From Pegea sp. RAD2-039 (Eukaryota; Chordata; Thaliacea; Salpida; Salpidae): DNA of 64,000 bases. Shown piece after piece: positions 1 through 64,000 of the stretch; the first letter of the stretch is position 1; each line of letters opens with the position of its first letter. Both the position numbers and the translations under genes were made by a program. The notes under the pieces were generated by a model, which saw only the letters and a program-made list of their open reading frames with translations, had not been told where the DNA came from and made no database searches. The stretch spans positions 3,224,001-3,288,000 of the forward strand of contig JAQGEQ010000071.1 of assembly GCA_034620365.1 (NCBI GenBank), given 5' to 3'.

Positions 1-6408
<6,408 letters not shown>

Positions 6409-6719
6409 CACCATAATGTTGATATCTACTAATTCCTCATCATGACTTCATCACCTTCATCCAGACAGTTTTATTATTTACCTTTTTATGTTTACACAAT
6501 AATATAGTAGAATCTTTCCTATCTGCCTTTTCTTGTTAGTTGTTACCTTTTACGTTGTTCCTGACTTATTACTAAAACTTGCCGCTTGTCATTTAGGAAG
6601 TTTTAAACAATTAGGTCTATTGATTGATTTGTACTTGTGACCTGGTCTACTTGTATACCCCCTAACGGAATCTATTCTACATTTTCATTCATCTTATATT
6701 TCTCCCTGTTACAATCCTA

Positions 6720-6725
6720 AATAAA
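6720..6725 (+). other. Poly(A) signal of the AAK1-like gene
   Basis: An AATAAA hexamer about 310 nt after the stop codon at 6406-6408. It is the first canonical hexamer after the gene that I noticed, and it fits a short 3' UTR. Confidence 0.5.
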
Positions 6726-9700
6726 GAAATGATGACGTCACAGACGCGTGGGTCGCTTCTTATGTTTTAATATCACTTTATTTGAAGGACATATTGTCGA
6801 TATTTTAAATATTTATTTCTCATAATGTTTAGTTGTACTTGATGCTTGGAATTTATAGAAAATAAATGTTGCTGTCATGTTAAATGATGTTTTCTATTCA
6901 GGTAGCTTTCTGATGGTGAAATTCTTTTCTTCTATTTACGAATCATAACTTTAGAATACACTGTTGATTTCTATCTGATCAGCGAGAAATCTTTCATTTC
7001 TTCAGCTACAAATTATTTACTTTTCTGAGTACAACTTCAAATTACAATTTTCTTCTATTGATATGAATCAACAATTTCTCTGTTTCTATAAACTTCTTGA
7101 AACTTCTTTTTATTTTTTTCTTCTTTAAACAAGACTCTTGAAATTTACTTATATACAACATCGCTATGTTTATTTTATTTCTTTTTATGTTTGAAAATAC
7201 AATCAGTCAATATTGGTTTGATTTCTTGTGTTTAAATAAGAAGGTGATTTATTTGTAATGTTTTATACACGAAGATTTCAAAATGACTTTTTTAGATGTA
7301 TTTTTGAAACAATTTTGTCAACAATTCTGTAGAGGTCGAAATTACTTCAATGGGTTCATTAAATGGAGAAATTTTATGAATTGATCTTCAATTTAGTGAC
7401 TATAACGGAAGTAATTAAGATAACCACAGTTGAGGTTGTCAAAAAATTTGTTAGAAATTATTCAGTGTAGCTAAAAAAATTGGTTTCTGCGAGATTTTTT
7501 TCAAATAACCTTTTTTTGATAACTGGTTGATTACTTGTTTTGAAATAACACCTAATTAAATAGATAAACACAAAGTTATCAATAAAATCTTGAAAGTTTT
7601 GGAAAACTTTATTTCAGCAAAAATCTTTTTGAAACAAGAAACATTATTTGCTCCATAAAACCGATTAAATTATTCAGGATTATTTTTGGAAAGAGATATA
7701 TTTGTAAAATTAAGATTTTGTGCATAAACAAATGTTATAAATATAGTGGTAGCATGGCCCGCTTCGGCCGAGAACAGTCATGCTGTATGCCAGATCCAAT
7801 TGTTGCCCATGCAGTAAGATTCCACTCTCCACACTAAAAAAGTATCCAGCGGAACAGACAGAGTGATGCAGTTACGCCTAGCTGGTGTCACAGGAGCTAC
7901 CAGAACGAAACTGGGTATAGTGACAAACTGCCTACGAGGCTCAAACTCCTGAATTAGTTTTGTAGTATTGTGTCTCCTAGAAACTTTGTCATAAACAGAC
8001 TAACAAGGCGCTACTATCCGGGTTTCTTACGAACTTTTACTTGTTGTAAATATGTGTCCGCCTTGGCTCGAACCCGAAACAATGTATACATAATCTAAAA
8101 AAAAATGTTAAGGGTGAATTTTCAAGAGAAGAAAATTTCTATCATTAATAGTCGGAACTACTAGAAATATTATAATGAAGCTAGTTAAATTTTTAAGTTA
8201 GGTTTAATTAATAGATGACATCCATATGTGACTAGGTAGGTGGTTATGTATTACAAGAAGCTGCGATACAAAACAAGAATTATTGAAATCTTCACTTTTA
8301 TCTATTTAAAAACTGTTTAAGAATAACAGCTTAGCGAAGAAAAAGCCTTATAATATTTATTCTATATAAATAATTCTATATAATTTATATATATATATAT
8401 AAGAAAAACTATTTTTACTATTGAATGTAGTAATTTGTTGTACTGTTTTCTTTTATCATATATAATTTTTTATTTCCACTTTTTGATCATGCTTTGAAAT
8501 TTAACTTAAAACTTTAACGATTTTCCAGGAAGTTTTTAAAAATGTTTGAACGAATATAAAATTTGAATTTGTACTTAAACTAGCTTCTTTAAATCAGAAT
8601 AAAAATATCATTTTAATTTATAAATTTAATACATCTGAAATAAAAAACAAACAATATTTATTTTTACTGCTCTTGTATTTCAAATTAGTATCTGAACTGA
8701 AATTTAGCTAATTATCTAAGATTTTGCTTGCTAAATTTACAAACTTGTTAATTTTCATTAAAGACTTGGCTTAGTAAATTCTGAAGATTTTCAAAAATCT
8801 TCCGTTCAAAAATTTTATGAAAAAAAACATTTTCGGCGTATTTTTTGATTTAATTACATGCCTGAAGTTAAATTTACATTTAAACTAGTATACAGATAAC
8901 CTTGATAATGTTATATGAATTTTTATTTTGAATTCTACTTGCCTTGTATCATATTTAATTATGATTTAGGTGACAGTTGAAAAGGTGAAAAATATATAAT
9001 TCGAAATTATGTACCTTGGAACTATTTATTCCAATTTATACTTTGTGTAAAAAACTTATTTCTAAAAAAGCTCTTTTTAGTTTATTCTGCCATTTAAAAC
9101 AATAAAAATACTTAAAATGTAAACTATTTGTAGTAGGGTAAATAGTAGGTTAAATAAATTTATTATTCTATTCTTTTTTTGATATTAAAAACCTTTTTTT
9201 TAATTTAAAATAACTAGGTTTAACAAATTAGAAAACTTGATATATAATAAATACTTTTGGAATAATACAAGCTAACTTAACCTCATCTTTTTATTTTTAA
9301 AAAGGCGGAAATCTGTATTTGCTAGAATAATTTTATATATAAATAAAGTTAAACCTATTAATGGTCATTTATGAAAGTTATAACTATTAGCCATTGGTTT
9401 TGTAATTATATAAAAATAAATTTACATTTTTAAATCAAAGTATTTATCATAATAAAAGTGCATTATCAAAAAAATATGTATCTTGGTATTAAAAAGGAAC
9501 AATTTTTAATTAATTTAATCTCTAAAATTTTTTCACTTGTATATATTAAATTTAAAAGAAGTATTTTTTTTATGTTTCATTTGAACAGTTTCTTTCTGTT
9601 TGGTGATTATAAGAGCTGAAGAAAGAGATGTTATCTGTAGTAGCATTAAGATCAACATTTTTGTTAATAAATAGAAAGTTTATATGTTCAAACATGGAAG

Positions 9701-9885
9701 AAAGTTTTTAAGTTAGTTTTTCATTAGTATAATCAATATTTATGCTGATATTTTTTATTACAAATATTATGAAAAGATTAGAAAATCTTCAGTTTGTTGC
9801 CAGATAGAAAGAAGAAGATTTGTATTAATCTTTATACATTGCTGAAGTCAAAAGTTTAGATGTAAACTTATTTCTTTTATTAATA
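6726..9885. other. Intergenic region between AAK1 and CMC4
   Basis: AT-rich non-coding sequence with no credible exon on either strand. It holds a perfect TGACGTCA at 6733-6740, a GC-richer dispersed-repeat copy at about 7746-8090, and a short TA-dinucleotide run near 8385-8402. Nothing else stands out. Confidence 0.6.
7746..8090. repeat. Dispersed repeat copy A (core plus minus-strand tRNA-like B box)
   Basis: A GC-richer island. About 260 bp (7746-8010) matches, in the same orientation, the copy at 46071-46330: both share a TTCGGCCGAGAAC segment, a GGAGCTxCCAGAACGA block, TATAGTGACxAAxTGCCTAC and a TAGAA(A/G)..GTGTCT-like end. After it, on the minus strand, lies a tRNA-type B box (GGGTTCGAGCC, complement of 8065-8075) followed by an ACACATATTT segment that is also present in the other copy on the opposite strand. 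This looks like a non-autonomous, partly tRNA-derived (SINE-like) element. No protein is encoded. Confidence 0.65.
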
Positions 9886-9927
9886 GGTTCAGGTATTATT
9901 AAATATAACTTTTATTGCAAGGTAGTT

Positions 9928-10365
9928 ATGCCAAAAGCAGATCCTTGTCAAAAATACGCTTGTAAGATTCAAGATTGCCTTCAAGGTTAGTTTATTCATA
10001 AAAAATGATTTGAAGAGCTTTAAAATGTTTGTTAGTAAAATTAGCACCAACAATCAGAGTTTAAAGTAATTTACTGAAAGAGTAAATTGTAAAGTTGGTT
10101 TTCCTGAGTTATTTAAAACTAATTAAATTTTTTTTTGCTATTTTTGTTTTATAAAGTAAAACCCAATTTATCTGATTTTCTTTATCAATTATAATTATTA
10201 ATATTATTTATTAATTATAATTAATTTTTAGCAAACAATTGGCAGGAGAATAAGTGCCAAACAGCAATTGAAAATTTGAGAAAGTGCTGTGAGAGGTTTC
10301 AACATTTAAATCAAGTTTGTTGTCGAGGAATTAAACTGACAACAGATAGCAACAAAGATGATTAG
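9928..10365 (+). CDS. CMC4: CMC4, twin CX9C mitochondrial protein
   Basis: Small protein of the mitochondrial intermembrane space, imported by the Mia40 disulfide relay (family knowledge). Exons are 9928-9985 and 10232-10365, joined in phase, giving 63 residues against about 68 in human. It begins MPKADPCQKYAC and carries two exact CX9C pairs, C-QKYACKIQD-C and C-QTAIENLRK-C, plus the extra cysteines typical of CMC4. A splice-acceptor-like site ends at 9886, 41 nt upstream of the ATG. The stop TAG (10363-10365) overlaps by 8 nt the ATG (10358) of the downstream MRPL44 reading frame, so the two proteins probably share an mRNA. Identification is firm on the cysteine spacing and the start. Confidence 0.93.
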
Positions 10366-11788
10366 TTGCTATTTATCAAATCTTAGACGTCTGTCAGCTC
10401 CCCTACTACAAGCATCTTCAGCTATATTTCAAGCCAAACATACCTATGCCAAATATCCTGGTAATCCGCAGATAAAACCTTATAAGAGTATCATTCCAAA
10501 AGAACCAAGATGGAAGATTCATTGGTTAAGAGCTGTTAAAAGAAAGATGGAAATAGAAGGGGAAGAACCAAGATGTGCTCGTCGAGATAAAGGATGTTGG
10601 GATGAAGAGGCTGAAGTCAATTGCTTCAAGTCAGTAAAATAAAAGTCCCAAAATTTGAAGTAGAATTTGTTTAGAATAAAACTGTGGATATAAAAATGTT
10701 GTTGATTCTAATCACTTCTGATCTTTCATGAATTTGTAAATTCTAACCATTCAATTAGTAAATTCAAATTTTTACTAATTTTTAATACAATTTTAAATCA
10801 TTCTCTGAAAGCTGCTAGTTTATTCTATAACTCTTTTTATATACTTCCTTCTACTTAGAATATAAATATCTTATTTACTATTAGATTTTTAATGAATTTA
10901 TTTTTTCAAACTTTGTATTCAAATAAAGTAACTTAAATTGATTTGTACTATCAATAGATTTCAATCATATGAAATCACCAATTTAAAAATTGATCTCAAA
11001 TCTTCTTCTTCTTCAGAGCTCGTCTTGGCATCACAGTTGATAACAATATCCTCGCTTCAGTCTTTACATCGGACTCTTCATCTACATTAGACTCACCATC
11101 TTCTATTCAAGAACATCAAAAACTTTCTAACGAAGGCGAAGATTTCTGTAGACGTTTTATTCATCATTACATCTCTATAAGTCTTCATTCAGCCCCAGAA
11201 GAGTGTCAAAAATCAGTATATGACTATCTCCTCGAAGAAGCAAATGTAGCAAACATCGCATCACATCTAGGATTTGATGATTTAGTGAAATCACCAGTCT
11301 ACCCTCTCACTGATGACTTGTTAGTCAGCTCTTTTTATGCCAGTCTTGCAGCGATATCTCAAGCAGATGGACCTGTAGTTGCTGGTCGCTTGTTGTTAGA
11401 CTTTGTGGTTCCCCAGCTAGTTGGTAAAGACATCTTACATGATATCTGGAAACCAAAAGATCCCATGAAGCTTCTAATCAAGGAGCTGTGCAAAAGATCA
11501 CAGGAGCCTCCTGAAGCAAGACTTGTTCATGATGTAGGGATTAACACCGTGATGCCTTGCTTTGTAGTCGCTCTCTTTTCTGATAAAGAGTTTCTTGCTG
11601 AGTCCGGAGCTGAATCTATTATTCTAGCTGAGATTGATGCTGCGAAGATCGCGTTGAGAAAGATGTATAAGATTGAAGAGACGGGAAAGAGTCTTTTGAT
11701 GGGAGTTAGAGTAGATGAAGAGTTTTTGTATGAACTCTTTACACCTTTTGTTAGTAGAGAATCTTTGAAAATTAGTTTGCAAAAGTAA
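10358..11788 (+). CDS. MRPL44: Mitochondrial ribosomal protein mL44 (MRPL44)
   Basis: Large-subunit mitoribosomal protein with a degenerate RNase III fold and a dsRNA-binding domain (family knowledge). The first exon starts at 10358 with a basic, Ser/Leu-rich presumed mitochondrial presequence. It runs to about 10629 and carries the family's KPxWDxxAExxxF-like segment, here KGCWDEEAEVNCF. The last exon, 11017-11788, starts ARLGI and continues through EEANVANIASHLGFDDL, DFVVPQLVGKDILHDIW, PMKLLIKELCKRS, PPEARLVHD, SDKEFLAESGAE and EIDAAKIALRKMY, matching the second half of MRPL44 closely. About 30 residues that normally link the two parts are not placed: a small exon between 10630 and 11016 is expected but I could not settle its borders. 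An AATAAA lies at 11829-11834. Confidence 0.9.
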
Positions 11789-11828
11789 TTGTTGAAAGTT
11801 TTAATTTTATTTGTTGAAATATTTATAA

Positions 11829-11834
11829 AATAAA
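11829..11834 (+). other. Poly(A) signal of MRPL44 (and CMC4-MRPL44 mRNA)
   Basis: AATAAA about 40 nt after the MRPL44 stop. No AATAAA-type end is needed between CMC4 and MRPL44, because their reading frames overlap. Confidence 0.6.
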
Positions 11835-11849
11835 TGAAATTTGTTTCAT

Positions 11850-13929
11850 CTTCCATCTCTTTTTTACATCTTTGTGTTTCAGTTTGAATATTTCAAATGT
11901 TTTTCAGAAACACTAGTAACAAACTAGATTCTTACTTCTAATAAAATACTTTTTGTGACTTTTAAGAGTAATTTAAGTTTGAAATTATCACCACTCCAAG
12001 AAAATTGTAATTTCGCCTAAAAACGTAAAAATTCCAATTTCAAGTCTTTATATTGCTAATGTAATCCTGAAATTACTAATTTTTAAAAACAAAAATTTAT
12101 GGCTTTTATATAGAAAACATTTTTGTAAATTCAATTACAATAATAGTCCAGATTTTTAAATAAGGAGAGAGTTGCTAAAGTTTGTGAGATAAAAAACCCA
12201 GTAAGTTGAATTAGATGTAAAATGTAGATATTGACTGATAAATACATTTAAGTCTATTTCCATCAACAATAGATAGATGCTTACATCTAATAAGTTGAAA
12301 ATGAGAAACAGAACCACATCAAAATGACGGTAATACAGATAAATGCTAAGGGTTAGTCGACTTACAGTTTATATCTTTCTTTATAAAGTCTCCCTAACTC
12401 TACATCAAATAGGTGTAGTTTCATTTATGGTGGTAGAAAGTTAAGTATTTATGTGACTTAACACCTTTTATTGATACACAGAACAATCTATTTTTAATAA
12501 TTTAGATTTTTTTCAAATTTTTCCAAATCTTCTTTATTAGTGAGCTACTTCAGTTCAGCTTTCTTACAAAGAATCTTTTTTTTATCTATGAGCATTTTTG
12601 AAACTTTTTGAAAGCGTTAGAGATGAATTCAATTACTTAACATGTATATAACACAAAATACATTAGATTGGATAAATTATCTAACATTTGGATTTTAGTT
12701 CTTAACCAATTTTTACAGCCATCTAATTTTATGAAAATTGTAATTTCAACTTTTAAAGATGTCTAATAAACAATTTGATATTTTCAACCATTAGATTTTA
12801 TATTTAGCATTTTAAGTATACTGAAAAATTAGTAATACCATCTTTTTCAACTTTATTAAAATTACTAGTACTTTTTATTTTAATTGTCTTTCTATTTATC
12901 TAAGCTTTAATTTTGTTTTTACTCCAAATTATCTAAAACGCATTTTGTACTATATTTAGTCACTTAAGCAGTTAGAAAAAACCTCAAAAATTGTGCTTGA
13001 ATATATTTAAAAAATATACATATACTATAAAATTATATTTTTAATTAGTTTAAATCTTGTCGATTAACAAGATTACAATTTAATTACAAACAAAAATAAC
13101 AAAAGTTTCTTACGAGAGTTCACTTATTAGGGTAATCCCGATAACTAAAATTTATTTGAGATTAAACGGAAATATGAATGTGTGTAGCTTACATGAGTTT
13201 GGAACTAGACAAGTTTTTAACATTCTTAGAGTTTGTGCTTTATCTTTAGTTTTATTCTTTTTAAACGTATTTTGTTAAAACTTTATTTGATAATATGTTT
13301 AATTCTTTATAATTAATTCATAATTATTTTAACCTAGTTCTTAGAAAGCAAAAGTTTCAATTTGCAACATTTCTAATGCTCAACATACATCTTTATCAGT
13401 ATTCTGTAAAAAAGATTTGCTTGAGTTTCTTTTAGTTTTTTAGTTCTTCAGATAATAAAACAATTAAGTTTATTATCTTATTTTATTTCTTTGTACTGAT
13501 TGTTAAGATATTTAATCCAACTGTAGAAAGCTTCAAATTTTGATTTAACAAATATTTGCATACTTTTAATGATTCCTTTCTTATAGATTTCATGTAAAGG
13601 CAACATATTTATGGCATTTTCCATATATAGTTTGCGGAATACTAAGTTTCATATTGCCATAATATTTTTTGTGTGTTTTTATATCATTTTTTTGACTAGT
13701 TTCATCAAATTTCATTTTAATATTTCATCAAAAAATGCAAAAATTGAAGATCAGGTTACTATGGCATCTTCTATCATATCAGTAACTTAGTATAATTAAA
13801 TGTAACTACTATTTTTTAAAGATCTTATAAACTTTTGAAAACATAATTCAAGTTTAACTTTTATATAAATTCTTTAAAATTACATCACAATTCTATTTTC
13901 ATAAAAAACAAAAAAGTTTTTCTTCTTAG
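11850..13929. other. Intergenic / 5' intron of the GALNT gene
   Basis: AT-rich sequence with no recognisable exon. A GalNAc-transferase should begin with a short cytosolic tail and one membrane segment. No such exon was convincingly seen here, so the first exon(s) may be small and unrecognised. Confidence 0.5.
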
Positions 13930-16900
13930 AAAGTAGAAGATATCTTAAAAACTTTCAATTTCACTAATTACATCTTTTCACAACGAGGAAACCCAAGTAT
14001 CTTTGAACGAAACTTTTTCAATCAACGAGTTAGCGATGCTTTAAATCCATTCAGAGACTTACCTGATACAAGATGTAAAATGTGAGAATCTTTAGATCAT
14101 TGAAATAGATCATGTGATGTAATTACTTTCTGCTTAGATGTCAGAAACAAACTTTTATTGTTAATGAGAAGTATGCTACAAGTATTATCATCACTTTTTT
14201 CAATGAAGCTCGCTCTACTCTATTAAGAACTGTTTTAAGGTAATTGTTGGTATTACTAAAAACTGATCTGTAACATTCTTCATAATTTTGGGTTTACCTC
14301 TAAAACCAATAAGTATATTCATGATGAGCATTTTTTAGTTTGATCAGTTTAAATTTAACTAATCTATAAAACCTTCTTAGCTTGTATCAAGCTATATTGA
14401 TATCGAAAAAACTGTTCATTGCACAACTCAATATTTATCAAATTACTATTTTCTTATATTCTAGTGATCTACAAACGAAACATAAATGTCAAATTGAACA
14501 TAACTTACACAGATAAATTTTTAGACTTAGACAAAGAACACATTGTTAAAATAATGTCCTTGGTAATAAAATAATTTAATAATAGTTTCAATAAGTTTAT
14601 TTCCCTGAGTATTTAAACTAAATATTTATATTTCTGCAATTAAATAATTAGTATTTGTTTTCAGCGCTTATACAAGAAGCCCACCACATCTAATCAAAGA
14701 GATTATTCTAATTGATGACTTTAGTGATGATGGTTAGTTTGAAAATGTTAGATCTGTAGTAAAAAAATATCATTTAAGTAATTCTGCAAGTAATATATAA
14801 TGCTTCCAGTTTCTGTATTCTTATTCATTTTTAAACTGTGATATTAAAGCTATTTTCATTATCTTTCTGCTCATATTTTATGTTTTGAGAGCTTTTTTGT
14901 TTGTATATTTTATCATCTACAGCCATGTGTTAGACAAATGAATAAATAAACATAAAAAATATATTAATCTTGACAATCAAGATTTCTACTGACTCTAACA
15001 GCGATTAGCGAAATATGTTGTTTGTGCAATAAGCTTTTCAAAGAACAACAAAATATTATTGATTAATCTATGTATATGGTTTTTAAAAAAATCGTCTAAA
15101 ATACTCATATTACAAATTAAGCTCCTGAAAAAACAAACTTTTTAGCCCTTAACAAATATTATGTTAATATAAAAACTGTTTACAGAAAACGATTGTGTTT
15201 GGTTAGAAAGCCTTCCAAAAGTGTTCTGCTATAGAAACTCTAAACGTGAAGGTTGGTACCACATTCGTTTTTATTTGCAGTTCAATGTTTGAACAGGATA
15301 TTGAACAAATTTAATTTTGAGCTAATTGAATTGATACAAAAAATTTAGAACAGTAAGAATGTTTTGTTATTCTGTTGGCTTCGTATTCTACAAGTTTGAT
15401 TGATGCAACAAAATTTCAGGTTTAATAAGGTCTCGTGTGCTAGGAGCAGATAAAGCGAATGGATCTATTCTGACGTTTTTAGATTCACATTGTGAATGCA
15501 ATGTAGGTTGGTTACCTCCTTTACTTCAACGAGTTTCAGAAGTTAGTTCAAATTGTTGAATGATTGAAATTGATTTTTGATAAATAACATTTTATGTCGT
15601 TCAGAATAGAAGAACAGTTGTAAGTCCTATAATTGATGTTATTGAAGCTGGAACTTTTAAATACACTGCTGCCTCATCAAATATCATCGGAGCTTTTGAC
15701 TGGAATCTTCATTTTAAATGGAGAGTTAAAAATAAACCCGTTGAAGAAAGCGACCAGCCTTTAGAGTAACATTAAATTTTGCTATTTGAATATCTTTAAA
15801 AATCATAAATAAAAGTAATTAAACAAATCGAATACATCCAATTCATCTGCTTGATATTTAATCATCTAGAACTCCTGTGATCGCCGGAGGTTTGTTTTCA
15901 ATTGATAAAAGTTGGTTTGATGAGATTGGTAGATATGACACAAAAATGAATATTTGGGGCGGAGAAAACTTCGGTGAGACACAACAAAGAGTTGAACTTT
16001 ACTGTTAGCTTTCTTGCAAATTTAGTTTAATGAAATGGTTAGAATATAACAAGCTGAATTGTTCTACGAATTTATATAATTGTTATGAAATATAATAAGA
16101 ATAAACTTGATGTTGACAATGTGTGTGGGATTGTGTGGGTTCTTATCATCTTAGTGAAGCAAATTTATGGTCAAAACTTTTAACAACTTTATATTTCAAG
16201 AATTTTAACTTTTTTGAATAAAACTTTAAAAATTGGAAATTTTAGAAATAAAATTTTTCTAGAAATCTCTTTTAAGACTTGGATGTGTGGAGGAAGGATG
16301 GAGATCGTTCCTTGTAGTCGTGTAGGTCATGTTTTTCGCAAAAAGCATCCTTATTCATTCCCACAAGGAAACGGGAGAACATACGCGCGGTTAGTCATCT
16401 CGAATCTGTAAATCTTTAGATCGAATTGATCTTCGAATCTTCCAGTAATTCTCGGAGAGTAGCTGAGGTTTGGATGGATAATTACAAAGAACAATTTTTC
16501 AAAGCTCGGCCTCCAGCTTTAAAAGTTCGATTTGACGAAGAAGAGCTTTTAAGGTGAAGTTTAAGTTTGTAGATCTTCAATCAAAATAAAAAAAATCTGA
16601 ACTACAAATCTCACTTGCTCTTCAAATACTTCGACAAGTTTTAGTTTAAAAGCTTTCATTAATTAGTTTCAATGAATGTTTTTGTTACAATTGATTTATT
16701 TGTCGATTTGAAAATCGCAGTGTAGTTCGGTGGTTGTTTTTGAATGTGATTTTAATCGATGTTCAACAACTTCATAAGAGCAATTAATTACTACAAAGTT
16801 TTCATTGAAACATTTTGAAGTTGTTACAACTCAGTTATGATTCAATATTTTAATTTACTTTTCACAGCTTAAAGAAAAGAAAAAAATTAAGAAAGAAGTT

Positions 16901-17705
16901 AAATTGTCACTCGTTTCAATGGTACTTGGACCACATTTATCCACAATTGCTGTTGGTTTAGTAACTCTTCAGTTTGACTCAAAAATAATCATCTTCCTTT
17001 AAGAGTATCTGATCTGAGAAATCCAGTGGCTTATCAATTCATTTCAGAAGGTCATTGCCTCACTTATCAACGTTTGAATAGTCAAAGAAACCATCTGGTG
17101 CTGGCTTCCTGCCAACAGGGGACAGATGCAGTGAGTTACTTGTCAGACTCGATTAAAACCAATTAGGTCAAGCTTTGTTAAGAAACATAAGCCTATGATA
17201 AATAAAGTAGATTGTTAGAGCGTTGTCTAGTCGCTACGAGTAAGACAACTTAAAGTAGAGGACTGTATATAAAGGGAACAAGAATTATGTTTACTCTAAT
17301 ACGAAAGACATAAGTCAGAGAAACGCCGATTTTTATATTCTCTTTGTTGCCTAGAAATTTCTTTGGATTCAAAACTTGAATGGACAGCTTTGTAATGTGA
17401 AGAGCTCTTCCTGTGCATCTGCTGTTTATAGTGAAAAGAATCCTAAAGTGATGCTAGATGCAACAAATCCAAGTAACTCTTCACAAGTAGGAATCATCAT
17501 TTTCTAACATATTTTATTTAATTTTTGAAACATTTTGATATTTAATCTGTGAAACCTTCTGCAGAGATGGAGATTTCGTGGCAATGTTCTACTTCATCGT
17601 CTCACTGGCTTCTGTTTGTCACTCTCAAACTCCAGTAAGTACTTGATCCTGAATGAAGTGGATAGAAATGTGTGTCTGCAGTGGAATCTGAAACCAGTTG
17701 TTTAA
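13930..17705 (+). CDS. GALNT2: Polypeptide N-acetylgalactosaminyltransferase, GALNT2-like (N-terminus missing)
   Basis: Golgi enzyme that transfers GalNAc from UDP-GalNAc to Ser/Thr, starting mucin-type O-glycans. Exons read as 13930-14081, 14137-14239, 14665-14732, 15186-15251, 15420-15541, 15605-15765, 15870-15973, 16263-16389, 16446-16553, 16868-16951, 17004-17130, 17355-17486 and 17565-17705. Domain marks in order: [39 protein letters not shown], the metal-binding DSHCE motif, [66 protein letters not shown] and [15 protein letters not shown]-terminal ricin-type lectin domain follows, with the repeat marks LWIQN, RWRF and LQWNL. The sequence before the first motif also resembles GALNT2. 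The membrane anchor is not located. An AATAAA lies at 17919-17924. Confidence 0.92.
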
Positions 17706-19934
17706 AGATTTAGGAATTTAGATTTAGAAATCATGAATCTGTTCAAATATTTTGATTAAATCTTTTTTATTATTTATTTATTTATTAGAATTATGTCCTT
17801 TTTATTTGTGTAGTAGTCAGTTTTATACTGCTGGCATCATATAGCTACATAGCAAATGATGTTTACAGTATAATCTTTTGAATGTTTACAGTTAAAATGT
17901 TTTTCTTTGTTTTGTTTGAATAAAATTATTTAATCTTTGAAACTTCTGATTATGAGCAGCAAATCGAAACTTTTTTGAGGATTATCTAGTATTTTGTGAA
18001 GTTAAGTTTCAAACTATTCAAATACATGGAGAAAAAATAAGACTAGCTCTTTTAGAACATGTTTAAATCTCGCAACACCTTATAGAATTGATAAAAGTAT
18101 TATTAATATTTAAAATAATAAATTTTGAAGAATACACCATAGAAACATCTTCAATTATTCAAAGTTGCAAAATTAGATGCAATAAAATAGATATCCGTTT
18201 AGCAGTTTGTTGAAAGTTTTAAAAAGTTTTTTTTTTCAACGAAATGATGGTAAGTAAAAATATCGTTTCAGTTATTAGTTTAAATCAAAATCTTTTGGCT
18301 TTTAAGGTCACTACATAAAACTCTAATAATTTAAAACAATATTTGAATTTTATTTTTATAAAATCTAAAATTAGTTGATTTAAATCAAGAAGTAGTTTGA
18401 ATAAATTGACAAGTTAAAAAATTTGTTAAAACTAATAGATCACCAACTAGACTAAATTTTTCTTATATCAAACAACAAATTTAAAATCTATAGTTTCATT
18501 TAATGTGGTCTCAGATTCAGATTCATAGATTACAAATAATCAAGCTCAGGATTTTTCAAATCGGGGCTTGAGGACTATACTAGGCCCTAGACGAACGGCT
18601 CAATATATTTGTTAAAATATTCATTTTCGAAATTTTTTACAAAATTCTACCGAAAAACAACTTACCTACGTTGTTTATTCCATAAGATTTTTGTATAAAT
18701 TGACGGACTAAGTGATTAGTGCGAAATGATCAAAACTTGATCACAAAACTTAATTATTGTTTAGGTATCTAGCAGCATGCAGTAATTCTTAGTTCATCAT
18801 GTAGGAAAAATAAATTCATTTCTTTCCAGCATACGAAAAGATTTTTATATTAATGATACTTAAATTTTATATTCCTAGTTACCAATTTGTGCTTTATTCT
18901 AAATAACCTTTTAAATAATCAATTTTTAAAGTAGAAAATTTAACTTGTTATGATGAGGCCTAAAAAACTTTAGACAAATGAGTAAAGTATGATTAGATGT
19001 TATTCTCTGTCACTATAAAATTGTAGATAAAACCTTCAGTTACATTTCCTATCAATAAATTTTCATTATTCTTATCTGAGAAATGTTGGCTTTTAAACGG
19101 AATTTGCATTTAGATGATAGATTATCATGACAGAAACATGTTTAGCTGAAATTCATATTCACTCTGTAATTAGTAATTGTGATTTACTGTATTAAAAACC
19201 AGAAGTGAAACTTAGTTTCACTGTATAGTGATTTTACTGTTACCAACATATCAAGCTTTTAAAAAATTAAAGTTTTCAGCAGAAAAATCGGGACAAAAAC
19301 TAAGAGATTTTCGAATTAAGGTATATAGCAAGATGAATTGGAGTCTGTATTCTGTGGTAATAACAGTCGCTAAATCCAAAAGGAACTAATTTGTAAACTG
19401 ATTTAAAACAAATGCATGGAACCATAGCAAGATGAGAAACTTTTTGGATGCTGTTAATAACGACCAAGGTGACCTAATATTGTTCACAATATTTAAATGA
19501 TTCAGATATGATAAATGTTTCGAAGGATTTTGTGAACTCTTTTAAGGAAAAATAAGCTTTGCCATAATTTATAGTGACAGTATCGACTTATATTGCTTTA
19601 TTTGAAAAAAAAAATTATTGAAGAAGATAGATAGAGTATATTTTTAGTGAACAGTTACAATAAAATACAGAAATTATCGCTTGCAAAAATGAAATGAAGT
19701 TCAAATTATATTATATTATAATTATTAATATTTTTTGATGACGATTTTGCTTAACAACTATCAAACAAAATCGTGTTTATTTTTCATTACAATAAAATAC
19801 AAAAAAGTTTTGATTAATAGTGACGTCATAATACAAGTCTCTGAGATAAGTTTTAGTAATTACATAATTTACTTTCCAACTACAGTTTTACAGAAGTGAG
19901 AGTTTTTAAGATTTTACAAAAAATTTTCTTAAAA
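17706..19934. other. Intergenic region
   Basis: AT-rich sequence that holds the GALNT 3' UTR and the presumed 5' region of the downstream single-exon gene. A perfect TGACGTCA lies at 19821-19828, about 110 nt before that gene's first ATG. Nothing else is recognised. Confidence 0.5.
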
Positions 19935-21674
19935 ATGCAATCGCAACTTATTGATCTGATGAAATCTAATGAGAGGTTAGTGAAAAATCATCAAGTAGAT
20001 ATTCCATCCAAACTTAAGAACGAAGTTAAAAATGAAAATCCTTTTCCTGTTGAATTTGAAGGTAAGTTTGTTGAAGAAGATTATCGTTTTTCAATCACTG
20101 ATAACAGTACAGATAAGTTTTTTTCAGTTGATGGAAATAGTTTAGAAATAAGTTTGAATAGCAGTCTTAATGAAAATATTAATTTAGATGATAGTTCAAA
20201 CATGTTTAGTTTTACTGATCATACTTTATTTGATTCTGAACCATCTTTCAAAAGTTTACAAATAGTTAACAATTTAAATAGGAATGTTCAAACTGAACAA
20301 GATCGTAACTTTTATGGTTTTTCTGATTTGTATAAACTTTCAAGTTTTGAAACATCATTTAAAAATTTAAAAAATGACCAACAAGCAAATCTTCAAAACA
20401 AAATTAATTCAGACCAAGAAATAAATTTTAGATTAGTACCTTTTGATTATGAAAATAACTTGGAAACTTTTTTTGAAAGTTCTAATTCATTCACTACCTT
20501 ATCTCAATTAGATAGCTTAAGTTTAAGCCAAGAAGTTAAAAGTGACTTTAAATGTAATAAAAAGCTTTTGAACAATTCCCAAAAAATATATATTGTGAGT
20601 CCAACCAAACAGGCTGATACTAGAATTGCAAATAATAAAAATAAAAATCTTACTCCCAAAAAATTGATATTAAATGATGCTACAAATATTCATGATGAAA
20701 ACAGAGATAAAAAATGGAAGTTTAATCCACAAGGTTTCGGAAAATGTGAAAGTATTTTCGATAGCAGTCTTAGATCAGAATGTAATTTAGAAGATAATCT
20801 GACTTCTTTTGATTATAAATTTGCCAGTGATTGTGATTTAATCTATTCTGCACCATCTGTAGAAATTTCACAATTAATTGAAAACTTAAATGAAATTGTT
20901 CAAACTGAAGAAGAATCTAATTTAAATGAAGCAGCATCTTTTGAAAAATCTTCTAACACTCCAAAAACTGAACAAAAAATTAGTTTCACTTCTAAAGTTT
21001 GTGAGAATGAAGACACTTTTGAAACTTCTTTTGAAAATTCTGATTTATTGAGTCTTTTAACTCCATCAGATAGTTTAAACCTAGATCAGGAACTTAAATA
21101 CAACCTTGAATGTAATCTTTTAAAAGATTATATCAATTTAACCCCAATTAAGCAGATTAATATTACTACAGTAAATAGTAATGATGAAAACCTTGTTCCA
21201 AAAAAGCTGATACTAAATGATACCACAAATATCCACCATCAAAATAGAGATATAAATTGGAAGTTTAATCCACAGAATTTAAACAAATCTAAAAGTATAT
21301 TTGATAGCAGTCTTAGATCAAAATGCAGTTTAAAGAATAATCTTACTTCTTTTGATAATGAATTATCCAGTGATTGTGCTTTTATCTCTTGTAAGCCATC
21401 TGTAGAATTTGTACGATCAGTTGAAAACTTAAAAGAAGTTATTCAAACTGAAGAAAATTTTGAATTTTGTACAAACCTAGTAGGTTATAATAGAAATAAA
21501 TTCTTATCTTTTCAATGTGGTGCTCAAAATATTGATACAAATTACAATGAAAATACAAAACTATCTAATGACAGTGAACAACTTGAAACAGGTGATAATG
21601 TAAAATTATCTAGACATAAAAAGCTATTTAAATATTTCAAAAACAGAATTACCAAGTTTTTATTTCATAGATAA
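19935..21674 (+). CDS. Unrecognised single-exon low-complexity protein with internal repeats
   Basis: An open frame of about 579 residues counted from the first ATG (19935). Codons upstream to 19896 are open but lack an ATG, so an upstream exon ending at an acceptor near 19890 is possible. The product is rich in Asn, Ser, Leu, Asp and Glu, has few Trp or Cys, and ends in a basic stretch. It contains a repeat of roughly 195-205 residues. The clearest parts are KKLILNDATNIHDENRD / KKLILNDTTNIHHQNRD, KWKFNPQ / NWKFNPQ, SIFDSSLRSECNL / SIFDSSLRSKCSL, and a PS..(I/L)..NLN..VQTE motif seen three times. The first repeat copy is the most diverged. No signal peptide, membrane segment or known domain is seen. 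It looks disordered and lineage-specific, and its function is unknown. Confidence 0.75.
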   Translation: MQSQLIDLMKSNERLVKNHQVDIPSKLKNEVKNENPFPVEFEGKFVEEDYRFSITDNSTDKFFSVDGNSLEISLNSSLNENINLDDSSNMFSFTDHTLFDSEPSFKSLQIVNNLNRNVQTEQDRNFYGFSDLYKLSSFETSFKNLKNDQQANLQNKINSDQEINFRLVPFDYENNLETFFESSNSFTTLSQLDSLSLSQEVKSDFKCNKKLLNNSQKIYIVSPTKQADTRIANNKNKNLTPKKLILNDATNIHDENRDKKWKFNPQGFGKCESIFDSSLRSECNLEDNLTSFDYKFASDCDLIYSAPSVEISQLIENLNEIVQTEEESNLNEAASFEKSSNTPKTEQKISFTSKVCENEDTFETSFENSDLLSLLTPSDSLNLDQELKYNLECNLLKDYINLTPIKQINITTVNSNDENLVPKKLILNDTTNIHHQNRDINWKFNPQNLNKSKSIFDSSLRSKCSLKNNLTSFDNELSSDCAFISCKPSVEFVRSVENLKEVIQTEENFEFCTNLVGYNRNKFLSFQCGAQNIDTNYNENTKLSNDSEQLETGDNVKLSRHKKLFKYFKNRITKFLFHR

Positions 21675-24600
21675 ATGTTAGTGGAAGTAAATTGAATGTT
21701 TATTACACAACTCTACTGTTCTTTATCTTTATTTTTATAATTGATTCAAGTATTTGGTTGATTCTTTGAAAGTAGAAATCTCTGTATATTTGTTTACTTT
21801 ATTTTAGCATGACCTTTCTCAGTCGAAGCCGGCCATTATTATTATTTGCTTTGTTATAATATTTAATTCATTTATTAAACATTATTTGTATGTTATTATT
21901 ACTTTTTATTTGTTAGCTTTTGTTCTACATTTTCATAAAATAACTTTCTGAATTAAAAAATCTGATATATATATTTTATCATATACCTTAACCTTAACAT
22001 TTTTTCATTTATTAATAAATTTTAAAAATAATTTGACGAAATATTTTTTGATATAAAAATGTTATTCATTTTAATATGGAACTTTCAAAAATTTTTTTGA
22101 ATTTGTTGTAAGTAAAAGTTATTCAGTTTTATCTTGTCAGAGCTGATTAAAAACTGAAATTTTGATTTCAAATATTTTAGCTTTTATTAAAAGTCGAAAT
22201 AACAATGAGGACAATTTAGAAGTCCACTTTTCTTCTACGTTTGTTGGTCACCTTGCCGTGGTGTAGAAGCTTATTTGGTGATTTAGATAAAACTTGATTT
22301 TTATAAGTTACCAAAACCAAGAACCAACTTATATTGCTATTTAATGCTAATAATATTTTAGTACTGTTGGTTATTTTTAAGCAGAAAGTAAAATAGTATC
22401 TTAAACTCTAAAACAAAATATAATAAATGAGCTTTTGTGTTTGTTTTTCAATTTAGTTCAATTTAGTAAATTCAGTAAATGATAAATGTTGAATGATCAG
22501 CGCTAACAGGAACAGATCTTTCTTATACGAGTATTACTTTTCAATTTTGCCTGACTTAAATGTTATCTTTGAGTTTGCAAATGAAACAAAATAGAAAGTG
22601 AATCAAATTTTGATAGAAGATTATGAAATTGACTATTTGATGAATAAGTTACAAACTTTGCAACTATTTGTAACTTCTTATGCAGATATAAATTATCACC
22701 AACAGTATTTTACTAGAAATTTTTCTTACAAATTAGACTACTTCACAAAAATGAATTTTAAACTTGCTATCATTAATTTTCTAAAATTATATTTATCACA
22801 AGCTATTAGTTAAAGTTTATTGGTATTTACAAATGATAAAAAGTGAAAATCTTTTAAGCATTTGAAGTCAAATTTTCGAGAGCTTTATTAGCAAATACTG
22901 AGAAAGTTGGATCTGTATTTAGTTTAACACACTTTTGAAATAAAGCCATTAGAATAAAAAGTCAATACTTTAGCTTATAAAGTTGTAAACATCTAAAGTA
23001 GCGTTTGTAAACTGCATCTTGTAATATTTCGCCTGCTTTCATGTAATTGTCTGCAAACAAGATAAACGTCAAGCTTTACATTAAAACGACTTTGCTTGAA
23101 CTTTATGGACTTTATTTGTATAAGTATTTGGCCACCATTAGTGATACTATACTTCTGAGACTTTTGTAATATGAGTTGTACGCATAATATCCTGAAGTAA
23201 TTTTCAAATCTGCCTCAAGTTTCTAAAATGTTGAAAGTTTTTAATGAAATTAAATAATTCATTTTTAAAAAATTAGTAAAAATCTCAATCTTTTCACATC
23301 GAAAATTTGTGTCGATTTAACAAATTTCTTAAAAATTTTTTCAGTCTATTCAACATTTTTGTAAAACGAAAAGCAAATTACACAAAAAAATATTCTAGTT
23401 TTCGATTTTAATTTTTTTATGTAAAATTATTAAAAGCTTTAACTTTGAAACTCTATTCGAAAATCACATCAAGAAAAGAAGAATGAACCAAATGCCTAAA
23501 TTCCACAAGAAACAGTTTTTTAATACATTTAAAGATAAAATAATTGTTTATTTTCACGTTGTCTCGTTTACTTCAGGTTTTGCTTAATTTACTTTAGCTG
23601 ACTGCTGAAAATTGTCCTGATGAAAAATTCTGATGTTAATATCATTAAGAAGTTTTAAATGTTTTTAAATTGTTTGAAAAATATTAAATAAATATTTTAA
23701 TTCTAATCGACAAAGTTATGTCTTTACCATTATATATGGATCAGAAAATTTAAAAACTAACTTCTGAAAGTATTAAGATGATAAAACATTTCCAAATAAA
23801 AACTTGTAAAGTGAAAAGTAATTTTCACAACCACTAGTAAGCATTTCACTAAATTTTCTAACTTTGCAAATAAAACATTTATATATCTAGTTTTAATCAT
23901 ATACGTTCTTCCATTTTTTTTAATCTTTTCACTTTGACTGATCTTAACCACATCTTTTTAATATGTGATTACTGGAAAAATATTATACGATTAATAGACC
24001 CCTACTTCTAAAGTAAAATACTGGTATCTAATTCTAAACAATATCTAAATAATTAAATTAATTAAAACTATTATAAAAATAAAAATTTGTTCTTATAATA
24101 TATTGGTTTTGTACAGTTGAACTAAATTTGATTAAATATTAAGAAAACTCACTATAACCTTTGATATGACATTTTCAAATACCAATTGAAAAATTTACCT
24201 TACTTCAATAAAGTTTGTTTAATTCAAGTTTCGGATAAATATTTTTGTGTATTTCCTTTTAAATTTACTTGAAATAAAAGTTTATTTGTAGAAGTGTTAC
24301 ATTAGATGTAACAAAGAAAAGAGATGTAATCTTCATATATAGTTTGTTATGAGCACCTCCATCAAAGTGACTTTTTCATAAAGCTTTCATTTCATATTTA
24401 ATAAGACGTGTTATCAGCTCCCTGCTTATTTGTTGGGTTTTCTTCTTAATACTTGTGACTTTCATAAAAAACTGTTTAATGAATCCTCAAATTCAAAAAA
24501 TTAAAAGATTTTTTGATCTACATCCCGAATTATAAGAAATTTTATAGTCAGTTAAAATAAATGGTAGGTTTAGATCTCTTAAATCGATAAAACACTGACT

Positions 24601-27600
24601 CTACAGAAGTTTATTTGAATTCTTTCTTCTCTCGGGTTATTAAAACTTATGAAAGCAATAAGTTGTTTGTCTAAGACTACATTATAGGAGTAGAAACAAG
24701 TTGTTAATACAAAGAAAAGGAGAAATGGTCTTAATATTCATTTATAGAAAAATTACGATTCAAATACAACAAAAAGTTCTTATCAATACTTTTTGAAATA
24801 TTTTGACATCATTTTTTATATTAAATATACATTAAAACAAGCTACATATATTGATTGTATATTAACTGTTTCTCAAAATAACGAGTACTTTATAAAATGT
24901 TTAATATCGCTATAAAATCATTAGCGTGTTAAAAGTTGCACAGTTTTAAAATAAACTTTTAACAGCTGATGAAATTTGATCAACAAATGAAATATTTCGC
25001 TTTTGACAGTATTTATGGTAATTAATCATTGATACTTTGAATTCTTTGCATGTTTATTCAACCCTGGTTTTGTTTGATCTTAACATTACAAAATATTAAG
25101 CATGATACAAAAGCTTCAATATTTCTTTTATTGTGATATATTAATACAAAAGGACTCAAGAGATACTTTTATGGTCAGTTTTTGTTCTTTCCTTTTATTT
25201 TTTATTTTTAAGCAGCTTTTTATATATTTATGTGTTTAAAGTAAAGTATTGATTAGCATGTGTAAAACCTATCTTATCAACTTATAGAAGCAATAGATAA
25301 GATTAAAGCTGTTCTGTATCTACATATAAATATAGCGTTTTTATTTCAATAATTATAAAATAAATATGTCAACCTTAGTCTTTGTTTTACTTCACATATT
25401 TTGAAAACTTTCTTTCTCTAATATAATTTTCATTACAAAAAAATATTGAAGAAACTGATTTACAAAGTTGGATGTAATTGAAGTGATAACATCAGTTATC
25501 TATAAAACTAATTATTGAGCTGATATATACTTAAAATAAAACTTTTTTGTTGATGTAGCTTTGCAAATATTTTCTAATAATGCTAAAAATAGTTTTTTTG
25601 TTTGGTTAGCTTTAGTCAATTAATAAATATAAATAAATTATTGGTTTGAATTGAGATTTTATTTGATTGATTACTTTTAGTAATGAACTGATTTCTAATA
25701 AAAACATTTTTTTTCCAAAAACTGAAACAGATTATGAGTGTCATTACCCTTATTATATATTAACAGTCGACTATTATAGCTGATGATTTTTTTTGCTAGA
25801 ATTAAATGATTTATTAAAGCTAAGTAGGTGGAATAATTGAAATGTAATTACTTTTAGAACTTAAAAATTAAATAGATAAATTTAACATGAGTAAGATTAT
25901 CTCTAAAAGATTTTATGGAAAATTCTTTTATGAAGATGTAATAAATGCCAAAATGTTCAACTTCTTTAAATCTTGAAGTCCAATAGTCTGATTTTTCCTT
26001 CACAAAACCGAACAAAAAGCTGTAAAACAACGCAGCCAGTAAAAGTCTCGTTTATTCTATAAGCAACTAGGATTAAACTATGATAAGAGTAGTTAAGAAG
26101 TAGTGCAAACGAAGGTAAGTTGCTATAAATTTATATTTGAGTTAAATAAATGTTCAGATTTTATGAACAAGAGTTTTATAGGAAGTTTAACTTATGAAAG
26201 TCTTCAATGTAAAGAACTGCTCTTCAACAAGATAAATTCTTTAACTTTTTTCTTCTTTAATATTTAAATTTTTCAGCTAGAAAATCATTTCAAATTTTTC
26301 AGTAAAAAATTATCTTATAAATTTTATATAGTTCAAGGAAAAGTTTTAAAATTTTAAGACTTTTCATTTAATATTAAGCTTTAGATGAAGAATTATTGGA
26401 AATGATTCAAACTCATTAAAATAAAGCATGTAAAGGCCGTATATGACAAAACTGTATAGCACATTAATACCAGAACAAACAGAAAATACAGTTTTCTCAT
26501 CTCTATTTCTATTGAAAACAGATTTCCGTTTTCTCTTAGTCTTGCTTTAGTGGTTGATGGTTGAACCACAAGAAAGGTCTACCGAAGCAGACATGTCTTC
26601 AATTGAATGAAATACTTAAGTCAAAAGTAAATAGATCAAGCAAATAAATACTTATATTGTAAATAACCCTTACAAGAATCACTTATAGAATATTTAATTA
26701 AAATGATTAGCTGTTACAATTTGTCATTTCTGCTGGCTAGTGAGCAACCTGTACTGTTTTCAGAAGCTTAATTACATAAAAACTTACAACCACCTTGTAA
26801 TTAATAAATGTTGCCTCACACTAAAGGTATGGGTAAAACAATCATACAGCTCAAACAATTTTGTTTGTTTAACGTATGAAACATGAGTAGGAAATTCTCC
26901 GAATATTTAAGTTTATTTTTTACTTTTGGTAACACTTTAAATTTACACTTTCTTTTTTTTTATTTGCTTTCTGCGTGAAACGGTTAAGACAATAAAGCTG
27001 CAATAAATTCAAAGAGTTGAATTGTTATAAAGTTCAACAGAATCAAAACTACTAACTAATTAGAGGGGTAACCTTTCAAATAAAAGCTCCTGAAAAGGGA
27101 GAAAAGAAATATGTAAAAAAACTAACTTTCAAAGTCTACATAAGTTTTCATGACGTCATTTTACTTCTAATATCTATTAGAGATTACTAAATCTGAGATT
27201 TTCTATTTACATTTTCTTTATTGCTACATCATAGAAATAACAAACTTAGTAAAGCAACATCCTCAAAATTGACTTTGATGAAAAATTCTGTTTTTAATGA
27301 TCATGTGATCCAATCAAAATATATTTACATCTTAGTGAGCTCTTTTGTACAAATATTTCTTTACTGCAATTAACAGAGGAGATTTTTCTACTCTAAGGTT
27401 GAAAGCTGAATTAATTTTGTTCTTATATTAAATTTAAATAGTAATTTATTACAAAAGTATTTTAATTGCGAATACAACCATAATGTGAGATTTTTTATTT
27501 GTTTAATGTCTACAAGATATGAATCACGTGACTTGATGATTTCAATTTTACTTTAAAAGTAATTCGAAGCCAATATTACTCTTGAAAGCGAGATTAGACG

Positions 27601-28484
27601 AGACTTTTGGAGGTTAGGTCTATTGATCAAAACTTTCTGATCCCATTCTTTTGTCAGCCATCAACTGATGACGTCATGAAAACTTGAATCACGTAAAACA
27701 CTAAAAAGCTGATGACATTAAGTGATGACGCAAGAAGTGACGCGCGAGAGACTAGGAAAAAAGAGTAAAATGAGATTGTAAATGAAAATATGTAAGAAGC
27801 AAGAGTCAGGCGAAGATCAGATAGAAGTTCTTTATCATCCAAGTTAGTGAGAGTTGTTTCAGTTGATTGAAATCTTTAATACAACAAATTGAAAAGTCAA
27901 CATCTGTTAAGATGTAAAAAAAAAGCTTCTGATTATCTTATTTACTTTCTAATATTTTTATTTAATCAATTGAATGTTTTATCGTTTTATTACAAGTTTT
28001 GAAGAATAAACTTCTGCTGTGAGAATTTAGTAAAAAAAAGAAGAATAAATTTTCTGCAATAGATTTGATAGTAGACGTTTCATAGTCAGATACTTCTGAA
28101 TTAAAATTGCAGTAATAGCAATTAGCGATGATAATTTAACTAAAAATCGTTTACTTTATTATTTGAAGAAATACTGTAAATGGTGAATATTAAACTTAAG
28201 CATAATTTTATAGAAATAATTTCAATATTTAAACATAAACAAATCAAATAAATACTTGTAGGTAAATATTATTTCATTATTTTCGATAATTTTATTGCAA
28301 ATTATTTTGACGAATATATAAATAATATTTTAGATTTAAGATTTCACTTATTGAAATAATTGTACGAAATAAATATATTTTTTACTGCTTCATTAGAACT
28401 ACTATTTAACAGAGTTTTAATCAAATTTTGTTTGTTTTACTTTGATTGACATTTAGATATTATTAATCACCTGTCTCAGTAAAA
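21675..28484. other. Large intergenic region upstream of Wnt
   Basis: About 6.8 kb of AT-rich sequence. Short open frames here (for example 22598-22813 and 23757-23951) have no protein-like character. A small GC-richer patch lies near 22225-22275. TGACGTCA sites occur at 27151-27158 and 27669-27676, and a TCACGTGA palindrome at 27524-27531. The last kilobase probably holds the Wnt promoter. Confidence 0.5.
27520..27745. promoter_or_regulatory. CRE/E-box cluster upstream of Wnt
   Basis: Within about 225 bp there are a TCACGTGA palindrome (27524-27531), a full CRE palindrome TGACGTCA (27669-27676) and two further TGACG half-sites around 27724 and 27737. The Wnt start codon is about 0.75 kb downstream. 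These are binding sites of CREB/ATF and bHLH-type factors. Promoter or enhancer function is inferred only from motif density and position. Confidence 0.35.
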
Positions 28485-31400
28485 ATGGAACAAAAAAATT
28501 GGAAGAAATTGAACCTGTTGATTTACTTTTTTCTTTGGAGCTGTTGTTCTCTAATGACAAGTGCAACATGGTGGTGAGTATTTTAGTAACAATATCAACA
28601 ATGATAATAAGATTGATTTTTGTGTTGTACAAGCAAATAAAGTTGCTAACTTTAATGAAAAGTGTTAAAATATTAAATTAAAACTATCAAGGATTTGTAA
28701 TTCGTCAAGACGTTGACTGAATCATTGTATATGTCAGTTCCTCACACAAACAGATAAAATTAAAAAGCTGACAGAAGGTGAACTTTTAAAGCAGTGAAAT
28801 TGTTCAATTAGTAAATTCAATAAATTGAAAAACATTTTTAGATGCATTTTGCAAGTTGAAGGAAGATCAGATAAATGTATAAACTTACTCAAACGTCTAT
28901 CAAATATTGGGCAGTATCCAAAAACGATCAATTTTGAAGTTATACAGAAATATGAAGAGAGAAGGAAGACAATATTGGCTTTTAACGAAATACAATTGAT
29001 TCTAATTTTGTTATTTACACAACTCCTACTACTTGAGTCTAAATAATCAATGAATTGATGTGATTAGCAGAAGGACACACTTTTTATTTTAATGATGTCA
29101 ATTGTTGCTGTTTCAAGATTAGAAAACAATTTTGTGATTTTTTTTTAATTTATGAAGAAGTTAAAGATCTGTAAAAAATCAAAAGAGTAAAAGTTAAAAA
29201 GACTAAATTATCAAAATATCAATGCTGCAAAAAAAGATGACAAATACCCAGAGTCGCAACAAAGTTGTTTTAAAGAGCTTCACTTCTAATCAATAGAGGA
29301 AAAAAACTTTGGTGGAACGACTCATAACAGTCACTTGTAACAATTTTGACGTTTTGGCAAACAGAAGTTAAACGTTTGGCATGGAAATCAAATCGGAAAA
29401 TATCAAATCGTTGTTTTTTGCAAATTGACAAAAAAAAGGAATTTGCTGGTTTTTTCAGAGTTTAATTTTCTGTTTCTCACACGTAAGCGATGTCACAAAA
29501 TGACGATTCATTTGTCTTATTTCTATGTGAGATAGGTCGTAAAACTAACGTGGTATGATGGGTCATAAAAGTGAATAAGATTTACTGCTATATGGAGAAT
29601 CCAATAATGATGACGTCACTAATTTGTAGTGGGCATGTGGTAAATATTTGATGTGGTGGCGAGTAGGGGTAAAGACGCGAATAAAGGTCATTTCTAAGCG
29701 AGAGGTGGCAATCCAAATTTTGGTTTCGTATTTTCCGACGTTCTAGACTTGCAGCTGAATAAATTTTCAACTTCTATTTGAGTGAAATCAAAAATGGCCG
29801 AAAAAACTTCTGTTTAAAAATGAAAAACAAAATTCTTGAACTTCTAAACATAAATTTTTTCCAAAAGAAATTAAATGAAATATCCGATAATTTTTGAAAA
29901 TATTTTCACATTATTTTATTTTTAAATTAAATTGAAATTTTTTTCTAGGTTATTGAACGTTCCTTCCTACAGTGAGTCAAACAGCGATTACTGCCAGCGT
30001 TTTACTTACATGTCAAGAAACCAAAGAAGGTTCTGCCGGAGCCATCCAACAATAATGGAGAAAATTGGAGCTGGTGTTGTGAATGCAATCAGCTTATGTC
30101 AATTGCAATTCCGGTAAAGTTCTTTACAAAAGCTTTGTAGCTAATTAAAGTTCAGTCACCCTAGTTTATCTGGGTAAAATGTTTCAAAGAGTAACAACAA
30201 AAGAGTTAAAAATAGCTAGTTTTAAAGGTCTTTGGCCTCTACGGTCAAAGGTAGCTTTTGATTGAAATAGTTTAAGCTCTTATAATGTTACTTGAGACAT
30301 TTTAGTGTTATTCTGTTACATATTGCATAATTCTAAAATTCGTTTATCGTATCACTTTTAGAGATGGTTACTAAAAGAACACTTGATCTAAATGTCTTAA
30401 TGTTAGAACCAATTATTAGCTACTAAATAATTCAATATCTGAAAAATTGAAAATAAAATAGTTATTTTATTAAGTAATTCGGAAACAAAAATCTGTAGTT
30501 TTGATTCAAGAACTTCAATTTTAGATTTTTATCGGGTTTCACTTGATATAAAGAAAAGCATTTTTGTGATAACTTATATACAAACAAGATTAATCTAAAG
30601 TTGTGAAGTAAAGTTATTATAAACTTTAAAAATTCAAGAAGTTTTTTTTACAAACAATCACCATATTTGCTCAAAACTTCTTTTGAAATCTCATTAAAGT
30701 TCATGATTTAATTATTTAAGTTCTTTCTAGCCACGAGCATTGGAACTGTTCAATTTATCCAGGAAGACCAGAAGATCATTTCTTTAAGCCTATCATTAAA
30801 TCGAGTAAGTCAAAGCTACACCACATTTTTCCTAATTAAAAGTTTAAATAAAAAACAATTACAAACTCTTATTTCAAAGCAGTTTATCTAAACTATCAGT
30901 TACTAATTTCTTAAAGACTTCGTTCAATAAGTTTACGTCAAAACTTTAGTGAAAAACGTTTAATGAGAGTTGTAATGGTAAACAGGTTCTGCTCCATTAA
31001 CATCTTTGATTTGTTCTATTAGTTCAGGTCATGAAGAGCTTTGTCAGGCTGACAAATGGGTTTGTGCACGGCTATTTAACAACTGAGTTGTTTAATGTTA
31101 GTCCAAAATAAGAAATATGAAGACTGAGAATGTTGGTGAATAAAGATAGTTCCAACTTGTGAGTGAAAACTTATAGGGAAGGATCAAAAGAATTGACAAT
31201 ATTGATATAATTAAAAAATTCAAATTTCGTCTATATAATTTAACTTATCATTTGTGATGTAGAGACTAAAGTGAAATGAGTGAAAGTTTAAAGCAAGGCT
31301 TTTAAAAGCTATAATTCAAGTTTATTTAGTATTGAGATGATTCTAAGAACTTGTATATTTTGAGTTTAAGTAGCATCTATTTCAAAACACTATCACCTAT

Positions 31401-33737
31401 TTTTATGTGATTTTTAATATTTTGCATCAACGGTTTACTTTTGCAATTTTCCAAAAATTTATTCTCAGCTGAACTTATAAACGAATTATTAAAATATTTT
31501 TAAATATAATATCAAAGCTATAATCAAGGAATTAAAAAGTTGAATAATATTATCAGCTTTATACTGATTTGGTGACCTTTGTAACCAGCCTTTTATGTTG
31601 AAAACCTAAATCAATCTTTGCTAACTTTTTGTAATAAACAAATGTCAAAATGTGATTGGAATTTGGAAAAGATTTTACAAGTACCTAGACACAATAAGAC
31701 ACAATACATGTTGTAGTGACGGAAGTATTTCACTTTTGTTATAAATTAACTCCATAACTGCAGTAGTTTGAGATAAAAGGCAACTTGCCGACTTCAGCTA
31801 GAGATGTCGTTAATAACACGTTTCGTCAACAGTGCTACAAAAGAAAACCACGTGACTACTGATTTGTACATGATTGGTTACTGAATCATATTTTACAACA
31901 ATTTCTGAAGCTCTTTCACACAAAGTTCCCTTTTTCTTTTTATTTTGAATAGATTTTTTGTTTAATAAAACTCTGCACTCTTTTGAACCAACCGCTTGTA
32001 GTTTAGTTTGTTGCAAAAAGTCGATTATTTTCTTTGTTTTTGAATAGTTCTATTTATCAACTACCGAACAGAAACTTTATAATCACTTTTGCAGATATCA
32101 TTTTGTAAAACTTTAATCAAAGATTAGATTGAAGTTTTAATTCAAACTTTTAGTATTTATTAACTGAATTATTAAATTAAACTCGATTCACAAACAGAGG
32201 GACGAGAAAAGGCTTTCATACATTCCGTGATGTCAGCAACAATAGCATATGAAGTTACAAAGTCTTGTACTAATGGGGATCTTCCAGAAGAGTGTGAATG
32301 TGCATCATTTGAAAAAAAAGATCCAGAACAGGTTTCTTATATTCATTTGTGCTTGTAAGTAGTTAGTACTTCAACATACAATTCCTATTGAAGCTTATGA
32401 TGATGATATTTTAGTAAAAGTTTCAATTAATCGATTTAATTTTTAAAGATTTTCAGAACTTGGAATTATAAAAATAACTATTTAAAAAACCCTTAAAACA
32501 AAAAAATGTTATTTTGAATTTAAATTTAATATAAAATTCGAAAGAATAGATCCACTGATGAATTATGCTTATGGCTGCAACAGCATTATTGAAATGTATA
32601 ATTTGAAGTAAGAATTTTTTGAAAATAATCATTAAAATGTCCTGCTTGGTGGCGAAGCGGTTACTACACCTAGCTACAAGGTACATCTAGCTAGGAAGTA
32701 CCGGGTTCGACCCCAGGTGGAGACATATAAAACTCCTGAGAAAAAACTATAAAAAACTCCTGAGAATGTGTGTTAGTGAGATGTGCTCTCTTTAGGCACC
32801 CTCCTTCGCATTTATATATATAAAATAAAAATAAGATAAAATTATGTGATTTTTCATCCTTAAAGAGGAGACAAGGATGCTACGTTTGCCTTTTGATAGC
32901 TCCCCATAAAACGATCCTCTGAGATCCGCCCGTTTTCCATCCGACAGACATGTCAGACCAGCGAGCCCTTTACATACTGTACATTGTAGTCAGACCAACG
33001 CGCTTTAAGACTTTCTCGGTTGAAATAAACAAAAAATATAAATAAATATTCTAATAATAATTATTAAAAAGTAGTTTTTGTTTCAGAAAGAGTTTCAGTG
33101 GCGCGGATGTTCAGATGATATTATGTTCGGAATCGAAGTTGTAAGATCATTTATTGATGATAGCATTAGACCAAAGTCTTTGCGGCAAATGATGCAGCTT
33201 CATAATAGTATCGTCAGTCAAAAGGTAATTCACTTTACAGCTGGTTGAGTATTTCAAACAGAACTCTTACAGATGTTGATGAACGCAACCGTCAAGCAGT
33301 GTAAGTGTCACGGTCTATCTGGAACCTGTTCTCAGCATATCTGTTGGAAAGCAATGCCTTCACGCACAGAAATAGGATTTAAATTGAAGGATATGTACGA
33401 AAAATCAATTCGAGTTAAGAAAAATAGAAATGGAAAGAAATTGAAAGCAGTGGATAACTCAGATAGAAATAAAGTAGAACATTCGTTGGTGTATGAAAGT
33501 GAAAGTGTGAACTTTTGTGAGCGAAATCTTAAAAAAGGTTCTTACGGAACACATGGAAGAGTTTGTAATGCAACAGATCACACAAGTAAGTTTGGATGTA
33601 ATATAATGTGCTGTAATAGAGGGTTTTATACTAGAAGTAGACTTGCAGAAAGCTCTTGTAATTGTAGTTTTACTTGGTGTTGTAAAGTTGAATGCGAAAA
33701 ATGCTTATCAGGAGTAACTGAATCATTCTGTAGATGA
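28485..33737 (+). CDS. WNT: Wnt family secreted ligand (complete, 6 exons)
   Basis: Secreted lipid-modified signal for Frizzled receptors. Exons 28485-28573, 29949-30113, 30731-30804, 32198-32331, 33087-33224 and 33273-33737 join in phase to 354 residues, which is normal Wnt length. The first exon encodes a hydrophobic signal peptide ending before TWW. Next come RRFCRSHPTIM, HWNCS, REKAFIHSVMSATIAYEVTKSC, WRGCSDDI.FG, LHNS and the hallmark KCHGLSGTC. Ser216 of that motif is the expected Porcupine palmitoleoylation site. The C-terminal cysteine-rich part is typical: GTHGRVCN, CNIMCCNRGFYTR, CNCSFTWCCKVECEKC and a final FCR. N-glycosylation sequons are visible (NCS, NAT). A splice acceptor lies only 5 nt before the ATG. 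The subfamily is not settled; Wnt4-like spacing was considered. An AATAAA is at 33917-33922. Confidence 0.95.
28842..28938 (+). other. Coding-like segment inside Wnt intron 1
   Basis: An acceptor-like TTTTTAG is followed by about 32 open codons (DKCINLLKRLSNI... in part) and a weak donor-like GTTATA; the frame stays open to 29046. The helical Leu pattern slightly recalls TFIIS-N/LEDGF-type helical bundles, but this is weak. It cannot belong to the Wnt protein, because exon 1 joins exon 2 in phase to give a normal Wnt start. It could be an exon of a nested gene, a relic, or chance. Confidence 0.25.
29480..29800. promoter_or_regulatory. GC-richer candidate regulatory island in Wnt intron 1
   Basis: About 320 bp just upstream of Wnt exon 2, visibly richer in G/C and CpG than the surrounding intron. 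It contains a perfect TGACGTCA (29611-29618), a CCAAT (around 29601) and G-rich motifs. No exon fits. An intronic enhancer or alternative promoter is possible, by inference only. Confidence 0.25.
32637..32790 (+). repeat. tRNA-derived SINE-like element in Wnt intron 4
   Basis: Pol III internal promoter boxes are clear: an A-box-like TGGCGAAGCGG at 32650-32660 and a B box GGTTCGACCCC at 32704-32714. Between them an 8-bp perfect inverted repeat, CCTAGCTA (32669-32676) and TAGCTAGG (32688-32695), could form an arm. The ends do not pair as a tRNA acceptor stem, and an AACTCCTGAGAA motif is repeated twice downstream, so this is a tRNA-derived repeat and not a tRNA gene. Confidence 0.6.
32870..33015. 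repeat. GC-richer unclassified segment in Wnt intron 4
   Basis: A GC-richer stretch directly after the SINE-like element and an AT-rich spacer. It contains two related pieces, CAGACCAGCGAGCC and CAGACCAACGCGC, about 50 bp apart. It is probably the tail of a composite repeat. No coding potential is seen. Confidence 0.3.
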
Positions 33738-35334
33738 CATATACTATATTTTGAATATATCTCTGAAAATTTTGTTCAAAAAAGTTTACATAATCAGCTG
33801 AAATTGGAAAAAAGTACAAAAAAGGAACTCAACAAATGGATAATAAAAATTTGATAAAATATCAAGTGAAAATTGTATGATTAAAATCTTTGTGATGGTG
33901 ATAAGTTTAGCGAAACAATAAAATCGTTTCATTTCTTTTCTGTGTTAGTTTCAATGTAATACTTTTTCATACAAACCTTCAATAGTATGAAAATACTTGG
34001 AAAAATATTGAATACAAATATAAAGCAAAATAGAAGCTTCTGTTTTAATGGAATAACTTAAGTTTTTAGAATTTACCCCAAAACATAATTAACATGAAAT
34101 TTGACTTGAGCTTGTGTTATATAATAAAGAAATATATCTTTTATTTTTTTTTGTATTTCTGGTTATCAGCAGGCTTATGAAAAAAAATTGATTGAAAAAT
34201 ATTTTAATTTAAAATATTAATTTGAAATACAAGTTGTTTGAAATTCTTTGATGAATAAAAAGTCTATCAAAATAATTTATTAGTCTCATTACAAGCTAGA
34301 TCTGTAAACGTCTACAACAAACAAAGCCTTTATATATGAAAAGTTTTCTGGTAGAAATATTTCTGTTAGTTATACATACAAAGCTTGCGCTTGGTGGTCA
34401 AATGTGCTTAGAAATCACCTGCTTCTACCAGCTCATAGCAAATAGTGGCTTTCATAGAAACAATTTTGAAATGTGAGAAGAGAAATATAAGAATTGTTAT
34501 AAATAACTTTTTTTACTGATTTTCTTTTACAGGCTAACACTATTAGTTCGGTTGTTGTTAAATATTATGCAAACTTTATCTGAAAATAACTTATAATTAT
34601 CAAAATAACAGCTTTTTATCAGTAATTATCCTGAGATTGCATTTGTTGAGAATGTGAGAAAGAAGGATATTTTAAATGGACTTCAAACAAACTTTATGAA
34701 GTTTTGCAAACGAAAAATGATAAGAGTCAGAATTTTTCAAATATCTTTTAAGTAAATAAAGGATAAGGTTAATTTTTGAATTGATTGTCTTATAACCACA
34801 AATATGATATATCAAAAGTGATTGACAGAATTTATTAAGAAAAACCTACAAAGGTAGGTATTAGAGTAAATGGTCGAATTTATCAAGTTTATTAGAAGAA
34901 AATCTAGTCTTCATTACTTTAAAGAAAAATTTAAGTAATAAAGGCTAATTTATAAGAGTTACCATATAGTTTACGAAATATTTTGCGAGTAAAACCATAA
35001 CTGAAGTAATTACTAATGATTAGATACAAATGTTTCTTTAAAACTTCTGAAATATCCAAATAGATTAACAAATTAAAGGTTGTGATTTTTCTCCAAACTT
35101 AAAACGATTTAATCCAAACCAAAGTATAGTTAATGTAAAAGCTCTTGGAGTATCAATAAGAGAATTACATCATAGAGAAGTCTCTCTTTTAACTCTTGTC
35201 GAGTTTGTATTCATCAATTTTGTTGAAGAAAACGAAGTATCAAAATCTGTAAAAGATTTAATCAATGAAATAACAATAATGAAGTTCTTAGAAATCTTTA
35301 ATTATCTTATTTTATATCAAATTAATCATCAACT
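33738..35334. other. Intergenic region between Wnt and the adhesion GPCR
   Basis: The two genes converge here. The sequence is AT-rich with the Wnt 3' UTR at its left. Some stretches around 34550-35300 have short open runs, but none gives a recognisable protein. Confidence 0.5.
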
Positions 35335-38300
35335 TCAAAACTTATGAATGCTTGATAACGTTTTGAATATGTAATGAGTTTGGTAAGCACCTTTTTTATA
35401 ATAACTACGAGTTCTCTTTGTTTGTGAGCAACAGGATAAGTAATTGGAAAATCGCTGAATCATCTTTAAAAATCTTCCATTATAGTTCTTAGTTCTTCCA
35501 ACAAATATCCAAAACAACAAAACTCCTAATGAACAAAATTCATCTTTTTACTTTAAAGTAATCTTCATAAGAAACATCAATAAACTAACCCAAAAATGAA
35601 TTAACAATAGTATGAAAATAAGTAAAGAACGTCCTCGCTATTTCTGATGAACTTGTAAATGAGATAAGAAGTCCCAAGAACCAAGTTGCTCCCGAACTTA
35701 AAAAGAAGGTGAAGGCGTAGAAGGCTTGGCTCGTTTCCATATTTTGTTTCTGTAGCAGTCAGAGTATTCGAATTTGTATTCGAGTTTTATTTCAACTTAC
35801 CTTGTTAACATTCTTTCCACTTCTAAATAGTCGTCTGATAATGACCAGGAACATACAAAAGTTTAGTGATAAGATTATTGAAAAAACTATTGTGATATAA
35901 AACATGATTTTTGATGGATGAATCCAACAGCTGTTGAAATAAAAAGCTAAAACTGAAACAAAGTTCTTTTAGAGTCTACAAAAACAGTTTTTGGTATTTT
36001 GGAGAATAGATTTTGTTGTAAATCTGATACAGGCTACTTAAATGCTTCTTGTGCTATATCTTAGTGACATATTTCATCAAAATTGACTGCTAGAACATTT
36101 ATATTTACAAAATGAAAGACTTTTGAGCGTTATTCGCTTCATTCATGTTAAAATGCTTGGTGCAGGAGTGACTTTTGCATCTGCATAAATATTCTTGAAA
36201 ATATATTTTAAATCTAAATGTAATTTTTCATCTATTTTATGTCTAAGAAACTATTTAAACTTGTTGGTGAAAATCAAGTAACTTTCAAAATAAGTTGAAA
36301 ATGTTATTGGAAAATGCTAACTATTTGTAGAAGACGTTACTAATGCAAGTCAGAGAAATAAACAAATAAACAAAATATTGTTTTTTGCAAACGAAGATGA
36401 GCTAATCAGTTTAATAAAAGTTAAATTTAATAAATGTCACATTAAATCGTTGACAATAAATTATAATTTTGATATGATCAAACAATACCAAAAAATTATT
36501 CAACAAACTGAAAGTTCTAACACTTAAAACTTTAAGCAATCATTTAACAAAATAAAATAACTTACACTGAATCTTTACGATTATACATTTCATTTTCAGT
36601 CATATAAGCTAGAAACACTGTGGTACCAGGAACAAACCACCCAATGATAATAGATAATGACGCAAATTTTAATTTTGTTAGTGAAAAGTTTGCTACCATT
36701 GGCTGAAATAAAAGATTTTTAAAAACAATTCAATTATTTGAACAAGCTTATAGAAGTTACTTACAAAAACAACCGATAAAAATATGTAAATTGTATCACA
36801 AGTAATCCAGGTAAAGACAGAAAACAAAGTTAAATGTAAAAGCGGTGCCAAGTATTTGCAAGCTTCTGTACTTGTGTAGATTAATTCACTGATTACAGAG
36901 AGAAGATTAAGAGCAAACATAGCGATTGTAAGATTAATAATTGAGAACGCTCTATAGAATTGCTTTCCTTTGTATAGATTTCTATAAATAAAAGTTTGAA
37001 ATTTTAGTAAGTAATGTAAAGAATTATACAAATATTGTAATTTCGAAAACTATTTTGGATATAAAAGCAGCTACTTCGTTTCTTAGAAATTTTATTAATA
37101 AATTGATAAATAAGTAGAAAAAAGAATTAATTAGATTTTGTTGAACATTTTACCCTTCTATAACAGAAATAGTTAGAAGTTGACATATGATAGAACTCAA
37201 GCATCCAATCACAGTAATCCATTTCAGAGGTTTACTTTGCACCAAATCATTTTGTGGATCAGCAGAAAGAGCCTGGCAAAAATATCTCAGATAAAGTTAA
37301 AATTTTTGAACAAATTTTAAGGAATAGTAATATTAAAGTTATTTACTTTACTGTGGTTACTAGCAACAAAAGCATACTAGTTGTCTCTAAGACAAGTGCT
37401 TTCTTGGCTTCATGTTGATAGCCGAAAGATTTTACAAATTAAATAAATTCTTATATGTTTCAGTTAATTTTATACAACAAAAACAATTTTTCGTTAAAAA
37501 ATTTGATTAAATTGTTTTGAAAACTTTCTTGATAACAATTTTGTTGATAAAATTTCCTTATTAATTGAAAAGTATAAAAAAATATTAAGCAAAGAACTTC
37601 TTCAGAAGATTTGTTATTTGAAACTATTTAACAGAAAATTATAAAATATTTTTATATTATCTAGTGAAAGAACTTTGGGTGTTTAGATTTCAACCTACCA
37701 GAAGAAGTAATCATTTTTTTAACCTAATTGAAATAGTAATTGAAGTTAAATAGATAGAATGTTAAAAGGTTAATAACAACTTTTGGATTTTACAAAAAAA
37801 ACTGCAAAGTTTGTGAGATGATTTGAATGGCAGATAATATGAGTTTCTGATGAATTCAAAACTTTCATTCCTTCTGTTGACCAAAATCCTTCACTATTAT
37901 TGTTTTTCTTCACCCAAAATGCACAAAACGCCTTGTACCCAGTCTCAACGTTTTTCTACAAATACAAAGTACTAAAAGCTAGTTCAGTAAAGTTTTTTTT
38001 AAATCTATGAATAACTAAGCATTGAGAGTCCTAGAAACTTATTTATAATAATTTAACTTTGAGTATAAGTCATTAACTAGTCCATAATCTGAATAAAATC
38101 GGTTTTCTTCAACTTAAAAAGTACTAAATAGTTTGAAGATAATTTTTGAATGCTATCGCAGATTTGTTAATATTATAATCTCTTCATTAATTGGTTTAAT
38201 CTTAAGAGACAAAAGTTTTATTACAACAAATCAAATTTGTTCTTAAAAACTCATCCAATCATGTATCACACCTGAACTCATTAAATTACAAGTTATGTAT

Positions 38301-41300
38301 TTTTTTTCACCTGATCAATAGGAAATTTCAATTTTACTTCTAAATCGGAACTTTCCATCTCATGTATTTCCAATTGGATAATTGTTTGTGATGCTGAAAT
38401 GACTGTTTGAGAAGAATTTTCATCTTTTAAGATGATTTTAATTTCTTCAGGATGACCAGGCTCTTCTACATTTTTTATCACTTTGGCAACTACTCTTGGA
38501 ACTTTAGCAAAATAAAATTTGTAGTCAAAGTATATACTGATATAATTAGAGACACTAAATTGTGAAATGTCAACGTTTATTTAATCTGTTTGTTTATTTA
38601 ACTTCGCTCACTTACTTGCAGAGAAAGTTTTCTTTTTGTTAAAACTTAGCTGTATAGAAGCTTCAGATTTTTCTTCGTTTGTTGTTTTAGAAGAGTCAAC
38701 ATCTAATTTAGTATTATTTGTTGTGTCATCATTTTGAACAGTGAAAGTAAAACTGAAGTTATTTTCTAAACAAACAATAAAAAGTAAGAAAAGGAATTTT
38801 GTTTTTAAGCTTTAATCAGTATAAAGGCGTTGAAAAGAACAAGAGTTTGGCGACGAGATAGAAGAGTAGTTAAGTCAATTGGCTGCTAATATATTGTGTT
38901 TTGCACGCGTGGATTAGAACCCCATCACGTCATCAGAGACGCAAAATTCTACGCTACATAATACCAAAAAATTTACGTTCAATGTACTTTCCCAACAGGA
39001 TAGAGCTTTTGGTCACTTCGGGACAAGAAAAGACTAACGGAGTCGATTTAACCTCGATGTCAATGTTCTAGATCACTGTGCCATGTCACCGAGCATCAAA
39101 CCTAAGGAGTGGATTGGTTTACCTCAAAACCCCTTGCGTGGGCAGAAAGGAATTAATATGGATGTCAACTTCCTTCTATCTAGCCTACGAAACTCAGCTC
39201 AAAACATAATAGTTGAGTTTAGACCCATTTTTGTTTATAGTCTTGAGGTAATTATTTGGTAACGTATTTGGTATGTTTGATTTTGTACAAAGCTAGACTT
39301 GTTGTAAATCTGTCAGGGTACAAATCTTAAGTCTTTTAACACATTTTTATCAAATGGATATTAATAAAAGAGCATAAAATAAATCAAACTATTATGGAAA
39401 TAGTTGAATAAAAAATATTCTAAGGCTATTAAGTGGTTTTAATTGTAATTAAAATGAATTTAAATTTAAATATAAATATTTTTGGCTTCATTCTATAAGC
39501 TTGATTTACATAATTAGTGTAAGAAGCTTAACTTACTCTGAGTATCTAGAAAAACCACCTTATGGACTTCCTTTGCAATAGATTTACTCTCTGTTTCAAG
39601 TTCAAAGTTAAATCGATTCATGAAAACCGTTTTAATCCTTAGAAGACTGCCGTTGAAAAGAGTTTATATTTAATTACAAAAAATCAAACTTGTTGTTTTG
39701 AGTACTTTTTCACAAAAATAGTATTAATAGACTAATCCTACTATTAAATTTTATTCAGTTTATTTTTCAACAAAAGTAGTCAGTTACTTACACTTCATTG
39801 TTTGAATCTGATAAAATATTTGAAAATGTTGTTGAAATTTTATCTATGGCCTAAAAAATATATAAACTTTAGCAGCAGGATTAGTTTTATCATTAAATTA
39901 AATTTGAATAAATTCTTAAGGAAACTTACAAAATTGTCGCAAATATATTCAATTTCTTGTAAGAGTTGATCAAAAAATAATAATTTTGAATCATCACTGA
40001 TATTTGCAATAAATACTTTTACTATTCGATGATTGATCTCTTCATAATTATCACATAAAATACCCGTCAGAAAACCATTCTTATAGAAGTTCTGTTCAAA
40101 CAAATTTTATAATTTAAAAAAAACAAAATGTGACAAATATTTTGTACTAACCAACATGTCTTCAGTACAGTTGGCACCGATAAGTTGTTCGTTACAATTT
40201 GTAAGAGTTTTAAACAACACTGAAAATATATTAATTTTTATTATGTTTAAATAAACTAAAGTACAGAAAGTTCCAAATCACATTTTTTAGAGTCTTACCT
40301 ATTTTGTTTTGGGTTTGTTTTAAGTACAGCCTCGTGAAGTTTGGCAGAAAAAAATATTCTTTGCTTTGTGTAACCATAAAAAATTCCATTCTGTTACAGT
40401 TGCATTATATATTTTTTTTCTTTTAAATGTATAATTGCTTAATTTTCAAAGTAATTAAAAATTATTAGCATAACTAATTTAATATAACAAACCATTTAAC
40501 GAATTTTCTTTAACTTAAGATAGTTAATTTTATATGTTAATTATTATTAGTTTTTTGAAATCTTTTTACTGTAACTATCCTATTTCTGGGTAAGAAATTG
40601 TTCACTTACAATATTGCATTATTCACACTATACGTATAGCTCCACCTTTTTAACATCCTGTAAACTTTGTATGGACTGAACTGTAAAAATTGATTTCCTT
40701 TATAATAAACTTGTAATAAAATGATAAAACTAACAATTAAATCATATTTAGTGCAAACATTTGAAACAGAGCTGATATAAGATTTAGTTTTTTTTTATCT
40801 TGTTTGAAAGCAGATATCAAAATTACAATTTTTACCTCAATTAAGTAAATATAAATTTTGCTATTATGTTTCTTTGAAAAAGAGCTAAGAATTTTCCATA
40901 ACGATATTCAGAAAGCAAAGTTCTCATTTGATAACATAAACATAAAAATATTTGATAACTAAAATTATTATTTAGGTAGTATAAAAAGTAAACAAAAACT
41001 TTCAACAAATTACTGTAGAATTAAAGATGACTGAATTATGAGCCTTAAGAACTTTGAAAGCTGCAGTTCGAATGTAGAAATCAGTAAAGAATTGTATAGG
41101 ATTGTTCTTCTTACAAACGAACAAATAGTGTATGAGCTTATTTCTTTTCAATTCATCTTGGCAGGTAGCATCTTGTGAAAAATTCTACACGATAAATTAG
41201 TCTACATAAAAATGTTGAAAAACATTTCGATTTATTTATTGTGTTTTTTATTTTAAATCTCTACATTTCAAAGAGTAATGACAAATATCATTAAATTTCA

Positions 41301-42216
41301 TTTATCATAGTTATTTACAAACCTTAATTTCACAATGCTGGTAGCTTTTATCTTTTCTATTTTCATAATCTTCTTTACGAATGATTTCATAAAGATGATT
41401 TGTTGTATGACAGAATTCTTCTTTTGTTGCAGTTTTAAAGCACCAATCAATATATTTCAAAAATTTTATTAGTCTAAATCATCCACATATTACTCAATTA
41501 GCAATATTTTGAAAAAGTAAATTAAAGAACGAAAAAATCAACCTACTTTGTAAGCTTCATCATTTTCTCAGTCTCATCAAAACTAATACTCGACTAAAAA
41601 GTTGCAAATATCTTTTAGGTTGTATAGAAAAAGTAGGTTTTTAGTCAGAAACTAAAAAAAAATTACTTAAATATAGTAGAACTATTTGAAACGTTTAAAA
41701 TTTTGTGATAAATTTGTCAAATAAAATTTGATATGCTTAACTAACCACCCCATCTGGAAATACTGATAATATCTGTGTAAGTAGTTTAAGCTTGATCAGA
41801 TTGCTGTTGATGTGTTTCCATATGTATTCAAGTAAATGAGCAGCTTTTTCGTTACGATTCCATGCTTTGATATAATGAAGCAACGGAATAAAATCTTTTT
41901 GTTCAATAATTTGCTGTAAAATCAAATTGTTATTTACATGATTATAATTATTAAGTTTGCTATCAGAAAGACTTGGAAACGCCATATTAATTATTTAAAA
42001 TAATTTTTACCTTTTTCATTTCTTCACACTGTACAACTGATTTAATCTTCAAATTACTTCTACTGAATTGTAAGCAAGAAAACTCTGTGGAAGGCTTCAC
42101 TCCATCACACACTAAAAATCAATTACTTTTTTAATACTTTATTAATTTATTTTAGCTTTCTACTCACTTAATGATAAACTTAAGCAATAGACAAAAGTTA
42201 AGAGCTTGAAGCCCAT
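35335..42216 (-). CDS. Adhesion G-protein-coupled receptor
   Basis: Cell-surface receptor with a GAIN/GPS autoproteolysis module and seven membrane segments. The start ATG (complement of 42214-42216) begins a signal peptide, MGFKLLTFVYCLSLSL. The following small exons (about 42010-42110, 41737-41905, 39840-40103 and others) encode an extracellular region with no domain I recognise. A GAIN-like part includes 38293-38481. The GPS exon, 37794-37955, reads ..FCAFW....W...HIICHSNHLTNFAVFF, with the HL/T cleavage site. TM1 is in about 37150-37270, TM2-3 in about 36710-36980, TM4 near 36590-36705, TM5 near 35800-35940, TM6-7 in about 35600-35740, and TM7 end plus the Lys/Arg-rich tail in 35335-35526. 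The GPS lacks two of its four cysteines. Several ectodomain exon borders are approximate. Confidence 0.85.
38866..38940 (+). repeat. tRNA-like SINE head (plus strand) in a GPCR intron
   Basis: An A-box-like TAGTTAAGTCAATTGG and a B-box-like GGATTAGAACCCC (38911-38923), spaced as in tRNA-derived SINEs. It is GC-richer than the surrounding intron and lies antisense to the host gene. Confidence 0.45.
38990..39230 (-). repeat. tRNA-like SINE (minus strand) in a GPCR intron
   Basis: On the minus strand an A-box-like TGGCACAGTGATC (complement of about 39071-39083) is followed by a B-box-like GAGGTTAAATCGACTC (complement of about 39040-39055). A GC-richer tail runs down to about 38990. It converges on the plus-strand head at 38866-38940. 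It resembles a SINE but is diverged. Confidence 0.45.
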
Positions 42217-43559
42217 ATTTTTGCTTGGCCAACAAAGCAATTTACTATACAACGAAACTGCTTAAAATTTATTGATCTGTACAATGCAACTGAATTGCCA
42301 CTAAAATTTTAAATCATTTAAAAAAATTGACTAATAATTAAATTTTATTCTGACAAATTCTAACTTTTGTCAACTTCTTTATTCATTAAATCATTTAATG
42401 AATCATTGTTAAGTTTCGCTAGCTTACCAAATGTTTTAAAACATCTGCAGAACATTCTAGAAGATGTTTACTAAAACTTTACAAAAACTTGCAAGCAAAA
42501 ATTACTAAGGTACAACTGAATCTAAAACTTTTCAGTTGTTCTTTAATCTAAAAGTTTAAACAAAAAGCATAAGATAAACAAAAATGTTTTGATTACAATC
42601 AAACTGAATATATGTACATTTCATTAACATATTCAAGATTTCTCGAAACTATTAACAGATAAATTTCTTTTGTTTTATAATTTTTATTCTATTTTTATCA
42701 ATTTGTCTTATTTACTTTGAAATTGTCGATAGAAAATTTGTTTTAAACTTTTTTATAAAAACGTTTTTGTGAAGTGATATAAACAAGCTTTTTGTTTAAG
42801 ACAGCTATCATTAAAAATAGTGTCTGATAGATTATACAGTTTTTAATAAAGTTACATAAATAACAAAGTTTTAATACAAAGATACATCTGTAGAGATGTT
42901 TGAATTAAAAAAAAATTTTATGCTGCTAGAATCAATTTCTTAAAAGTATTTATTCAAAAACTTTAAACAAAGTGAAAATATTAATCAAAAATTTATAAAA
43001 TTAAAACAAATATTTACCTTTCAACGAAGAACAAATAGTTATAATTCAAGTAACATACAATCAAATTTTAAAATAGTAACTAAAGAAACTTATCAATTCA
43101 AAATTGAAACTTACATTCTTCTTGTTTCAGTTGAAGACTTTGTTTGTATAGATGCTAAACAAAATTTTAACAATGTCATTAAAGATTGTAAATATTTTTG
43201 ATCTAGACTTTTTTCTTAAGTTTGTTTATCTGAAACATATGGCTATTTAAAATGATATTGCTAAAAAACTAAACAAAATTATAATTTGATAGCACCAGAG
43301 CTTTCATGTTGACAGAATATTCTCTATCTTATTTATTTTTTATTATCGCACAAAATCTTTTGAATATTATTGGATATTATGCTTGATTAAATGAAAATCA
43401 AACCTAAAAAATCAATGATAGATTAGCCTTCAAATACTTTCAAACTTTCTAATGTAGATTGTAAAAAGCTGTAAAAAATTCCTGTGGCATATTTGAATTT
43501 TATAGCAGAAGATTATATAACCGCATACGTAAATGTCATTCTGAGGCATACTTGTTTAT
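42217..43559. other. AT-rich intergenic region upstream of the adhesion GPCR
   Basis: No firm gene. On the minus strand, donor-like ends (around 43020 and 43110) follow short open stretches, which could be 5' untranslated exons of the GPCR gene. This is weak. Confidence 0.3.
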
Positions 43560-44400
43560 AGGCATTTTTTCGAAAGACCTGGACCTCAACTACTAGCCTT
43601 CAAGTCCGGGCCAGCCTCTGGTTTATCCTCATCCGATATTTGAGAGTTCATTTATCTTCTTTTGATCTTCTAAACAAAGATGTGAGTTGCCATCGAAACG
43701 CTTCCTAGTGATCTCTTATTTATAATCTTCTTCTTGCATCCGTCTCATTGAATCATCTACATCCAGTATCTCTGATAAAGATCAGATTAATCCATTAAAA
43801 GGATTTCAAGATCTTCTTCATTATTTTAAATTGATCTTGAAAGAGCTGGAAGATCTGAAGATTAATCTGCTAAAATCTCGAGCACTTATTCACTGCAGGT
43901 GATGCAAATCTTGATCTTGATCTTATAGTGCTGGATGTGGATGACTCAGGTATCTTCTGTTCTATGTTGAATTCTATGGACTGTCTGGACAGTGAAGGCG
44001 GAGTCGATGTCTACTGAAGTTGTTCACATATGGTCAAAAATAAAGTGAGTGTCCACTGACCACTGGACTAAATAATCAGTCTACTTGTCCACTGCAGAAA
44101 CAATATCGTTTGTGTTATCAAATCGTTTTAGAATGAATTAAGTTCGCTGATGTGGAGTCAACATAACAAAAATCAGAAGAATCTATTGAAAAAGATTACG
44201 ATGAGGATGTAAGAGTGTTTGAAGACACGATCTGACAATGCAACAGAAGAAGATGAACTGAAACTAAAGTTTGAAAATTTAATCTTCTCAAAGATAGGAG
44301 GTTCAATGCGGATAATATGGCTTTTGCAGCAAATGTCATTAAAGGTTACATCACCTGTCATGACATCACAATTGATGAAATCACGACTGATAAAATAGTT
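43560..44400 (+). other. GC-richer segment with coding-like fragments, unassigned
   Basis: Clearly less AT-rich than its surroundings. On the plus strand there is an open run of about 60 codons at about 43725-43910 (Ser/Leu/Lys-rich). An acidic run of about 42 codons overlaps its end in another frame (about 43890-44016, with DLDLIVLDVDDS and MDCLDSEGG, then a stop). Further short runs lie at 44225-44415. The frames do not join cleanly, so this may be a decayed gene, a small gene with unseen splicing, or a repeat. I recognise no family. Confidence 0.3.
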
Positions 44401-44634
44401 AGTTACTCCTTATGACGTAGTTATTGATAGCGTCACTGGTAATCACACGTAGCAACTTATACCAGGACATTAATTAGGGATTTTTAACGGCCGCTTTTAT
44501 AATCGAGCTTTTTGGTTCATTTTGCGGCATTTTATTCTCTATTTTACTGCAGATATTCAAATTACTACCGATCTATTCAAAGAAGTATAAAACTCATAGT
44601 AAGACTCAAAAACTGACAATCTTCTACCGTTCAA

Positions 44635-44700
44635 TCACGTGATTTGATTAAACCAATCAGAAGAGCTCACGTGATGAGTTGATTTAAATATGTAGATTGG
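44635..44700. promoter_or_regulatory. Paired E-boxes around a CCAAT box
   Basis: Two identical TCACGTGA palindromes (44635-44642 and 44667-44674) lie 32 bp apart, about three helical turns, with ACCAATCAG between them (CCAAT 44653-44657). An inverted CCAAT (ATTGG) follows near 44696. TCACGTGA is bound by USF/MITF-type bHLH-Zip factors and CCAAT by NF-Y. The pattern is that of a proximal promoter, but the gene it would drive is not identified. Confidence 0.45.
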
Positions 44701-46070
44701 AGGTTGTGTGCAATCTCATCTGATATCGTTTCCTTTAATCATTTGTAAACCTTCTTAAAGTCATCTGCGAGCTACAGCTAACATCAGTTGATTTTTGATT
44801 TTGAACTAATTTATTTTTCTCAACTGTTTTTTTAATAAAAAACTTCTATTAACAACTATTTGTCAGGCTCCTTTTTCACTTATCCAGAACATTTTTGTTT
44901 TGTCTAAATGTAGAAATACTTTTTTAATTTCTTGTTAGAGTATAAAAGTGAAAAAAATTCAAATTAATTACTTAACAAATTTGACTGAAATTTGATTTTT
45001 TTAAAAATTGAAAAAAATTTGGCCTATGACTAATAAAGACTTTGAAATCAATAAATAGTTTATACTTCTTCAAATAATTCATAGAAATCCTTGAGATTTA
45101 TCATGATGATGATAGATATTTAGATGCTTTAAAAATACTTTCAATAAATTTGTTTTTTTGTCTTTTTTTAAACATTGTCAGCAACGTTCAAAATATTTTT
45201 TCAAAAATTTTATAAAAATCGAAAATAAGTTTGATGTATTTTATTGATAAAATATCGAACGGATAAAAACAGAAATGAATGTTTAAACAATTTCAGAAAG
45301 CTTGCTTTTGTTGAAGTTTGTGGCAAGTAATCTTTTTATATTATTTTGTTCAATATAGTGAGTCTTATTAGATATTAAATTCGGTTTAAGAACTCCACAA
45401 AAACAAAAGCGTTGTTGGAGCTAGTTATTTAGTAGAGTAGAAATTAAATGTTACAAAGCTTTTTCTAAAAACATTAATTTATTTTTAAATTATTTGTAAT
45501 CCAACTAAATGATTTGTCTTTTACAAATTACATCCTGTTTTTTTATTTCTTTGATTTAAAATTTGACTTTTTTAATTGAACAATTCTTTTAGAATTAAAA
45601 ACAAAACTCCGTAAATTATCAAAAATTTAATGTGAATTTCTGGAAAGATAATTTTTTATTTAGATTTTTATTATAATTTATTTTCATTTTTAAAAGCAAA
45701 ACCTTTATTTAACAGCAAAAAAGTAAATAAACAAAAATTGAAATCCAAAACTTTAAAAATCAAAGCAAGATTTGATAAATTTCCTTAATAGATCGACTGT
45801 TTGAAGAAAGTATTTTCAGAGTTTATTTACAATCTACGTGATCAAACGATGACTCAGAGATCAGGAAGATAATGTAGTTTTATCAAATTGTTAATCAAAT
45901 TCACACCGATGAAGTAAAAGTTGTTATTTTCATTACTTTTAATCGAAACATTTTTGGGGGCACTTATTTTTTTAAGATGAAACTTTCTTTAAATTACTGA
46001 AATAAGATTTAAAACAAAAAATATTTTTTAGATAATACATTCTACGCAGGAGCTTAGAAGAGAATTAATA

Positions 46071-46520
46071 AATGGCCTACTTCGGCCGAGAACCGCCCTG
46101 CTGTAAGTAAGGGTAGATATTATGATTATCCAGTTATGGCCTGTACATCAGAACTCCGCTCTCCGCGCCAACAAGCGGACGGACTGATGCGGCTTCGTCC
46201 AGCTGATGTTGCAGGAGCTGCCAGAACGACACATAAGAGTATAGTGACGAAGTGCCTACTAGGCTCCAACTCCGGCTTTAAATTCAGAGTTTTCTAGAAG
46301 TGTCTTCTCATTAACCAGATTAGCATAAAGTGAACTCATAATATTATTGCTTAAATACTATTTTGTCTATCTGTGTGATGTAGTGATTGTCACGCCCACC
46401 TACGAGGCGGATGGTTCCGGGTTTGAGTCCAGGGGAACACATATTTGCGACAATAAAAATTTGATTAAAAAAACCCGGGTAGAAGGGCCATGTGAATCTG
46501 GTTATAAGGCTCAGCCCAAA
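46071..46520 (+). repeat. Dispersed repeat copy B (core plus plus-strand tRNA-like unit)
   Basis: The core at 46071-46330 matches copy A (7746-8010) in the same orientation. It is followed by a tRNA-like unit on the plus strand, with an A-box-like TGATGTAGTGATTG ending near 46389, a B box GGGTTTGAGTCC at 46419-46430, then ACACATATTTGCGACAATA and an AACCCGGGTAG-type tail. In copy A the equivalent tRNA-like unit lies on the other strand. No protein is encoded. Confidence 0.65.
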
Positions 46521-46790
46521 AAATAATCTTGAAAATAAGATTTCAAACCAGAGTTATTAGGTTTTATTTAGCCTAGTTCTATTTATTACTGTTTATTTGA
46601 TTTAATTATGAAGATAATGTCTTTAGGTAAATTCCATATATTACTTTTTAAAACTTTTGCTTGTAAAGACTCATGAAAACTTATTGTAAAATAGAACACC
46701 TTTTCATTCTGAATTTATGTTTATTGACAAATTTTATAAACTATCAAATTATAATTACGAATCATGTTTTCAAATGTTTGCTAAAAAGCT

Positions 46791-47912
46791 TCATAGCTTC
46801 ACTACTTTACCAGCAAATAGAATCTGTTTCATCTGATTATGAAAAATAAAAAAATGGAAAGGTTGGTCACAAATGAACACTTCTGATTCCGGTTTAATGG
46901 AAAAGTTCATAACGCTACCCTTTGTAGCTAAATCAAATTTCTTTGTCCAAGTTCCATCTTCGTCGACATTTACATTAGTTTCTTGAACTATCCCGGACAC
47001 TACCATAGCTGTTGTGTACGACACTCTCGACAAATTTGCTTTGTCACCATCAAAGACCTCGTTTAGTCTCAGACCTCTTAGTACTGAAGTATAATCTCTC
47101 CCGTACTTGATACTGAACTGTGGGATAGATACGACCACATGTTTTTCAACTGCAGTTTCAATAAGGTTCAAAATTATTTCATAGTCGAAAAAATTTTGAT
47201 TTAAACCATTTTCAAGTAATATTATCCACATAGATATATTCTGATCTTCATATTTTAATTCTAGAGCAGTAGCTTGTAATAACCCGGAATACTGAATCCT
47301 GAATATTCCATCAGTTTTCATCATTTGAACGAAAGCAGAAGACCCATCCATGTTAGTAAACTTACTTGTGGTAGTCAACTCTTTAAAAAATCTAATATGC
47401 CAATTAGATTCAAACCTGCTGGTGTCTGCTACAATCAACGATGGACGAGAAGTTATCTTATTCGGCTGCACAACTGAACTTTCATTTTGTAACGAATGTC
47501 TAGCAAGCCAGTTATTTATTCTAAGTCTACAGTCTTCAAAATTATCTAACAATCCAAACTTTCGCACTTTGCAGTTGTAAATATCGCTCAGTTTTTCAAC
47601 GTAAAAATCCCTTATAGGTTTATTTGTATAAACTTTACTTGTAAAAACTAAACTCATATTAGGGTTTCTGTTAGATAATGCATCTTTAAACATTAAAATG
47701 TAGTCCACAACATCTTTTTCGTTTTTAAATTCAAGTAGATTTGTAATCTGCTGAAGTGTTGATCCACCTGCTCCTGAAGCTACGATTGAGAGCGCCGTGA
47801 AAATACCATGAGGTGAAAAAATGAAGTTGCACTCATCCTCCTGATGCTGGAGTTCTTTATAAACTTTGTTCGAAAACTTTAACGCTGATTCACAAGAATT
47901 AAAATTTTCCAT
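46791..47912 (-). CDS. SERPIN: Intracellular-type serpin, intronless, probably non-inhibitory
   Basis: Serpin-fold protein of 373 residues in one open frame, the full length of a clade-B-like serpin. There is no signal peptide, so it is likely cytosolic. Family marks: NFIFSPHGIFTALSIVASGAGGSTLQ, an N-F.S.W-type segment read here as TSRFESNWHIRFF, and a PFHFFIFHNQMKQILFAGKVVKL end. The reactive-centre hinge, normally EEGTEAAAAT, is here DEDGTWTKKFDL. The small Ala run needed for loop insertion is replaced by bulky and charged residues, so protease inhibition is doubtful (inference). The coding region has no intron, unlike its neighbours. An acceptor-like site lies 13 nt before the ATG. A TTTATT (complement of AATAAA) is at 46720-46725. 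Confidence 0.93.
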   Translation of the reverse strand: MENFNSCESALKFSNKVYKELQHQEDECNFIFSPHGIFTALSIVASGAGGSTLQQITNLLEFKNEKDVVDYILMFKDALSNRNPNMSLVFTSKVYTNKPIRDFYVEKLSDIYNCKVRKFGLLDNFEDCRLRINNWLARHSLQNESSVVQPNKITSRPSLIVADTSRFESNWHIRFFKELTTTSKFTNMDGSSAFVQMMKTDGIFRIQYSGLLQATALELKYEDQNISMWIILLENGLNQNFFDYEIILNLIETAVEKHVVVSIPQFSIKYGRDYTSVLRGLRLNEVFDGDKANLSRVSYTTAMVVSGIVQETNVNVDEDGTWTKKFDLATKGSVMNFSIKPESEVFICDQPFHFFIFHNQMKQILFAGKVVKL

Positions 47913-50900
47913 TTCTTAAGTAAGTCTGTAAAAAAAAGAACTTTTATTGATACTTTTTTAGAGTTAAAGAATTCCGGTAAATGGTCATTTGCACCTGCCT
48001 AGAAGCAAACGTTCCTCGGGCACCAAGTGTAGCAATTGTTTAAATGACAAAACAGCAAATATAGAATTAAGGAGTAAAAATGAAGCCAACTTTATCGCCC
48101 AATAGTGCAAGAATAAGCTTATACATCGAGATTACTTAATTCATTAAAGTGTCAAAACTGTTCAGAAAATATTTTAACAAGTTGTAGTATTAACTGTATT
48201 ATATAATTCATCATCAGTATATCGCAATAAATTATTTGTGATTTTACTCAAAAAGAAATGAGTATTTGTTTATCAAGTTTGATATCCAAAAAATTACATT
48301 TGAATAGATTGAAAAAATTTGAATTAATTTCTGGATCAATTTTACAAAAATAAACACTCACAATCATTTTGAATTTGCTTTTGTTAGAAAAATGCCTTTT
48401 CATAGATTAAAAGTAACAACACGAACAGAAAATACAAGCCACCAAAGTTTTCATTAAGTATCGAAAATAAGAATTAACAATTCCTAATTACAGAAAAGTT
48501 ATTATTATTATAATAAAATATACAACGATAATAAAGCTAAATTAAGCTTTTAAACAAAATATAACTAACATTGTTAAATTTGACAAAATTTGTGTACAAT
48601 TAATAGTAGAATTTCTGTGTGACTTCCATCATTGATTCATGCATTAGACTGTTTCCTCACTATTTAAAATCAAATTCTTTTACTGTTTTGTAACAAGAAC
48701 TTTAATAATAATTATTTAAAAAATTTACGACAGCATTTTAAACTGAGTAGCAATTGATATAAAAATCAAACTCAATAAACTAAAAATTGTATCAGCTTAA
48801 AAACTTTTCAATTCTAATTTTAAACCAAGCCTACGCTTATCAATACAGCAAACAGCTATGCTAAAGTCCTTCAACTGACCAACAAATAAATGACCATCAG
48901 ATAATTCTAATTACATTACTAAAGTGAAACATATCAAGCTAATGTAAAGCTTGTTTTAGGAGTTCTCGGTACTGCATATGTTAATAAGTAACTATTCATT
49001 ACTAGAAATTCCATTTGTTTTCAAAAATTTATGAGGATTTAAAAATCACTTTTGAAAAATTTTTGTTTGACTGCTGGCTAATGATTATATAACGATGTTT
49101 TATGGGAAGCGCAAACAACTGATAAATATCAATAACTATCTATCAATTAGTATTAAAATATAGTTATATCACAATGTAAGGTTACAATTTTTCTACTCTA
49201 GAATACCTATTTGTCTTTAAAACAAGGTTCATTACTCTTGAAATTTTTTACTGATATTAATTGTTACACAGAACAGACGAATCATCGTTTCCTACCAGGC
49301 AAATATGAAAAAAAACATTTTCTAACAAACTAAAATTTACAAATTTTAAAATACTATCTTAAAATAATCTAATGCTTTATAGACAATACAAATGAATAAA
49401 AGTAAGATTATAAAATTAATAACACTGACTATGGTTCAGATCATTAGTCAGCATTTAGTAGTTGTAAAAAGTACAAAGTAATCGTAACGCCTAAATATCA
49501 AAATCGCATTTAATTCACTATAATTTTGCTTTTATCTGCTAGCTCATTGAATAATTTTATTTCTATTGAATAAGTTTTATTGCATGCTGAAATGTAGCTA
49601 ACATTGTTTCTTTTGCTACACATCGATCATAAATGGTTTTATTATCATAATACAATAGAACTTTCATTTAACTGCTACATTATTTTTAAGTGGCTTTTTT
49701 AAACACACAATTTAAATTAAAACACATTTAGTAGTCAACCAAAACTTACCAAGCATGTTTTTTCACATATGTTGTTTTAGTTCCGCTTTTAACTCTAATT
49801 TATAGTTTGTTACTTTAATATCTTACTTAAAGTATACTATCAACACCAAGGTTTTTTATACATACAAGCCATCTGTATTCTTTGTCTGGTTTTTTATTAG
49901 GATAAAAAGTTCAACAGATCCATGTTATAAATCAGAGAAAAAAAGTAAATAAAATATTTCAATAAGTTCTTTATAATAAGACTGTATAGTTTTATGTTTT
50001 AGAGGTTTTTAAAAATATATATTTTGAAAAAGTGTACTAAGGCGGTTAATACCTAGTTTTAAAAGCATTATAAATTAATTGAAGCAAATTGAAAATATAC
50101 TACTGTCGATATACTCTTATTAATATATAAATTAGTACTTGAAATTAAAAACTGTTTGACATTTTTTTCAAAGTATTTTATTTTAAAAGTAATTTTATGA
50201 TTAAATTTGATTATTGGTGCGGCAATAGTTATAAACATTTAACAGATAAAAGTATTTTTTGAATAACGATCATTAGGTGTAGATGCCTTTACTAACCACT
50301 AACAATTTTTGTACAATAATACAAAGTTGTGAATTTTAAGATATCTAGCAGATTTTATTAATTTGTTCGTGAGTTTTCATTCAGTAGTCTTTCAAAAGTA
50401 ATTAGTTATTTTAGAGAATATCTTAGAATTTTTTTTTATTTAAATCAATAGTTTTTATTCCATAGAAAAACTTTTTCCAATATCTTTTATTTTGTATTAT
50501 GTTTTAATTTATTAACAGTTTTATTTAGATAATATTATTAAAATATTGTTTTTGGATGAATTATCCAAAATTTTATATTTTTAAGTTAAACAAGAATTAA
50601 TATTTTCAAGCTAAAAAAAGCAAGTACATTTTAATTGTAGCAATATAATTTTAGATATATTTTTATTATCAAAGTCTTTATCTAAAATTTTCAGTGCATT
50701 TATTATATTCTAAATAGATGAAGTTAAGTTTTTAATTTTGTTTAATCTTTCAATTTATTTTAAAATTTATAATTTTTCATTTATCTTTCATAATTTTGAT
50801 TGTGTTTTAATCATTAAAATTTCAAATTTATTTTTTATAATATTTTTTTCAATTCTATTATTTATCAATAAAATAATTTTATATAGTTTTTTTTTATAAA

Positions 50901-51093
50901 CAATATTAATAGTTTAAAATTACTTTTATGTAACTCAAATTTGATACATTTTAAAATGGTTCTTTTTAAATTTATCTTAAATTTTAATCTAAAAATAATT
51001 TGCTTCAATTGTTTTTTACAGCATTTATATCATAAAAAATATCAAATTTTTTTGAGAATAAATTTGTTTAATTTTGTTCATCTAATAAACTAA
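47913..51093. other. Intergenic region between the serpin and NXT
   Basis: About 3.2 kb, extremely AT-rich from 50.0 to 51.1 kb. It contains one member of a direct-repeat pair (49810-49975). No exon is recognised. Confidence 0.55.
49810..49975 (+). repeat. Direct repeat, copy 1 (left of NXT)
   Basis: About 165 bp matching 52892-53055 in the same orientation. Shared blocks include ATCTTACTTAAAGTATACT, GCCATCTGT/GGCATCTGT, TTTTTTATTAG and CAGATCCATGTTATAAATCA. The ends show no coding potential and no terminal inverted repeat that I can see. Confidence 0.7.
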
Positions 51094-52838
51094 ATGGAGG
51101 CTTGTACTAATGTAAGAAATATAATTTTTTGTTTTTCTTGAAATTTAAAAAGTATTTTTATGTTTATAGTCAGTTCAATTAATTATAGTTGGTGAAGTCA
51201 TTAAAGAATTTATTTATTTTATTTAATACATGACTGCCAATGACAGATTATAACAAGCACCAAACTGTATAAAATTAATGATAAAGTTTCAAGTATCTAA
51301 GTTTAAAATAATTATTGTGGAAAAATTAAGAATTGACTCCTTAGGTATAAGTAAATATAAGTTATGAATCAAAAGTACAAAATAAGTAGAGAAAATGAAG
51401 AAACTTATGGTGCTATATATCACTTGTTAAGGAAATTATTTAGATAGAATTTGTTTATTTTTATAATTGTTTCATATTTATAAAAAAATATTTTGATTTC
51501 TAACATAATAGAAATATGCTTATAGGCTGATGGCAAATCTGTCCCACTTAAAGAAACGTTGGAATTAGCTAACAAAGCAGCAAAAGAGTTCATCAACTTG
51601 TACTATAAAATGTACCAGAACTCTAGACATGTAAGTTAAAAATTAATTTAACAGAAATACTTTTTATGAATCTGAGGTTAATGTATGAAATTATTTTTTA
51701 ATATAGTAACTGATATATTTAATTTATGGTTTAACTTGATTTCAAAATTTGATAGTTCAATAATAATTTTCCAATAGCTCTCAAATTTTATTTAAAATAT
51801 TGATTATTTCTCTAAAATTTTATCTACTTTAGAATCAATAATAAAGTTGTGATATTTTTATAGACGTTAGACAGAATTTATCATGAAAGTGCCAACATGC
51901 TTTATCGTGGAAATCTTGTTCAAGGGTCTGAAAAAATTACCAGATTTATACAAGTCAGTTTTCAAATATTTGCAACTTATAAAATCAAATTCTAACCAAG
52001 ATTTTGATTTTTCACGTTTGAGATTTACTTTTTATGGTCAAGAGAATTGTATATTCTTACATTATATTCAACAAACCAACAAATGCTTAATGACAATTTT
52101 TTTTTATAGTTTTAGTGGGTCTAGCAATTATTTTTATTCATTAGTAAAATTTACTGCAGATCATAATTATATACCAATTCCGTTAAATAATCATCATATT
52201 ATCCATTTTCATGGTTTGTTGTTGTTTGGTGTCTAGCAATTTATCTTTCTATGTAGTAATCATGATTTTTTGATAATTTTCAAACTGTTTATGAATTTTC
52301 AAATAACTCAGTATCTATGTTATATGGGTCTAATTATTAGTTCAATAGTCTCTATTCAAGATATATTCCTATTGGTTTCTGATTGATGTGTTTCTGGGTA
52401 AAAGATATCCGTCCAAAAAGTCCAAACTTTTTAAACAAGTATCTACTAACAGCATATGAATCTATCTCTAAACAAATTCCCGGTTTGAATTTCACTATGT
52501 CTTTAACATCATCATCCACAGCATATGTAGCGTTCTCGGTTGAAGCACCCATTATTATTGTTAACATCTCTGATTTATCTTTTTTTAATCTCTATTTAAT
52601 TCATTTTTGTTTTTGATTCTAGGATCTTCCTATTTGCCAATTCGTCATCGACACATTAGACTGTCAACCAGTGTCAAAAGACTTCACAAGTGGCAAAGAA
52701 ACTTTATTGTTAAGTGTCAGTGGTACAGTGAAATATGAAAACCATCCCTTGCAAGCCTTTACTCAACACTTTATGCTTTTTAATGAAAAGCAACATTGGA
52801 AGATATTAAACGATTGTATCCGTATACATGATCCTTAA
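51094..52838 (+). CDS. NXT1: NXT1/p15, NTF2-like mRNA export cofactor
   Basis: NTF2-fold partner of NXF1/TAP in nuclear mRNA export. Exons 51094-51111, 51526-51630, 51864-51953 and 52623-52838 are all phase 0 and give 142 residues, against 140 in human NXT1. The first coding exon is only 18 nt (MEACTN), followed by a good GTAAGA donor. Later exons carry ANKAAKEFINLYYKMYQ, LYRGNLVQGSEKITRFIQ, FVIDTLDCQPV, LLSVSGTVKYE, FTQHFMLF and WKILNDCIRI, which follow the NXT pattern VDCQPV..GSVKFE..FNQNFIL..WKIASDCFRF. The last intron (51954-52622) holds long open frames on both strands. The gene is bracketed by two direct repeats. Confidence 0.92.
52350..52620. other. Open frames on both strands inside NXT intron 3
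   Basis: A minus-strand frame of 71 codons (52352-52567) with ATG, and overlapping plus-strand frames, in a patch less AT-rich than the rest of the intron. The composition is protein-like, but neither strand matches a family I know. It may be a transposon fragment or a nested relic. Confidence 0.2.
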
Positions 52839-52891
52839 ACTTGCTTCTTCAAATGAATTACAGAACTCTAATTTTTTCTAATTTTTGATGT

Positions 52892-53055
52892 ATTACTTTG
52901 TTATCTTACTTAAAGTATACTGTCGTCAACAACGAGGTCTTTTCATATATAAAAGGCATCTGTCTTTTTGTGGTTTTTTATTAGAATTAAATGGATAGAC
53001 AGATCCATGTTATAAATCATAAAAAAAAGTCAATACAAATATTACAATAGAATGT
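52892..53055 (+). repeat. Direct repeat, copy 2 (right of NXT)
   Basis: Partner of 49810-49975, starting about 55 nt after the NXT stop codon, so it probably lies in the NXT 3' UTR. The two copies differ by scattered substitutions and small indels. Confidence 0.7.
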
Positions 53056-53229
53056 TTTAAAATCATTCTTTGCATATTCAATTTTCAAGATGAAATAATT
53101 TCTTGAAACAAATTGTTTTAATCATTAAGCTCTTGAAATCAAAAGCAAAAAGTTACTTCTTAATTTGAAAAAAATTAGAATGAAATTGCTTGTTGGAAGA
53201 CTGCAGAGATATCTCATCATTGCTATAAA

Positions 53230-53930
53230 TTATTTGTTGGTAAAAAACGGTTAAAGAAATCGTCGCCAATGAAAGATACACATTTTCCACCTTTCTCGTA
53301 ATTAGGAAGTTTAGGTCTCCTTATTGACCCATGGTCATAGCCGGTCCAATTTGTTCCAGCTCAAGAAGCAGCTTTCTTTGAATTGCAAATTCTTATTTCT
53401 TCTTCATCTTAATAACAATGTCTGGATGCTCTTTATAATTTCTGGTTAGTGTCAGCAGATACTTTTCCTTGTTCTGCAAATGGAGCAGTAGATCTTCTCA
53501 CACGCTGAATTATTAGATGTAACTTCCTCTTTATCCTATTCAGAACATTTGAATCATCTATTTGATCTCTGATCTCATTCTTTATACCTGAAGTATTAGC
53601 TCTTCTTCTGTTTTCTTTTTTTATATTTTCTACTTCAGCTGATTTCTTTTCCTACTCGGTTGTTTTTTTTGTAATTTAAAAATCACATGAGCGACTACCA
53701 CTTCCTTTCTGTCTGCATCTAAAACATCTGTGTCAGCAGTTTCATATTTGTTTCTTTGTTACATATCTAGCGTTTGCCACTAAATCTTCTTGTGGAGCTC
53801 CTAACTCAAACACCACCTTATTATGACTTTTAAGGAAATCCCTTCTCAGCAGCATTTCTTCACAGAATTCTTCCATGACAAACAGCTTTATACTTTTGAA
53901 CTGTTTTTTAACAGTTAGAAGGTCTAACAA
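53230..53930 (-). mobile_element. Degenerate LTR-retrotransposon Pol remnant
   Basis: On the minus strand, 53742-53930 reads like the C-terminal part of a retropepsin-like protease, with an L-RRDFLKSH segment akin to the (I/L)GRDFL..H motif of Ty3/gypsy-type elements. Further down the strand, about 53340-53530, lies a short Arg-rich stretch (QRVRRSTAPFA) interrupted by stops, as in the protease-RT linker. Multiple stops and missing domains mean it is dead. No LTRs were identified. Confidence 0.45.
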
Positions 53931-54547
53931 ATTTACTTATCCGATTATATTTATATCTTTTTAGCTTGCTATAAGAGATGTACGTTTTGTTATTTGCAGC
54001 CATGCATTAAATAAATGAATCATTCTATTTTTCTTATAAGAATAGTTTATTAAATTAACGTTTGTAATAATTGAAATGTGATTTGAAAGATTTTTAAGTT
54101 AATATATTTTCGCCACTGAACCTTAAGATTAGCAGTTAAAGGAACATCTAGCACACTTTTTGAGGGATTTTAGCATAACTTAAATAAAGTCAAATATACT
54201 TTTCAAAAATTAACTAATAAAAACAGAGTAATTAAATTAATCTCTTAGTTTTAAAAAATAATAAAATCTTTCATTTTACTTTTTTGATAAAAAGCTTTTT
54301 TAAACACTTTGTATTCTAACGACATCGTCTTTAATACAGCTAGATATATTTTTTTAATTTTAACTACTTCTTACAACACATAATTTGATATATCTTATAT
54401 ATCATTATCTAACAAAAAACTATCATTGCAATTGTGAATTTCATAAAAGCGAATTACTACTGAAAATTATGTAGCCAGCAATTCTTTTCTCAATGGTATT
54501 AAAACAATCGTTTCATGTGTCTTCTAAATGAATCTACTTTTATTCTA

Positions 54548-54845
54548 GATCTGACGGTGATCTTTTCAATGCATCCCGGCTAAAAGCGAAAAACAAGGTA
54601 AAGAAGATCACCATCCGTGACCTGCTTTTTGTCGATGACGCAGAAATTGATGCACATTCAGCAAAAGAAATACATATGTTATTGGACCGATTTTCTTTAG
54701 CTTGTACAGACTTTAGAAAAGACAAAATTTCTGAGTCAATGTGGTAACGTCCCACATTCAATCAATATCGATGGTGCGACGTTAAGGCTGTAGATGATTT
54801 TGTCTATCTTGAAAATAAAATAACATCATCAGCATCGATTGAATA
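54548..54845 (+). mobile_element. LINE reverse-transcriptase fragment
   Basis: The plus strand encodes DGDLFN..RLKAKNKV...IRDLLFVDDAEI.AHS, the palm segment of a non-LTR retrotransposon RT with the catalytic F(V)DD box. After a stop and frame change near 54747 comes the SINIDGATLKAVDDFVYLENKI continuation typical of CR1/L2/Jockey-like RTs. Only this piece of the element is present, so it is an old 5'-truncated and decayed copy. Confidence 0.7.
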
Positions 54846-54849
54846 TTTT

Positions 54850-57077
54850 TATTTCTTATAAAAAACAGGTTTTGTATTTTTAACCAAAAGGAATTTTTAA
54901 CACATAAGAAAGACTTCTGAATTCAATTAGAAAAAAATTCAAAACTTTAAAGCTTAGACAGATTGAGAAGTGTTTAAAAAGAAAACTTGGTGATGTCTAT
55001 CGAAAGCAGATCCAAAGATAAAAAGATTTTCATCTGTACAAAAAAAGGTTTAAAATGGATTAATTGAAAAATTTATTAAGAAATTAACTGTATCAGACAG
55101 CTTTGTTAAAATAAACTTAGTTATAACTTTATACTTTACATAAAAACATTTAATTAAACAGCATTTAATTAAGTTTATATTTTCTCATTTCTATGTTATG
55201 GGTTAAATTGGTTTTTATCCCATGCACTAAATTTATTGTCACAAAACTACAACATCATTTTCTTAAAGATCTAAGGATATATTAAGATGTTTTGTTTTAT
55301 TTGGAATAAGTAGTTTGGAATAGCTGAACTGCAATTTTAATGAGTAATTGATCTTTTTTTTCAAGTCAAATAATTTTTCTAAAATTTATAAAAACAGCTC
55401 TCTTGGTAATCTTTATATTGTAATTGTTTTCAATATTTTGCTTTCAATTGTATCTTTTAATTATTTTTAGAATCTTGATTTTAAATTAAAAAAATTATTT
55501 AATGTAGAACCTTCTTTATTTTAATAATGAAATTGTAACTCATAAAGTTAAATATGATTGGAAGAGAACTGCAAAGTGTTAACTAAGTGAGTTCAAAAAA
55601 TAATTTTATCAAAATAGGAGCATCAGGTATTAGAAAATTGTTTTAAGCTCATTTTATAAAATTTCTGAATCAATCAACTTTTTGAATAAAATTTTTATAG
55701 ATCAAATAAATTTACATAAATTCTATTGAATAAGTTTAGTTTCATTATTATGATCAACGATACAGTTTGAACTTATAACATAATTTCTACTACTTTAGTA
55801 ACAGTTTAGATTCTATTTTAAAGCTTAAAGTGTATTATTTCATCAAAAGTAAGTCATTTTATTAACAAACATTCTTTTTAATAAGTTATGAGTCGGCTTT
55901 GAAGCTAAACTTAAAACCACTTTTAAAAGATTTTAATTAAAAATCTATTGATCTAAAATTTTTAAAGCAGCTTATTTTAAGGTCTTATTAGAATTGAAAT
56001 TATAATAAATTTTACAACAAGCTGTTTTATCTAATAAAAATTTCATTCATTTTCAGTTTAAAACAACTGTTCAGAGAAGTGCTTTTAATCGGAGAAATTT
56101 TCGGAAAATACTATTTTACTTAATAAAGTTTTAAATTGTAGAATTTCTTAAATCTATAAATAAACTTTTAATTGTAATTCAGTTGCGCTTAAGGAAGATA
56201 AGCTCAAATCACAAATCATTACGGGAGCATCATATTAAATTAAAAAACAATTTTTGAGGTAAATTATATTTTTATCCACACTAAGTCTTTTAATTGTTTA
56301 TCAAAACTTCTTTTGGTAGATTGAAGCCTGCTAATTAAAACCATTTTAAACTATATTATTACTTACTAATAACAAGTAAACAACAAACTGATAAGTTAAT
56401 GAATATTTCACAAAGTACAAATTTTGTTTGATTAATGACAGAGTTGGCCACCTACAAAACAAATAAAGAGCAAACTGAGAGAAGAATCAGAAAAAAGTCT
56501 TTAAAACATCTGAAACTTACATTTGAAACAATAAAGAACAGTTAAAAGGTAATTCATGAAACAGGTTCAAGCTGTTAGACATTATCACAATTTTATTTTT
56601 ACTGAGAATAGTATAGATAGATTAATTTATTATAATTAGTAATGACTTCAAAACAACTTAGTTGTGTAAAGCAGTAAATGAATTTGGTTTTAAAGAATAA
56701 ATGTTAGCTTACAAAGCTTAGAAAATATGCTTTTAAAATAGTACAAGTTATTAAAATTCGTTTTTTCTCATAAACCTTTAGCTGTGACTTTAATTATCAA
56801 ATTTATGTTGTTTGTGGAATAATGCTGGTTTTTTAGAAGGTCTTGTAAGATTTTGCTTGATGCTAAGAAAATTTTTTTACGCTAAATCAATAATTAAAAT
56901 TTTTTAATTTAAAATTCTTGTAAAACGATCAATGCTTCTTCTCATAATAGACACATTTAAAATAATTATTGTTCTTATCAACTAACCAAAAAGATTTTTC
57001 TAGAGTTTACAAAAATTTCAACAATAATTTGTTTAAATTAAAAAACTACAAAATAACTTTAATACTAAACTTAAAAA
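54850..57077. other. Intergenic region upstream of the cadherin
   Basis: About 2.2 kb of AT-rich sequence without a recognisable exon, repeat or promoter motif. The cadherin 5' UTR must lie at its right end. Confidence 0.5.
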
Positions 57078-60000
57078 ATGAAGGTTCTCTACTTGATACT
57101 GCTGATAAATGTAAGTAAATTGTATTTTCAATAGCATTTAGGTTATAACCTATACAAAATATTATACTTTAAAGATGCTATATATGTAAGGTATATACTT
57201 ATCACTAAATACTTAAATAGAATTAAATCATTTACAAACTTCTGTATCTGTTCCTTTATAACTCTTGAAAACTTATTTACGAGTTACTATTAATAGCTGC
57301 ATAGTTATTCAAACTCAGCATTTAAATTCATATTAAGTATAAATCTAAACCGAAACACAAACTAACTGTAAAAAAATCTTTTTATTTTTTATTCAGATAG
57401 CTGTTATTTCTTCTGTGAGCTGTGAGTAAACTTATTTCTTACTGACAAATGTTTTTGAAATAATTATTTATTTTACGTAGAGAATAATCTAGTTATCATT
57501 TTTTAAGCGTACCCTATTCAACTGTTTATATATATATCGTTCGTTGAAAATAAGTTTTATAAAAAGATGGCTCATACTGTTTAACTTATGTTGAAAAAAT
57601 TTCTAGCTGCTAAGAACTTCATTAATTAGATTTATTTTGTGTCTCATCATTATGTTTCTGAAACTAATTATATAAAAGTGTTAAAATTTTTATTCTATAT
57701 ATTGTACATATATTCAAAGCAGTGATGGTAATTCTCAAGTTTCTTGTTACTTTTAAAAAACTTTAAAAATGTTATTCTTTAAATTAATTTATTTAAAAAA
57801 TTAAAATTTCGTTAAAAATATAAATTTTTTAAAACAAACTTTGAGTATTTGATTTTTGTTTATTTAAAATTAAACTAATATTAAATTCTAGCTCATAGAA
57901 TGAAAAGAGATTGGGTCTACCCAACATTTATAGTCTTCGAAAATATAAATGGAGAAACATTTACACGAAAAAACCTCGGATTTGTAAGTAACTTGAAATT
58001 AATGAATCAAAAAAAAAGTTTTATTTAACTTCAAAATTTTCAAACTTGCTAACAACAAGTTAATTAAAAAATTTTTTTACTCTTGCTTTGATCAACAGGC
58101 AGTAAAACGAGAAGAAAAAGAAGTTGAAAGTTTTAAGCTAGTTGAAAAGTATGAACCCAAGGGCGTGTTTACAATTGAAACTATTAACAAGGAAGGGTTC
58201 ATTTATCAAGAGAAGCCACTTGATCGAGAAAAGAAAGAATTATACGAAATGGAAGTGTGGGGGTTGGATGAAAATGGAGAACCAGTACCCCCTGCTGGTG
58301 AAATTACAATAAGAGTTAAAGATTTAAATGATAATAGCCCTGTTTTTATTGATGCTACTTTAAGAGCAACTGTCCCAGAAGACGCTAATATAGGTAAGAC
58401 GCAGTTTCGATTCTGTAATACTTTCTAACCTGTAAATATATGTTATCTGATAAATTAAATTGGTTTAGCAATATATAAGTTTCTACAATTTGCTTTTTTG
58501 TAGATTACTGTTTCCACACAATAAACGCAACAGATGCTGACTCACCGGATGAGGTTATTGAGTTCACCAAATATCCTAACAGTGAAAATCCTAAAGGAAA
58601 CCGTTTTGAAGTGAGGCCTAATGGTGAATTGATAGTGAAAGCTAGTCTAGAAGCTGATGTATCTGAGGAAACATTGAGTTTAGTGACATTTAAAGTAAAA
58701 GCTCAAGATGCTAATGGAAAAGGACCTGGTTAGTTTAGAAAAGATCTTTGAATTTTACAATTATTTTTGTATTTCAAAATGACTGCTATCTATTATTACA
58801 GGTTATAATCAAACTATTTGTTTTGTAGGTATCACTAATGCTACAGTGACTGTTCGTATCACTGATGCTAATGATCATGCTCCAAAGTTTTTAAAACCAT
58901 CTTATGAATGTGATGTAGATGAAAATGAGTTGTTAAACCAACCTTTACAAATGTGCTCACTAGAAGCAGAAGATGAAGACTCCTTGGGAATAAATAAAGC
59001 TGTGAGGAATTTAAAAATCATATACCAAATACTTTAAATTGATTTAAGAAACGGAAAGTTACTTTACAAAGCTGTAATTATCAAAGAAGTTTATTTCTAA
59101 TTTTCGTATTTAAAAAATGTTTCAAACTTTTTATTTTCAATTTGAATCTAATATTTTCAGACATATTTTAAAATTGTTGGTGGAAACGCGATGGAAAATT
59201 TTGGAATAAATTCGTTCCCAAGTGACTCTGGAGTAAGCTCAGCAAAGCTATTTGTAAAAAAGAATCTTGACTTTGAAAGTCCTCCACAACAATATGTTCT
59301 GACTGTTGTGGCTTACAACAAGCAAGCAAGCAACTCTGACATCGAGCTTTTTCAAGTGAGTAATTTGTTTAAGACTAGCAGATACACAAACTAGAGACTT
59401 GTTTTAATATTTTTAGAATCGTGTGAAACTTACTGTAAATGTCAAAGACAACAACGAAGCTCCAGTTTTTTTGGAACAGCCTTACAAAGGTACAATCGGT
59501 GAAAATGTGAATTATATTCAACAATTAAAACAGCCAGTGTCAGCAAGAGATTATGATTTTAATGGTGATAATGTCACGTGAGTTCCTATTTTCAGTCAGA
59601 CAGTGAAATAAATAAATGTTTTCACGACTATTAGAGAAAAGTTTGAATTTAATCAATTATTAACTTTGTAGGTATGAAGTACTACCTCCAGGAAATAAAT
59701 GGTTTGAGATCAACCATGATGGATTTATAAGTGTAAAGAAAGATTTTGATCGTGAAAATCAAGAAGTGCTGAGCAATTTAAATAATTTAGGAGTCTACAA
59801 TCTTCGAATCAAAGCTTCTGATTCATGTTTGTTAAACGAAACCTGAGTTTAATGGAATTTAACTTCAATTTTTTGAATAGATGGTTTGAATTCTGTTGCT
59901 AGTTATTTTATTACTATTAATGATGACAATGATAATCCTCCAATGCCTCATGGAGACGGTTGGGATGTGGCCATATGTGATCAGATTAAAACTAATGATA

Positions 60001-62000
60001 CTCTGTATCACGTGACCGATATAACAGCTATAGATGAAGATAGTCCTGAAAATGGACCCCCTTTCGCATTCAGTTTCGTTCGAAACTCGAAATTTCTTAT
60101 TGATAGAAGTGAGTGTTATTAACTTTTGTTGTTTTATCTAAAAACAGATTAATGAAGTTTAAAAACTTCTTCTTTTACATTTTAGTTAGTCCTGACTCTG
60201 CACGTATTGATACAAGAAATAAGTATTTTGATATAAACGAAAAAAATATTTATGAGGAGGAAGTTTTGATCAAAGACACAGGAAAAAATAAAACTTCGAA
60301 TTCATACACCGCTACTTTAACGATCACAATCTGCGGGTAAGACTTTACTTTCGCCAATTAAATAAAGTAGATTACTGTATAGATTTTTCATTAAAGAATT
60401 CAAATAAAATCTTCCATATCTTTAATAAATATTTCATTCATTAATACTTTCCAGAGATTAATTCTAAAGATTCAGATTTTTTCAACACCTTACTTTTGAT
60501 AAGATTTTATAATCATTGACAAAATATAAAGATTTTTTTGGAAATCTTTGACTAAAAACTTATTTACAGCTGCGGTGATGACAATGTTCCAGACTGTGCA
60601 GCTGTAGTTCCAGTTGTAGGAACTGCATCATCATCAATCTTAGTAGCAGTTATTGTTGCGATTATTCTCCTCTTGCTTAGTAAGTTTTAGTCTACAAACT
60701 CCTAAAGCCATTTAAAAACTACCTTTTTTATTTAATTCTTAATAAAAACTTATAATTCTTATATAAAGTACAAAACAGTACCTTTTAATACTTTCTCATT
60801 AGTGCATAAATGCTTGACAAATATTTTATATCTGAGTACTAGAAAAAAAATGTTAAGTTATAAACTTTGTAAGAATAAGAGTGATGAAGCAAATTATGCT
60901 TAGATATTCACTTAAAATATCAAGTTTAAATTGACGTCAAATTTGTTTTAAAAGAACTAAAAACAGCTTAGAAAGTAAGAAGATTTTAAAAGCAATAATT
61001 AAATTTTTATTTTTGGTTAGTTTGATTGTCGATTGATTTGACGACGATGATTTTCATATATTTTTTGAATTTTTTTAGTTATTTTCGTGGCAATTTTTGC
61101 AATCCGACGAAAACAAGCTGGTTATGAAGCAAAAGAAAATCTTCTTATTGATGAAGATGACTACAGAAATACTTTAGGAGTTTATCATGATGAAGGTGGT
61201 GGCGAAGAAGATAATGTAAGTTTCTGGATATAAGATCTGCTTAATGATTAACGCAACCATTTGTTATAACTGAAAATATTGTTTGCTTTTTTCCTATTTT
61301 TGTCAAAGGCATATGTTTAACCAGTTGATATTAAGTTTACAATTCTCACTATAGGAAATAGAACTATAATTTTGCATTTTTTAATTTTATAATGAAATTT
61401 CTAAAACTATATTTTTTTAGAACGATAACCTTATTAAATATATAATTTTTTTCATAATTCAAAGATTTAGAAGTCAATGAATTGATATAAAATTTAATAA
61501 CATAAATATGATTAGAACTTAAAATTTAAATTTGTTATAAAAGGACATTTTCGATATTGGTGTATTACAACCATTAGAACCAGGAGTACCATTAAGAATA
61601 GATGAAAAACCACTGTATGGTGCACAGCAACCTCATGTTCGATTTGCACCAGATGACATCACTGAAGAAGACATCAATGATGTGAGTTTTTGATGACAAA
61701 TATTTTGTTGTTCAGTCTTCACTCAAGAAATCATCAAATATCAGATAAAAAGGTTCCCAAATTATCATTTACATCGTCTCTTCTTAACAGGCAAAGGAGC
61801 AAGTGGATGCTGATCCTTCCGCCCCACCGTTTGATTCCCTGCTTGTGTTTGATTACGAAGGGCAAGGATCAGATGCTGGATCTCTCAGTTCTATCAACTC
61901 AGGAACAACTGATGGTTCCCAGAACTACGATTATCTAAAAGATTGGGGTCCACGTTTCAGCAAGATTGCGGATGCTTATGGAGGTGATGACAGTGATTAA
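57078..62000 (+). CDS. CDH: Classical cadherin, five EC repeats, no prodomain
   Basis: Calcium-dependent homophilic adhesion receptor linked to catenins. Exons 57078-57110, 57398-57422, 57892-57983, 58099-58393, 58504-58728, 58829-59001, 59161-59355, 59417-59577, 59672-59826, 59881-60108, 60186-60336, 60570-60679, 61079-61215, 61544-61681 and 61791-62000 join in phase to 775 residues. A signal peptide is followed directly by RMKR (furin-type) and DWVYP, the adhesive Trp2 start of type I/II cadherins. EC marks: [14 protein letters not shown] (end EC1), DANDHAPKF (EC2), [10 protein letters not shown] (EC3), DDNDNPP (EC4), then a Cys-bearing EC5. One membrane helix follows (60600-61100). The tail has the p120-binding [10 protein letters not shown] and the beta-catenin-binding [16 protein letters not shown] and SLSSINS, ending [14 protein letters not shown]. 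The HAV tripeptide is absent from EC1. Confidence 0.96.
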
Positions 62001-64000
62001 AAAGAGATGTCAGATCAGGAAAAGATCTTTGTCGAGTAATTGACGGCCTGAAAATAACATTTAATGGATATTTTAGTGTCAATGAAGCTTTGATAAAGTC
62101 TTTCAGAGTTTATCTGTAAAAAATTAGATGCAAAATGTGTTTTCGTAAATCAGAAATTCGTTTTAATTATTGCGCTTTAAGTAATCACTTTTTAAAAACA
62201 GTATTCAAATTTTTTCCGAAATACTTTTATATTCTTTTTGTAACAACGCACGTTTGTTTTTTACTTTACAATTTAAAAAAACTCTTATTATCACTAATTC
62301 TTACATACATGCAATTCTTAATTTTATCATAAATTTGATATCCAAGTAAAAGTTTTAGTGAAACCTTATTCAGTAAAAACCTTATAGACTTTATAGCATC
62401 TTTAAAATCAGCGTGTTTTGTTATTTAGTTATGTTTTTGATTTGTATAATTAAGTTTTTAAGAAAATCATTTAATATATATACATTTTGCATTGGAATTT
62501 GTGGTAATCATGCAATTAAAAAAACATTTTTTAAACTATCAAGTGCTTTTTTAAAACTCTATAAGAAATAGAAAAGCTGAAAGATATGATTACAATAGAA
62601 TAGATACTTGTAGATATTTACAGCAGCTTGAGTACAAAAAAAAAGTTTTCAATTTAAAACAATTTTTTGCCAATAATAAAGCTTTGGGTAAACAGAAGTT
62701 TATTTAAACAGCAAATGAGAGCGTGTTGATTCAGTTTTTATTGTTTTGTATGTAACCAAATCAACGACATTACCTTATTGGATATCTTATTGACTTATTG
62801 GGTTTTCTTTTTTATTAACTCTACTCAGAATAACTTCTAAAGATTTTTTATATTCAAAAGTTTATTCTTATCTCCTAATTTATAAACAAACAAATTTAAG
62901 TAAATAAAAGCTTCCTTTTTTTCAAAATATTTCAGTGAACTTATAAATGAAGCTTTTTTGTATCTTAAGCCATCATTACATACCAGGCTAGAAACATTTT
63001 TTTTCTGAATGAATCTTATTTTAAGTTTTTTAGTTTAGATAAGGGCATTCTTGTCTTCTCATTAAAGATATTTGCAAGCACATTATGAAATCGCTCAAAA
63101 TCAATACCAGCAATTGGGAGGTTATCGTATTAAGTCGTTCCTAATGACGTTTGCAACATCTACTTTGCAAACAGCTGAAGAATAGAAAAGTCAGTTTCAA
63201 AGAAAATAAAGAAACCCTAAAGGCTTTTTCTTTTGTAGTTTACTGTGTACTGCCTTATTAGTTCCTTTGTATTTTACTGTTTATTGCTTTATTTTTAATT
63301 TCATCAGTCATATTACATCCAGCATGACTGTTCTCAGCCTTATTATTATCTACAGATGAAAATTTGCAACTTTTTTATAAATGCCCAGACTATCTTGAAG
63401 TTATTCTCCAAAGATACACTTAATTCAAAAGTATTATCACGTTTAAGATACAAGTAATCATAAATTGATAAATAGATACCAATGTATACTTTTTAATATT
63501 TACTCTTTTCAAGCTTGATTTTCTCATTTGTAATTCATCATTATATTTCAAAATGTTCAATATTTAAATTTTTCGAGACAGTTTAACTTTTACAAATGTT
63601 TTGATTATTTGACCTTTGTTTATTTGTTCACATTATCTTTTAAAGTTCCGAGAAAAATTATTGAAAAAAGTACTAATCCAAAGGTTTTCTGATATTTAAT
63701 TATCTATAAAAACTTTCTCAATAATGTTGTTTACTTCAAATGTTAAATCAACAATGAACATATTAGTTTTGCTTAAAATTAAGTGATGGGATACTATTTA
63801 AATAAAAATATAATTGATAACTTTTTTATTCAATTTTGGACGTCAAAAACTTGTTCAAACTTAAATTCTCTGAAACCATAAAAATACGAAAACAATATAT
63901 TTTATTCATTGTAAAGTTAAGTCATAGAAGTAGGGCAATGTACAAAACATAAGTATCTTTTTTCCTGAATATTCAGACAAATATGTTTTTAAAGAAACAA
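62001..64000. other. Cadherin 3' UTR and downstream intergenic sequence
   Basis: AT-rich. The 65-codon open frame at 62135-62332 has no protein-like features. No further gene is recognised up to the window end. Confidence 0.5.

Follow-up and report, generated by a model that had tools for sequence, protein, structure and literature searches.

The genes for CMC4 and MRPL44 of Pegea sp. RAD2-039 overlap on the same strand, with the last codons of CMC4 containing the start codon of MRPL44. Both genes lie on the forward strand of the window, as we call the whole 64-kb stretch of DNA that was analysed (positions 3,224,001-3,288,000 of contig C1; 27% GC). The CMC4 frame has GATGATTAG as its 3' end, with the MRPL44 ATG inside, and the MRPL44 frame is shifted +1 relative to that of CMC4. 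An overlap of 8 nt had been described in a sequence-only reading of this DNA, and we could confirm it with exact coordinates. Since CMC4 ends 8 nt inside the start of MRPL44, both frames are probably carried by one mRNA, and judging from the layout of the sequence, a mature mRNA that holds the two frames in full is likely. Two proteins encoded on one mRNA are unusual in animals, and the current picture of tunicate operons is one of abutting genes that are separated by spliced leader (SL) trans-splicing. Overlapping frames, however, cannot be cut at their boundary without harm to one of them. Consequently, either two proteins are made from one animal mRNA, or RNA processing delivers one or the other. 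As both genes are conserved and each has a single match in the assembly, the locus represents a clean and testable case.

Structure and identity of the two genes

CMC4 comprises two coding exons that encode 63 amino acids, from the ATG at 9928 to the TAG at 10363-10365 (Table 1). The spliced protein matched PF08991 with an E-value of 1.4e-16 and 60.9 bits (curated cut-off 28.9) and PDB entry 1hp8 with an E-value of 4.9e-16, the latter aligned over residues 1-60. Because the PF08991 match spans residues 6-60 of 63, the CMC4 stop lies approximately where the family ends. An alternative splicing of CMC4 leading to a fusion was considered as well and rejected, since exon-1 ends at 9984 or 9983, joined to the acceptor at 10232, run into stops inside CMC4 exon 2.

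MRPL44 consists of two coding exons too and encodes 347 amino acids between the ATG at 10358 and the stop ending at 11788. It matched both mL44 domains above their cut-off of 27, the endonuclease-type domain PF22935 (E-value 7.2e-22, 78.4 bits) and the dsRNA-binding domain PF22892 (E-value 4.2e-7, 30.5 bits), and the general dsrm family PF00035 reached 20.7 bits, under its cut-off of 23. The best PDB alignment was obtained with the mL44 chain 3j7y_c of what we take to be a human structure (E-value 5.1e-36, query residues 24-313 to chain residues 9-310). Taken together, Pfam and PDB matches cover most of the length of both proteins. In protein searches of the 105.7-Mb, 387-contig assembly, in which only the best candidates were scored, the two exons described here were the sole matches for CMC4, and the same was true of the two MRPL44 exons. 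The intron boundaries of both genes were taken from the sequence together with the protein match. If the MRPL44 intron were retained, the frame would stop at 10642 and give a 94-aa protein.

Table 1. Features of the CMC4-MRPL44 locus (positions in the window; a slash marks a splice boundary)
Feature	Position	Strand	Evidence	Details
Candidate SL acceptor ahead of CMC4	9885..9886	+	by inspection	tttcttttattaatag/GTTCAG; 13/17 pyrimidines, 11 T
CMC4 coding exon 1	9928..9985	+	protein search of assembly; PF08991 on spliced protein
CMC4 intron	9986..10231	+		donor AAG/GTTAGT, acceptor aatttttag/C (TTTTTAG/CAA); 246 nt
CMC4 coding exon 2	10232..10365	+	protein search, Pfam	stop TAG 10363-10365
ATTAAA in CMC4 exon 2, possible poly(A) signal	10330..10335	+		could end a CMC4-only mRNA about at its stop; may be chance
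CMC4/MRPL44 overlap	10358..10365	+		ATGATTAG; 8 nt; MRPL44 start 10358-10360, CMC4 stop 10363-10365
MRPL44 coding exon 1, presequence-like N-terminus	10358..10629	+	protein search, Pfam, PDB
MRPL44 intron	10630..11016	+		CAA/GTCAGT...CTTCTTCAG/AGC; contains AATAAA 10638, 10675, 10922
MRPL44 coding exon 2 and stop	11017..11788	+	protein search, Pfam, PDB
AATAAA, likely poly(A) signal of the whole unit	11829..11834	+		41 nt past MRPL44 stop

The position of the MRPL44 start codon is decisive for the overlap. A TGA at 10337-10339 interrupts the frame upstream of the ATG at 10358, without any other ATG between the two. The first 48 residues of the protein comprise neither aspartate nor glutamate, yet seven lysine or arginine residues; at the acidic frequency of the remaining MRPL44 protein (16%), 48 residues would lack aspartate and glutamate with a chance of about 2e-4. 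This composition makes a presequence that starts at the 10358 ATG credible, in line with what had been read from the sequence before. An additional upstream coding exon joined to MRPL44 exon 1 is possible, although nothing calls for one.

Further genes were recognized in the window: a serpin in one open frame (46794-47915, - strand), a Wnt exon (33249-33734, + strand), cadherin exons (58006-58730, + strand; one just reaches the curated cut-off, the other falls short of it) and a sub-threshold kinase match (921-1175, + strand). Moreover, an open frame of 604 amino acids (19860-21671, + strand) appears by eye to consist of two similar halves and gave no Pfam match at E-values up to 0.01. The search of the 64-kb window against Rfam delivered no match at the gathering threshold.

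A probable shared mRNA and its two start codons

Since the MRPL44 ATG precedes the CMC4 stop, each complete CMC4 mRNA includes the MRPL44 ATG, and neither AATAAA nor ATTAAA occurs from the CMC4 stop through the end of MRPL44 exon 1. To this extent, the dicistronic mRNA proposed earlier is supported. However, an RNA with two frames is not forced, because the ATTAAA at 10330, 35 nt ahead of the end of the CMC4 stop, could direct cleavage approximately at this stop and thus end a CMC4-only mRNA; the usual distance from poly(A) signal to cleavage is 10-30 nt. The three AATAAA hexamers in the MRPL44 intron could terminate a CMC4-only mRNA as well. With four such hexamers at hand, the statement that a poly(A) site would not fit went too far.

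How could both proteins be made from such an mRNA? We propose that CMC4 and MRPL44 might form a single transcription unit, the cis-spliced mRNA of which would hold both frames and would perhaps be SL-capped at 9886, a few tens of bases 5' of the CMC4 ATG. The first AUG would serve CMC4, while scanning ribosomes that bypass it would start MRPL44 at the second AUG, instead of reinitiating past the CMC4 stop. We infer the RNA species, the SL at 9886 and the scanning step, and as a whole, this combination of a shared cis-spliced mRNA with leaky scanning to MRPL44 is put forward tentatively, at somewhat below an even chance.

The distribution of ATGs within CMC4 is consistent with leaky scanning. 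The spliced CMC4 frame of 192 nt contains ATGs at positions 1 (its own) and 185 (that of MRPL44) only. If synonymous codons were resampled according to the usage of the two genes, 2.9 internal ATGs were expected and none occurred in 1.5% of 5000 trials, while synonymous shuffling within CMC4 gave an expectation of 2.4 ATGs and none in 1.7%; as a post hoc test of one gene, this depletion is modest. As a control, 6.3% of 287 overlapping 180-nt segments from the MRPL44 coding sequence were free of ATGs, and each CMC4 exon considered by itself lacked ATGs in 11% of trials. The depletion fits leaky scanning, or the use of exon 2 as a leader after SL joining at 10231, and does not require reinitiation: an ATG-free CMC4 exon 2 is equally expected as the MRPL44 leader after trans-splicing. 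Termination-reinitiation, one of two modes named in the sequence-only reading, is not the most economical one, since the MRPL44 AUG is the next AUG after that of CMC4, which suits leaky scanning.

The start contexts were compared with those of 29 long open reading frames from 264 kb (the window plus positions 1,000,001-1,200,000 of contig C1), a small and unvetted reference that may include frames of mobile elements. MRPL44 carries the commonest bases of this set, A at -3 (14/29) and G at -1 (13/29), whereas CMC4 has G at -3 (5/29), T at -1 (5/29) and C at +4. Under general animal rules, a purine at -3 provides an adequate start context. Leakage at CMC4 thus need not be high, because its -3 base is a purine.

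The same 264 kb were scanned for overlapping pairs of frames of at least 60 amino acids. Five pairs were found, each of them within the 200-kb segment of C1 outside the window, with overlaps of 4, 26, 26, 11, and 8 nt. By eye, two of the five are presumably inverted copies of one elongation-factor-1-alpha-like exon that runs into its intron, two others we take to be broken LINE-type elements, and the fifth is of low complexity. Thus no second convincing pair of the CMC4-MRPL44 type was present among frames of at least 60 amino acids in 264 kb, a scan to which short upstream genes are invisible and which misses CMC4-MRPL44 itself, because CMC4 exon 2 is open for only 46 amino acids. In the same 200 kb, some pairs of open reading frames occur in both orientations, including the elongation-factor-1-alpha-like exon, the two copies of which encode the same protein; a recent inverted duplication would produce such a pattern. 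Three control loci were inspected in addition, too few to gauge how usual overlaps are: the main locus of URM1 has no abutting partner frame within 3.3 kb, and neither of two CHCH matches is accompanied by a long frame that starts at its stop. URM1 is listed as an operon gene in Ciona (PMC2760879). COX1 was looked for and not found.

Spliced leaders and possible alternative routes to MRPL44

The tunicate setting, which the earlier interpretation had presupposed, is supported by the assembly. The Ciona spliced leader is given as the 16-mer ATTCTATTTGAATAAG (PMC7986045). With up to one mismatch, it was found 358 times in forward and 323 times in reverse orientation, compared to 17 and 12 hits of the backward pattern. 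On contig C4 the 16-mer occurs in tandem units of about 199 bp, and a splice donor, GTAAGT, directly follows all 13 copies in the analysed C4 segment (L015) and all four at the start of contig C11 (L018). These tandem arrays point to SL trans-splicing in this tunicate. An AGGAG...CTCCT hairpin was seen by eye in the SL RNA-like units of the array at C4:1,135,044-1,142,217, part of which is L015, and in those at the start of C11 (L018), which are likewise about 199 bp long, and Rfam gave no match to the L015 array at E-values up to 1. Outside of the arrays, 16-mers at C1:3,478,900-3,479,900 (L016) and C1:936,200-936,800 (L017, two copies 22 nt apart) are followed by a common tract, ggttataggtt...ttaggataacaaatttattctgatat..., in place of GTAAGT. 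Such copies may represent a second class of SL RNA or mobile copies that bear the SL.

Where an SL might be joined can be narrowed down from the AGs around both start codons. The candidate at 9886 lies 41 nt 5' of the CMC4 ATG with no ATG in between. The AGs closest to the MRPL44 ATG (10345, 10349, and 10357), all within CMC4 coding sequence, are preceded by 5, 6, and 5 pyrimidines in 17 positions, respectively, while the MRPL44 intron acceptor has 14 of 17. At the CMC4 intron acceptor (10231) 10 of 17 positions are pyrimidines, all of them T, and no ATG follows up to 10358. The AGs at 10315 and 10327 (10/17 and 9/17 pyrimidines, 7 T each) look like poorer acceptor candidates. Judging from base composition, the acceptor at 10231 is thus the most T-rich candidate for an SL joining that could give an MRPL44-only mRNA. 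Accordingly, the earlier exclusion of a trans-splice acceptor applies to the three nearest AGs, which are poor, but not to 10231, which could take an SL, nor to the AGs at 10315 and 10327.

An operon resolved inside CMC4 has to be weighed against leaky scanning. An SL joined at 10231, or at another AG of exon 2, would give an mRNA for MRPL44 only, with CMC4 exon 2 as its leader, while cis-splicing would give CMC4, the two being alternative outcomes of one pre-mRNA. With the SL at 10231, CMC4 exon 1 would be lost and 10358 would become the first ATG. We consider this possible, albeit unlikely. It fits to the SL RNA-like tandem arrays in the genome and to the T-rich tract at 10231, from where no ATG occurs up to 10358. 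In Ciona, according to one report, trans-splicing prefers the first functional acceptor, often the first cis-acceptor, and weak first donors are a mark of it (PMC11155486). However, the upstream AG at 9886 is richer in pyrimidines than 10231 and the three AGs nearest to the MRPL44 ATG have poor tracts. Furthermore, Ciona operon genes abut at the AG that ends the upstream gene (PMC6836712), whereas here the candidate AGs lie inside the CMC4 coding sequence or intron.

The strength of the CMC4 donor, AAG/GTTAGT, bears on the same question. Among 167 long open segments, the ends showed no enrichment of AGGTT relative to the antisense strand (21 vs 29) but an enrichment of AGGTA (32 vs 10), as predicted if AAG/GTT were a weak donor. 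In contrast, at the same ends the hexamer GTTAGT (14 vs 5) behaved approximately like GTAAGT (13 vs 6), which is of opposite sign. Throughout all 264 kb, GTTAGT (158) and GTAAGT (187) did not exceed their reversed controls (237 and 199). The hexamer and AGGTT counts thus point in opposite directions as to the weakness of the CMC4 donor.

If either leaky scanning or SL joining applied, one pre-mRNA could act as a switch between the twin-CX9C protein CMC4 and the mitoribosomal protein MRPL44. This would be a true dicistronic nuclear mRNA in an SL-using chordate, encoding two conserved mitochondrial proteins in overlapping frames, and the ratio of both products would depend on leaky scanning and/or on whether one and the same acceptor is used for cis-splicing or for joining the SL. 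So broad a reading we regard as doubtful at this stage, though worth stating.

Less probable still are separate mRNAs, in which MRPL44 would be transcribed from a promoter in the CMC4 intron or exon 2, and/or CMC4 would be polyadenylated early, either at its own stop by means of the ATTAAA at 10330 or within the MRPL44 intron. The ATTAAA and the AATAAA hexamers at 10638, 10675, and 10922 would suit early polyadenylation. However, such hexamers are expected to be frequent by chance at 27% GC, and a hypothetical promoter would be confined to the 246-nt CMC4 intron or to coding sequence. Termination-reinitiation, by which ribosomes finishing at the CMC4 UAG would back up to the overlapping AUG as in some viral dicistronic RNAs, is very unlikely: the close overlap of stop and start resembles the UAAUG of influenza B M1/BM2 (PMC3035654), but reinitiation would not need an AUG-free CMC4, and the CMC4 RNA folds little better than its shuffles (z -1.12; 27 of 200 shuffles equally or more stable). 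Least probable of all is an artefact with the real MRPL44 start or CMC4 end elsewhere, due to an unseen upstream exon or an assembly indel. In its favour, MRPL44 residues 1-23 are not backed by homology, given that the top PDB match sets in at query residue 24. Against it, the CMC4 Pfam match reaches residue 60 of 63, the basic N-terminus free of aspartate and glutamate begins at the MRPL44 ATG and the mL44 alignment starts at chain residue 9.

Comparison with known systems

Among open-access titles and the beginnings of abstracts, no literature on a CMC4-MRPL44 pair was found. Two-gene units are the commonest operons in Ciona (1,079 of 1,310; PMC2760879). The genes of Ciona operons abut, and the AG that ends the upstream gene is the acceptor of the downstream gene (PMC2760879, PMC6836712). 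CMC4 and MRPL44 resemble such SL-resolved operons, as they share the same strand without intergenic DNA in a genome that contains the same 16-nt SL (PMC2760879, PMC6836712, PMC7986045). In contrast to Ciona operons, the coding frames overlap and the CMC4 stop lies inside MRPL44. If judged by operon features, the genes are on the same strand and less than 100 bp apart (the frames overlap by 8 bp) and SL RNA-like genes are found in the genome. However, CMC4 does not end in an acceptor AG for MRPL44, since its stop lies inside MRPL44 and the closest AGs (10345, 10349, and 10357) are within the CMC4 coding sequence. Thus the pair fails a defining feature of Ciona-type operons, yet it may be transcribed as an operon.

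In the human genome, MTCP1 lies in the first CMC4 intron, and both genes have a common 5' UTR and two distinct transcripts (PMC8566464). CMC4 shares a transcription unit with another gene there as well, but the partner and the geometry are different from those described here. Influenza B M1/BM2 (PMC3035654) is similar in that the stop of the first open reading frame overlaps the start of the second, whereas in CMC4-MRPL44 there is no sign that reinitiation is needed.

Besides these, bicistronic genes of green algae that depend on leaky scanning are characterized by a short first open reading frame, a depletion of ATGs before the second and a weaker context of the first start (PMC11291117). Their mechanism was tested in vivo, whereas our proposal comes from sequence alone and concerns an animal with trans-splicing, in which the frames overlap by 8 nt. 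CMC4-MRPL44 resembles the green-algal genes in its short first and longer second frame, in the lack of any AUG between both starts and perhaps in a weaker-looking context of the first one (PMC11291117).
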